Source of the DNA: Odiellus spinosus
Taxonomy: Eukaryota; Arthropoda; Arachnida; Opiliones; Phalangiidae
DNA: 64,000 nucleotides
Direction of reading: 5' to 3'
Assembly: GCA_963920705.1 (NCBI GenBank)
Contig: OY987237.1
Coordinates: forward strand, 8,834,601-8,898,600
Each line of letters opens with the position of its first letter. The stretch's first letter is position 1. Shown here piece by piece: positions 1-64,000 of the stretch. The notes below the pieces were generated by a model that was not told where the DNA came from, did not search any database, and saw only the letters and a list, made by a program, of their open reading frames with translations. The translations under genes were made by a program, and so were the position numbers.

Positions 1-832
1 TTAACTCAAAAGTGCATGTTTAATCTATAATGTGAACGCTACTTTATACATTTTGAAATTGTTACGGTCCCCGGATATTGACAGCAATATTTTTCAAACG
101 TTCCATTTAGATTAAAAGATTAATTAAACGGTTAATATAAAGAGAGCGATTTTAAGTCAACACAATAAAATTTAAGAGCAATTTTGTACTATCGTTAACC
201 GTTAATTACAATAAAAATACGTCAATTTTGAAGTAAAGTTAATATTACACGCCCGATTTGTCGTTAATTTCTCGGGCGAAAACCGGATGTTTAAGTCGAG
301 GTTTAACGAGTTCCCAGGAAGTAATGTACAAGATTTTTAATCGCTAAAGCGCAGCTGTAATTTTTTGTTGTTTATTGCAAGTTAGATGGGCGGACAACTT
401 TTGTACGTAATTTTATATTACCCGTTGATACGCTAGGTTAACTTTTGGGCTAGTAATTTACAATACCGGTATTCTTTTAGTAATAATATTATCGTAGATT
501 CGTAGTCAAAATCGTTAAATTTAAATGTTAAAGAAAATATCTTGTTTCTTTTCTTTTCTTTATCCGCAAGGAAAATGGAGGTATTTAATTTTTCAAGTAT
601 TTTGCTTAAATAATAATAGAATTAACCGCCCCAAAACTGGTCACGGTTATAAAAGCTCTCAAGGTTAAGCGAGAAAACATATTTTCAAACAATTTTTGGT
701 CGGTTTATGTGAACAACGTTAATTTTTTTTAAAGGGAGAATCCGACCTAACTACAACTGATTTTTCTTAACGATTAAATATAGGCGTAATCCATCATCAA
801 AACCTTTTACAAACAAATATTAAACTGAAACG
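1..832. other. AT-rich stretch, no gene seen
   Basis: No reading frame of convincing length or splice-flanked exon was found on either strand. The sequence is AT-rich with short T and A runs and resembles intergenic or intronic DNA. Confidence 0.5.
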
Positions 833-1046
833 AATTTAAAATTTACCCGAAAATAGGCTTAGCTTGATTAATGGCGATCCTGAACTTCTTCGCATTAATG
901 GCTAAGCGACCAATCGAATGTACTTGTAATTCTCATGGAGATCTCGCCTTAACGACAGGTCTTTTCTCATTGGTCGCTGACCCATGGGAAGAAATTCAGG
1001 GTCTCCATGATACAGCTAAGCCTATTTCCGGGAAAGTTTTAAATTT
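833..1046. mobile_element. MITE family A, copy 1
   Basis: The two halves form an imperfect inverted repeat with arms of roughly 80 bp. The left arm begins near AATTTAAAATTTACCCG and the right arm ends near CGGGAAAGTTTTAAATTT. Both arms contain an AATAGGCTTAGCT block and, further in, an AGCGACCAAT block. A second copy lies at 28762-28948. No coding capacity for a transposase exists, so it must have been moved in trans. The short open frame inside it is a by-product of the palindrome. No clear target duplication was identified. Confidence 0.8.
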
Positions 1047-2604
1047 ATTTTTAGTTTAGTATTTTTTACTGGTTAATACGTTTAAAAGTTTTCGTGGTAA
1101 TTCCAATTAGTGAAGTTCAAGTTCAAGTTCAGAACTGGACTCCATAAACTTTAAATCAGGTTCAAAAACTTCAAAGAAATTTCAAGACTAAACAATTTTA
1201 GTGTTGTGTAATGTGTAATTACATTGCTCTCATTTTTTGGTATCTATCTAATTAAGTAATTAATAGCACAATACTTCGACATGTATATGTCTTATGGGCG
1301 ACGCAAAAGTCTAATTCTTGGCCAAACAATCTTAACTACATATAAAAACTATTTAAAATTTTTTCGTAAAATAACAAATTCCAAAAGCGACTTTAAAAAA
1401 TATTCTACGGATATTCTCAGTTACAGCCTTCGAAGAAAACTATATTCCCATAGAAAAATAAGGTTTATAATAGAAATTTGGGTTCCTTTCAAGGTTGATA
1501 AACAGTATTTGATTACGGAAACGAAATAAAATACGAGGATAAATATTGAGGTAGGGGTTGATAGCTGCTGAAGTCAGGAAAAGTGTGAAAAACGAACAAA
1601 ACGTACTTAAACGTTTTGTCGAGAACGTACGAGTCAAATAATTAAATTTATCGTGACTACGTATAATTTTAATTTTTTAAATTGAGTGGAGAAAATTTTA
1701 ACAATGGTATTATTGCTGTTACTTGGAAGAAGATTAAAATCTTAATTTTTCTAGTTATTTTTACGCGAGCCAAATTGAAGGTGTAACAATTAAATATAGT
1801 CAAATTTAATCGAAAATGGAACTAAACTTGACTAACTACGCGGATAATATTTTAAGGTAAAATATTTTATATATTAATTAAAAGTTTTAAAACTAATGTA
1901 TGATGAAAATTCAAATTTTGGTTTAAAATAAATTATTTCGACTGCTAGGCCTAGCTTTCTTTTCTATTAGGTTAAATATTAGTGGCAACACATAAGCTTT
2001 GTGAAAAACCAGTGTTACACTAAATTCTCTATTGTCTATAGAGTAAATGCTTATGGTATCATAGTACCTTCCTTATACATTATCTAATATAAAAATATAT
2101 TAAGACAGAGACCTTTAAAAACTTTCAAGGCAGACGAGTGATTGAGGGAAATTAGAATTTTCAGAAAATGTGCGTGATAACATCATTTTTTAATAAAATT
2201 TGTAGATCCCACCGAAATCTTAACTATCTGACGAAAGAACGGGAATGGTCAGACAATTAGAATTTTATAATATATAAAATAACGGAATAGTAACCATTAA
2301 AAACTAATAGAATTGTTGGTCGTATTTAAAATCATCATGAACAATAGGTTTTTATACTTATTACGTCTATTTTAGGCAATTTGAAATCATAATTCCTTTG
2401 AAAGGAAATCTTATGACGTAAATGTTGCAAAACGTCGTTGTATTTATTCTTCATTATGAGCAGAGTCTTTTCATCTTTAATAATTACAGTTTTAGTTCAA
2501 ATCTATTTCAATTCATAGAACTTTAACAATTAGAAATTACGAAATTGCAACTAATTAAATGCTCCTTTACGTTTAGCGATTTATATACTACGATATAGCC
2601 TATA
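1047..2604. other. Intergenic, no gene seen
   Basis: AT-rich sequence without a recognisable coding exon. A short GTTCAA direct repeat (about three units) sits near 1114-1131. Small open frames here lack any recognisable domain and overlap on both strands. Confidence 0.5.
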
Positions 2605-2665
2605 AAATTTAACACCATGTATTAATCCGCCTCAACTTTTATCTATTTTGCAAACTGAACTTAAA
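2605..2665 (-). repeat. Dispersed repeat family R1, end fragment
   Basis: It contains ATGTATTAATCCGCC, the reverse complement of the family end GCGGATTAATACACAATGTT. It then runs into a segment ending TTTTGCAAACTGAAC that is shared with the fragment at 17225-17290 and, more loosely, with 4815-4885. It looks like the end of a degraded element lying to its left. Confidence 0.55.
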
Positions 2666-2968
2666 CAAAGAATATATACGTAAAGTCTCTTAAAATTTGT
2701 CTCGTCATTTTTATCCCATTAATATTTTTTATCAATGATTGGAATATAAATAATATTAACCAAGATTTTGTTATTTATATAATAACTACATATTCCGGCT
2801 TTAATTAACAGCATAGATAAAGCTAGGCAACCCCTATTTCTACGATTTGTCTATTTAGAGATCAAGGTAGTCTAGCTTTGCCCTTGCAGCAAAAATCAAC
2901 GTGAAATAGACAATACTCGGACTATAATTTTTGCAAGTAATTCTTTAAAAATAGTTGGAACACTGTGT
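2666..2968. other. Intergenic, no gene seen
   Basis: AT-rich spacer between a dispersed repeat end and the ~170-bp tandem array. Nothing else was recognised. Confidence 0.45.
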
Positions 2969-3590
2969 CTATCAGTGGCGGAATAATTTTTAACGAGTGA
3001 CTCATGTTAATTTTATTATTTAAATACTCTACGGAATGCCTACTTTCTAATGGTGCTATCCGTTTATGATAGGTGATAGTATAGAAAAGAAAAGGCCATT
3101 TCAAGATAGGGGTCATTTTTGGATATTTGCTCGATTTCTATCATTGGCGGAATAATCTTTAACGAGTGGCTCACGTCAATTTTTTTATTTGAAATTTATC
3201 TAAGGAATGCCTTCTTTCTAATGGTGCTATCGGTTTATGCCTAGGTGATAGTATAGAAAAGATACGGCCATTTCAAGATAGGGGTCATTTTTGGATATTT
3301 GCTCGATTTCTATCATTGGCGGAATAATCTTTAACGAGTGGCTCGTGTCAATATTATTAATTAAAATTAATCTACGGAATGCCTTCTTTCTAATGGTGCT
3401 ATCGGTTTATGATTTGGTGATAGTAAAGAAGAGATACGGCCATTTCAAGATAGGGGTTATTTTTGGATATTTGTCCGATTTCTATCAGTGGCGGAATAAT
3501 CGTTAACGAGTGGCTCATGTCAATTTTATTATTTTAAATTAGTCTTAGTTAATGCCTAGGCGATAGTAGAAGGGGACGGAATTTAAGATA
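2969..3590. repeat. Tandem repeat, ~170-bp unit, about 3.5 copies
   Basis: The landmark TATCAGTGGCGGAATAAT (or TATCATTGG...) recurs at about 2970, 3139, 3311 and 3483, giving periods of 169-172 bp. Each unit also carries TAACGAGTG, CTTTCTAATGGTGCTATC and GGCCATTTCAAGATAGGGG. The middle units are very similar, while the outer ones are more diverged and the last is truncated. Short open frames on both strands here are products of the repeat. Confidence 0.9.
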
Positions 3591-3724
3591 TATTTTTCCA
3601 TCCACAATAATAAGGTTCCCCAATCTCATTTCGCCTCCATTTATTCCTCCTCCGTACAAATAGTTTCCTAAATTGAAACCTAAACATATACGACCGAAAA
3701 ATTCAATTCAATTTGTATACTAGT
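3591..3724. other. Spacer, no gene seen
   Basis: Short AT-rich spacer between the ~170-bp tandem array and an R1 repeat fragment. Confidence 0.4.
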
Positions 3725-3785
3725 GAATTATGTGGCGGATTTACACACAATATTAAACCCTATAAAAATAAAAGTAGTTTAGAAA
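3725..3785 (+). repeat. Dispersed repeat family R1, start fragment
   Basis: It contains GTGGCGGATTTACACACAAT followed by a TTAAACC...AAAAGTAGTTT segment, shared with copies at 4553, 30084, 38940 and 54563. The conserved end is GCGGATTAATACACAATGTT. Confidence 0.55.
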
Positions 3786-4552
3786 GCATCTCTGGAACAG
3801 GAGCGTATTTTTGTAACCGGATACGACCAGTATAATATTTTATTAAGATTGAAAAAATAGCTTAATATTATACGTCTTAATGACCTAAGAAATTAATTTT
3901 CGCCTCAAAGAATATTTTTCTATAAGACATATCGGTTACCACGTATCTTACGTAAAAATTTATTTTACGCAATTAAATTTAAAGTTTCAATGTCAGCTCA
4001 AAAACTTCCCTTTACACTGCAGCATTAGAGACTACGCCAGAAAAATGATGTTTAAGTCAAGGACAACACTATTAATTTAACATTAGCTTTACCTTAAAGT
4101 GAGGCTCTCACCATTTGTTTTCTCAATGCGCCTAAGGATTATATTTTCAAATTTATTTTACTATTAAAACGCCATAAACAGAACTATATACCTCAAAAAT
4201 ATATAGGCAAGTTTTGCGGATATATTACGTAGTTTATTTCTAGAAACTTATCGAGAAATTCTAGATTAAGTATACTGTCACGAAAAAGATTTTAAGAATA
4301 AAACTGTAGACTCATCAACAGCGACCGTAGTGATGACACTTAATTATAAACCCTTAATTACTTATTAGGGGTGGTGGGTTCTTCTATGTTCATATAGAAC
4401 TTTTTGCGCTGAACAACAATTTGGCGAAAACATTATGTAAAATATTTCGATAAATACTTGGAAATTTAATTAACATATCTCAATCATTAATATATTCAAA
4501 TCGCATATTCAACAATTTTTATCTGTTCAAAAGTGTGCAAAGGAGAGAAAGA
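3786..4552. other. Intergenic, no gene seen
   Basis: AT-rich sequence between two members of the R1 repeat family. No exon, RNA gene or further repeat was recognised. Confidence 0.45.
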
Positions 4553-4885
4553 CGTGGCGGATTAATACACAATGTTAAATCTAATAGAAAAACGTAGTTG
4601 TATAGTCAACGAGTTTATAATTTAAAAATTCTCCAAATTTAATCAATCGTTAAAATCATTTGACACCGTTTCAATACACGGATAATTAAAAATAAATGAA
4701 ATAAAAATAACTCCGTATTCGCGTTTCACACTTCCTTTAAAGATAGTGGTAAATAATTATTCGAAGAAAAGGAAAATAAAGGGTTACAAGAGCAGTTAGG
4801 AACGATCACAATTTTCCATATGAAGTTTATCATTGTGTACCAATCCGCATCAATGTTTTGAACCTTTTGCGAACTCATTTTGTTT
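4553..4885. mobile_element. R1-family MITE with paired inverted ends
   Basis: The left end GGCGGATTAATACACAATG is matched in inverted orientation on the right by CATTGTGTACCAATCCGC at about 4832-4849. This makes a terminal-inverted-repeat element of roughly 300 bp, and the only R1 copy in the window with both ends facing each other. The inside is non-coding. The target duplication is not clear. Confidence 0.6.
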
Positions 4886-5060
4886 TGAAGAATACTTCGG
4901 TTAAATGACTTCGAATAATGGCGTAACAACGTCGTATAACACGCAGTTTTGCATCAGCCAAAAGAAAGGAGGATAATTATCTCAAGTTAACGTATAATTT
5001 AAATCGGCTTTGCGTGAAACTTGGTTCATCTTTCCCGACTTTAGTCTATTCCGGCTTAAC

Positions 5061-5090
5061 TAAAAAGTACTAAAAAGTACTAAAAAGTAC
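5061..5090. repeat. Microsatellite, 10-bp unit x3
   Basis: TAAAAAGTAC is repeated three times without interruption. Confidence 0.95.
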
Positions 5091-5142
5091 CAGAAGGAAA
5101 TTATAGGAGAAGGAAAGCATCTACTTTAGTTATAGATCCAGC

Positions 5143-5308
5143 TGATTAACAAAACTTGAGTTCAAATAGGCGTACTCAAACGGAAAACAGTAACAAAAAT
5201 AATAAATAACAAAACCATTTGCGTGCAGACGCGCATGGTTTTGTTACTACTTTTCCGTTAGAGGACGCTCATGAACGCAAGGTTATGTTATTATTCTTTA
5301 TCTATTAT
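5143..5308. mobile_element. MITE family B, copy 1
   Basis: This is a palindromic element. The left arm runs from GATTAACAAAAC through CAAACGGAAAACAGTAACA to AACAAAACC. The right arm mirrors this with GGTTTTGTTAC, TTTTCCGTTAGAGGACGC and a final GGTTATGTTATTA. The centre is GC-richer (GCGTGCAGACGCGC). Related copies lie at 15620-15796 and 23970-24160, and a single end at 6378-6460. The landmark shared by all is CCTCTAAYGGCAAAC or its reverse. It is non-coding. Confidence 0.8.
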
Positions 5309-5758
5309 GAAGGGTGCCCATAATTATTACAAGTCCTAAATGTAACGAGAGTTTGACCTTCAAGATTAGCACATAACCATGAATCGAAAGAGAGAAACAC
5401 TCTGACCGTCGACTATAGTAGCAAATATAGGCTAAATGTCTAAACCAAACCCAGGGTTTTAGAAAGTAGACAAGGGCTAGACGTTTAGTGTTAAAGTGAG
5501 AATATAGCCTGACAAATAATGTTATCTATCGATTTCTTATATTTTATATATTCCTAAACCACTAGTAAAATAATTACAACACGATATAAAGCTAGAGACC
5601 AACTTTCAGCTTAACCGGAACCCGGGATATAGGCTTAAAAATCATCCATAATAGGTAGTTAACGAGCCTAATTTGAAACCGTTGAATAAAGCGCTCTCTT
5701 GTGATTTGCCGACGACCTGTTAGCTACGAGATTTTGGACTCAATGAATTATCGTTCAT

Positions 5759-5794
5759 TATTATTAATTATTATTAATTATTATTAATTATTAT
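5759..5794. repeat. Microsatellite, 10-bp AT-only unit
   Basis: TTATTAATTA is repeated about three and a half times. Confidence 0.9.
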
Positions 5795-6377
5795 CAATAT
5801 AAATTAATTGATTTCTGGCTTAATATTAGTTTAATTATTTTACTAATTAATCGAAAAGGAATAGATAAGGTTTGTAAGATTTTTTTTAATTGCCAAGATT
5901 AGTGGCATCCTTTTCTTTTTATCTTCTTCTAATAAAATAAAAAAATAGATGCAAAGTTGGGGAAAAAAACAGGTTACCATTTAGGGCGGACCGCACTTTT
6001 AATTTTGGTGTCACAGTTATAGTGTAAACACCCATCTCACGTGCCTATTTAAAAACCGAGATAAAATACAACCACTGAATGGTTCCGGCATTTGATATAT
6101 ATCGATACCTAATCGGCTATTTCATGGGATAAATTATAAAACTTCATTATTTGTGGAATTTTAAGGTCTTAATTTGTACAGAATATAATTAATAAATATT
6201 TGTGATCAGAAGATGAACCAATTTTCAAATAATAGGATGGGAAAACTTTTAGAATTTGGAACAAGATACCAATAAATAATTACTAAAACTAGTTTGCTTC
6301 GCACTCAAAAAAAAAAAAAAAAAAATGTAGAGTTCAGATCAAACCAGCGAATCAACAAGTTAAAAATTAAAGTGAAG
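5795..6377. other. Upstream region of the transporter gene
   Basis: AT-rich DNA with an uninterrupted run of 19 A at 6307-6325. The transporter's first coding exon is preceded by a splice acceptor, so its promoter and leader exon must lie upstream. No convincing first exon or core promoter could be picked out here. Confidence 0.4.
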
Positions 6378-6460
6378 CTTAGGACTATTAAGAATATATA
6401 AAGATGAAGAACAAAAGCAGACGTTCATAAGCATCCTCTGATGGCAAACATCAAAACTAA
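6378..6460. mobile_element. MITE family B, solo end next to transporter exon 1
   Basis: The segment GATGAAGAACAAAAGCAG...CATCCTCTGATGGCAAAC matches one arm of family B (compare CATCCTCTAACGGCAAAC, inverted, at 15620-15796). No opposing arm was seen. An upstream in-frame ATG at 6441 falls inside this repeat, which is one reason to prefer the ATG at 6507 as the transporter start. Confidence 0.6.
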
Positions 6461-6506
6461 ATGTCAATTTTCTCAAATATATTTCTCGTACTTGTATAAT
6501 TTCAGT

Positions 6507-7137
6507 ATGTCTTATAAAGAGACCCAGCCCGAGTTCGCCTTATCGCTGCAATCAAAATTCGTAGTTCGACACTTATCATCATCGTCGGGTTACTTAACCA
6601 ATGTTCTCAGTCATTCAAACAGCGATCAGAGCTTACCGGTCAACATGGACCGCACTCATCCCGACACGAGACATCGTCGCCTATCTTGGCCATTCTTCGA
6701 CTCGCAAACCTCTTTAGAACGACAAGAAAAATCTTCCTCAACCACCCAACTTCATTTAACCGGCTCAGATCCCGAACGCGATAACCACTCTGGCATCTAC
6801 TGCAGCGCGGAAGACATTTACATCAAAAAACAGAGATCGGTCAGTTTTTGCCCAGAGACTAATTTCGCGCGCTTACCGGGTAGTAAGAGTGAACGTTCAA
6901 AGTCAACAGTATCAGCTCCCGGGGCCTTGCCCAATGGGGATAACGCGAACAAAGTGTTTGTTAGGAATGTTATGATCCCACCCGATGGCGACTGGGGTTG
7001 GACCGTGGCAACTGGTGGATTTTTTCTATCGTTTCTTACACTCGGATTACTTAGAAGTTACGGAATTGTCTTTACGTCACACGCTAGGAGTGGATTTTAT
7101 CTATACAGCGTGGCGCATTCGGTGTTATTGTGTTCCG
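6507..7137 (+). CDS. Transporter coding exon 1
   Basis: The exon encodes residues 1-210 plus one base of codon 211. It begins one base after the acceptor TTTCAG (6500-6505), which implies an upstream non-coding exon. The N-terminal ~155 residues are polar with many Ser/Thr and two basic-Ser patterns, RRLSW and KKQRSVSF, of the type basophilic kinases phosphorylate. The PPDGDWGW motif opens helix 1. The donor is G|GTGAAT at 7138, phase 1. The frame runs on without a stop to 7169, but those extra codons are intronic under this model. Confidence 0.85.
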
Positions 7138-10100
7138 GTGAATATATATTTTTGAACTTGCTTATATAGAATTTTTAGGAAACTAGTGAATTTAAATTCC
7201 CTTATACCTAGTCAATTAAATTTTGAAGCCCCGTTAAAATTCACCTACTCCTTACTCCCTGGGGCCTCCACTGAATTTTCCCATACATTTATAAATATAT
7301 AATTTTTACTCGCTTTATTGATTATTACAGATATTTGGCAATTCTACCTATATTATATTATATCTAAAGTTGGTAACACATGTTAAAGCTCCGATCTATT
7401 TTACCTCTATAACTCAACAAATCAAAAGCAAGCTATTCACGTTAATTACAACTCGAGGTGAAACAATGAAATGTAGTTTCAAGAACTTTTAATTGAACAC
7501 CTTGACCTGTCTTATTTGCATAAATTTAATGACAGGCCGCTGATGAACCAAATAATAAAATTAAGAAGGGTCTAATACTTGGAGATGATTTTAAAATTGT
7601 ATACACGCGAATATACACGTGAAAAAGTGTAAAAACAACATATTTAATAGTTTATCATGAGTGTAAAAACGTGCCCGTAAAGATTAATATTTATTCTAAA
7701 AAAATATCGTTGGGAAAAAATTGATTAATTAATTTAAATTAGTAATAGGAGTTTTTAAAACGCGGCACGAGGCGACAAGGACCGGTTTTAGCTAGTCTCA
7801 AGGCTTCTTATCTAACATGTATAACGAGAATCATTCCACAAAAACAATTAAAATCATTTTCAATAGCGTTACGCGTCAATGATAGGCTGGAAAAATTTTA
7901 TCTCAGCACCCGTTGATTGCAACTAGTACAAAGTTACACTTATTAAAGTATTCTTATCCTTGTGACGTATAACGAATGGAATGAAAGTACGGTATACCGA
8001 TCATAAATGTAGTAGATGTCCTTAATAAACGAACCAGGCGTCACTTACTCGAGTACTATGCCCTTTTTATATAACGCAATTATGTTAATATTACTTATAC
8101 AACGTCCTTAGTCTATTTCTTTGTATACATTTTGTTTTTATTATACGTGAATATAGTGTCTTTGAACGAATACATCTGCTTTCAAATTGGGCCAAGGAAA
8201 TCGGCTCTAACGGGTAGTGTTTTGGTCCTGATCTCTTATCTGGTCAGTTTCTCGTCAGTCTCTCTACCGGCCTATATATTTACTCTAGCAATCATCCCAG
8301 GTATGATATGATATGATACACAAACGTTACGTAATTTCGTATTTAGAGGCGTAAGCTGATGATAATTTTAAATACGTAACTCCTATGTCTATGTAACCCC
8401 CTAAATATTCTTAATTATATGGCGTTTAATTGCGCGTATTTTAAAATACGTCGCCGTATTAATCTTAATCCGACCAAAAATAAATAGATCAAAAAGTCTA
8501 CTACAAGACCACCGTGATAAAACGACCTCTGTGGGGGTTAAAAATCCTTTCGTAAAATTAGTTGCATACCCTTTGCCTATTCGCCGGAGTAAAAACGTAG
8601 GAGTATCGAGACGCGCTTTTAAATAGTTGGCGTATGCGGGCGCGGCGAGAAGAGAGTTAGTTTTTCCTCACTATGCCTTTGACAGCATAGATGGGCGTGC
8701 TTCACGGAGTTTAGTACAGTGGAAGGCTCGCGAAGCGCTTCGCTAGCCTTCCACTGTACTACACTCCGTGAAGCACGCCCATCTATGTTTGACAGACCGT
8801 GACCCTTAAGGCTCGAGATATTCCCGGGGAAAGTATCGAAATGGAATTTAATTGTCTGGTTATTTCACGTGTCTTTAAAGGATGTGCTTAATTTCTACGG
8901 ACAGAGGATGAACGGCCGGTCTAGTTCTAGTTTATTTGTCATTTTATTTATTTTTAATTCGAGATTTCCTGTTGGCGTTACTGTAGAATTTTTCTAGATA
9001 GAATAAAGAGATACACACGCATAAAGAGGCGTCGTTTTGCGACGCCCACTAACCTGATTTACATTAAATTTGAATAGGCTTAAGTTCTCTCTTGATTGAA
9101 GATCACATATTTCCCAAAGAAACAAATCCTAAACTTCTTAGTATGAAAAATAAATCCCATGGTAATGCTTGTGTTTGCCTAATTTCGGCACCTCGAACCC
9201 TAACTTTGCTCTGACGTAATTAATGTCATCATCAACTTATGGCGTAAGATAAATACGAATACAATCACATCACACTGTCTTACGTTGTTAAGTTTTGTTA
9301 ATCTAAGAAAACTGAAGGGATTATTTGTCTCAAACAGGTTTCGGTACATCGTTATGCTTGGTGGCTACTCAACATATCATCAGACAGTACTTCTATCATA
9401 AAAGGTTAATAGCATTAACCTTGAGTTCGTCGGGGTCAGCAGCCGGGTTATTATTATGGCCATTATTTTTGGACTTTTTCGCCACGCAATACAGCGTTCC
9501 TTGGACGTTTTTCCTAGTCGGAGTTGGCAGTACTCTAACAGTTATATGCGCTTTGCTCTACCGACCAGCTATCAAGTAATTTGACGTCATCTTAATCTTA
9601 GGACAGAGGTTTACCTCAAAGGAAGCGTGAAAAGAAAAATGAATTTATTTATTTTTATCTATTCTACTATATTAAAAATAAGACTTGTTCGCATATTGAA
9701 ACATTCGGGAAAAGTATTTGAATTGTGGAAAAGATTCTGATTTTGAGGCTTCCAATTTTTTGTAGAATTCAGAGACATTTCTTGAATGTTTTACTACACA
9801 AACAAGTCTTATTTTTAGAAGCAAAAATCTATAAAAAGATCAGTTCATTTTTCTCCTCCCTTTAATTATATTTATACAGGATACCTTTTATATTATGGGA
9901 TCTTCAAAACCCTATTCGGTTAATTTTTACCAAGCAATTTTTGCAGTGAAAAGCTCGCGGAACAATTTTGTTTTTGCAGCGAAAATAACTTGGTGAAAAG
10001 TAACCTTAAACGTGATGGTCCCTAATTTTCATCCTAAAAAATGTGTGTACTAAATGCGTATACGTATTTTCCAGATATTACAAAAAATACTTCATCAGGT

Positions 10101-11425
10101 ACGAAATCAGGGCTGACCAGGACGCGGACGAAATTCACAGGAAACTCGACCAATTCTTGACGAACGACGAACCCGTACCCTCTCAAAAATCCTTAATACG
10201 TCAAATCAGTCAACTAGTTCGTCTTCCAAGTTTTTCCATCCTTCTAATCACAGTCAGCTTATCCAACACGGGGAGTACCCTGGCAGTTTACTTAATCCCA
10301 ATCTATATAATACGTATTGGTCGAACCCTCTACCACGCCAAATTAGCCCTGATATGTTTGGCCATTGGGGACATCGTTGGTCGATTGGCTTGCGCCCGTT
10401 GCTCCAAGTTGAGCGCCAAAAAACGGACTGTGGTCATAGTCGCGTGTTCAATCGTTTCGGGGGTCAGCTTGATTTGCTTGACATACATGGCAAGAACCGC
10501 CTTCTACGCCACCGTTATCTTAACCACGCTGTTCGGACTGACTAGTAGTAACCAATGGAATTCTCTCTACTTGCAAACTGTTATTAAGAACAACGGCCAG
10601 ATTGACGAACGGGCGATGTTGCCCGCAGTGGGAATGGGAAATTTGTCCCAAGGATTGGCTCTCATTCTAGCCACAGCCTTAATAGGTAAAGTTCAATTTT
10701 GGTATTAAATTAGCTATTTCGGCGCTGAAATAGCAGATATATTTACGAAATTACTCGTGTGCCAATTAACTAAAGTTCTAAAATATACCTTATTTTAGAA
10801 AATGGTAATTTACGTGAAAATTTACCACGCAATTTACTGGTATTAAGAAAATATTTGAATTTCTTTCATATTTATAACGTCCTTAACTACGCCAAACACG
10901 GAATAATTATTGTCAAGAAGACTATTCAGATAGTTAAGCGTAGTTTCCGCTAAACGCTCCGTTACGAGCGCTAGTGGAAACTATGTAATATCATGCATTT
11001 TAATCCAAATTAAATTTAAATTATTAAGTACTATTTTGATAATTTACGCTTAAATTAAAAGGGTAAATTAATGATTTAGAACTCAAATCCCAAACAGAGT
11101 CAACTGACTCAGTGGGATGCAAATTAAATGGATATGCATTTCAAATTAGTTCGGAAATTCCTAACGTTAAGCGCTGATTACGTAAATACTCTAGAGTTCG
11201 GGTCACTTTAAAATTGCTCAAAGGTTTACGACTTAAGATTCTCATCTCTATAGAGTTAAACAAAGCGTTTTATGTTTTTTATTATTCTAAATAGATTTCC
11301 TGGCAGAAACAATGGAATCATTCGGCAGGGTTCATTTTCTGTATTGTATGGGAGCGTTCTCGTGCATCGCATCGGTCATTATCATATCCTCATCCATAAC
11401 CAATTGTAAAAGAGCAATTACCTAA
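6507..11425 (+). CDS. SLC16/monocarboxylate-transporter-like MFS protein, five coding exons
   Basis: Joined exons 6507-7137, 8157-8300, 9338-9575, 10075-10685 and 11295-11425 give 1,755 nt, exactly 584 codons plus TAA, with GT/AG at every junction and matching phases. The family moves monocarboxylates or related small molecules across the plasma membrane using 12 helices. Visible hallmarks are DGDWGW at residues 160-165 before helix 1, RQYFYHKRL then a Gly/Ser-rich GSAAG stretch at about 274-295 (helix 5 region), and a D437-x3-R441 pair in the helix 8 region that resembles the conserved Asp/Arg pair of MCT1. About 155 hydrophilic, Ser-rich residues precede helix 1. A lysine corresponding to the MCT1 helix 1 Lys was not seen, so the substrate may not be lactate. 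The start at 6507 is chosen because a strong acceptor (TATAATTTCAG) ends at 6505. The family is confident; the specificity is unknown. Confidence 0.88.
7138..8156 (+). other. Transporter intron 1
   Basis: About 1.0 kb from the donor GTGAAT to an acceptor ending AATATAG at 8156. The sequence is AT-rich and no MITE with clear inverted ends was recognised. A further small exon here cannot be excluded, but the phases of exons 1 and 2 match directly. Confidence 0.7.
8157..8300 (+). CDS. Transporter coding exon 2
   Basis: 144 nt, phase 1 in and phase 1 out. It encodes the end of helix 2, the loop with GPRK (equivalent to the FGPR/FGCR loop between helices 2 and 3 in this family) and helix 3 (ALTGSVLVLISYLVSF), ending LAIIPG. 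The donor is CAG|GTATGA at 8301. Spacing from helix 1 to the GPR loop is close to that of MCT1, which supports the join. Confidence 0.82.
8301..9337 (+). other. Transporter intron 2
   Basis: About 1.04 kb, from GTATGA to TCAAACAG. It starts with a short GATAT-type microsatellite (8303-8317) and contains the 92-bp foldback element at 8696-8787. Confidence 0.75.
8688..8795. mobile_element. Perfect foldback element with 8-bp target duplication
   Basis: 8696-8787 is a 92-bp, almost exact palindrome. It starts CATAGATGGGCGTGC and ends GCACGCCCATCTATG, and the arms read through to the centre GCGAAGCGCTTCGC with only a few mismatches. It is flanked on both sides by TTTGACAG (8688-8695 and 8788-8795), a perfect 8-bp duplication typical of hAT and P superfamily insertions. 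The seven terminal bases CATAGAT are the same as those of the P-like element at 52822. It has no coding capacity and would extrude a strong hairpin. Confidence 0.9.
9338..9575 (+). CDS. Transporter coding exon 3
   Basis: 238 nt, phase 1 in and phase 2 out. It covers helices 4 to 6. FGTSLCLVATQHIIRQYFYH is followed by KRLIALTLSSSGSAAG, the family signature between helices 4 and 5 (YF-x2-KR-x-LA-x-G-x-A-x-AG type), and then two hydrophobic segments. The acceptor is CAAACAG at 9337 and the donor AA|GTAATT at 9576. Confidence 0.88.
9576..10074 (+). other. Transporter intron 3
   Basis: 499 nt from GTAATT to TATTTTCCAG. It contains a MITE-like inverted repeat at 9674-9816. Confidence 0.75.
9674..9816. 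mobile_element. Small MITE in transporter intron 3
   Basis: The left end AAAAATAAGACTTGTT is matched perfectly in inverted orientation by AACAAGTCTTATTTTT at the right end. Weaker pairing continues inward through an AACATTC / GAATGTT block. The length is about 143 bp and it is non-coding. No clear target duplication was seen. Confidence 0.75.
10075..10685 (+). CDS. Transporter coding exon 4
   Basis: 611 nt, phase 2 in and phase 1 out, encoding residues 338-541. It holds the polar central loop between helices 6 and 7 (about residues 339-385, with many Lys, Asp and Glu), then helices 7 to 11. D437 and R441 lie in AIGDIVGR in the helix 8 region. The acceptor is TTTTCCAG at 10074 and the donor ATAG|GTAAAG at 10686. 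Confidence 0.9.
10686..11294 (+). other. Transporter intron 4
   Basis: 609 nt from GTAAAG to TTCTAAATAG. It contains a 45-bp imperfect palindrome at 10940-10984. Confidence 0.75.
10940..10984. repeat. Imperfect palindrome in transporter intron 4
   Basis: GTAGTTTCCGCTAAACGCTC is mirrored by GAGCGCTAGTGGAAACTAT around the centre CGTTAC. It may be a very short foldback insertion. The bases flanking it do not form a direct repeat. Confidence 0.7.
11295..11425 (+). CDS. Transporter coding exon 5 and stop
   Basis: 131 nt encoding the last hydrophobic helix (roughly FLYCMGAFSCIASVIIISSS) and a short cytoplasmic tail NCKRAIT. It ends at TAA 11423-11425. The acceptor is AAATAG at 11294. The short tail contrasts with the long N-terminal tail. 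The exon is identified by matching phase, the position of the helix, and the polyadenylation signal just downstream. Confidence 0.82.
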
Positions 11426-11477
11426 CCATCGAGATTCAACGTATCGCGTCAAACGCCTCTATTCAAATATATTTAAT

Positions 11478-11483
11478 AATAAA
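11478..11483 (+). terminator. Polyadenylation signal of transporter gene
   Basis: AATAAA lies about 53 bases after the stop codon. The cleavage site would fall around 11495-11510. Confidence 0.6.
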
Positions 11484-11499
11484 ATAATTCCTATATAAT

Positions 11500-14400
11500 T
11501 ACGTTTGGTTCCTTGACATCGATTCATCAAACTCTTATTATTACAAAAAATGTGTAGATAGAGCAGTTTCTTATCAATTTTAGAGGTTTTGGAATGATAG
11601 ATTCCAAAAATATTATAGCCAAATTTTAAACGTTCCTTTTCCCAGTTGGCTTTAATGGATCAAAATTTATTTTTATTTTTTATTTTATTATTAACCACTT
11701 AGAAAAGGTTAGAAAAAACTCAATCCAAAAGTCCAAAAGAGATTGGGAAGGGGTAGACACGTGAGAACTCGGGTATACGAAGTTGACGAACTATTTGCAC
11801 TACCAAAGCTGAACTCAGGTGTACAACGAAGTCAATGGTTTCGACCCCTTCGCTTCTGACAACACATCAATGAAGGCAAAGCTATGGACGAGGGGTAAAT
11901 TTTCTCTAGCCCTTTAGTTTTTTAAAAACTATGTAAAATAATCAAACAGAAGGGTTCATAGACCCAGAAAAATATTACGTGTAAAACCAATACTGAATCT
12001 AGCAAAACGTTTCGCGGTAATTGGCAGTTAATTATGGTGAATTTGGACGTCGTATTAACTCGCCATTTGGGGCTTTTATTACTTTTAATGTCCCAATCAG
12101 CTCAGAAATTTAAAATGTTCTGCCCTTACGCTTTGACTGTACAATTGGCTATAGGGAACGTCGTCTGCTAAAGAAAGCGACTTTAAAGGGGATTTAAAAA
12201 TCGCAGATGGTTTATAAAACGAAATATCATCCGCTACCTCGCGTGACGACGGTGACGTCTTTTTTCCAAAGTAACATCCGCCGATTTTAGTGGCAGGAAT
12301 GTCAAGCTTTAAGGGCCAACTTGGGCCAGAGCTTTATATTCCCTTTAAAATTGATTCCCTACTACTTTAATAAGTTCTACGTTTTTCACCCCATCTCGAG
12401 TAAAACTAACTAAAATCCCAAGAAAATTTATAACTTAGTTAAAAATAAATTATGGCAACTAAATAATATTTATTTTTAGTATCTCTATACTATAATTTAA
12501 AGTTTTAAAATCATTACTAATGCTAGATGTCACTACCCTGCCCACTGTTATAATAAATAACGATTTCCTAAGCACAGATCCACTCCAAAGATTAATATAA
12601 CCGGTTTCTTCTCTAAGACAGGAATGCAGTTTGGTTGCAAACTTTTAAGTAGGAGTGGCTTCCCTTACACTTTAAGAGCTTAAACAAGCACGTGTCTTAT
12701 AGAATCTTTTAGGTTACTAACCACGCCTACAGATGAAAGGTTTTACGCTACATTTAAACAAATGAAACCAACACACAAATATATCTCCTAAGGCTATGTA
12801 GATAAAAAGTGTTCGTTGGGTGTCAAGTTGCTTTGGTAGTGGCTTCATTTCGATGGATAAAGTACAATTCGTCTCAGGTTTACTACTCAGTAAAACAGAC
12901 AGCTTTTCAAAGGTCCGTTCCCACGGTATTATTATTCCTAAGTGGCCATAATTTAAACAGAAGGTTTTCTCCTAAATTATAGTCTCACTAGCGCTTAGAA
13001 AGCGATCTTAAAGAGGCTTTAAAAATGGCTATATACATTTAATCGCTTTCCTTTGGGGTTTTAAAATGTTTCGCAGCTACGAACCAAATGCGCTTCTGAA
13101 GTCTGTACACCAGTCAAAACACTGATGTTCAAGACTAGTTCACAAACACTACATCTTCCCAACAATCGACACACTCAAGACTAGTCCCTAAAAGTATAAG
13201 ATAATTACCAAAAACGTTCTGTGTAAATAGACCTTAAGTTATATATCAAGAAACGCTATAGTCAATTCTATCCCGAGTTCCTGAGTTGGCAGCATTCGTC
13301 AAAAATATGGTTACCTTAGCTTTACATCCGTCGACAATATAGCCAATTCAAGTTGGGAACGACTATACGAATTGAGGGATCATTTCAACATAACCCAGTG
13401 AATATTCCATCTGGGACCAACTACACCATGTACCATTCTCTCTCAGGAACTGATTGAATTCTTGCAAAAGGAGGCAGAGGGAATGGATCAAGAGAGGGGG
13501 TAGAATGGGATGATGATACGAGGCTGTTTCGAAGCAGTTTCGCGGCCCTCGTTGATATCGCGGAGGGCCTATAGCCTGTTGTTCGTATAGTAAAAATGAT
13601 GATAATTTCATTCAAAAAGCCATCAATCGGACGACTCTTTAATTAACGGTGAATCCCGATAGCTACCACACCCCTTCCTGGTCCGACCCTAGTTGTCTCC
13701 CCAGCCCGATTATGTGATAATAAAACAATCCAGTAATAAAGATGCGCGGGTAATACCAAACTCCAGTTCGATGTGATCTTATATTAGACGAGGGCTAAGA
13801 AAAGACATTGAGAAATACAAAAGAGCCATCGGTTTTTCGGTTCGGCGAGGTGATTGTTTTTCAAGAAAATATACCATTTTTTGAAGAGAAGACGATTTAG
13901 GATCAATCAGGTTCGATCTTTACATTCATTTTGATCGTATTTAATAGAATTCGGGTACAAAAATCGATTGGAATTCGGGAGGAGTATCGAACTGTCCGCC
14001 GTACTATAATAGTATATAGTTTTAAGATCTTACGACAAGGCTTAGCGATATGTTTATTTTTAAGCGTGACTTTTAACGGGGTTTTGCGAGAGATTTTGTC
14101 ATTTGTGAAGCCTAAGAATTTTTCCTTGTAATACTAACGCCCCTATCTAACTACCTACTCTCGTTTTTCAATTTTGTTTGACATATTTTACCAAATATTT
14201 CCGGGTTTTTACTATCCAATTGTTTAACAACCTTCTTTCGTAAGAAGATGAACACCATATTGCGTTAATTACACTCTTATTTTATTCTATAACCCTTTTA
14301 CGGTTTACTCAATTTATAAATTTAAGTAGTTCAACTCCTTCCCCCTGAGCGTTTTATTCCGATGAGATGATGGTCTATTTTTAGATTTATCACCTGAATT

Positions 14401-14615
14401 CCTGAGGCCTTTTTTTAAGTCATTTGTCTGCATGCTCCAATATTATAATATTAAAGATCCTGGTGGATTTATTCTATTCAATCTTTTTTTTTTTAAATAA
14501 TAAGAGCAATTTTATTTTTGAATAATATTTTAGGGTTACGTTATTTGTAGATTTAAACACGCATTATTGTTATAAATCTATATTATTTATTTTTAAAATC
14601 AACTAAAATATTAAT
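11500..14615. other. Intergenic, no gene seen
   Basis: About 3.1 kb downstream of the transporter. Overlapping small open frames on the minus strand near 13363-13615 show no recognisable domain or splice context. No RNA gene or clear repeat was recognised. Confidence 0.45.
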
Positions 14616-14765
14616 TTAAATTTTTGAGAATTTTAAGTTTAACTATTTTAGGTTTAAATCAAGTTTAATCTGCAACTATTTGCAGATTAAATTTGATTTA
14701 ATCTGAAACTATTTTAGGTTTAAACTAAATTTTATCTGCAACTATTTTAGGTTTAAAATTTTGCT
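14616..14765. repeat. Degenerate short repeats with a hairpin
   Basis: The motif CAACTATTTTAGGTTTAAA recurs in variant form several times. TTTAATCTGCAACTA is followed by TTTGCAGATTAAA, giving a small inverted repeat. Confidence 0.65.
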
Positions 14766-15619
14766 TTGCGTGTGCATTTTAGCGTTCCCTATACGGACAG
14801 ACCAATAAAATATATTTTCGATTATAAAGTTAACAAAATGAGCAACCCTGATTGGGAGAAGGTTCTTATATTTAAATAAGAGAATAGATCTGAGCTAAAC
14901 TTCCAGCGAGGTAATTTTAATTGCACATGCATGGCAATATTTAGCTTAATTTTAAAAGTTACAAAAACTAGTAAAAAATACTATGCTAATTTTCATTGAC
15001 TTCTTTGTATATTCAATTGTGACGTCAGAGTTTTAGAAGAGAGTTGATTACCCCTTTAAATTTCCAATATTTTACCATTGTTTAAAATTATTCAAACTAG
15101 CAAAATTGAATGCGAAATTATGCGCAATATATATCTAACAGGAGATAAAAAATTCTGCTAACTACATTAACCATTTCAACATGATTGAACATGATTAAAT
15201 AGTTTTAAGCTTGAACTACACCTTTACTATTACTTTATTATTTCGGTAATAAAATCTTTAGATAGATGTCGCCCGCGCATAATGTAATCGGTCACGACAA
15301 AGATCAGCTGCGAAGAGCTAGCCACTGGCTCGTTTGCTTTATTGTCATTTTCTCTCATTGACATTTTACCGAGACTGAGGGCTGGGAATAAGGGTTTTAA
15401 AAGCGTGTGTTAAATTTACCGCGACCCATGCCCCCCACCTTCTGTAGTGGTATATTCTTATCATTAAAAAAAAAAGAAATCGTAGGTAGCGTGCCATTTA
15501 ATAATCAACTTCCCTTAAGTTTCCTGATGCAGAGAGAAAAATATCCGAGAATTTTTTCTCGACTCTATTTTCGATATTGTTTAAAGTGACGATGACCAGT
15601 CCTGGATTATAGCCGCTAT
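14766..15619. other. Intergenic, no gene seen
   Basis: AT-rich DNA ending in a moderately GC-richer patch near 15270-15440. No exon was recognised. Confidence 0.4.
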
Positions 15620-15796
15620 CTAGAACCATCAACAACCATAAACGTCCTCTAATGGCAAACGGTAACTAACAAAACCACGTATTCGTCTGCCTATTATATT
15701 CCTATAGCAGTCGAGATTTTGTTAGTCACTTTTGCCTGCACTGTTTGCCGTTAGAGGATGCTGTTGAAATCTTGGTTTTGTTATTCACCTTTATCT
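15620..15796. mobile_element. MITE family B, copy 2
   Basis: The left arm has CGTCCTCTAATGGCAAAC, then TAACTAACAAAACC. The right arm mirrors it with GATTTTGTTAGTCAC, GTTTGCCGTTAGAGGATGC and GGTTTTGTTATTC. The internal sequence is non-coding. It is the same family as 5143-5308 and 23970-24160. Confidence 0.8.
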
Positions 15797-16069
15797 ACTG
15801 ATAACATCATTGTTTAGCGCCTCTTTTTATAAATTACCTACGCCAACGCAAACCTATAGTTTGATAAAACCTTAGCTAGTTTAAGTTATCCTCAAACATG
15901 ACCCTCTCGAAAACATCAAATCTCTAAAACAATTGATTACTAAATTTTATAAAAAAAATTGCGCAATAATAGGTGTTACGAGCTTCTCAGATGTTTTAGG
16001 TTTAGCAAAGATTCAATCAGTTCAATAGTATAATAATAATCAGTTTATAAATGTGACAGGGTCACCGTC
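15797..16069. other. Spacer, no gene seen
   Basis: AT-rich spacer between a family B MITE and a GC-richer island. Nothing was recognised in it. Confidence 0.4.
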
Positions 16070-16375
16070 ACTTTAAGATCGCGTCCTTTGTGGTCACGTG
16101 AGAATCTTGGTCACGCGAAGAGAACGGCGCCTTAAAATGGTTCTTTTTTAGACCAAGAGAGAGTCGGGCGACAACCGCCGGATAGCTGAGGCGCCGGTCA
16201 GACCCCGAAAAGATCTTTGGCCGCCTGACCACCAGTGCCACTACCTAGGACTTCCAACAATTTCCCCGCTCTGCGAGAGTCTGTCGTCGCGTTACTAGGC
16301 TATAAACCTATTAAAGTACACATCCCGGCATGGTTCTCGACCCTATAGTGCGCGTTATACGCAGCGCTGAATAAT
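16070..16375. other. GC-richer island, function unknown
   Basis: This segment has clearly higher GC and CpG content than its surroundings, with GGTCACGTG (an E-box core) and GGTCACGCG repeated nearby. Such islands in AT-rich insect DNA can be promoters, leader exons or old insertions. No start codon with a donor site was convincing. Confidence 0.3.
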
Positions 16376-16917
16376 CATTTATTAAAAACGAAGAAGGGGG
16401 AGTTCAAGAAGGGGTATATAGGCTGTATTATTTTGATAGCTAGGGTCTGTGTGGCGCTGAACTTTATTATTGCTATATACGGAGCTTCCTTATCTCATTA
16501 TCATATTTATAACCACCTTTATTCTAGGACTCTCGTCATTTCCGAAGGTTTTGTGTACAATTATTACGTAACACCAAAAAACTCGTGCAACACAAAATGT
16601 TATGGTTCTTACAACATAATTTTGCTAGATTATACAAATATATTTTTAGTTTAAAACCTTCGAAATATTAAAACGAGAAGAGTTTTCCAAAATTAATGAC
16701 ATCCCATAAAATTTATATATTGTATCCAGCGGCTACAAGAACACACCCTTTTCAAGTTTTCGGACCAATCGCCAATAACAATAGCCCTTAATGCATTTAG
16801 GCCTAACAATAATCATTACCGATATGGGGAGTAGGCAACATTTTAAATTATTATAAAATAAAATTACACGGGCGATAAATTCTCTCGTTACATTCGCTGC
16901 AATATTTCTATCAGTGG
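16376..16917. other. Intergenic, no gene seen
   Basis: AT-rich sequence. Open frames on both strands here have no recognisable domain and no splice context. Confidence 0.4.
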
Positions 16918-17064
16918 GGAAACATTGAGGGGTCAGACACTGTTCAGCTTTGACAGTGCATTGAGGTCGAACTCTTATGAACTCCGAGTTCAGCTTTGAT
17001 AGTGCAAAGAGTTCAAAACTTTTGTACACCTAAGTTCGCGAGTGTCTGCCCCCTAGGGAAACAT
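16918..17064. mobile_element. MITE family C, copy 1, with 8-bp target duplication
   Basis: The element is 16926-17056. The left end TGAGGGGTCAGACACT is mirrored by GAGTGTCTGCCCCCTAG at the right. The flanks are GGAAACAT on both sides (16918-16925 and 17057-17064), a perfect 8-bp duplication as made by hAT-type or P-type transposases. Inside are direct repeats around GTTCAGCTTTGA. A close copy lies at 21990-22142. Confidence 0.9.
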
Positions 17065-17224
17065 GCTTTTCGAGCACTTTTATTCTTAAAATTGGAATTT
17101 TATAAGAGTCTTTGTCCTCTTTAACCCTTTAAGACTGCATGGTTTAAAAAAAATAAACCTAGAGGGAATTTAGAATTTCTCCATAGATTCAAATTACCAT
17201 TTACAGAACTATTTTTAATCCATG
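17065..17224. other. Spacer, no gene seen
   Basis: AT-rich spacer between a family C MITE and an R1 fragment. Confidence 0.4.
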
Positions 17225-17290
17225 TGAAGTTTAACATTATGTATTAATTCGCCTTAGCTTCCGATTGTAAGCAAACTGAACGACAAAATT
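17225..17290 (-). repeat. Dispersed repeat family R1, end fragment
   Basis: TTTAACATTATGTATTAATT, then CGCC and, further on, GCAAACTGAAC match the fragment at 2605-2665. A partner end was not seen. Confidence 0.55.
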
Positions 17291-17687
17291 GGTATTAACA
17301 ATATATTATTTTAAGATTCCATAAACCTTTTCTAAACGTGGTAAATTGCCAATGGTTAAAGCGCGTGAAATGAAACGCAATTAAAACAGAGAGTCTAATT
17401 CTTATGCAAATGAAGTTCGCCAAATGACATTCCAAGAATACCTAGCGAAACTTAAGACCTTACTCCCCAATGCAGGCTTTGGGGGCACATTATTACACCG
17501 GCAACCCCACCCCCGCCATCGTAAAAATGCTAATTTAAATTAGCTAGAGAAAATTAAAGAAAAATTAAAAATTCAAGAATAAAAGTACAGATTAAATTTA
17601 AAGGGAAAAGACGGAATATTTTGAAATACTTTGAAGAGGTCAACGATCTTGACGAATTCGAAATATACATACTCATAAACCAACTTC
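17291..17687. other. Intergenic, no gene seen
   Basis: Contains GCAGGCTTTGGGGGCACATT near 17473, loosely resembling the end of the element at 17688. It may be a remnant of the same family. Confidence 0.35.
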
Positions 17688-17962
17688 CAGGGGCTACGCC
17701 ATTGGGGGTACATTCATATTGGATGAATTATCACAATAGATGGCGCGCCTGCGCCTCCCTATCTCTCGCACCTATCCACTTATTACACCAGTTGCTATGC
17801 AAAACGGGTCCAGTATCGAAGCGCGAGGGGAGGGGTTACCGCCTAGTTTGTATCTCTCGTCATAGCTTAACCAATAAGAAAAGGATCAGAATGGGAACTA
17901 CGATAGCGACATCTCTTAACTGATCGGCGCGTAAAGAGTGTACCCAATGGGGGCTGCCCCTG
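17688..17962. mobile_element. hAT-like MITE, inverted ends CAGGGGC
   Basis: The left end CAGGGGCTACGCCATTGGGG is mirrored by CCAATGGGGGCTGCCCCTG at the right, followed inward by GTACA / TGTAC. Ends of the CAGGGGC type are common in hAT elements. Flanking 8-mers (CCAACTTC and GACGTTCA) do not match, so the target duplication is lost or the ends are slightly different. A 100-codon open frame crosses into the element but shows no domain and is taken as chance. Confidence 0.7.
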
Positions 17963-18719
17963 GACGTTCATCTTTAATTTCGAATTCGTCAATAAATCAA
18001 AGAAACATGGCAATTCTTTCTAAATAAAAATTATTTTTCAAATATTAAGTTTGACAGTATACTTTCCCTTTAAATTCCCTCTGGTTGCAAGAGTTTGATT
18101 GTAAACGAAACGGTTGCACGTAATTGCATTTATAATTAAAACTGATTAAAGCTAACCCCTATATACGCGAGATATGCTCAATTATAGGAAAGTTAATCAC
18201 TATACGGGAAATTGTTGTAATGCATACATTATACTTTTGCCTACATGTTCACTAAATTAAGTTTATATATTTATATTATCATTAAACTATGTACCTTTGA
18301 CTATACTAATAATCCATTAGTTTGAAGATAGACTAGAAAAAAGGCTTAACAAGGAGCCATGTAGAGTTTATCTCGCCGGATTATCACGCGCCCTATTTAT
18401 ACGACAGTTCAAACGTTTCAAACTAGTTTTAGATACTAATATACAAATTTTGATTAATTTTACTTTTAAAATACTATTTGAAGCTTATGAAAAATCCAGT
18501 TCAGCCTCATTTTAATATTTGATACTAGTGGATTAGATCTATTTTAAAGATAAGGAATAAATACATATTTTCTTTAGTCGGGATTCATTTTCCCTTTAAA
18601 ATCTATCTTTTGACTGAATGATACTGAGAATAAGGTATAATCCAAAATAATTCTAAAAATATCCTAGCCAAATCAATTATTACTAAAATCCACTATTGCT
18701 ATAAAAAATTGAACGATTT

Positions 18720-18722
<3 letters not shown>
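17963..18722. other. Intergenic, no gene seen
   Basis: AT-rich sequence leading up to a long T run. No repeat or gene was recognised. Confidence 0.4.
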
Positions 18723-18750
<28 letters not shown>

Positions 18751-18753
18751 CAG

Positions 18754-18809
18754 ATTGAATACGGAATTTGGGTGATAAAATTATACCATGGCTGATACCC
18801 TAGATATAC
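18754..18809 (+). CDS. Candidate first coding exon, unknown gene
   Basis: A run of 28 T followed by CAG (18723-18753) is an ideal splice acceptor. 56 bases later, ATATAC|GTAAGTATT is an ideal donor. Between them ATG at 18788 in good context (ACCATGG) opens a frame reading MADTLDI and ends in phase 1. This would be a leader exon carrying the start codon, with the rest of the gene across a long intron to the right. No partner exon was found in this window and the protein is unrecognised. The T run could instead be a retroposon tail or microsatellite, so this is a candidate only. Confidence 0.3.
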
Positions 18810-19130
18810 GTAAGTATTATTTTTTATATAAATATAAAAAGTTCTACGTGGATGAAGCATGCATGCTGGGATGCGGGTTTATTTTCTTTATGAAGGGGGC
18901 AACGAATCATCTAGGGTTCGCGGAGTTCATACAGTTTTGATCGGAAATGAATATATATTTTTTTCTTCAATGAAAAAAAGATTTATATATAAACCCCAAA
19001 AATGGAAGCAAATGCCGTTTATATACGATCTTCTATGGAATTAGTCTTAATATCAATTGAACTCATTTATGCTCGCATCTTAGTTGATATTTATGGTGCA
19101 TGGCGCAATTCATTTCGTTATTTGAAACCT
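18810..19130. other. No further exon seen
   Basis: AT-rich sequence after the candidate exon. A short frame here without splice context is not convincing. Confidence 0.4.
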
Positions 19131-19134
19131 TAAA

Positions 19135-19452
19135 GCTGTGTGACCTTGTGACCCACTATAAACCCTGGAGTTATTGATTGGGTACCCGTTTGAAATAAAA
19201 AACTTATTGATCTTAAAGTTCAAGATTGTTTCGACGAACATTTCTTCAAAGGGAAAGTGAAGAAGTGCTAAATATTCGTTTCATATCTATTCTTTGTTGA
19301 AATATATTAGGAAAACATTGCTAGTTCTATCCGTGACCTTGTGACCCACAATCTTGAGTTATTGATTGGGAAGAAAAAACGTATAGGTCTTAAATTTAAG
19401 GATTGTTCGATAAGTATTTCTTCAAAAGAAAAGGAAATTCTATCTATAAAAA
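19135..19452. repeat. ~194-bp tandem duplication, second copy interrupted
   Basis: GTGACCTTGTGACCCAC followed by GAGTTATTGATTGGG occurs at about 19139 and again at about 19333. Further matches follow (TCTTAAA, AGGATTGTT, TTTCTTCAAA). The second copy is cut by the MITE starting at 19453. The resumed text after 19790 (ATTCGTTTCATC) resembles ATTCGTTTCATA of the first copy. Confidence 0.7.
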
Positions 19453-19789
19453 CAGAAGTAGATGAAACCCTCCTTTGAAGTCTACTACTCTAATGTTCCA
19501 TATAGCGCTCCTCTCTGTATGGGTAAAATTCCCAATTTTACGAGATCGGAGGGGTCCTACTTCATCCCCCCTGACTACGCAAAATTGGAAATTCTCTCTC
19601 TCCACAAACGACGACGTTTTTTTGGCGAACTCCAAGGCTGCTAGAGATATTCGCTCGACGAACTCCCGCTCCGAAAATATCTACCGTTAGGAGGCGTACG
19701 AATCGCGCTTTTTGAAACCAACCCGTACAGAGAGGGGTAGACAAGACCCGGGAGTAATAGACTTCAAAGGAGGGTTTCATCGGCTTCTG
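19453..19789. mobile_element. 337-bp terminal-inverted-repeat element
   Basis: The left end CAGAAGTAGATGAAACCCTC and the right end, read inverted, CAGAAGCCGATGAAACCCTC continue in match through CTTTGAAGTCTA. Pairing resumes inside at CCTCTCTGTATGGGT / ACCCGTACAGAGAGG. A 7-bp ATAAAAA lies directly on both sides, but the sequence is too simple to be decisive. Several overlapping open frames on both strands reflect the symmetry and are not genes. The CAG terminus fits a hAT-type MITE. Confidence 0.85.
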
Positions 19790-20574
19790 ATAAAAATAAA
19801 AAAATTCGTTTCATCAATCTATAAAGAAAGAAAATTCTAGTTAATTTATACGTTAAAAAGGACTTTGCAACGACATGCATTTGAAAAATGTCTATGTATC
19901 TCTTTACCAACATCTCTTGAACAGAATATGGTACTAGTCATTCTTATATTAAATATTAATATTAAAATAAAATATGCAAATGAAAAAGGTTTGATCGAGC
20001 TTAAAATATCAACGATAAGTACAGTTTTCGATACTGTTATTCAAATTATAAAATAAAGGCTCCTAAGGGGAATTTTTCTAGTCCAAAAACTTTTAATATT
20101 CAAGAGAATATCTCACTTCCTCAATTTCCGGAAGTAAAAGTTATCTATAACTATCAAGAAACAAAGTTGATAGGATGAAATATTCAATGAAACGAAACGT
20201 AGACCCACCTTATCACGCTTTGAAAGTGTTATACCACACCGACCTGAACAAAATTAGGAGGTATCGCATACTCGAACTGAAGCAAAGTATTCACGAAACA
20301 GAATTTTAAGTTTAAGCCTTGAGGAACTGCGCGTTACCGTTCATAATAACCATGATATATTGGCTTATGGGCGAAGGAAAAAAAAGCGTGAATAATCAGC
20401 CCTAATTTGCATATCTTAATGTACGAGGTTGTACGTATACAACTATTTCTTGAACAGAGGGGCGTGGTCTTCAACTTTATAAATTTTGTTGAAGTGTAAG
20501 TGACAGAAGCATATTTAATTTAAATAGCACATTTTAAAATAAAGCCAATTATTTTGTAAATATGATCTCGAAAA
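19790..20574. other. Intergenic, no gene seen
   Basis: AT-rich sequence between the 337-bp element and a degenerate short-period array. No exon was recognised. Confidence 0.4.
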
Positions 20575-20945
20575 ATTACCTGTAATTTTTTAATCGTTTT
20601 CTAGATTTGGTTTCTGATAATTTTGGAATTTTAATCACGATAAAGTTTAGGACTTCCAAATTTTTGTCATGATAAATTCTGGTCATTTTGAAATTTCAGA
20701 AAATTTTCAAAATTTAAAGAAATCCTGACTCGAGATTTAAAATTTAACCGTGATAAAATCCCAGATATTGAATATTTCAAATTTTTATCATAAAATCTCT
20801 GATAATGTTTAATATTATTTTAATCACGATAAAGTTTCGGATAAGTTCAAAAACCACAATAAAATTTGTTATTTTTGAAATCTTAATCACGATAAATATT
20901 CTGATAATTTCAAAATCACGATAATATCTCTCATAATTATAATTT
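20575..20945. repeat. Degenerate tandem array, short AT-rich unit
   Basis: Variants of TTTTAATCACGATAAA and TCTGATAATTTTGAA alternate about ten times with an irregular period near 40 bp. Confidence 0.75.
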
Positions 20946-21981
20946 TAATACTTGAATGCTGTATTGATAAGTACTTCGATTACCATTACTCGTGTAACTT
21001 ACACTTAGACACGAAAACATTTTTTAATCCCAGCAGGGTTGCGCGGGTGGTACTTAACTTGTCGTTAGCGAAATACCGCTGGTAACGATTTCCTCGTGCC
21101 TTGCCCGTTATATAGATCCTTACCCTGCCCATCTTAAGGTTACAATTGATTCAGAAACTATTGGAGCGTAAAACGTACGTTGCCATGTTAAGTAGGCGAG
21201 CGATCGATAGTTATAGCTTGGAAATTACTCGACTCCGAAAGGAGGATGAGTTCGCCAGAGGTTAACTTCGTATTGATGACCGAAAATGCACGGGGGAGCG
21301 TCAAGAAAAAACAAAAAAGGGAGAGAAGGGGTTAAAGGGAAAGAGAAAAAATTGAAAGTAAAATTAGGATAATGAGTCCACATTCAGAGGTGAAATTTTT
21401 TGGACACACTTCTAAAGGAACCACCACATGATTGCCTGCAACTTTTTATGTGGGAATTCAATTATCATTATTATAAGATCTTCTAAGGATTGTTATTTGA
21501 AAGCTTTTATTTCTCCACGAGTGTAAAAGTATTGGCAGAGGATTCCAGGGTTTCAATTTCATTCCTAGAATTTTCTATGGTTCCTTTCTTACTATACAAG
21601 TCCCTAAAATACCCTAAAAATCAGTATTTGGTCCTTCAATCACGCTATTTTCCATGTTATATTTATGTCTAATTAGATGTCTAGAGGGCGAAATTCGGTT
21701 TATAATTTTAGAGCTTATAAAGAAATGCTTTTCACACACCCTTTAAAGATGGAAAAGCGGAATCGGAGGAATTTCCGACATTGGAAGCAATATCTCGGAG
21801 CAAATACAACGGGGTTTGTTCTTCGAAAAGACAAACATTATATCTCCATCAAACTCTCCCATCGCCATGGCCCAATGAAGTTTCGTTTTTAATTAAAGGA
21901 AGCATGAAGTAACGATTTAAGTAGCTTTTATTTGATATCGTATGCTAATGCCGTTATCAATTGGGGGAAATAAAGCCATGG
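20946..21981. other. Intergenic, no gene seen
   Basis: A GC-richer patch near 21030-21300 breaks the AT-rich background. Two short open frames near 21490-21892 show no domain. Confidence 0.4.
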
Positions 21982-22150
21982 GGAATAATCGAGGGGTCAG
22001 ACACTCTTGAATTCGCTGTACACACCTGAGTTCACTGAATTCAGCTTTGAATTTGAACTCTTATGAACTCAGAGTTCAGCTTTGATAGTGCAAAGAGTTC
22101 CAAAACTTTGTACACCTGAGTTCGCGAGTGTCTGCCCCCTCGGGAATAAC
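21982..22150. mobile_element. MITE family C, copy 2, with near-perfect 8-bp target duplication
   Basis: The element is 21990-22142, with ends CGAGGGGTCAGACACTC and GAGTGTCTGCCCCCTCG. The flanks GGAATAAT (left) and GGAATAAC (right) differ at one base. It is slightly longer than copy 1 and carries extra internal GAATTC/GTTCA repeats. The shared block GTTCAGCTTTGATAGTGCAA is nearly identical to copy 1. Confidence 0.88.
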
Positions 22151-22168
22151 ATCGATATGGTTTAGGCA

Positions 22169-22461
22169 AGAACTAAACTTACGAGTTAACGTTTTCAATA
22201 AAGATTTTTTTGGCTTTTGTGTCAACACAAAGTTGAAGCTTTAATCAAGCTTTTCGTTTAATCCACGTTATCAGACTTCAAGTGACAGAGAAGCGGCTGT
22301 CTAAATTAATTTCATATTAGATTGGATATCGGCTTTTTTGTCACTCTAAGCCTGGTAACGTGAGTTAAATGAAAAGCTTGATTTAAGCTTCAAATTTGAT
22401 TCGACGCAAAAGCTAAATTCTTGGCCAAAAATCTTGATTGAAAACGAACCTTTAAGTTCTC
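22169..22461. mobile_element. ~290-bp palindromic MITE
   Basis: The arms of about 125 bp pair from AGAACT / AGTTCT at the ends, through GTTTTCAATNAAGATTTTT, TTTGTGTC / GACGCAAA and GAAGCTT-AATCAAGCTTTTC, to ACGTTA / TAACGT and AGTGACA. Few mismatches occur in the inner half. It is non-coding. No other copy was noticed in the window. Confidence 0.85.
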
Positions 22462-23969
22462 ATTGCTCCATGGTGGCAGTATAATTTTTCCAATTGAAAA
22501 TCGGCATGAAAGATAAAAAATTAAAAACCTCTTTTGAAAATTTTTAAGCGAGCGAAATTATATTTTTAGCTTAATTTTGAACTATTTTTCAACTTGTTAA
22601 TTCTAATTAACGTTAATTACACCCACGACTAAGAACACGACGCTAAAAAAATTAGACAGTTAATATTATACTGCCACGTAAAATTAATTGGGTCAAAATT
22701 AGCGTATCTTAATCGCAATTATATAAGAAATTTTTAATTCGGCTAAATTGGGGATGTTAAGGAAAGTTTCACGGTGCCTGGTAGAATCTAATTAGAAATT
22801 CTAACTAATTTTCCCCAGACATGGCTTCACGCCTACGTAACTCGGGATTTATTCGTGGAAATTTGATATATATTTCGTGCAATTTCATTTCTCGTCCATA
22901 AATTTATTAAAAATTTAAATGTGCATAGGTCATAGAACTTAAGATCAAAGGACTAAGTGAGTGAAGAAGATACTGAGTTTAAAGTTCAAGTTTAACTATT
23001 ACTGGGTTTATGTTAATGATTATATCAATGATTTAATTTTAGTGAATTTAAAACCATTTTTCTTTTCATGAAAAGCAGTTTAAATTTTTACCGAAATTTG
23101 AGGTGGTTCCTGTTAGTGTATTCATCATATGGTTAATACATTTTGTGTAAAGGATAGAACTAATAAACTAACATAATCCGTTGAGTTGAATTAAATTCTA
23201 TTCATCATTTGATTTCGATTTTATTAATAACGTTAGTGAAACAGCTTTTGAATTTTATTCTTCAAAACTGCACACAAAATTTTGATTAAAATAATTTAAG
23301 GAGATATTTTAGTAATTAATTTAAATCATTGATTACACATAATATACTCCATTAGTTTGAAATTCAAGGCGATTTAAACTATTATAAGGAGGGTTTTAAA
23401 TCACCCAATTAATACAATAATCCCTAATTAGTATTAAAATATGTTTAACACTTAAACCCCACCAATATTCAGGAAAAGCGGAAAAGATGATTTAAATTAG
23501 ATACAGGCCTTAAAGCGTGAAAAATTGTTTTTTTTTAAACTATGCTATATATATAGGGAAGCGTCAGATATCTCGTATAAGTATACCTCTATATATAATA
23601 AAGTTTATGTACTGACACGGGATTCTCTCATCCGTTGATGAGCGAGATTAATTAATCTAGACATGGAAGCGCCAACGTCAGAGAACCTGAGTGCTGGAAA
23701 ATTTACATAATCATAAGTATAACACCCTAAAAGTATTATTTCGAGTCGCCTTATTTCTCCAAATGTTTTTGAACACCAATGTTTCTGACTTTAGCATCCC
23801 CAAGATAAATTTCTGATCAGCGGGCCAATTATTTTTCGTCCTTTATCACTGCACCCCTCTCTATATGTCCTTACACATTTCAGGTTAGGAAATATGCTAG
23901 AACGTTTTAAACGTTTACTTAAACAGAACTTCAGCGAAACATATAATTTAGTACTAATTAAAATATATG
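22462..23969. other. Intergenic, no gene seen
   Basis: AT-rich, with a short palindrome AATCTAATTAGAAATT near 22788. Small frames on the minus strand near 23791-23997 have no domain. Confidence 0.4.
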
Positions 23970-24160
23970 AAGATGAGTAACAAAACGTGGTATTCATAAG
24001 CGTACTCTTACGGCAAAAGTAGGAACTAACAAAACAGTGCGTGGCTACTATGGATAAATAATAGGTATACGAGCACGTGGTTTTATTGATTACTACTTTT
24101 GAATACAGTTTGCCGTTAGAGGAAGCTTATGCACTACAGGTTTTGTTACCTTTATCTATT
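23970..24160. mobile_element. MITE family B, copy 3
   Basis: The left arm carries GAGTAACAAAAC, CATAAGCGTACTCTTACGGC and AACTAACAAAAC. The right arm mirrors it with GGTTTTATTGATTAC, GTTTGCCGTTAGAGGAAGC, TTATG and GGTTTTGTTACC. This is the clearest copy for defining the ends of the family. Confidence 0.82.
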
Positions 24161-26585
24161 AATAGTGATATAACTACGGCATATTTAGATTCTGTAACAA
24201 TTATATTGAGCAATGTGGACTCCCATGCCATGACTTTTCGTGATAGGTTTTACTCGTAATTTAAGGGACAAGTAATGAAATGTAATACTTATGGTGCAAT
24301 TCTACTTATGCGCTAACCTAGGTCAAAATTACTCGTTCGTAGGCGCGTGGAACTTTGGCTTCACATATGGGCGGCCAACATCTGGCGGCTGGCTCCATCA
24401 TCATCATATAATATCCCTTCTTTCTCGCGCTCGTCAGTAATAATTCTTCCCTCCTTTCCTTAGCTTCTCCTTATCTCTAGTTATGACTATATTGTAATAA
24501 ATCTAAGATTTTAGCGCGTAGAAAGCTGAACTCCATTCTATGTCTTTGTAGATCAAATCTCGTAAGACACCAGCTTCTTACGCGATAACATCTTAAACTG
24601 ACGAGAACCGTCGATTATCGATTCGTTTTACAGAGAAAATAACACACCGAATTTGACGCGAAAACGTAAAGGGCAAGTCTTATTTTGGTTCAAAACAATT
24701 TATATTAAACGCGAATTCGAATTTACTTAGGGTTAGTGTAAAAAGAGAGGCTACAACGTTTTTACAACGTTCAAAAAGCGGTTTTAAGTTAAATTAGTTT
24801 AGTTTCGCGATTTAAATTAATTTAAAGTGATAATTTTTTAAATAACTGAAACGAAGTAAGGTTTTACAGTATGCCACATCATATAAAAAGAGTCCTGCAT
24901 TTTTCATTTTCTAAAGCCTGTAATTTTTGGCCTGTATATAATAACTAGTTCTATAAAAAATTTAATTTACGAGATTGTTCCTTTAAACCTTAAACTTAAA
25001 ATCAACTCGACATAACGAATAAACGGGAGACAATAATTTTAACACCAGCTTCTACTATACCCCGTTAAACCTTTAGAAACGACCAGAATTCCCATAAAAT
25101 GTAAAATTCAAAGTTGTAACAGTATAAATTCTAAAGAGCGTGGAAGAAAGGGGTTAACAGTCTAGCCGTCTTTTATACCCGGCGGTATTATAAAGTCAAT
25201 TTCTCTCGGTTCTGAAGTTCTGATTGGAATAACTTTTTTTTTTTTGTTTTTTTGCCTTTACTTCCGGTTTACCCAACCGTTGCCATAGCGACCAGACTTG
25301 ATTTTTCCTTTCTCGAACGCAAATTTAATATAACAGAATACAGATTGAATCGATTAAAGTAATATTTTAGATGTTTCAAGGATGATTGTTAATCCCGCGT
25401 CAATTGGGTCAGATTTATTTTTAACTTCGAAATTAATTTATATATTTAATCTTAAATCCTAGAGGATAAGATTGAAGTATTAAAGGTTTATTGAAAATTC
25501 TGTTTATCGGATATTTCTAATTTAGGAAGATTAACAATTCCCTCAAGAGTTTAGTTTCTAAATGAGATCACGGTCGGGTGATGATAAATAACTTATATCG
25601 ATGTAGGATGAAAATCAATTTAAACTTCTTGAACGTTATCGCAAAAATTAATTTAAAGCGATGCTGTCACAATATTTTTTTCGAATGCTAATCTTTTCAG
25701 ACTAAGATAACCCAATGTTCAAAATTTTACATCTTTGGGTTGACTAGTTTTTGAGATTGTCACTATTTTTTTTATAAGGGCAATGGATTATATTTTGTTT
25801 TTTCATACTATTTAAAAGCCACGTATTTTTAAGACACTTCATGATTAAAATGACTAAAATATAATGAATATATTTAATTTTTACGATATGGGACGTACGT
25901 AGTCTTGTTGTCGAACGTAAATGAAGATAATCCAGAAAATACCACGTAGCTTTAGTTCTTGTTTAATTATAAATATTTTAACTACTTCAAGGGATTTTTA
26001 CTAAGCCTGTTTGTGAGTAAGCCAATAATACTCTGCCCTAAAATGACCGGCTTCTTCTAAATTAAGAAAAATATAAATAAGAAAGTAAACCATAGTAAAA
26101 GCTGGTTAACGTACTTCGGGACTCATTTACTTCCGCATTAACTGGTTAATATATATTCCAAGGGTGTAAGAGATAATATAATCTTCCATTGGACCCGGAA
26201 AAGATTTCATTCGAACGCCATCTCACGGAGTATTCCATCTTAGTATATAAACCTAAAGGTAACTAGTCTCGGGTTGATCTATCGTCATTTCCATATCATT
26301 TAAATTGGTTATCGTTGTCGCAACGTCTTATATAGGGCCAATCTATGAACTCGCGATGAGTCGGGCCATAAATTTCATCTAGAGTTACGTCCGGAGAAAT
26401 CTTATTCCCTTTTCCACACCCGACTCCAATTCTAGCTCCAGCTAGCGTATATAAGACTTGTAATTACATCACCCTTCCCTACCAACCGCCTCACCACCCT
26501 TTCAATTGAATTTTAGCCTTCCTAGAACCAGCCAGACTCAAACCCATCGAGTTACCCAACCCTATTCGTGTATATTATCTATTTC
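24161..26585. other. Intergenic, no gene seen
   Basis: A GC-richer patch with GGGCGGCCAACATCTGGCGG lies near 24370. The segment 24600-24870 has a leader-exon look (CpG-containing, ending ACGAAGTAAGG), but no start codon and acceptor pair could be defined. Confidence 0.35.
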
Positions 26586-27095
26586 ACGTTTAGTTGACAG
26601 CGAGTACAAATCTACGCTCCCTTTATCCCTAAGTCTAAAAATAATAGAGATAATGGTAGTCAAACGTATTGAACATGCTGATAACTCGAGTTTGAAAATA
26701 GCATAGTCTATTCCACCTCGAGTTGGCAGCGCATATGGGAGCTATGTTCCCATTATCTCCAAGTCTAAAAATTAGTTGAGATAAAGGTAGCCAAACGTTT
26801 TGAGCTTGCTGACAATTTGAATTGGATAATATTATTCTATATTCCTCCTAGAGTTGGCAGCGCGTATAAAACTAGGCTCCCTGTATCTTTAAGTGTAAAA
26901 GTTATATATAGTTAAAGGTAGCCAGAATGTTGAGCTTGCTGACAAGTTGAGTTTGAAAGAATTACATAGTATAATCCACCTCGGGCTGGCAGCGCATATC
27001 TATACACTCCCTTTATCCATAAGTCCAAAACTAATATAGAAAAAGGTAACGAAACGCTTCGAGCATGCTGAAAAATCGAGATAGAATAGCTCTAG
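26586..27095. repeat. Tandem repeat, ~131-bp unit, four copies
   Basis: The landmark GTTGGCAGCGCATAT (with variants) occurs at about 26594, 26723, 26854 and 26986. Each is followed by CTCCCTTTATCC-AAGTCTAAAA, AAAGGTAGCCAAACG and GAGCTTGCTGA. The units are diverged from each other, so the array is old. Confidence 0.88.
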
Positions 27096-28556
27096 AATCT
27101 CTAGAGTCAATTCTAGCTGTTCTATATTATAGATTATTCTCCCTTTCGCCATTGCCGCCAAGAAGTCTCCAAAACGATGACTCATGAACAATTTGATTTT
27201 CTCGAAAAAACGTTCCATATTTCTACTCGCCCCCGCGTTTCACGTCATAAGTCTTTTCTCTATTATAGCTAATATTTCACTGAGCGAATGTTTCTTTTCA
27301 AGTTTAAGGGATTATTCCAGTTTTTGCTAATAAACCTCTAAACCTCTAAGTCAGAAGTATATTTAAAGCTTGCTTTGATCCTTGGTAAATTCAAGAAATG
27401 AAAATCAAACATTCTATTTTGGTCAAGAATTCAAAATATAACGATAGGATGCGTACGTCACTGAAACTTCATTCCGTGACGTAGAAGGTAACGGGTAAAC
27501 AGTGAATGTGACGTTTATTTACCACTATCTGTTTGCGTCGTACAGACCTAGATAAATAGGGCAATGAAGGTGGGTGCATTAAAATAAAATGTGGCCCTGA
27601 AAAATCACAGCACAGGAACAATATAGGATATGCTTTCTTTCCACTCTCTGTAATAGAAGCTCCAAGGGTTTGCCCAACTCTGTTAAAAAGTATTGAAGTG
27701 GGGCTCTACCAGCCCCCCCCCCCTCGTCCCCTACTATGGCTTGGACCCTAGCTAACATCCATATCACTACGATTTTACAAATTTCATTTCTCATACAGAT
27801 TCATGGAAGCAAAGGTTTGAACGCGATGAACGGTGAAATTTAATCCTACTATAGATTTAGGGGTATCGTGTGTTTGTATAACCTTATATTTGCTCCCGTT
27901 ACATTCGTCCCCTCAATTCCTAGACGTCTATTGCTGGAACTTTCAATCAGTTTGGGTCTTGAGCGAGTATTAAAGTATCGTTTCCCAGCTATGTGTAAGA
28001 AACTTCATAATATAGAGAAATAATATAGAAGACACGTTGCTTTGGGCATACTATGAATTTGAATTGACACGGACTGTATATTATTACAGTAGATGACAGA
28101 GTGTATTAAAGATCGTTCTATGTTGACTCAATAGATATAAAAACCGCTTACTAGGACCATTTTTGTCAAAACCTGGTTTTTTCATCCTTCGCTATACTTT
28201 TCGATACTTTTCCCCCCATCGGAAAGCGTGGTTTGATCTTTAATATATTACGTAGACCTTTAGGCTTAGATTTATCCCGGAGCGAAATGGTTGTAACTGA
28301 ATTTTAGATGTTTAAAGTGTTTGAATTTTAACGATAATCAAACCAAGAAGTGCATGACGCCCTAATTTTTAGTATATTCTTTAAAATGATATTACACTCT
28401 AGAATTATGTTTTTTAAAATATTTAGACTTGAAATACGCGTAAAAACTCGCCAAGTCTTCGTGGTAATTTGTGGTTAAATATCGAAGTTCAAGGAAATTA
28501 CATGATTTGAAAAGTAATAATTTCTGATTCTAATAAGAGTTCGTCTTTAGATTCCT
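27096..28556. other. Intergenic, no gene seen
   Basis: Contains an 11-base C run at 27713-27723. Open frames on the minus strand at 27000-27218 and 27579-27794 have no recognisable domain. Confidence 0.4.
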
Positions 28557-28699
28557 TATACCTTCTTTAGACGAGGCCTAATTAGCCGTGGTTTGATCAG
28601 ATTTAACCGAGGTTTAAGTAGCTTTCTCAGTTAATTGCGACTAAGCCTCGGCTAAATCTGATTAAACCGGCTAGTTACGCCTCGTCTGAAAAGGGTATA
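28557..28699. mobile_element. MITE family D, copy 1, TA-flanked
   Basis: 28559-28697 starts TACCTTCTTTAGACGAGGC and ends GCCTCGTCTGAAAAGGGTA. The arms continue inward with TAATTAGCC / GGCTAGTTA and GATCAGATTTAACCGAGG / CCTCGGCTAAATCTGATT. TA dinucleotides flank both ends, as expected for Tc1/mariner-type insertion. Copy 2 lies at 32491-32646. Confidence 0.85.
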
Positions 28700-28761
28700 A
28701 CCGTTTAAATATATCTAATCCACCAGTAAAAAAATTAAACAATTATTGAACTAGTAATCCA

Positions 28762-28948
28762 TTTAAAACTTACCCGGAAAATTGGTTTAGCTGGATTAAT
28801 GGAGATCCTGAATTTCTTCGCATTGATGGGTCAGCGACCAATTGAATGATATTGGAAGTCTCATAGAGATCTCGCCTAAACAACGACCATTCAATGCTAA
28901 GAAATCCAGGATCACCATGAACCCAGCTAAGCCTATTTTTTGGGTTAG
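28762..28948. mobile_element. MITE family A, copy 2
   Basis: The left arm TTTAAAACTTACCCGGAAAA, then GGTTTAGCTGGATTAATGGA and AGCGACCAATTGAATG, matches the copy at 833-1046. The right arm mirrors it with CATTCAATGCTAAGAAATCC and AGCTAAGCCTATTTT. The arms fold over most of the element. Confidence 0.82.
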
Positions 28949-30083
28949 TTCTAGTTCATATTTGTTAGAGAATTTCTTTACTAGTAGATTAGGCCTATTT
29001 AAACGATAAAAAGGGTAAAAAAATGAGTTGTTGCTAGGATACATTCTGCCTTTAAATTTAAATTATTAAGTATATTAAAAATCAAATGCTTCATCCAAAG
29101 TTTCAAAACTGTAATTCGGCCTAAAATTGCGACCAGCTCTGTTCATACCCGATGTAATTTTAATCTTGAGATAAAGAATCGATTAAAAATCGCTTTATCT
29201 TCCCTTATCTCGCTCATCCTCTTATATATAAACTATAAATAACGTATTCCCTCGCTATAACATTACCAAAACTTTCTGAAATAAATCGCTGCTCCAGATT
29301 TCATTCTTTAAAAGAAGAAAATTTAAAACATTCCAACGTTGGTAGTTAAAAAAGTTATCCTGCCGAAAAATAAAAATATATTCTACAAAATAAAGTTTAT
29401 TTCGTTCCATTTTATCATTTTTTTAGTCATAGTTTTATCAGTTTAACTTTACAGTACGTTGAAATATAAACTACGCTGTTATCATTTTGAAACCCTAGAA
29501 ACACAAAACCAATTCACAGCTTCGTTTTCGCTAAAAACTAAAATTGAGATTTAATATGGAATAGCACGTTAGTTCGACTTATTTCAGGCAATGTTATAAT
29601 AACAAGGGACAGCTGAAAATCTAAGCTATCTCTAACTTTGTTCGCATTGCGTTATAAAAGGTGAATATTTTGTGACATACATGTAAAACATATATACGAA
29701 ATAAAAAACCCAGGGGTTTTGTGACGCGATAAGACCCAAAATGCTCCCATCTTTACAGCTACAACTGTACTGCTAGTCTAAAAAATACGTAACTATAGAT
29801 ACTACGGCGGAATGATACATAATATTATCCTATACTTAAGGCAAAAAGTAGAAAAGCTTATTTCCGAGACTCGTATTCGGATAAAAGGGTTCTCGTAACA
29901 TTCTTACTTCACATTGTAATCACAACTAGCACAACACCTTGGAGTGATTCTATTGAGAAAGGGAAATGTAGCATAATACACGCTGCAAACTACGATTGAT
30001 TTTAAATATAAAAAGAGATTTTGTTTCTATTCCTAGGATATATTCTTTTTCTCAATAGAAATTTGTAGAATAGCGAAAATTGA
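28949..30083. other. Intergenic, no gene seen
   Basis: AT-rich. A weak R1-like motif (GGCGGAATGATACATAATATT) occurs at about 29805. Confidence 0.4.
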
Positions 30084-30135
30084 GACGGAGTGATACATAA
30101 TGTTAAACCACATTGGGATAAAAATAGTTTTTCCA
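30084..30135 (+). repeat. Dispersed repeat family R1, start fragment
   Basis: GACGGAGTGATACATAATGT, then TAAACCAC and AAAAATAGTTT match the R1 start sequence with several substitutions. Confidence 0.45.
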
Positions 30136-30339
30136 AACTTATGATAAATAGTCTAAGATTGGAAGAAGCTGCATCGAAATAAAAGCTTCCTTTAAATTCA
30201 TGGTTCGTCTCATACTGAGATATCAATGTATTGTTGAACGTATAAACTTGAATATTCAGTATAATTACAAGGTATATTTGGCTATATTATAAACTACGTT
30301 GAGTATTCAAACTGAGATCGATTTTATTATGTCTCAATA

Positions 30340-31760
30340 GATGGAAACAATGAACAGGAAGGGGAGAAATAACGGGAAATGAGTTTTTTTTTTATGGAGA
30401 CTGATAACTTTCAAACTATTGGTTCATTTTTCATAGACATTGCCAAGATAGAAAATATAGCAGTAAGTGAAACGAATGAATATGGGTAAAGTACAGGAAC
30501 CAGTAATATAAGGTCTCATATCAAACTGAGAATCGCCATACTTATATGTTGTTTCTATTTATTTAAACACAACATATATGTAAAAGATATATTTAATGAA
30601 ACTGAAGTAATGATATGAAAGGCTGGAAGGACTTATACGTGAAATAGGTTTGGTATTATTGGTTATATTTTCTTAAACACTACGCATACGCAAAATACTC
30701 TAAAAGAGGGTATCTAATAAATTTAAAGCAATGACTGGGAATGTAGAAATCGGTGATACATGGGTTACCATTTCTTGCAAATGTTTATTTTCATTATTTC
30801 TTTAATGTTGGTTCTATTTTATTAAACATTACCCAAATGTAAAATACTTCAAAAGAGAGAAAAATGATGATATTAAAGCAATGATGAGGAATGCCCGAAG
30901 GAGCAATACGTGGGTTAATACTCAATAAAACAAATAGCTAGGTAGTATTGTTTCTACTTTCTAGAGTACATCACGTTTATGTGAAATTCGGAATAATAAG
31001 AAAATAATAGTTCATATTATTTTTTCTACTTTCTTGAACATTATATCTATTTGTAAAATATGCAAAAGTAGGAAATCAAGTGAAATTAAGTTAATGATGG
31101 GGAAAGCCCGGAAGGAGTAATACATGGATTAATATTATCATTAATAAGTTTGGAGTTATTAGTTATATTTTCTTAAACACTTAGAATATTCAAAATGTTG
31201 CAAAAGTACGGAAAGTATAGTAAAATGAAAGTAATGATGGGGAAGGCAGGAAATAGGAATGGGTTATTATTAATTGTAGGTTTAGAGTTATTGGTTATAT
31301 TTTCCTAAACACTAAGAATATCTAAAATATAGGAAAAAGTCTATAAAGGGGGTTAAATGGTTATTTGTAACTCGGGGTATTACTGTTTCTATTATCTTAG
31401 ATAATAGTATATAGAATGTTATAAAAGGAGATATAAAATTAAGTAAATAGTAAAGGAAAAATAGCGAGACGTTATACTGACCTATTATTTGCTCTATTTT
31501 ACTAGACATAATATAAAAATAAAGCTACAAAACTATAGTAAAAGAAATAAAAAGTCAACAAAAAAGAAGCGAACTATGATAAAAGCAAGAAAAAGGAGAT
31601 ATGGTTAAGGAGGTCAGAAATAAAAGCCCTAAAAAAATACGCGTTTTGAGATTTTAAATATTAAATTGTTTATATTTTACTAGACAGAAAAACCTCAGAG
31701 AAATAAAGTCAGTGAAAATAGAACCAATGATGACAGAGGCAGGAAAGTGAGAGATAGGTA
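30340..31760. repeat. Strongly diverged tandem array, ~110-150-bp unit
   Basis: A common order of motifs recurs: a TATTTTCTTAAACACTA-like block (about 30557, 30669, 30817, 31033, 31172, 31301), then a CAAAAGAG/AAGTA block, then AAAGCAATGATGGGGAAGGC, then GGTTATTA. Spacing is irregular and identity low, so this is an old satellite rather than an active one. Confidence 0.7.
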
Positions 31761-32490
31761 AAGAAAAGGTTCGAAAAACAAGCGTACCGATTTAAGTTCA
31801 AATCAATATTAAAATAACTTTTCTTTTCTTAAATACAAAGTTGAAATATTTCCGAAGACCAAACCACGCGGCTTTTACTTTCCTAAACATATGTTACTAA
31901 AGATAAACTTCAAGCAAAGACACTAAAGACTTTTGAAAGGTCTACAGACCGTCTATTCTTTTAAGAAAAAACAAACGATGTGATTTTTCAGTTGAAAACA
32001 TTTGAGATTTCAAAGCGTATCAAGTTATAGGCTCTGTAACCTTATGATCTTAAAACTATTGAAAGTCGAGCCTTCATACTGAAGCACGCTGACATAATTA
32101 ACTGGTTTTTAATGATATTTCTACAAAAACCTTTTAAAGTGAGGCTGTCACGGATTTTTCACAAGGTTCAATAGACTTGGAGATTGTTATAAAAAGTTTA
32201 AATATATATGTTCATATTCCATAGAAAAAATTGCAACGATTGTAAAAATATTCGATAATCGCCGTCTTTAAAAGTTTTTTAAATTAAACATTTAAAATGT
32301 ACGTCATTACTAAGGTTCCATGGCTATTATTACGGAAGTAAATGCTGATTGTATTGCGTTCTGTCACGTGATATGGTGACTGATTTCGCACGGTCTCTTT
32401 CGTTAAAGTATTTAATCAAGGGTGCTAGTAGTAAGAAGGATGAGAAGCGAGCTAAAGGAGTCTGATTCAGTTTCCTTGGATCACACGTAA
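31761..32490. other. Intergenic, no gene seen
   Basis: AT-rich sequence between an old satellite and a family D MITE. No exon was recognised. Confidence 0.4.
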
Positions 32491-32646
32491 TACCCTTTTC
32501 AGACGAAGCGTAAAAAGACGGTTTAATCAGATTTAACAGTGGGTTTAATGACAAAATAACCGAGGTTTATTGAACTGAGAAGGCTATGTAAACCTCAGTA
32601 AAATCTGATTAAATCACGGCTAATTACGCCTTGTCTGAAGAGGGTA
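32491..32646. mobile_element. MITE family D, copy 2
   Basis: The ends TACCCTTTTCAGACGAAGCG and CGCCTTGTCTGAAGAGGGTA form an inverted repeat, continued by GGTTTAATCAGATTTAA / TAAATCTGATTAAATC and ACCGAGGTTTA / TAAACCTCAG. The right flank is TA and the left flank AA, so one side of the TA duplication appears mutated. Confidence 0.82.
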
Positions 32647-32664
32647 TATCAGAGTTTTAAGAAG

Positions 32665-32733
32665 ACATACAGCCCGGTTAGATTCGGGTCTTATCAATTG
32701 ATCTCGCGCTAAGTTGGTGAATTTAATTTTCAG

Positions 32734-32784
<51 letters not shown>

Positions 32785-33330
32785 GCGATTAGTTGTTTTT
32801 TCATACGCGTGACGTCTGTTTTACTTTTAATGTCAATATGCTCAAACCCGAAAGAAATCGGATTAACTAATTTTTTTTTATTTTGGCCGGAAATGGTCCA
32901 AATTGGGAATTCCAACAGAATTCAATCAAATATCCCAAATGAAATAAAATAAAAAAAAAGAGGACCAAATTCATTTCAAATTTTGGTTCACTTTGGTTGG
33001 ATTCGGGTTATTTGGTCTAATTCCGTTGTAATTTCCAAATTTGGACCATTTTTGACCAATTAGAAGAACGTTCCTCATTTGGTTAACCTATTTTGTTATT
33101 CTTTGGGAGCATATTGAAATGGAAAGTAAAACCAACGTCACGCTTATGTTAAAACCAACGTCACGCTTATGTTAAAACCAACGTCACGCTTATGTTAAAA
33201 CCAACGTCACGCTTATGTTAAAGCCAACTAACGGATTTTTTTTTAATTTCTAAATTCGCGAGCTTGGCGCGATATCAATTTGACAAGGCCCGAATCGAGT
33301 CGGTTGCGTCTTTACTTTAACTCTGTATCA
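32665..33330. mobile_element. MITE family E, copy 1, with long A run and internal expansion
   Basis: The left arm has GATTCGGGTCTTATCAATTG, then ATCTCGCGCTAA and a TTTCAGAAATT end. The right arm mirrors it with AATTTCTAAATTCGCGAGCT, GCGCGATATCAATTTGAC and GGCCCGAATC. A run of 44 A lies at 32739-32782, directly inside the left arm. The 23-bp repeat at 33131-33222 lies just inside the right arm. A diverged copy lacking both expansions lies at 63010-63535, and interior blocks (AATTCGGGTTATTT, TTTTTGACCAA, AAATGGAAAGTAAAAC) match it. Confidence 0.8.
33131..33222. repeat. Tandem repeat, 23-bp unit x4
   Basis: The unit beginning ACCAACGTCACGCTTATGTT and ending AAA is repeated four times with no differences. 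This suggests a recent expansion, since the related element near 63430 has only one unit-like block. Confidence 0.95.
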
Positions 33331-34030
33331 ATCAGCTTATTTATCAATTTTTCAAACATAAGGAGATATAGAGATCCAGATATTGTTCAAGGAATGCGTA
33401 CGGGAAAGTGATGAATATTTTTTCAAGTTAAAAAAAAAAAATTGATTTTCGGATTTGCTTGTCACCCATAGATTTTCCTAAACCGTATATTTGAAGTTCT
33501 TCACGAATCTTGAATGGCTGAATATTAAACGTCGTTAGTAACGATTTCGACTTTTTGTCGCCTTCTTTCGAGCATGACGTCAAAGTTTACAATATTAATT
33601 CCGCTTGGCTAAACTCAACGCCAAACGTTACGGAGACAAAAATTGATTTTGTCTGAATATTTTGCTTTATCGAGTTTGTGTAAATTTTTTTGTAATTTAT
33701 GGATAAGAGGTTTTGGATTTTTTTTTCTTCTAAGGAATGTTTAAAGGAAGCGATGGAAATAAAAATAAAATTAAGTGTAAATTAAAAATTACGGGACGTG
33801 TTATATAATTATTAGTAAATTAATTTTTTAATTTCCCATAAAAAATGCCAATCACGCAATTTTGGTAAATAAATAAGAGAATGCAATCTGACAAATAAAA
33901 TTTATTGCATACCAGTAATTTATCTAGACCTATAAATCATTTTTCAACTCAGATAGTACGCGTAATAGGAATCCATAGGAGTTTCATATCACGCAAGTAA
34001 CGAGACTTCCATTTTCCAAACCCTCCATAT
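33331..34030. other. Intergenic, no gene seen
   Basis: AT-rich sequence between a family E MITE and the first satellite array. Nothing further was recognised. Confidence 0.4.
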
Positions 34031-34034
34031 TTAA

Positions 34035-34410
34035 AAAACTAGTGACTAATTAATCGGAATTATTAAAAGTAGGAATAAGACTAAAACCCATTTTTATTAA
34101 TGGGTGCGTTGGAATAATTGTAGATGAGACTGTAGCAACCGTTTCCCAATCCCCACCATTGGAAAACAGTCACTAATTGCAATCAAAGAAAGTAGGAATA
34201 CAGTTAATTAAAACCCCTTTGTACAAATGGGTTCGTTGGAATAATTATTGTCAATGTGAATCGGTTAAGAATTAATAGCAATGTATAAACCTTTTTCCAA
34301 TCCCCACAATTGAAAAAATAGTCACTAATTGCAATCAAAGAAAGTAGGAATAAGACTAATTAAAGCCCCTTTGTACAAATGGGTGCGTTCAAATTATTAT
34401 TGTCAGATAT
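34035..34410 (+). repeat. Satellite S, short array (about 2.5 monomers)
   Basis: The monomer landmarks appear in order: CAATCCCCACCATTGGAAAA, CAGTCACTAATTG, AAAGTAGGAATA, TTAAAACCCCTTTGTACAAA, TGGGTKCGTTGGAATAATT. The same monomer makes the arrays at 41090-43310 and 47750-50265. All units here point the same way. Confidence 0.85.
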
Positions 34411-37400
34411 GTTCTTAATTTTTTGACAACATTCAAATTCCCTAATATTTCCGGGTTTGTATCCACCCTGTTTAGCCTAAATTGAAAATTTTTACTATAA
34501 GAATTAAGCGTGATTGGTCGGAGACTCACTCGATATGGATTCCTTATAACTCTTACTTTCCGAGTAAATTAAAAATTGATTTTTGCTTAATATTTGTTAC
34601 TAATTTTTTTACTAGTGGAAGTTATGAACAAGATCGAATTTCTTAGATTATCTGCCGATCCGTTTATACTTGCATATTTTAGAAACATTCTATCATTTAC
34701 TTGTAAACTTTAGTATTTAATCGAATAGTTCTAAATTTGTTCTGCAGCAAAACTTGTATTCTGATTGGTGCTGGTGATCTAGAAAGGTACCGCTCATCCA
34801 CAAACCAAATGATAGAAAGACTAATTGCATATTCACGTACAAATACAGACTTTATATAATCTACAAAGCATTTTGTAAACATTTCAATTTTCATATATTC
34901 AAATCTTAATAAGAATATACGCCTGTAAAAGTGTTCCAACTGTCGCGCTTCTATGTTCAGGGCAAAGCTCCCCACCAGGGTTAAACCGAATAATATTCAA
35001 TTCCTAGCATTCATCGGTTTTAGAACTTAAAGAGACAATTCGGGGAAATCTTAAGAAACATAAGCTCATTTTCCTTCTATATAACAACCATCTCCTTCTC
35101 TCTACCTTCTACTAAATTAGAATTATTTCAATGGACGAACTGAACAAACTATTATGAGGATTATTATATTGCCCGTATCGCCTAGTGGTAATTATACAAA
35201 CTTAAATCTAATTCGGAGACGAGACACTTAACAAGATTAAGATTGCCTTAGAATTTAAATTATTATACCACATTCAAAAACAATATAGCTAAGAACAGAT
35301 TAAGCGCGTCGCTTCGATAATATACGCGCAAAAGGGAGATGAAGAGCTATACTATTTGAAAACAATGCCAATACAAATGGCTATCGAAAGTCTGAAGACA
35401 GAAACCCATTCCTGCGATTATCACAAAATATGTTCTATTAATCGCATAAATAAATTGAATAAAATCCAACGAACGTATTTTCACGCGTTTTAAGCTTGTT
35501 AGCTCTATGGGCGCGCGAAAATTAGTCAGTGTGCATAAAAACTCAATTTTGAATACTTGGGTTGCAACTTGACTCCGTAGTCGCGTTTGCTGATTGGTGG
35601 AAGCTGTGTGGTACCTCCTTTTAGTAAGATTATAATCCCCCTCCCCATATATAATATTGTTTATTTGTTAACTAAGTTTATTTTAAGAACATGCCGACAG
35701 AAAATAATTTATCCGATTTCATTGTCACTTAGTGCCGATACATTGAATATCTTTCAACTAACTCTAGTATCTACAACATAATGAATGTCTATCGATACTA
35801 TGACCGCAATTGCTTCTTAGGGTAGATTACATCATATATCTATCGATATCTAAATATTTAATTAAATTTTACTATATAAAGTCATATCTCTAATATTCAT
35901 AAAAAAAAATACCGAAAAGATACTTTTATGATTTATTAGCTTTGATCGGGACCGATAAAGCTTATAGAAGCTGGTAAATAGCCTATGGGATGCCGTGTTG
36001 GGTTTACTAGGTCGCGATGATGAGCTTGGCATTCGGGAGCAAAGGGGAGAAAAACATATAGGGAGGCGATGGATTTTTCCAGTTTCCCCGCGTCTGAGAA
36101 TTCACGTTATCAGGATGCTTCGTTCCCTGAAAACCCGAGAGAGATGAAGATAGGGAAGGAAAACGGTTTATCGCTTTTATATGAAATGGCCAAACATTTT
36201 TGGGGACGTCTGTATAAACTGCGCTAACATTCCGCTTTCTTCCAACCTCACCCCTCTATAGCTCCTTCTCAGAAGTTTTTGGCGCGTTCCATATTATTAG
36301 AAATTGATCGATAAGGAGGAGGGATTGCATTCACGCATCCCCGCTTCATTTCGAGCTCTTTAGATGAAACTTTCCACTCCTTTCTCTTTCTCAAGTTGTA
36401 AAAGGAAGGATGAAAATGAAACATCAAAGTGGGTTTGTACTATTTCTTCGATTACGGGAATAAAAATGGGAAAAATCCGTCTATAAATGTTTTCCATTAT
36501 TAATTATCATTAAATTATTAGATATTATACTTCAAACATTATCCAGGTGGTGAGATTGACGCCGTCAGAATAAATCTTTACTGTTGAAAACAGGTGCCGT
36601 TGGGTTCATCTGATTGATTCGATTTTAAACTTAACACTTGCATTCAAACTAAGCTAATTAATTTAAACATAAAGTGTCCAATAACTACGAAAAAAACTTC
36701 TCTAATACGTTTTTTTGCCACGCGGCGATTCCAAAAATAAATGAAATTGGAATATAATTTTTAAATCTAATTTTTTCTTTAATTTGAAGACGTTTTGATT
36801 AAGATAATAAAGTCAACAATTATTCAAATAAAGATATAAGATTGAAGAAAAAAATTAGCCATGATTCGGTTTTTTTTAACTTATTCTTCCCTTGAATTAC
36901 CTCAAGAGTATTTAAAGATTTCGATGTATGGCGTTCTCTTTTGAACAACAGGAACAGATTCAAAAGGCTCTCTTTTTCTTTTGTTAAAGGTCTAACAATA
37001 GACTATAGGTTTGCTAGCCAAGAGAAACGTATTTAAAATTCTTTAAGAATACAAGATGAAAGGAATTCTGATTCCTCAGGATGAAATTCGTGGATATTTC
37101 ATCAAATGAAAAAACTAAATTAGAAACTCAATTTTTGCCGAAACGACCGGAGATTGTGTTGGAATAATGCAGGGTTGCTACAATTGACATTTCTAATGAC
37201 TTTTCCACTGCCCATCTAGGACTATACTATAATATATTCATTTTCCATGACTTATCGAACCCAAGACATCGTTATAGGGATACTAAGTTTCGTTTCAAAA
37301 TTTCCTGACCTTTTCACTGCAATATGAAATTATTTTTAACCTTTAGGCCAAATTATCAAAACTTGACTTTACAGATATATTTATCAAAGTCGCAAACTAG

Positions 37401-38935
37401 ACTCGCTAAGCCTAAATCCATTTATAATAAATTTTAGTCTAGAAAAATGATTGGAAATTACAGGAGCTCATTGAAAATATAGTAAAAATTAATGATTTTG
37501 ATGAGAGATATAACCATTCTGTACTTGAATGTCTCATCTTCGCATGGTTGAAATCGATTGATTATAGATTTAACCCAGTTTGGAAGAGGCGACCTTGGAT
37601 TTATCGAGCAGAAATATCAGAGAATCAGCTTATCGAATTTTTTTTTCTTAAAAGCTTTTTGAAGAAGTTCATGCATTTGGAAAACTGTTTTTGACAGTTT
37701 GAAAGTTTTGGATAATGTCTTTAGCTGTAGTCTTTGAAAGAACATCATATAAAAGAGGTCCTTTAATAAAACATGGCTATTATCAAAGCTTAAGCACTAG
37801 TCAGAAGTGATAGAGCGGAAAGTATAGCTTTCATCTTTGTATTTTAGTCACGTGTTCCTCGGAAGATTTCAAAAACGTGTAATGCAGTCGTGTTATTTTT
37901 AAATAATTAGGGGCAAGTTACTCAAGACCAATATGCAATTTAGTTTATTTCCAACCTTGTAAATATTACCGTTAAGTTTATAACTAATTTAATATTCAAA
38001 TTTTAACTTTTAATTTGCATTTCAATATACGTTATATCGCTTTACTCAACAAAATGTATAGAAACTAAATGCCTAATATATTCCTTCATATACGACTAAT
38101 TTTCAGTGATAGTATAAATCTAGATATGGTAATTTAAATTTCACTCCTATAGAGAAAACGTCTTCCCAACGATAGCGAGTACATAAGAGATTAGTTGAGA
38201 GCGTGCTTAGCAGATCTATAATTCCTTTTATTTTGGAATAATCATAACCGAAAAAAGTATTCGAGGAGTTTTTCGCAATTATTGTATACGTTTCCTGTTT
38301 AAATTAATTTCGAAAGTTTGGTTAAGTTTTAAAGTAAATGAAGTATAAAATCGAACCAATTAGATGAACGCAACGGCTCAAGCCTTCAACAGTACAGATT
38401 TCCCAATATATTCAGAGTTATTAATTTCAGAAAATAAACTAAAAAAGCTATTACATTTTAAGCTCAGAATTTTCCTTAGTTTTGAAATGTTTTATTGTTG
38501 GAATAAAGCGGGTGATTGGTTGGAGACTCGTTAACGACGATGTATCAAACTTTCAATGGATTTCTGTTTGTAATTTTTAAACGATAATGAATCGATAGAG
38601 AATCTCTTATTCTACCTTTGAACAAACGTTTGTGGTTTTAAATGTAATTGAATTACGTAATATATGTGTGATATAATTATATGAATCTACATTAAATTAC
38701 CTAAATATAATTCTCACTTAATTGTTTAATTTTCACATTAATTCCCATAGCTCTAATTGGCTTCATCATAATTACTTTTCTCTTAAACCAATAAGAATAA
38801 TTGCTCTTCTATTATTGCATTCAATTTGTTACGGATTTCAATTTGAATAGCAAATAAAAATACTTTCACAAGTGAAATCAAAATACAATACATTCTTTTA
38901 TAATTTATTCAAGACGAACTGACATAATAGCGAAG
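34411..38935. other. Intergenic, no gene seen
   Basis: About 4.5 kb of AT-rich DNA. A GC-richer patch at 35940-36200 and a short shared motif GTGATTGGTYGGAGACTC (near 34510 and 38510) are the only structures noted. No exon was recognised. Confidence 0.4.
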
Positions 38936-38937
38936 GC

Positions 38938-38997
38938 TGAGGGGTGAATGAATACTAATGTTAAATCTCATAGAGATAAAATAGTTCTTACAAACTC
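38938..38997 (+). repeat. Dispersed repeat family R1, start fragment
   Basis: GGGTGAATGAATACTAATGT, then TAAATCTCATAGAG and AAAATAGTTCTTA resemble the R1 start with several changes. It is followed shortly by a run of 28 A at 39027-39054. Confidence 0.4.
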
Positions 38998-39189
38998 CTC
39001 TTGACGTTCCTCAACTCGAGTATACGAAAAAAAAAAAAAAAAAAAAAAAAAAAACCAACACCTTACAATCGTATTTCAACTCTTACTAGCGAAAACCCCA
39101 GAATCCCCATTTTCCTTTCGCAACCCCTAAAAGAAAAGTGCATTAGTAGGAAAACCCCCGTTTCCCTCGGAAAAGGAATGACATCATCT

Positions 39190-39563
39190 GTAAGGCTAGC
39201 GATTGGTCGATAGTCGGGTCACGTGGATTTGCCCCAAGACGGGGCTATGGGAAAACGCCGACAGTGAAGTAAATATCGGGATATTGTTGCCTGGAAAGGT
39301 TTCCGCGCGTTTTTTCCTCGCACAAGCGAGAAATTTCTAAAATATAATTAATATTTTAAAACGATAGTTCTTGCTCGAGATAAAGATTTAATTTTAAGAA
39401 TAATATAAGAAGAAAATCACGTCGAGAGTTTTTAAATTATTTAAAAATCTCTCCGAAACATTAACGTTAAGACGAGGTGAAATATACCTCGGATCATATT
39501 TTGGATAAACCCGGTTTCAACTTTTAAGTGTAGTTCTGGATCAAGCAGTGATGGTGTGGCAAC
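39190..39563 (+). promoter_or_regulatory. Candidate promoter, leader and first exon of an unknown gene
   Basis: 39190-39330 is GC-richer than its surroundings and contains GCGATTGGTCG (CCAAT in inverted sense) and GGTCACGTGG (E-box). A likely leader region follows, ending at ATG 39551 and the frame MVWQ, interrupted in phase 1 by CAAC|GTAAGTTT at 39564, an almost ideal splice donor. The arrangement fits the 5' end of a gene whose coding exons lie beyond a long intron to the right. No partner exon was identified, so this is a candidate only. Confidence 0.28.
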
Positions 39564-41085
39564 GTAAGTTTAATTTAGAACGTCTTATTTTATTTAAATT
39601 TAATTAATATAAAAGTAACCGGTTCAACTGAAGCGCCGATTCAAACCAAATCATATTTCCTCACTCTTTAAAAATTTGAATTTTAAATATTATGGAAATT
39701 TAAATTCACCGGTGGTGGGAAATTTATTTAAAGTGCAAGTCTTATAATTTTAATTTTTCTATATGTTGGGATTAAGAGAGCCCAGTTTTAACAAGTTCGT
39801 GAGATAAGGGGGTAAAAGGAACGAACGGGGGGGGGGTAAAAATAAGATGCTATTTTAATAATCAGCACGAGATATGTGCTTGTTGTCTGAAAGCAATATT
39901 AAATAGGTTTAAGATAGATTTGATAGCATTGTAGTAGGTCCCAGTTTTTTCTATTTCAGAGATTTGCAAGACTAACATCCATCGAAAGAATACTCAAATT
40001 ACATATAGAACTATTTTCTTACGCGAAATGAAATGAGAGAGAGATTATCTATAACATTCTATCCTCTTTCTAATATAGACCCCATGTTGCAAGTCTTACA
40101 TTTCACTCTCGAATATTTAAGTTTTAAGATTAAATTCCATATGGGTTAGTCTCCAACTAGGGAACTAAAAGCATTTTATTTATTCATAAAGAAAGGTAGA
40201 CGGAATACTGGACATATTGGCTTTAAGAGCTCCATCCCTGAACGCCAAACAAAACTTTATAAATATCTTAATACCTCTCTTGAACTAACTGACGTGAGTG
40301 GCAAAAAAAAAAAATGGATTTGGTTTCCCTGGTTACGACCCCCTTGTGTATAAGGAAAATAAGTCACGCCTCTTTTTTTCTACCCCCAAGCATAGTAGGG
40401 GCGGTCGTGAACTATGTCGCTCACTCACTAAATTCTATACAACTTTATTTATGAATTCCTGGTCTGTTTTTAAGTTCGTATATAACGAGCTGAATCTTAT
40501 TCCGAAACTCTCCGGAGACTTCTTCTTTAAAGGAATGGGGGAAAAAATTAGGTACTAAACGTATTTTTTAAAGGTTACGTTTTTGAGAGAGAATTTTAAA
40601 AGTATTTTTCCCTTCCACCGGAAAAGTGTTACAATCGCAAGGAGATGTGCATGACGGGGAAGCCGAGATTTTAGGGGCTCCCTCCGTTTTCAGTTTACTA
40701 CCCTTTACGGAACGTCCAAATTTAAAAATAATTTAGTAAAAATATTCCGCGCTCTTTTTACGATATTAAAAATTTACATTTCTCTTTTAAAAAAATGGCT
40801 CGCGTTATAAAATAAGATTAAGTTTACTATTAGACACTGTCTAGGAGTAGTAAAAAACCCTGCACCCGTCTTATAGGGTGTGGGAGGTTATGAAAAAGGT
40901 AATAACGGTTCTTTTCGATACGTAATCATTCTTTTCCATATGTTTTTTTTTATTGAATCATTTTACTAATGAATTTTCGGATATTTCCAGGCGCCACAAA
41001 TGATTTTAAAATCACAATACAATGAATTTAACTGATTGAGATCCTACCGACAGTGTAATTGAAGTATACTCGCATATTTCCACAT
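39564..41085. other. No gene seen
   Basis: A 10-base G run lies at 39827-39836. The open frame at 40298-40558 has no recognisable domain. This would be intron if the candidate exon ending at 39563 is real. Confidence 0.4.
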
Positions 41086-41089
41086 CCAA

Positions 41090-43310
41090 TATTTATAACA
41101 AATTTATATATAAGAGTTTCCCTTTCTACGAAGGGGTGCGATGGATTAAATGTTGTGATTTCGTTAAGACTAGAATGAAGAAACAATTTTCTAATCCCCA
41201 ACAATTAGAAAACAGTCGCTAAATAATTGGAATATAGTAATATTTTCTAGTTTGGTTAAATATACGTGGAAACGATATTCTGCGGAATATTAATTTGGAT
41301 GAATTTGAACGCTCTTTATTGCGCGTTGTGGGAAGAGTAATGTTTTTCTTTTCTATTCAATTTTGACGTATAATTAAATATAATTTAATAGATCATTAAA
41401 TTCTAATCAATTTCTATTGGTTATACAGAAAACCAACTAATTTATTGAACCGAAACGTAGAAAGATGGATTTGTTTTCCATGAATTCAGACATTTTTTTG
41501 TTTGGGGCGTAAGCTACTTCTTTTTTAATAAAATAGTCCACCTATGTATACCTGAAAATATCAAGAAAAATTCACTGGTAAAAATCTAAAAAAAATTGCG
41601 GAAATTGGTTTTCCAAATGTATGAATCCATCGTACCCATTCAAAGAATGGGGCTTTTATTTACTCTTATTCCAACTTTGGTTAATTCCAGTGAATTAGTG
41701 ACTGTTTTTCAATTGTTGGGGATTAGAAAATGGTTTCTACATTGATACTCTTAACCAAATCAGATCTACAAAAATTATTCCAAAGCATCCATTTATAGAA
41801 AGGGGTTTTAATTAGTAATATTGTCTACTTTCGTCAATATGTAGAAACCATTTTCCAATCCCCATCAATTGAAAAACAGTCATTAATTAACTGGAATTAA
41901 ACAAAGTAGAAAATATTACTAATTAAAACCCCTTTCTACGAATGGGTGCGTTGAAATAATTGTTGTTGATGTGATTTGGTTAAGACTATAGCTATGTATA
42001 AACCATTTTCCAATCCCCAAAAATTGAAAAACAGTCACTAATGGGAATTAACCAAAGTAGAAAATATAAACAATATTCCAAGTATTTAGTGTCTGTTTTT
42101 CCAATTGTTGGGGATTGGAAAATGGCTTCTACATGGTTAGTCTTAACCAAATCAGATCTACAATAATTACGCCAACGCACCCATTCATAAAAATGGGTTT
42201 TAATTAGTTATATTTTCTACTTTGGTTAATATGTAGAAACCATTTTCCAATCCCCATCAATTGAAAAACAGTCATTAATTAACTGAAATTAACCAAAGTA
42301 GAAAATATTCCTAAAGAAAACTTCTTTCTACGAATGGGTGCGTTGAAATAATTGTTGTAGATGTGATTTGTTTAAGAATATAGGAATGTGTAAACCTTTT
42401 TCCAATCCCCAAAAATTAAAACAGTCACTATTGGGAATTAACCAAAGTAGAAAATATTACAATATTCCAAGCATTTGGTGTCTGTTTTATCAATTGTTGG
42501 GGATTGGAAAAATGGCTTCTACATGGCTAGTCTTAACCAAATCAGATCTACAATAATTTTAACGCACCCATTATTAGAAAGGGGTTTTAATTAGTTATAT
42601 TTTCTACTTTCGTCAATATTTAGAAACCATTTTCCAATCCCCATCAATTGAAAAACAGTCATTAATTAACTGGAATTAAACGAAGTAGAAAATATTACTA
42701 ATTAAAACCCCTTTCTACGAATGGGTGCGTTGAAATAATTGTTGTTGATGTGATTTGGTTAAGACTATAGCAATGTATAAACCATTTTCTAATCCCCAAA
42801 AATTAAAACAGTCACTAATTAATTGGAATTAACCAAAGTAGAAAATTTAGTGACTGTTTTTCAATTGTTGGAGACTGTAAAGTGGTTTCTACATTATTAG
42901 TCATAACCAAATCAGATCTACAATAATTATTCCAATGCACCCATTCATAGAAAGGGGTTTTAGTAATATTTTCTACTTTGATCAAAATGTAGAAACCATT
43001 TTTCAGTCCCCAACAACTAAAAAAACAGTCACTAATTGGAATTAACCAAAGCAGAAAATATTACTAAAAAACACCTTTCTACGAAGAGGTGCAGTTGGAA
43101 TAATTGTTGTAGATGTGATTTGGTTAGGACTATAACCAATAGAAATTGATTAGAGTTTAGTCAGCAATTAAATTATTTTGACTAATTATACGGTACGTCA
43201 AAATTGAAAAGAAGAGAAAAACATTACGCTTCGCATAACGCGCAATAAGGAGCCTTCAAGTTCATCCAAATTAATATTCCCCAAAATGTCGTTTCAACGT
43301 ATAGTTAAGG
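41090..43310. repeat. Satellite S in head-to-head dimers inside a large inverted repeat
   Basis: From about 41640 to 43130 the monomer alternates in orientation. The forward landmark ACCATTTTCCAATCCCC and its reverse GGGGATTGGAAAATGG follow one another, making an inverted dimer. The forward block TCAATTGAAAAACAGTCATT recurs at about 41867, 42255 and 42644, so the dimer period is roughly 388 bp with four dimers. This is enclosed by inverted arms: 41255-41422 (starting GTTAAATATACG, containing GGAATATTAATTTGGATGAA, TTATTGCGCGTT and CTAATCAATTTCTATTGGTT) and 43134-43309, which carries the same blocks in reverse. A forward monomer lies outside the left arm at 41100-41240. Confidence 0.9.
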
Positions 43311-45483
43311 CTTAGTGTGTACACATACTCATATGCAAACTTTTATAAAGTACACGGTCGGGACTGTGGGTATAATCTTTCAGTCTTGGTTTTAAGTGGC
43401 AGCCAGGAAAATTGCGGGGCTTCTGCCTATGGTTAATTTTATATGCAAACAAGGGCAAACTCTCGTTCGTTTTACGGAAGCCCATGAAACTTTGCCGTTA
43501 AAGGGGAAACCTCAAGATAAACGAAATATTTTCACATTAATGTTTAGTTGTTATCTCAAATACATATTTTTCACATAGGAGTTTTTCATTAATTTTCTTC
43601 AAGTGAGGCTCTATTACATTACACCCATAAAATTAGTCTATCTAGATAATCATGACATATGTATATAGTTAAGTCTATGTATACTTACACAAATAGAAAA
43701 AATAAACGCATAAAAAATTAAAAATATATTTAAATAATAAAATATAAACTCTTCCTAAACATCTGAAAAATTGCTCTTCTCATTTAAAATGCCGTAAATA
43801 TAGGCCAACCTAAATACGTGACTTTCCACCCAGACAATATATATTATTAATATAATAAAATATTCCGAGAGTTTTATTCTACTTGGTAACTCTTTCCTGA
43901 CAGCTTTTTCTTCTTCTTTCAAAGCTCAAATTGAGCTTATTATACCGTACAAGAAGTAAAATGATTCAATAAATTAGTTTGGTAACAATGTTATTCTAGT
44001 CGTAAGTACTACTTTCAATGGACAGACTTAATTGGTTAATCTAGAAAGGCACTGTACATCTCTCAACAACCATGATAAATTCGTGTTATCATAAATAAAA
44101 TCAGTGGAAGGTACGAGACTTTTCCTTTAAAAATAGAGGACTGTGGCCAGAAAAGGGTTTAAAGAAGGAAGCCCTATCTAGGAAGCTCCGTTTGTTAAAA
44201 CGCAAAAATACATATAAAAGAGAGCGAAATGGCCTTGGCTCTGACGGCGTATTATCGACAAGTTTTGTATATAGTTACGTCAATGGAACATAGACTGGAC
44301 GGCTCCAGACCCTTCTGCCCCAACTAAGGCGTTCAAAACTAAACTTCTGACCAACCCCCCTACATCGCGTCGGCCGCTAAGCAGCGCCTGTACATTTACT
44401 ATAGCCTATATGCATCTTGCACGAAAAAATGCATAGGGTTTTTCTCAAGTTCTATACTACAACTAAAGGGGGAGAAAAAGCTAAAATAAAAGAGTCACAC
44501 CCTCTCCACGGAGATTACATATACATTGAAACTTATAAATTTTTGATTGGGGCGTATTTAAAAACCGCATGAAACATTAAGAAAAAAGTACAGTAAGAAT
44601 CTTTAAGTGACGTATACCAAAGATAAAGACAACTAGGAGAGGCCAAGTCAGTTAGCCTTTCCTATCGTCAAGTCGGATTGGACTCCACATTGAACCCATA
44701 GGTCAAGAAAAAGCCGTACAATAAATCTATAACGTTACAGCCTATTCATGTACAACATGATAGAAATAATTGTTATTTATGAGTATACTTAATAAATTCA
44801 AGTACATGACTGAGTTCTAAGTCGGTAATTTACTCTTTAAATTTACGCGCTAAATTTACGGTTTGCTCTCGAAAAAAATCCCAAAAATAGTAATTTATAA
44901 TATAAAAACTTTTGTATTAAAAGGGAACGTATTGCTACAGGTCAACTTTACAATAGCTATTCGTGTTTGGGACATGTTTATGTTATTTCTTCATGTTCCT
45001 AGTAACTTTGGCCCATCAATGCCAAGGCAAATGGTCGAGCATTTTGTCGAGTATAGGGATTGTTTAGTCAGAAATAAGAATTATAATGCGTTTGAATGAG
45101 ACATTCCGCATTCAAAATAAATCTAAATTCGAATTCATCATTTTGTGAATACTGGTAATTTACCCTGAGACGGTAAATTAAGCGGTAATTTATTAATTTC
45201 TAAAGTTACGGTAATTTTCTAACCCTATTCATGACTCGATGACTTTGAATTAAGTTATTCCTTCTTTGTATCTATAGCAACTACAGCAACAATTCAAAAG
45301 GGTTAACACTTTCAGTTAAGAATAACGTGGAATCTCTTATTTTACTAACGCAGAGTCGCTCTATACGAGAAATTTGTTATATTCGCGGTTGCTAAGTTAC
45401 CATTCTTTCCTTTTTTTTTCATTCAGGCAGCTGGTTCTTTTGACTATCCCTTCTCTAGCTCTTTTGATGTTTCGGATCTACTG
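43311..45483. other. Intergenic, no gene seen
   Basis: A GC-richer patch lies near 44230-44420. Open frames at 43396-43578 and 44863-45099 lack recognisable domains. No RNA gene was recognised. Confidence 0.4.
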
Positions 45484-45510
45484 TTTTTTTTTTTTTTTTT
45501 TTTTTTTTTT
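45484..45510. repeat. Poly-T run of 27
   Basis: Uninterrupted T run, not followed by a good AG acceptor. Confidence 0.95.
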
Positions 45511-45908
45511 GGCTTTTCCAAGCTTTATACGCTCAAAGAAAAAAAAGGACATTAGGTAAAGATTCCACAGAATCGTTCAAGCGAAGTTGGCGGCTTCCCT
45601 TTTTTTTTCTACATATACTTTTACTTTTTAGATGTTATACTCATAGCCTTTTGTTTTAAAGAAAATTATATACGATATTTTTAAATGCAAATTTTTTAAA
45701 GGGTTTATTACACTATTATTCAGTTAATTGTAAGTCATTACTTAACGAGGGCTGGTGGGTTTTAACTATTAATAGGAAAGACCTGAAGTATATAATAGAT
45801 TAAGAAAGGTCACACTAAACTATGCAATTGTCATAAAGGTCAATCCACCTTAAGAAAAGGCGTGGGTAAAAATAGCGTAAAGTTACAGTAAATTGAAACC
45901 GAAAATTT
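45511..45908. other. Spacer, no gene seen
   Basis: AT-rich spacer between a poly-T run and the 31-bp minisatellite. Confidence 0.4.
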
Positions 45909-47128
45909 ACAATTCCTTAGCACAGGCCCAACCAAATCTACAATTCCTTAGCACAGGCCCAACCAAATCTACAATTCCTTAGCACAGGCCCAACCAAATC
46001 TACAATTCCTTAGCACAGGCCCAACCAAATCTACAATTCCTTAGCACAGGCCCAACCAAATCTACAATTCCTTAGCACAGGCCCAACCAAATCTACAATT
46101 CCTTAGCACAGGCCCAACCAAATCTACAATTCCTTAGCACAGGCCCAACCAAATCTACAATTCCTTAGCACAGGCCCAACCAAATCTACAATTCCTTAGC
46201 ACAGGCCCAACCAAATCTACAATTCCTTAGCACAGGCCCAACCAAATCTACAATTCCTTAGCACAGGCCCAACCAAATCTACAATTCCTTAGCACAGGCC
46301 CAACCAAATCTACAATTCCTTAGCACAGGCCCAACCAAATCTACAAATGCTTAGCACAGGCCCAACCAAATCTACAAATGCTTAGCACAGGCCCAACCAA
46401 ATCTACAAATGCTTAGCACAGGCCCAACCAAATCTACAAATCCTTAGCACAGGCCCAACCAAATCTACAAATCCTTAGCACAGGCCCAACCAAATCTACA
46501 AATCCTTAGCACAGGCCCAACCAAATCTACAAATGCTTAGCACAGGCCCAACCAAATCTACAAATCCTTAGCACAGGCCCAACCAAATCTACAAATCCTT
46601 AGCACAGGCCCAACCAAATCTACAAATCCTTAGCACAGGCCCAACCAAATTACAAATCCTTAGCACAGGCCCAACCAAATCTACAAATCCTTAGCACAGG
46701 CCCAACCAAATCTACAAATCCTTAGCACAGGCCCAACCAAATTACAAATCCTTAGCACAGGCCCAACCAAATTACAAATCCTTAGCACAGGCCCAACCAA
46801 ATCTACAAATCCTTAGCACAGGCCCAACCAAATCTACAAATCCTTAGCACAGGCCCAACCAAATTACAAATCCTTAGCACAGGCCTAACCAAATCTACAA
46901 ATCCTTAGCACAGGCCCAACCAAATCTACAAATCCTTAGCACAGGCCCAACCAAATCTACAAATCCTTAGCACAGGCCCAACCAAATCTACAAATCCTTA
47001 GCACAGGCCCAACCAAATCTACAAATCCTTAGCACAGGCCCAACCAAATCTACAAATCCTTAGCCAACGCCCAACCAAATCTACAAATCCTTAGCCAACG
47101 CCCAACCAAATCTACAAATCCTTAGCAA
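45909..47128. repeat. 31-bp minisatellite, about 39 copies
   Basis: The unit is 31 bp, built of CCTTAGCACAGGCCCAACC and AAATCTACAATT. The first ~14 copies are identical, carrying ACAATTCC at the junction. Copies 15-17 carry ACAAATGC, as does one later copy. The rest carry ACAAATCC, with several 30-bp units missing a C (AAATTACAAA) and one CCTAACC variant. The last copies have AGCCAACGCCC. No spacers exist, so this is not a CRISPR array. No gene is encoded. Confidence 0.97.
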
Positions 47129-47744
47129 TTCTCGAACAAATCCTGTATTTTGGAAAGAATTTCAAACCTCATACGCAGATATTTCAAATTTCGGATCCCT
47201 CGACTTACACTTAAAAGTCAACAATTCAAGAAGGTTGCAGGTCTACATTATTACTTATATTACACAATTAAAGCATTGGGGTTCCACAGTGGCTCTCACC
47301 TGGTAGTACGAGTAAAACCGAGAAACTGCGCCTTTAATGTTGGTCTAGTGATTTTTCTATCTAATATTTAACTTGAAAGTGTTTCCGAGCCGGAAATAAT
47401 TGGATTTATTTTATGTGACCGGAATTGAATGGGTCTTACAGACAATTGAATTTCTTTTTGAAAAATCTTTTTTCTGATTGAAATTCTCCAAAGATTTTTA
47501 TATATTTTTGGATGTGAATAAAAAGTTAAGGTAATATATTTTAATGAAATTCAAATTTGAAAGAAAATGGATGTTGCATGGAATAAATATCAATCTCGAA
47601 GATATTTATGGTAATCGTGTTTGTGCAGAATTCATTTTAAATTTCTATTCTAAAAATATGATCATAGAACATTTCTACATGATCTAATATAATCATGGAA
47701 TAATACAGCAAGGGAAAGTTATAAAGTATAAATGAAAACTGAAT
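47129..47744. other. Spacer, no gene seen
   Basis: AT-rich DNA between the minisatellite and the satellite S array. A 73-codon frame at 47150 has no recognisable domain. Confidence 0.4.
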
Positions 47745-47749
47745 TATTT

Positions 47750-50265
47750 CTAATTAATCAAGGTAGGACATAGGACTAATTAAAAACCCCTTTCTAGGAA
47801 TGGGTACGTAGGAATAATTGTTGTAAATGTGATCCGTTTAAGACTACTAATGTAGGAACCATTTTTCAATCCCCAACAAATTGAAAAACAGTCACTAATT
47901 ATTTGAAATTAATTAAAGTAGGAAATAGGACCAATTAAAATCATTTTCTAGGAATGGGTATGTAGGAATAACTGTTGTAAATAGGATCTGTTTAAGACTA
48001 CTAATGTAGAAACCATTTTCCAATCCCCAACAAATTGAAAAACAGTCACTAATTATTTGGAATTAATTAAAGTAGTAAATAGGACTAATTAAAATCATTT
48101 TCTAGGAAAGGGTATGTAGGAATAATTGTTGTAAATAGGATCTGTTTAAGACTACTAATGTAGAAACCATTTTCCAATCCCCAACAAATTGAAAAACAGT
48201 CACTAATTATTTGAAATTAATTATAGTAAAAAAATAGGACTAATTAAAATCATTTTATAGGAATGGGTATGTAGGAATAATTGTTGTAAATAGGATCTGT
48301 TTAAGACTACTAATGTAGAAACCATTTTCCAATTCCCAACAAATTGAAAAACAGTCACTAATTATTTGGAATTAATCAAAGTAGGAAATAGGACTAATTA
48401 AAATCATTTTCTAGGAAAGGGTATGTAGGAATAATTGTTGTAAATAGGATCTGTTTAAGACTACTAATGTAGAAACCATTTTCCAATCCCCAACAAATTG
48501 AAAAACAGTCACTAATTATTTGGAATTAATTAAAGTAGGAAATAGGACTAATTAAAATCATTGTCTAGGAAAGGGTATGTAGGAATAATTGTTGTAAATA
48601 GGATCTGTTTAAGACTACTAATGTAGAAACCATTTTCCAATCCCCAACAAATTGAAAAACAGTCACTAATTATTTGGAATTAACCAAAGTAGGAATTAGG
48701 ACTAATTAAAATCATTTTCTAGGAAAGGGTATGTAGGAATAATTGTTGTAAATAGGATCTGTTTAAGACTACTAATGTAGAAACCATTTTCCAATCCCCA
48801 ACAAATTGAAAAACAGTCACTAATTATTTGAAATTAATTATAGTAAAAAAATAGGACTAATTAAAATCATTTTATAGGAATGGGTACGTAGGAATAATTG
48901 TTGTAAATAGGATCTGTTTAAGACTACTAATGGAGAAACCATTTTCCAATTCCCAACAAATTGAAAAAACAGTCACTAATTATTTGGAATTAATTAAAGT
49001 AGGAAATAGGACAAATTAAAATCATTTTCTAGGAATGGGTATGTAGGAAAGATTGTTGTAAATAGGATCTGTTTAAGACTACTAATGTAGAAACCATTTT
49101 CCAATTCCCAACAAATTGAAAAACAGTCACTAATTATTTGGAATTAATTAAAGTAGGAAATAGGACAAATTAAAATCATTTTCTAGGAATGGGTATGTAG
49201 GAAAGATTGTTGTAAATAGGATCTGTTTAAGACTACTAATGTAGAAACCATTTTCCAATCCCCAACAAATTGAAAAACAGTCACTTAATATTTGGAATTA
49301 ATCAAAGTAGGAAATAGGACTAATTAAAATCATTTTCTAGGAAAGGGTATGTAGGAATAATTGTTGTAAATAGGATCTGTTTAAGACTACCTAATGTAGA
49401 AACCATTTTCCAATCCCCAACAAATTGAAAAACAGTCACTAATTATTTGGAATTAACCAAAGTAGGAAATAGGACTAATTAAAATCATTTTCTAGGAATG
49501 GGTATGTAGGAATAATTGTTGTAAATAGGATCTGTTTAAGACTACTAATGTAGAAACCATTTTCCAATCCCCAACAAATTGAAAAACAGTCACTTAATAT
49601 TTGGAATTAATCAAAGTAGGAAATAGGACTAATTAAAATCATTTTCTAGGAAAGGGTATGTAGGAATAATTGTTGTAAATAGGATCTGTTTAAGACTACT
49701 AATGTAGAAACCATTTTCCAATCCCCAACAAATTGAAAAACAGTCACTAATTATTTGGAATTAACCAAAGTAGGAAATAGGACTAATTAAAATCATTTTC
49801 TAGGAATGGGTATGTAGGAATAATTGTTGTAAATAGGATCTGTTTAAGACTACCTAATGTAGAAACCATTTTACAATCCCCAACAAATTGAAAAACAGTC
49901 ACTAATTATTAGGAATTAATCAAAGTAGGAAATAGGACTAATTAAAATCATTTTCTAGGAATGCGTATGTAGGAATAATTGTTGTAAATAAGATCTTTTT
50001 AAGACTACTAATGTAGAAACCATTTTCCAATTCCCAACAAATTGAAAAACAGTCGCTAATTATTTGGAATTAAAATAGGAAATAGGTCTAATTAAAACCA
50101 CTTTCTATGAATGAGCACGTAGGGATAATTGTTGTAAATGTGATATGATTAAGACTACCAATGTAGAAACCCCTTTCCAATCTCCTCCATCCTCCATTGA
50201 AAAACAGTAACTAATTGGAATTAACCAAAGTAGGAAATAGGACTAATTAAAACCACTTATGAACC
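47750..50265 (+). repeat. Satellite S, main array, 154-bp monomer, about 16 copies
   Basis: The landmark AAACCATTTTCCAATCCCCA recurs at about 47857, 48009, 48163, 48317, 48472 and onward to 50168, with a period near 154 bp. All monomers are in one orientation. Each contains AAATTGAAAAACAGTCAC, TAATTATTTGGAATTAA, AGGACTAATTAAAATCATT and GGAATAATTGTTGTAAATAG. Central units are nearly identical while the first and last two are diverged. Several multi-monomer blocks are duplicated (see findings). Confidence 0.95.
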
Positions 50266-51260
50266 CCGGAATGCTGTAATAGAACACACCATGTCTATGT
50301 TTTTCATTTATACTCATTTTTTATGTAGCTTATGATATCACATAAATATGCAAATAACGGCATATCTGCGTATAAGCTAACATATTTGACATTGGTGGGG
50401 TATGGGCTGGTAGTTTTTACTACTTGTAGATATAACCTAGGTTAATTATCCAGGGATAATTACTTTATATAACTAAAAAGAGTTTTCGACAAATGGTAAG
50501 ATAGAATTTTGAAAACCGCCAAAACACGCTCCATATAAAATACATAAAAGTTTATAATGATAAAATTCTTCCGCAAGAAAGAGAAACATATTATTCACAA
50601 TTAATTTCATCCTTTTTCCGAAAAGTTCTTACATTAATTAAAAGGACGGCGTGTCATAACGAGTATTAAAATAACAAAAGATTGCTGATACAACTATACC
50701 ATTCTTATACTCTTGAAGTTAATGGGGTGATGAAATTATGTCAATTATTTAAAATACTCTCAATAATTAATTAAATCTTAACCACGCCGTGTAAACACCA
50801 CGTGCCAAGCCAGATCGATTTCTCTATTTAACTCAAAAAATCAAAGATATAACGGATACTACCGACTCGAGTAAATTAATTATAATGTTATCGTTATGTT
50901 CGGACAATATAAGAAGAAAAAAAAAACTCTTTGAAAATTTTAATTTTATCTTTATCTCCATGTTTTCGGCAGGGTTCTATACGTAAAGATTTTGTTAGTA
51001 TTAAGCCTGACTAAGGGTGTTGTTTCTGGTGATTCATACTTATAGGGATATTTTACACTTTTGTATGTATTGACGAATCATGTTATCTATATTGGCCTCG
51101 GGGCTTGCGCGGAGGGGCTATCTCTGTATTTGCCTATTTAGGCTTCACTCTAGTCCATCTAGCCCTTCCAGCTGCATATACGAACTCTAACCCCCATGGT
51201 GCGAAAGAACGCCGTGATAGCAGAGATTGTTGGGCAAAGACGGGGACATTGTTGAAGCCG
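50266..51260. other. Intergenic, no gene seen
   Basis: AT-rich with a slightly GC-richer patch at 51090-51260. No exon was recognised. Confidence 0.4.
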
Positions 51261-51317
51261 AAGATGATGCTCGGGTTATTTTAATGGTTAAGATGATGCT
51301 CGGGTTATTTTAATGGT
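51261..51317. repeat. 29-bp tandem duplication
   Basis: A unit beginning AAGATGATGCTCGGGTTATT occurs twice back to back (51261 and 51290) without differences. Confidence 0.92.
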
Positions 51318-52813
51318 GCTTTCTGCCACTCCTAAAACGAACTCTAATGAAGGATGACTTAGTTTTGAGTCAGAGAACACGCAATTAGCGTTTTACTTAA
51401 TTAGTTACTTAAATGGGAATACGCTTGGAGGAAAATAGAAAAGGGATAAAGATAAGGGCATAAAATCAAGAAAGCTGGAAATATGTCGCTATTTAACTGC
51501 TATACAATATCCTAAAACTTAAAGTGCATTCATAGTATTGGCTATTATTTTAATTAAATGGGAACCTATAAGATCTAGTTTCAGGGAGAGTTTACTCGGG
51601 TGAAGTTTAGTCAAACCCAAGAATTTCACAGAAAATATTTGGCGAAAAAGTTACGAAATCTAGACAAATTTCAGTAGGTTTGGACAAAATTTATATGCCA
51701 CCTGTCATCCAATAAAAATCACGCGAGAATTTATCAGAAATTAAATAAAAATTTAAAACCATATGAAGCTCGACATTAATTAGAACGAAAATTGGAGACC
51801 TCAAAAATTAATTATAAATTAACGACAATATTCTGGCAATTACTTATTGAAAACTTAAGATATCTTATCTCCCTTTTAACATCATCAAATATAAACAAGC
51901 AACTCACTCTATCGTAACTTCATACTCCCTTTAAGATGCATGGCAAAACTACTACATTATTAACAACGTTTACGACCTTTGAAGTCTTACCAAGTCTTAA
52001 GCAATGGGAAAGTGCTAAGGCAAAGCAGGGCAAAGTAATAAGGTATACGGTGTCAGGAGAAAGGCTACAAAAAAGGAGTTTTTGACCCAAACAAATGACC
52101 TTTCTTTATATTACGAAAAAAAAAAAAAAAAAAAAAGAAAGGAGCTAAAAAACTATGGTGTTGAGCCTTTTGAGGCCAACATTCTCTCCATATACTTCAA
52201 TTTACAAGAATCCTTTTCAAAACGGGGCTGAATATGGCGTGATACTACATCTAGTTTTAACTGTTATTGTTCAAAATATATCAAAATTGGTTTTAAATAT
52301 CTCAAGCCCCATTTTATTCTAAGATTTTAGTTTCTTAAGAGCTTAATCCACGTTATAACATGCTTAATTTGGCAGATAAGCCGATATCTAAATGTAATTG
52401 ATCTTACTTCTCTTGAAAAAGTGAAAGCAAAAGCTAGAAAAACGTTGATTCAAAACGGGGCTTTAGAAAGAGCTAAGGCCTCGTGTTTAGAAACACGGAT
52501 AGAGAGTAATAAATACTTGTTAAACGTATTTTGTTGAATCTTTATATTTTACGTTATTAACAAGATAAGGCGCTCGCTTTTCACCAGAGCTAACTAGTAC
52601 TACTTTCAAATTCACGGCAGACACTCGAGCTTTTCATAGATACACATTCAGCCTGCAGTTTTCCACTAGAGAACGCTTAAGATGACAAGTTTTACTAAAA
52701 GGCTGCGAGCGGACCACTCTAAACCCTATCCATAAATTAGCTTAAAGGGAGAATAGAACACCTCAGGGTAATATATTTTATATACACCCCGTTTATGCGC
52801 CGGTTATTGATTT
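51318..52813. other. Intergenic, no gene seen
   Basis: AT-rich, with a 21-base A run at 52116-52136. It forms the left flank of the P-like element. Confidence 0.4.
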
Positions 52814-52821
52814 GTTGTGTA

Positions 52822-52853
52822 CATAGATATCGTATATATAACTGGCTAGATAC
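52822..52853 (+). repeat. Left terminal inverted repeat of the P-like element
   Basis: 32 bp, starting CATAGATATC and ending GCTAGATAC. It matches the inverted right end with no mismatch. Confidence 0.95.
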
Positions 52854-52897
52854 ATTTCCCTGGGTTAGGCCCGAGGAGTAAAACGCGGAGGGGACAA

Positions 52898-52949
52898 ATA
52901 GCAGACGACGGCTATTATCTGGGGAAAAATCTGAACAGCGCCATCTATA
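52898..52949 (+). repeat. Left subterminal inverted block of the P-like element
   Basis: ATAGCAGACGACGGCTAT and GGGGAAAAATCTGAACAGCG, then CCATCTATA, match the right block (54030-54092) in inverted order. The right block has about 11 extra bases in the middle. By analogy with P elements, a subterminal repeat could be where the THAP protein or transposase binds. Confidence 0.85.
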
Positions 52950-53078
52950 TTAGATACCTGGAACCTCTAATTAAGTGCTTTTTCAAAAACCCGCGGGAAT
53001 TTTTGTTTCTTTTGTAAAGAAACTATAAGAAATAAAGCTCGGCTATTTTTGAAGCAAGTGTTTTTTTTTTAATACAAA

Positions 53079-53391
53079 ATGGTTAAAACCTGTTCGTTTT
53101 CACATTGCCGTAATAAGTCAACCACTAGAAAAGAAATATCTTTTCACATGTATGAACAAAACTACTCAAGAATTAAGTAAATTAATAACTAATATCATGC
53201 AAATTTATAGATTTCCCATATCCAACCCGGAATTACATGCCAAATGGATTGAGGCTGTTGATTTAGATGATTTTAGGCCTAATTCCAATTCCTTCATTTG
53301 CAGCGAACATTTTTTGGAAAGTGATACCGAAAGTGAACCGAAATGGCGTTCACCAATCTTCCGGCTAGGCGGCTACAGCTTGAGACGATAA
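53079..53391 (+). CDS. THAP-domain protein of the P-like element, two exons
   Basis: Exons 53079-53149 and 53211-53391 join across a 61-nt intron (CAT|GTATGA to TTATAG|ATTT) into 252 nt, that is 83 residues and a stop. Splicing is inferred because it brings together the halves of a THAP zinc-binding domain: C-x4-C at the start (TCSFSHC), ISFH-IFP, then HAKW with the invariant Trp, and C-x2-H in ICSEHF. Unspliced, the first frame stops early. THAP domains bind specific DNA, in P elements at sites in the element ends. The protein ends shortly after the domain. A terminal AVPxxF-type motif is not clear, although RSPIF lies nearby. No catalytic region follows in frame before the stop. It may be a DNA-binding-only repressor or a decayed transposase N-terminus. 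Confidence 0.75.
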
Positions 53392-53400
53392 CTAAATTGA

Positions 53401-53667
53401 AATTATTCTTATTCTAGAAAGTTAACTGATTTAAATGAGATCAGCAATCAACAACTGCCACTTAATTATGCAGCAAACGTTTTTATTGTGCGAGATAAGA
53501 TAGAGACAGAAAAATTGATATCTATTTTTGATACAGAGCCTTTCATGACCGATTCAGACGACATAAGTTACAATAACAAAAATAGTTTCCCTCTCTTGAT
53601 GGTGGATGGCGGTAAAGCAAATATTTTTTATTCCGCGGGTAATTCAAACTTTATTCTTCAACATTGA
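53401..53667 (+). pseudogene. Continuation of the THAP frame beyond two in-frame stops
   Basis: In the same frame as the THAP exon, after TAA (53389) and TGA (53398), the sequence stays open to TGA at 53665-53667. It encodes about 88 residues rich in Asp, Asn and Ile, including EKLISIFDTEPFMTDSDD. The stretch just before, ending TTATTCTTATTCTAG at 53417, looks like a splice acceptor, but no suitable donor is left. No transposase motif was recognised. It is likely a remnant of the original longer coding region that was cut short by mutation or internal deletion. Confidence 0.45.
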
Positions 53668-54029
53668 ATCTATTTGAAAAGGATTACGCTTCCCTTGTCA
53701 TGCAAAGTCAAAATATTCACCCATTTTGCTCGTCTTGTAGTCAGTTCTAGAACTTGTATCGTAATTGTAAGCAGAGTTAAACTGAAATTCCATTATAGAG
53801 AAGGCCAAGGGTTAGCGAACCAAATAATATTTATTGATTTAAATAATATATATGTTATATTTACCTTTTAAAAATTGATGGATCATGTTAAAAACAACTT
53901 TTTTAACACGTTTTGAGCCGATTTCATTCTCTTCTGTCGAATAATATTAAAAAAAAAAAAAAAAAAAAACATTTTCTGGCCGAAGCGGGAAAATTAAACT
54001 TCTCGCATTTTGAGCTTTCCATTTTCGGG

Positions 54030-54092
54030 TATAGATGGCGCTGATCTGATTTTTCCCCAGCATTGTAGGTCTCCATAGCCGTAGTCTGCTAT
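54030..54092 (-). repeat. Right subterminal inverted block of the P-like element
   Basis: TATAGATGGCGCTGATCTGA, TTTTTCCCCAGC and ATAGCCGTAGTCTGCTAT mirror the left block. It lies 34 bp inside the right terminal repeat, against 44 bp on the left side. Confidence 0.85.
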
Positions 54093-54126
54093 CTATACCT
54101 CCCGTATTTTCCCTCGATTTAATACG

Positions 54127-54158
54127 GTATCTAGCCAGTTATATATACGATATCTATG
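54127..54158 (-). repeat. Right terminal inverted repeat of the P-like element
   Basis: 32 bp, starting GTATCTAGCC and ending GATATCTATG. It is the exact reverse complement of the left end. Confidence 0.95.
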
Positions 54159-54166
54159 GTTGTGTA

Positions 54167-54559
54167 TCACTAGCAAAGAAATACTTTCAGTCTTTTCGAA
54201 AGGTTAACTTCTCCAACAAATAATATTAATTAATAAAAAATAAAGTTATCATCGAATCAGTTCCAAATTTCAAATCAGCCCGAAGCCTGAAGCCCCTTTA
54301 ACCATATCTTCTAAATTAAACGCTGTTTAAGTTAGAACCTTAGACCAATCAGCCTTTTGTAATTAGTTCAAATGAATTAATTTCACGGTCAATTTAGAGG
54401 TATAATTAAAGATTAGCTTAAAAACCACCATTCCCTATTATAATTATTCTTTAACCTTTCATTTTATTCCTGGTCTTAAAGAGTTCGGCACGCAAACCTA
54501 GACGTTGGTCACAAGAGAAACCCTGAGGTAGTTAGTTACTTTACAAATAAGTGAAAACT
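54167..54559. other. Right flank of the P-like element, no gene seen
   Basis: AT-rich sequence between the P-like element and an R1 fragment. Confidence 0.4.
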
Positions 54560-54615
54560 TGCGCGGATTAATACACAATTTTAAACCTTGTATAAGAAAA
54601 AACTAGTCCTAACTT
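54560..54615 (+). repeat. Dispersed repeat family R1, start fragment
   Basis: GCGCGGATTAATACACAATT, then TTAAACCTTGTATAAGAAAA and ACTAGTCCTA, matches the R1 start. No inverted partner was found to the right. Confidence 0.55.
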
Positions 54616-56040
54616 CCCTAGATTTGGAAAACACGGAAATTCTAACTCCACCCTTTTCTTTACCGCGATTTCTTTCAGGGTTTTACAAAATACGGAAAAA
54701 ACAAAGCTCCTATGTTTGTATATGATTCTCCTTTCCGCACACAACAGTGTGGCGGTCGGTACTGGTTCTTTATGGACACGAAGATGTGATTGGGTTATTT
54801 CTCTACCGCTGTATAGAAGACTGACCTTAAAGGGGTTGTAAAACGCGACATTTCCGGTTTTTTGTTAAGCCTAATTTATCGACGTATAAATGAAAGTATG
54901 GAAGTTTCAAAGCCTGGCCTTGGTCTAAAATGTTAAGGTGATTTTTTTCTGCTCTATCTTTCGAGCATAAAATTCACGTTTTTTTTGGATTTAGCTGCAT
55001 TCGCCGTTTAAATTGTATTAATTGATGAAAGATCTACATGGGTCAATCTGAAATTTCTGTATTCGACCTTTCCAAAACGGTTAAATAGGATTTCAAAATC
55101 TACGTATCTTATAACTAAAACTCTAAATTACCCATGAGTGTCTAGAAAATCTTACTGCACGGACATTGTAAGGCCATCTTTAAATAGCCATGACGTTGAA
55201 ACATGATGATCATTGAATCAAAGTAAATAGACGTCTTGTTTCTTAAAGTAACTATATCATCGATTTTAGTGAACATTTGCTAGACTTATACAGTGGCACG
55301 AATGACAATTTATACCCATCCACTTTAACCTAAGAGAAAGCTCAAAGAGCAGGCTGAAAACACTCGTGGGGAAGCTTATACCTTAATTTATACGTGCTGA
55401 AATCTTGAACTGATTTGGACTGAAGATGATATTAAAATTCCTTCCATAATTCGGCCAAGAAATCAAATCAAAGTTGAAAATGAGGGGAAAAAAAATAATT
55501 AAAAAAGCTAAAACATATATGATTAGATGATAAAACCTAAAAATAAACAAAGAAGAGAATTAGTAAGTGATAGTTAAACTTCAAAATAATGTAATACCAA
55601 CCTTTTAAACATAACATCCATTCGCTACGTATCTTGAAACGCGATTATTTTGAACGCGAATCTACGCGTTTAAGTGCGAAAATAAATCAATTAATTACTC
55701 GACCCCGACGTCATAATTATGACAACGAGGTCAAGGGTTAGTAAACCTTAAACATTAATCCTAGCGTATGCAGGCGAAGGGGGCTAACCGCGACCTGGGT
55801 AGTTGCCGCCTGGTAAGCTTAATTCTAGGATGTAGTTAGTAAATATGGATGCCAAAAAAAACCTTCCGAGTTCCCTAAACATACCGTCAAATTTGACCAC
55901 GATTATTGGAACTATCGCTACGAGCAACGTCCACGTTAGGGACGCTACTCTACCTCGGAAGTAAAAAAACCCGACCAATTTGGGGGTTATTTTTGAACTC
56001 CCACGAAGAACTATGAACAATGGGAAAATAAAATGATACC
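54616..56040. other. Intergenic, no gene seen
   Basis: No exon or clear repeat. The minus-strand frame at 55784-56065 (93 residues, partly hydrophobic) has no recognisable domain and no splice context. Confidence 0.4.
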
Positions 56041-56400
56041 GCTCGCTAAGATCATTCGTGACCAACGCGTCGCGACCCTAGTTTGGTCACGAAACCGTCG
56101 CGCTCGGTATCCTATAATGAACGGGCCTAATTAGGGCAGTCTCGTTTACGATCTCCCACGCAATTGATTGAACTCAAGCGTTGCGCCCTTTCTCTTGGAT
56201 CCCCCGCAGCAGTCACCTTGACACAAAAAGACATTACAGTTTGACCCTAACAAAGACGCTAGCCTCCACCGCGTTTCGCCCAAAAACGGCGGACTCTTCG
56301 CCCGCCATTAGTGGACGAACCCCCAAACCAGAGTTAAACAGTTCTACACATAACCGAAAAAGGAATTAACCAATTCGGCAAAAAACACCACGGAAGAATC
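56041..56400. other. GC-richer, CpG-containing patch, function unknown
   Basis: Contains CGTGACCAACGCGTCGCGAC followed by a partial inverted match TTTGGTCACGAAACC. It may be a promoter-proximal region or an old insertion. A 62-codon frame inside shows no domain. Confidence 0.3.
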
Positions 56401-59400
56401 CAGCGACGGTTGAAAATCCTGATGAGAAAGGGCGAGAATGAACCTTAAAAAATAAATACTCGAGACTGCCCTGGTTTAAATAATAATTAGAGGGAAGCCC
56501 TACTTAAAACTAAAAACAGAAAAAAGGGTGACTCTTCAAGTACCTTATCACTAATCCCAAGAGGCTCTTATTCATTTTAAATTTAAGTTACGTTAATTCA
56601 TGTTAAGTTAAAATCTACTTCTTTGAGCCTCAAAAGTAGGATATATTTCGTCGCTGCCGACGTTAATTTTAAGCTAGAGTCACCAAGAAAACAAATTCGA
56701 CCTTTAGTTCCAAACCTTTTCCACGTGAAGATCTGGAAGTTTTCGTTGTACGGACATGCAAGATCGTCTCCATGAAATAAACCATGACGTAGAAGAATCA
56801 AAGTAAATAGATTAAATCAGGCATATTATCCGGATTAGTTGTGGCTTTCGGGAACCGACATTTGGACTTAGGAATCAGGCAACCTGTTTTAAATAAAAAT
56901 TACGAAATTCGAATTTTAAAAAGGTATTAAGAAATGGCAATTTAGCCTATTATTAAAACTGCTTAAATCTTAGTTTCGGGGAAATACCAATGGGTAACCA
57001 TGTGTAGTTTTAACTCCCAATAACCAGCGAAAGGCTTAGAGATAATAATAGACTTATGTTATTGGATTATCCCGTCCTAGAAAAACAAATTATAAATTTT
57101 CAACTACGTTGGCGAAATAAGAACACCTTAGGTTTATCCTCTTTAAACGTGATATAGAAGGGGAAAAACAAAAACGTGGTTGTCTTAAAAAAAAATGCGT
57201 TATAGGTTCTCGGTTATAAATGAGCTTTCCAACGTGGTAAAGGGCCAAAACCCTTATAACCTCCCCTTATAGACAATTTCGGAGCTTAAATTTTTTTTCT
57301 TGTGTGTGTATCTAGGCTTTAACGGGATTATAGAACGGTAATACGTGAATTTTTCCCGTTTTTCCGTAAGATTGGATGACTTATACGATAGAGATAGTTT
57401 TTGGAAAATTCCGAAACGTAACAAAATTTTGGTTCAATGCTTAATATTTCGATAAATATAAAAAAACGCAGTTTGTCGGTGAAAGAATGGCAACATAAAA
57501 GGGTATCGAATAAAATGTTTTGGTTCTTACCTTTCAAAGAGGCCAAAATAGGTCGTATACCATCCTGGAGATTCTTTTTGCTAGCGGCCTGGGTTCTTAC
57601 TCATACAGTTGCGAGGTTTCTTAAATCTGAAAGAGAAATGATTTGTTTTGAAATACTTCATAATGGAAAGCCAACGTTTTTCAAAAATATAAAAGCCAAA
57701 GCCGGCTGTTAGAGTACTTGGGCTAAATCTATTTTAAGTACTTCAAGCACAATTATAAAGAAAAAAATAATATACTTGTCGTAAAAAGATTGTTTAAATT
57801 AAATAAAATTAATTTTCACCTAAGTATTTTAGGTTCTATACATCTAGAAGATTAATTGATATTTGGAACTCGTGAAATATTCATGACAGTCTCACTTTAG
57901 GGATATGAAATAGAAGAAAAATACTCCTTTTATTAATTAAATTTCTTTAGTCCCGAGATTTTGACACGCAATTAGTCTTACGTAACAGTATATCTCTAAA
58001 TAGATATATACTTTTGTTCATCACAAATAAAACAAAAATGAAACGTTCCAACTGCAGTACAGCGGAGTCCAGGGAAAAGACGTCATTCAGGGGCAGAAAT
58101 TCTCTTTCTATCAGTTCTTCCTTCGTTTTGACTTAGATTTATAGTTAGAGCTAGAATAAAGACAGTTTCCGTAGGGGGAGTATAAACGGTTTCGTGACTA
58201 TTAGAAAGTGTCCTGGAAAGACTGGACCATTTCTTATAGAAGACACCCTAAAACTGACAGAAAATATTTCAGAATAAAAGTACAAGAGTTTCTTAAATTT
58301 GTAAAGTAAGAAAAAGCGTAGCTTTTAAAGGAATAAGCCCACATTTTTAAAGGCAGATTGAAATGTCAAGCTATTTTCTTTCATTATGTTCAAACCAGAC
58401 ATTTCTTCAAAATTGCTATGGTAGCAAAAATAATCAAAGTAACAGAAAGTTTAAGATGAGATCAGTTTTTTTCCCGTAGAAAACCTCTTAGAAATCCATT
58501 TCGATGGGGTAATCTCACCCCGGGAATATTTTTCAGTACACAGAAGATGAACAACAGTTTGTCCAGAAATATTTTAGGTGGTACTAATATTTGTATCTAG
58601 AACCTCCATTTTCGGTATACCACGGTCGTACATTGCAACAGGAACGTTAATATTACTGCACGGTCTTCTGTACCAATAGAATCCTTACTTATAAATGTCA
58701 GCTTTAAAAATAGACTTACGGTAACCACCCAATTCATTACAAACAAAGCCAAACATAGTAATCCCCCAAAATCCATAATTCCGTCCGTGAATTCCCAGTT
58801 TTGTAGAGTAAAAACCATTATACTGTAGATTCCACAGCATCTAACCCTCCCCCTGTTGTAACGATAGCGCGTCACTGGTTGGGGTTAGCTCGGATAGCTA
58901 GACCGAGTTATACTTGTATAAGACTGCGTGTCCACTTTTGTGTCTGGAACTTATTAGGGCGTATACCTGTTTTCCTTCATATACCTTATTCGCGTATAGA
59001 TTCCTTATCCCCCCTTTGTCCCTCAGTCCCTACACGCGCGATACTGACTCTCTTCATCAGTGTAATGTTAAAAGGGGGTTACGGGCAAAGGAGAAGGTGC
59101 TGGTATAAGACTCAAACACGATACGTGTGTGAAATACCGTCAGAGAAGCCGAGTCTTTAAGCCTATTTGGGTGGTAGTCTGAAGCGTGGCTTTTTCTTGG
59201 GTAAAACTCGGAAAACTCAGAAATGGGCGAGTTCACACCATATTTATAGTTCTTTTGATGCAATTTATTTTCAGTGAATATTATTTTGATTCAATATCAC
59301 CATCATAGTGGTTTCGGTAACATTTAGGATGAAAGTAGTATAACTAACAAAAACTCGTACATGTCTGCCATGAGTTAGAAAGTGCCGTGATTTACAACTA

Positions 59401-59940
59401 TATTTACTACACCGTTTTAAAATAAATCTAGTATTTGTTATACTCAAGTAGTCATAATGATTTTAATATTAGCTTTTGGTGACAAACGAGTGTTATCCAG
59501 TAAATAACTGATATCTGTTTAAAAGAATGATCGAAAATAAATCGAGCAAGATTTTCTCTACTTTATAAGACTCGGCAGACACTCAAGTTTTAGTTACAAA
59601 ATTAAGCCACTGTTTGTCGATTGGTGATCCTTCATGCCCTGCAGCGCTGAAGAAATAAAATAGAGGGAGTTTCACATCCGTATTTTAATTTCCTGGCTTA
59701 ATCCCCGTAATTTTAGGGACGACCCATAAACAATAAAACACTAACCAGGGCCACAATTAGTCTAGACGAAGGAGGTGGCAAAGGTTTAAACTTTTAAGGG
59801 GGTTTTATGTTAGTTGTGTTCCTTTTTGAGTTCAAAGAACCTTTTTTAAAGTTTCAAAGTCTAAAGAAAATTTTTATGTAGTACAAGAAAAGACAATTAT
59901 GATTAAACGTAAATTTTGTCTGTAAAGTGCGAACTTAAAT
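56401..59940. other. Intergenic, no gene seen
   Basis: About 3.5 kb without convincing coding sequence. Frames of 60-93 codons at 56598-56801, 57328-57712, 58597-58875 and 58879-59263 overlap each other on opposite strands and show no domain. Confidence 0.4.
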
Positions 59941-60430
59941 TCGGTCTAATGGGGGGTCGTAGGAAAACGACCACCAGAGGAGGATCATCGTTATTTAGAT
60001 AAGGAAAAGAGGCAATGCCTAGAAAGGCAATGGGGCGAAATCGCCCCACCTCCTTCCTTCCCCTCCTTATCCCCGCGGGTCTTTAATCTTAGACCACGCA
60101 TATATCCCCCTATTTTTCGATTACAATTTCGCCCAGGCATTCCCGCCCAGTTTGCTTCGTTCTAAAGCTAGCTTCGTCGTACCTTTTTTGGATTTTTTTA
60201 TAAAGAAGAAATCGGCTCGGTGGTATTAGAGCCCCGGAGTTAGGTCTTGTTAATAATAATAAGAGATTGGGGACGGGTAGTCCCTCACGGTCTCCATGAC
60301 AACCGTCAGAAATTAAAAGGAGATTAAAAGAGGACGCTAGAACCGTCGCCCACATCATTCCCCTACCCTTATATACGATAACGAAATGATCTTGCTCCAC
60401 TCGGTGGGCAAATGCCACCCGGGCAGTCAT
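59941..60430. other. GC-richer block with small hairpins, function unknown
   Basis: Two short hairpins occur: GGGTCGTAGGAAAACGACC near 59954 and ATGGGGCGAAATCGCCCCAC near 60030. Pyrimidine-rich sequence follows. The minus-strand frame 60110-60430 (106 residues) is the longest outside the transporter, but it has no recognisable domain and lacks a hydrophobicity or splice pattern pointing to a gene. It could be promoter DNA of a gene beyond the window. Confidence 0.3.
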
Positions 60431-63009
60431 AAAGTGAATATGAAACGTTTGAAGAATAACAACTCTTACTTCATAAGTTCAATTATAAGTAGGATTGTAC
60501 TACGAATAAATGAGGTCAAAAATATTATAGTGCAAAAAACATATACACCAATCGATAAATGGTTTAATTTAGGCTAGCTGCTTTTTACAATTTCGCTCGT
60601 GTTCAACTTAAAAACACTTTTTTCCCACAAACAGCATTGAAAAAGAAAAGGCACACGTGATATTGTTATAGTTCTTACTATTGTTAAGTTTTGTTATTAA
60701 AGGAAGAATGCAACCTATAACAAGCTATTTTTATCAATCAAACTATTCCTACTGAACCAGAATATTCTACCTTGATTTTAATTTTATTTCACCGTACCTT
60801 TATCAAGGGTAAAGAGGGGAAGAAAAATCACGCGATTCAACGCGAGCATCGGGGATTAAAATGTGACATCCCTATAGTGAAGTAATCCACCTTGTGGCAA
60901 ATTTTGCCCATATACCCCTGCAAGCTCTTTTATATATAAAAAAAAAAGGTAGGATTAAAAATGGCAAGCTTAAGGGGATTTTTGGTTTTTCCGAAATATA
61001 TTACGAAGGAATATTTCCAACAAAGAATGAAATGAAAAGAAAAGGGGCCGTATACCTTATATGAAATAAATAGCCTTTATCGATTTTTATTTGTATGGAT
61101 TTTGTGCCGAATCATTAGGTCTAAAATAGATAAGGTAGCGATATATTGGATTTTTTCTCATGGAAAGCGTACGTTTTTCTAAAAAATACGCCCGAAGGTC
61201 TGTTGTATTCCTTTACAACGAAGAACCCTATATGTTTTTCGTTTTATCATTTCAACACCTTTACTTCAAATGCTAACATAACGCGAAAAAGAGATTAGGA
61301 AGGGTAACGGGTAATATTTTGAAGTGCAGTATTTTTTCGGGCGGCTGAAACTACTCGAGTATATATATTCTAGATTTGAGATATGTTTGGCAATTTAAAT
61401 AACGACGTTATTTAAACCGTCACCTGTTTCCCCAAGATGCCAGAAAAATAATTTGTTATCATATTCTATTATCCCTTTAAAAACGTGTATTCTATAGATC
61501 TTACACCTTTGGGTTGAGGGGTTTCAAACTACAACCTGCCAAAACAGCAAAAAAAAAAAAAAATGACTTTCACCAAAGAGACTGCGTGAAAACAAGCATA
61601 TAATAACCAGGGTTACCACGCGACTATAGTTATGACGTGAAATGGGCTTTTAAACGGAGCAAGCAATTTATATTTGTACAAATGTATTCGAATTTAAATT
61701 TATATATAAAACAAAATATGTCTGATACTTTAACGTTATCTAAAACAGCAGCAGTACAAAATTTTTCGTAACGACACCCGCGTGCGGTCCGCCAGGACTT
61801 CCGGAGGGACCAGCTAATTCCAAAATACCCCCACGTTCTAGACTCGGGTCCAATAGAAACAAAAAATAATGCCAGAGAAAAATCAAAAATTCAAAAATAA
61901 AAAATAAAAAATGGTGACAAGCAGACATGTCCCATTTTACTTCAAAGACAGAGGTGGACTTTTAGGGTAGAAAAAAAAAACGGTAAAGGCAAAAGAATCC
62001 CTGTGGCATTGTTATTTTCCAAAAGGGGGATTTCTTAGCCTCCTATTATAGTTGATCGTCTATCGTAGGGTTTAGGAGGAAAGCTTTAGGACTATTCCTT
62101 CCACGGGCGGGCTTTGACGTTTCATTGGACGGCCACTAGAGCGGCGTTGGAATCGCGTTCGCGTTTTATCGATCCAAGTAAGGCTCTTAAGGCTAAAGAC
62201 GGATTTTCACGGTTGGAAGGACCTTAATTTCTATTTCATAAGGAAACCAACGTGGGTTAGGCAACAGTCACGACTCTTAAAGACACGTAAGAGGCTCAGC
62301 AAAATAACCAAATACTTAAATCATCTCCCAACCCGCAACTAAACGTAACAACAACCCATGGTGTACCAATTTGATATTTACATGGGAAAGTCCATCAAGA
62401 GTAGATACACCACGACACTTTCCAAGAGCTCGTCAAACCCAAGGCTAAATCATTCGCTAAAGGGAGTCAATAAATACGTGTCCAATAATTATGAGTTCGA
62501 GAATAAACTAAGCTAAAGTTTAATTGTAGAAGTAGTTCATCCATCCAAAAGAGTAAAATTGTGAATATAGGAAAGCTCACGTGAAGAAGCGTCTTTAGTG
62601 GCTATCTTTCTCCTTTCCCGCCAAAAATCTTTCAGCTCACGCGCTACCTATTCCCCTTGATAGCCTTGTCGCCAAGCGACTCAGCGCCCCGGCACCAAAA
62701 ACTCTCATAAGGCACGGGGCTCATTCCAGGCACGTCTCTTTTTAGACTCATTCCACAGCAGATAGCTAGCCTATAGCGCGCAAAAATCTTTACGGGGGCT
62801 TTCACCGGTATACACCTATAGGACTCGATCTGTACTGCGTGTGAGGATATTTTTACAGTTAGGCCTCTGACAAAAATACTTCTAGATATATAGACCCATG
62901 GATAGCTTACACCAAAGATGTATTGCATTAAGCCAAAGATAGGGAGTCTTTTGATTAGTCGGAGGTTCTCCTTTTAACTGAATAGCAATAATCAGCAAGT
63001 ACAATAGGG
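60431..63009. other. Intergenic, no gene seen
   Basis: Mixed AT-rich DNA with GC-richer patches at 61770-61860 and 62600-62830. Minus-strand frames at 61740-61928 and 62644-62928 show no domain. Confidence 0.4.
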
Positions 63010-63535
63010 AGCTAACAGTGGGACAATTATGGCCAAGCTCTCGAATTTAATCTTTAGAAACTAAAAAAATCTCCGATGCGGTTTTTCCATCGTCACGACG
63101 GTTTTAATTTTAATTTCATTATGTTCCCATAGAATAAGCAAAGAAATCGATTTCCCAATGAGCAAAAAATATATTTTGGTTAAATATTGAATAATTTTAA
63201 CAGAATTCCACCAAATACACCAAATTTAATAAAAGCGGACCAAAGGCATTTTAAATTTTGATCCACTTTCGTGAAATTCGGGTTATTTCATTTGCTCTAG
63301 TTTGTTCGAATTCGATTAGAATTTAAAAATTTTGTAAATTTTTGACCAAATTATAAGACTTTACCTCATTGGGTAAGCCATTTATCTCATTATTATATGG
63401 CAACAAATTAAAATGGAAAGTAAAACTGACGTCAGTGGTATGAGAAATTTCAATTTCTGAAGATTTAATTCGCGAGCTTTACACAAGATCATTCTGACGA
63501 GTCAGGTTCAATGTCTAGTTACTTTTAAAGAGTCA
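63010..63535. mobile_element. MITE family E, copy 2 (diverged)
   Basis: The left arm around CTCTCGAATTTAATCTTTAG is mirrored on the right by CTGAAGATTTAATTCGCGAG. The interior shares AGAATTCCACCAAATA-, GGACCAAA-, AATTCGGGTTATTTCA-, TTTTTGACCAAATT- and AAATGGAAAGTAAAACTGAC-type blocks with copy 1 at 32665-33330, in the same orientation. It has neither the 44-base A run nor the four 23-bp repeats of copy 1. Confidence 0.7.
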
Positions 63536-64000
63536 AAACTGGTATTTTTTTTAACAATGCACCATTAACATTTGAATATAATGTTTTAATTCAAAAAGAC
63601 TTTGCAAAATGAGTAAACCTTAGGCGGATTGAAATTTTAAAACTGACAGGGAATAAAATAGTCTTAATCTAACATATCTAATCTATATTAAAGAGTCAGC
63701 ATTTTATTTGGTCGTATAAATTTAAGCAAGAGCGAAAAATAAAGTGTTAAAAAGCGGAAATAAAACTTTCTTGGTTTTACTTTTTAATTTTAATGGTTTA
63801 AATTATTATCGAGGAAATGATTTCTCTCATTTTTATTTTTTAATTAAATTCCGATAAAAATCTTTATGCGGGGTTTAATTTGGCAAAAACCAAAAAAATG
63901 TAAAAATAAAGAATTTAGCTGCGGGAGTTCAGGGAGCTTCGTTATAGAAGATGAGGGACAAAATTATTTGGAGCGAATTTTTTTTTCTATTTTCCTTTAG
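63536..64000. other. Window end, no gene seen
   Basis: AT-rich sequence. The last 15 bases end in TTTTTTTCTATTTTCCTTTAG, which has the form of a splice acceptor; whether an exon follows cannot be seen. Confidence 0.3.

Follow-up and report, generated by a model that had tools for sequence, protein, structure and literature searches.

Internally deleted P elements of Drosophila melanogaster, KP among them, have P-type ends and an 8-bp duplication, have lost the middle of the transposase while retaining its THAP start, and are found as many copies of few deletion forms. KP keeps the dimerisation region that follows THAP. The KP element is described as lacking positions 809-2561 and encoding 207 amino acids, 199 of which belong to the transposase (PMC4938643). 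In experimental Drosophila populations, internally deleted P elements reportedly appeared in a matter of generations and are considered to have displaced the full-length ones (PMC12393704). The P elements and P-MITEs described from Anopheles gambiae carry ends of 27-31 bp and 8-bp duplications, with non-autonomous families present beside P masters and with a central part of the P-MITEs that is unrelated to P (PMC1562414). Zebrafish P-like elements likewise include deleted copies with 8-bp duplications, their ends consisting of 13 bp and 12-bp internal repeats (PMC7776569). Galileo, which belongs to the P superfamily as well, has very long, internally repetitive ends.

The window analysed here, a stretch of 64,000 nucleotides of Odiellus spinosus contig OY987237.1 (positions 8,834,601 to 8,898,600), contains an element of 1,337 bp at 52822-54158. 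This element has very probably arisen by internal deletion from a 5.08-kb cut-and-paste transposon of the P superfamily (THAP9-like), which left it non-autonomous; it is KP-like in origin and not domesticated. P-type ends, an 8-bp duplication, the loss of the middle of the transposase gene, a retained THAP start and many copies of few deletion forms are found here as in the deleted Drosophila elements. However, only 62 parental residues are left in the predicted product, compared with the 199 of KP, without the C-terminal THAP box or anything beyond it. Unlike the P-MITEs, the window element consists of parent sequence throughout, except for a 10-nt private change and small indels. Its ends differ from those of zebrafish elements in being 32 bp long with extended subterminal similarity, and from the very long, repetitive ones of Galileo; a shared block starts 69 and 79 nt from the ends. 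The element is ordinary in kind and well resolved, and it is accompanied by a useful natural series of derivatives, in which half, most or all of the THAP domain is kept. The ends are the same throughout, and the genome also contains a full-length relative that looks intact. With this series it can be tested directly whether the THAP peptide left behind plays a part in the spread of deleted P elements, or whether being short and having intact ends is enough.

Ends and subterminal layout

The exact 32-bp inverted ends and the 8-bp duplication claimed in a first-pass annotation of the window were confirmed, with complementarity at 32/32 positions and GTTGTGTA on both sides (Table 1). The inverted similarity of the two ends extended to approximately 139 nt, at 72% identity. 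Shared blocks were located at nearly equal distances from both ends in the case of CTGGGGAAAAATC (98/99 nt) and CAGCGCCATCTATA (115/116 nt), whereas the AGCAGAC block was spaced unequally (79 nt on the left and 69 nt on the right). The traits expected of the P superfamily were thus present at the ends: terminal inverted repeats of approximately 31 bp (here 32 bp, exact), an 8-bp target-site duplication, and subterminal inverted repeats (the 14-bp repeat at 115/116 nt) combined with unequal internal-site spacing (AGCAGAC). This layout resembles that described for the P element in PMC7776569, which comprises the ends, unequally spaced internal sites and subterminal repeats. Judged by its position, the AGCAGACnACGGCTAT block is a candidate THAP or transposase site.

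In 20 simulated windows of the same size (first-order Markov), perfect inverted repeats within 8 kb were at most 14-18 nt long, and a flanking 8-bp duplication beside the inverted repeats was found in 0/20. In the real window, the next longest inverted pairs lay in A/T runs (28 nt) and within a tandem array (27 nt). An exact 8-bp duplication also accompanied one further inverted pair, of 25 nt at 8686-8787. This pair belongs to a second inverted-repeat element (8678-8795), 102 bp in length, with perfect 25-bp arms starting CATAGATGGGCG and exact TTTGACAG duplications. Both this element and the P element have the terminal CATAGAT; the former is possibly a P-type MITE.

Table 1. Features of the window element (window coordinates) and deletion forms of the family (parent coordinates, i.e., those of the full-length relative L048)
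Feature	Position	Strand	Remark
Left target-site duplication GTTGTGTA	52814..52821	.	identical to 54159-54166
Left 32-bp terminal inverted repeat	52822..52853	+	32/32 complementary to 54127-54158
Shared subterminal block AGCAGACnACGGCTAT, left copy	52900..52915	+	inverted-repeat pair; starts 79 nt from end (69 nt at right end)
Subterminal block CTGGGGAAAAATCnGAnCAGCGCCATCTATA, left copy	52919..52949	+	with 14-bp inverted repeat 115 nt from end
THAP exon 1, ATG to donor	53079..53149	+	ORF starting at 53079
61-nt intron, GT...AG (predicted)	53150..53210	+	identical in 36/40 copies
THAP exon 2: C-x2-H ligands, then private tail out of the parent's frame, stop	53211..53391	+	
Private replacement CCGAAAGTGA for TTGTCC (net +4 nt, frame shift)	53327..53336	+	1/41 elements compared
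Class-A deletion junction, GC microhomology; ~3.8 kb of parent (521-4312) missing	53346..53347	+	21-mer in 16/16 class A
Retained 3' part of parent (from ~4314)	53348..54126	+	downstream of modelled transposase stop (parent 4119)
Subterminal block CTGGGGAAAAATCnGAnCAGCGCCATCTATA, right copy (complement)	54030..54060	-	
Shared subterminal block AGCAGACnACGGCTAT, right copy (complement)	54075..54090	-	inverted-repeat pair
Right 32-bp terminal inverted repeat	54127..54158	-	32/32 complementary to left end
Right target-site duplication GTTGTGTA	54159..54166	.	identical to left copy
Class A	parent 1-520 joined to 4313-5077		16/40 including window copy; L025, L029 with further changes
Class B	parent 1-696 to 4634, ~41 nt between		10/40
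Class C	parent 1-443 to 4518		7/40
Class D	parent 1-603 to 4561		2/40
Class E	parent 1-818, 3532-3793, then 4634 on		2/40; first junction is that of L047
Class F	parent 1-787 to 4679		2/40 (L036, L037)
L047 form	parent 1-818 to 3532		1/40

Copies and deletion forms in the genome

The assembly (443,074,358 bp, 286 contigs) was searched with the left 287 bp of the element, which gave 202 candidates. The best 40 of these 202 were scored; all showed 98-100% identity at the left end, in a sample that leans young since it was chosen by similarity to the left end of the window copy. The earlier proposal of a fairly recent insertion is supported. All 39 other copies were bounded by the 32-bp ends, both of which were exact in 37/39 (one mismatch in L016 and in L038). 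An exact 8-bp duplication was found in 38/39, the exception being L025, without a matching duplication; L012 and L020 represent one duplicated locus, with the same duplication and the same flanks. The target sites of 37 copies (tallied without L020, L025 and L037) had G at position 1 in 28/37 and C at position 8 in 23/37. The exact 32-bp end occurred 151 times in the genome (74 + 77), and the backwards control gave 0 and 0; the genome therefore holds roughly 75 elements with exact ends. Among the first 100 of the 151 end places, 48 facing pairs and 4 unpaired ends were counted by eye, the spacing being 1,027-1,659 bp in 46 pairs, 2,403 bp in one (L047) and 7,262 bp in one (L037). L037 was first taken to lack a right end and proved to be a class-F copy interrupted by a nested element. 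The nested element (L037/L052, C7:13714862-13722123) is approximately 6 kb long and has inverted repeats of approximately 590 bp, a duplicated TTAA and ORFs matching the P2X7 receptor intracellular domain PF20478.

When mapped on the coordinates of L048, the 40 copies fell into seven deletion forms, class A being the most frequent among them. The join found in class A bears out an origin by internal deletion comparable to that of KP, as the first-pass annotation had suggested. Since one junction 21-mer is common to 16/16 class-A copies, the simplest reading is that this deletion arose once and then multiplied. All 40 copies have lost the parent region ~819-3531, where the model places the stretch directly following THAP as well as the HTH and RNase H exons. 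Divergence from the class consensus was 0-0.45% in 13/16 class-A copies, and mean pairwise divergence was 0.44% in class A (13/16 copies), 0.56% in class B (9/10) and 0.82% in class C (7/7). Several deletion forms share the same ends, nearly all copies having their own 8-bp duplication. A P-type transposase would act in trans on the ends and the subterminal sites, and would excise and reinsert the short copies. The deletions may have originated from incomplete gap repair after excision, with short filler and microhomology, and some of the resulting forms would have been amplified afterwards.

The full-length relative

The 2,403-bp copy L047 keeps the THAP9_C domain, and a search with that stretch led to contig C17, which was also matched by the P-type RNase H model PF21787. 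The locus identified there (L048, C17:614300-621300) contains an element of 5,077 bp, with 0 mismatches in both 32-bp ends and an exact duplication, GTCACATC. Its ORFs match six Pfam domains (Tnp_P_element HTH, TNP-like RNaseH_N, GBD, RNaseH_C, THAP9_C and THAP), which places the family in the P superfamily, as had been claimed from the window copy. A hand-made gene model, on which the full-length coding capacity rests, is open over 934 aa, with six GT...AG introns (61, 361, 238, 66, 66 and 267 nt), and holds all six domains in the P order, the HTH domain being preceded by a Lys/Glu/Leu-rich stretch. The arrangement of THAP, HTH, an RNase H split by a GTP-binding domain and a C-terminal domain is thus found in L048 and absent from the window copy. 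In a phmmer comparison, the model matched the solved P transposase 6p5a with an E-value of 8.4e-22. Residues D230, D303 and E531 of 6p5a, given as catalytic residues of the P transposase in PMC7776569, align to D, D and E in L048, with positions counted by hand and chain numbering assumed to equal residue numbering. The named relatives of the RNase H ORF of L048 were largely animal THAP9 or THAP-type proteins, animal THAP9 proteins being the closest named ones; the closest of all 46 relatives was an unnamed protein, 78% identical. A full-length relative with identical ends, the gene model of which reads as a complete P-type transposase, is therefore present in the same genome, and the C17 copy is apparently intact. 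Because its 3' part is only ~92-95% identical to class A (blastn, gaps counted), it counts as a close relative, which need not be the source itself.

Among the best four C-terminus loci besides L047 (of 96 matches), only C17 was full-length. The remaining loci, L049-L051, have C-termini 94-96% identical at the protein level, match the parent from ~3203 on only (93.7-94.5% at the DNA level) and have a right end with 2-3 mismatches. They are 5'-truncated, and no left end was found upstream of them; downstream of L049 there is a separate left-type end with 1 mismatch. By eye, the ORF that the L048 element appears to interrupt is reverse-transcriptase-like. This genome is very rich in P-type transposases; over the whole genome, PF21787 gave 386 candidates, at least 150 of them over the cut-off, and 0/14 control genomes gave any.

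The THAP remnant

Removal of the predicted intron (53150-53210) gave 83 codons and a stop and joined the THAP C2CH motif, as stated in the first-pass annotation. The GT border was kept in 40/40 copies and the AG border in 39/40 (exception L047). The description of this product as a THAP domain held for the C2CH motif and failed for the full domain, as the C-terminal AVPTIF-type box was absent from the window product and from 16/16 class-A copies. The 83-codon product matched Pfam THAP with 49.7 bits (E 6.5e-13) over profile positions 1-62 of 87 alone, and THAP1 (2ko0) in phmmer with an E-value of 5.2e-12; the complete THAP of the family, present in other copies, reached 58.6 bits over profile positions 1-85 of 87. 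The predicted product is a truncated THAP with its own tail. Directly before the class-A junction, 10 nt stand in place of 6 nt in the window copy. Because the CCGAAAGTGA frame shift was seen in only 1/41 elements, the 83-codon product is particular to the window copy; in 13/15 other class-A copies the product has 74 aa and ends in IVHRNGVHQSSG, whereas that of L031 has 90 aa and that of L046 stops after 55. The CCGAAAGTGA replacement has the look of a template switch made during gap repair. The THAP remnant would be a left-over of the deletion, a truncated and probably unstable DNA-binding fragment.

The stretch following the stop (RRLQLETITKLKLF in another frame) was considered as a possible continuation of the THAP domain after a frame shift. 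When it was joined with X, the Pfam coverage rose to 1-80 of 87 with a gain of 2.1 bits only, and the idea was rejected because L047 and L048 show the true THAP ending, the stretch being the 3' part of the full-length element. The tested ORFs of 53348..54126 had no Pfam match. An 88-codon open frame beyond the stop of the modelled transposase (window 53401-53664; L048 reverse complement 5521-5784) has been retained by L047, L048 and the window copy alike, also with no Pfam match. The 83-aa protein had no match among ~5.8 billion proteins. A viral contig collection gave no match for the 32-bp end, the 83-aa protein, the subterminal block or the arm of the 8686-8787 element; the 32-bp end had no match in a genome contig collection and the element none in phage records. 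The collections searched for the end and the element are viral or prokaryotic, so these misses say little. Rfam gave no match on the window at gathering thresholds.

The shared THAP exons contained 22 distinct variants (19 nonsynonymous, 2 synonymous and 1 stop) in 39 copies, with L020 left out and class C read to position 444 only. They gave no indication of purifying selection (p 0.14 two-sided against an expected synonymous share of 23%, low power), and the variants included a lost start codon (L027) and lost zinc cysteines (L017, L029). This spectrum argues against the window copy or its class being a KP-like self-regulator, whose THAP-only protein would bind the ends, repress transposition and so favour spread. 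Such a role is improbable, even though repressor activity has been reported for the KP protein (PMC4938643), both ends were kept around an internal deletion of a P element, and the C2CH motif is intact in 13/16 class-A copies. The missing box and the 62 residues fall short of a THAP with the following dimerisation region, the sequence coding for what comes after THAP is absent from all 40 copies, and class C lacks the last zinc ligands (the C-x2-H pair) but was amplified too. The ATG, C2CH, GT/AG and AIPSK box are kept in 13/40 copies (9 class B, L010, L036, L037 and L038); with the next intron retained, these would encode a complete THAP of 83 aa. Repression by the putative peptide of the window copy is unlikely, and a KP-like effect is better sought in these box-bearing forms; any regulation by the window copy would more likely operate through competition for transposase. 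It is conceivable, if rather doubtful, that the genome is late in a recent P-element invasion, in which the intact-looking autonomous copy is outnumbered by derivatives, some of them encoding a complete THAP-only protein (83 aa, AIPSK box) that would restrain the transposase. If true, the invasion would be parasitised and at the same time shut down by its derivatives, a course proposed in PMC12393704 for experimental populations of Drosophila, here outside that model.

The suggestion that the element might be domesticated was not upheld. A host gene derived from a P element would fit the THAP frame that is open once the intron is removed, but its probability is negligible, given the intact ends and duplication, the many near-identical mobile copies, the private frame-shifting change and the lack of any sign of coding constraint (low power). 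As for other superfamilies, hAT elements also make 8-bp target duplications. A THAP-bearing Kolobok or hAT element is nevertheless scarcely credible: Kolobok transposases carry THAP domains too, but Kolobok copies are described with TTAA duplications (PMC6004289), versus 8 bp here, and the domains of the full-length relative are those of P-type models (HTH, RNase H, GTP-binding and THAP9_C).

Elsewhere in the window, exon-like ORFs were located at 6408-7166 (no Pfam match) and 10016-10705 (a weak MFS_2 match, below the cut-off), perhaps belonging to a transporter gene. Two tandem arrays lie near the P element, at 45903-47127 (31-bp unit, 39.6 copies) and 47742-50252 (154-bp unit, 16.3 copies).
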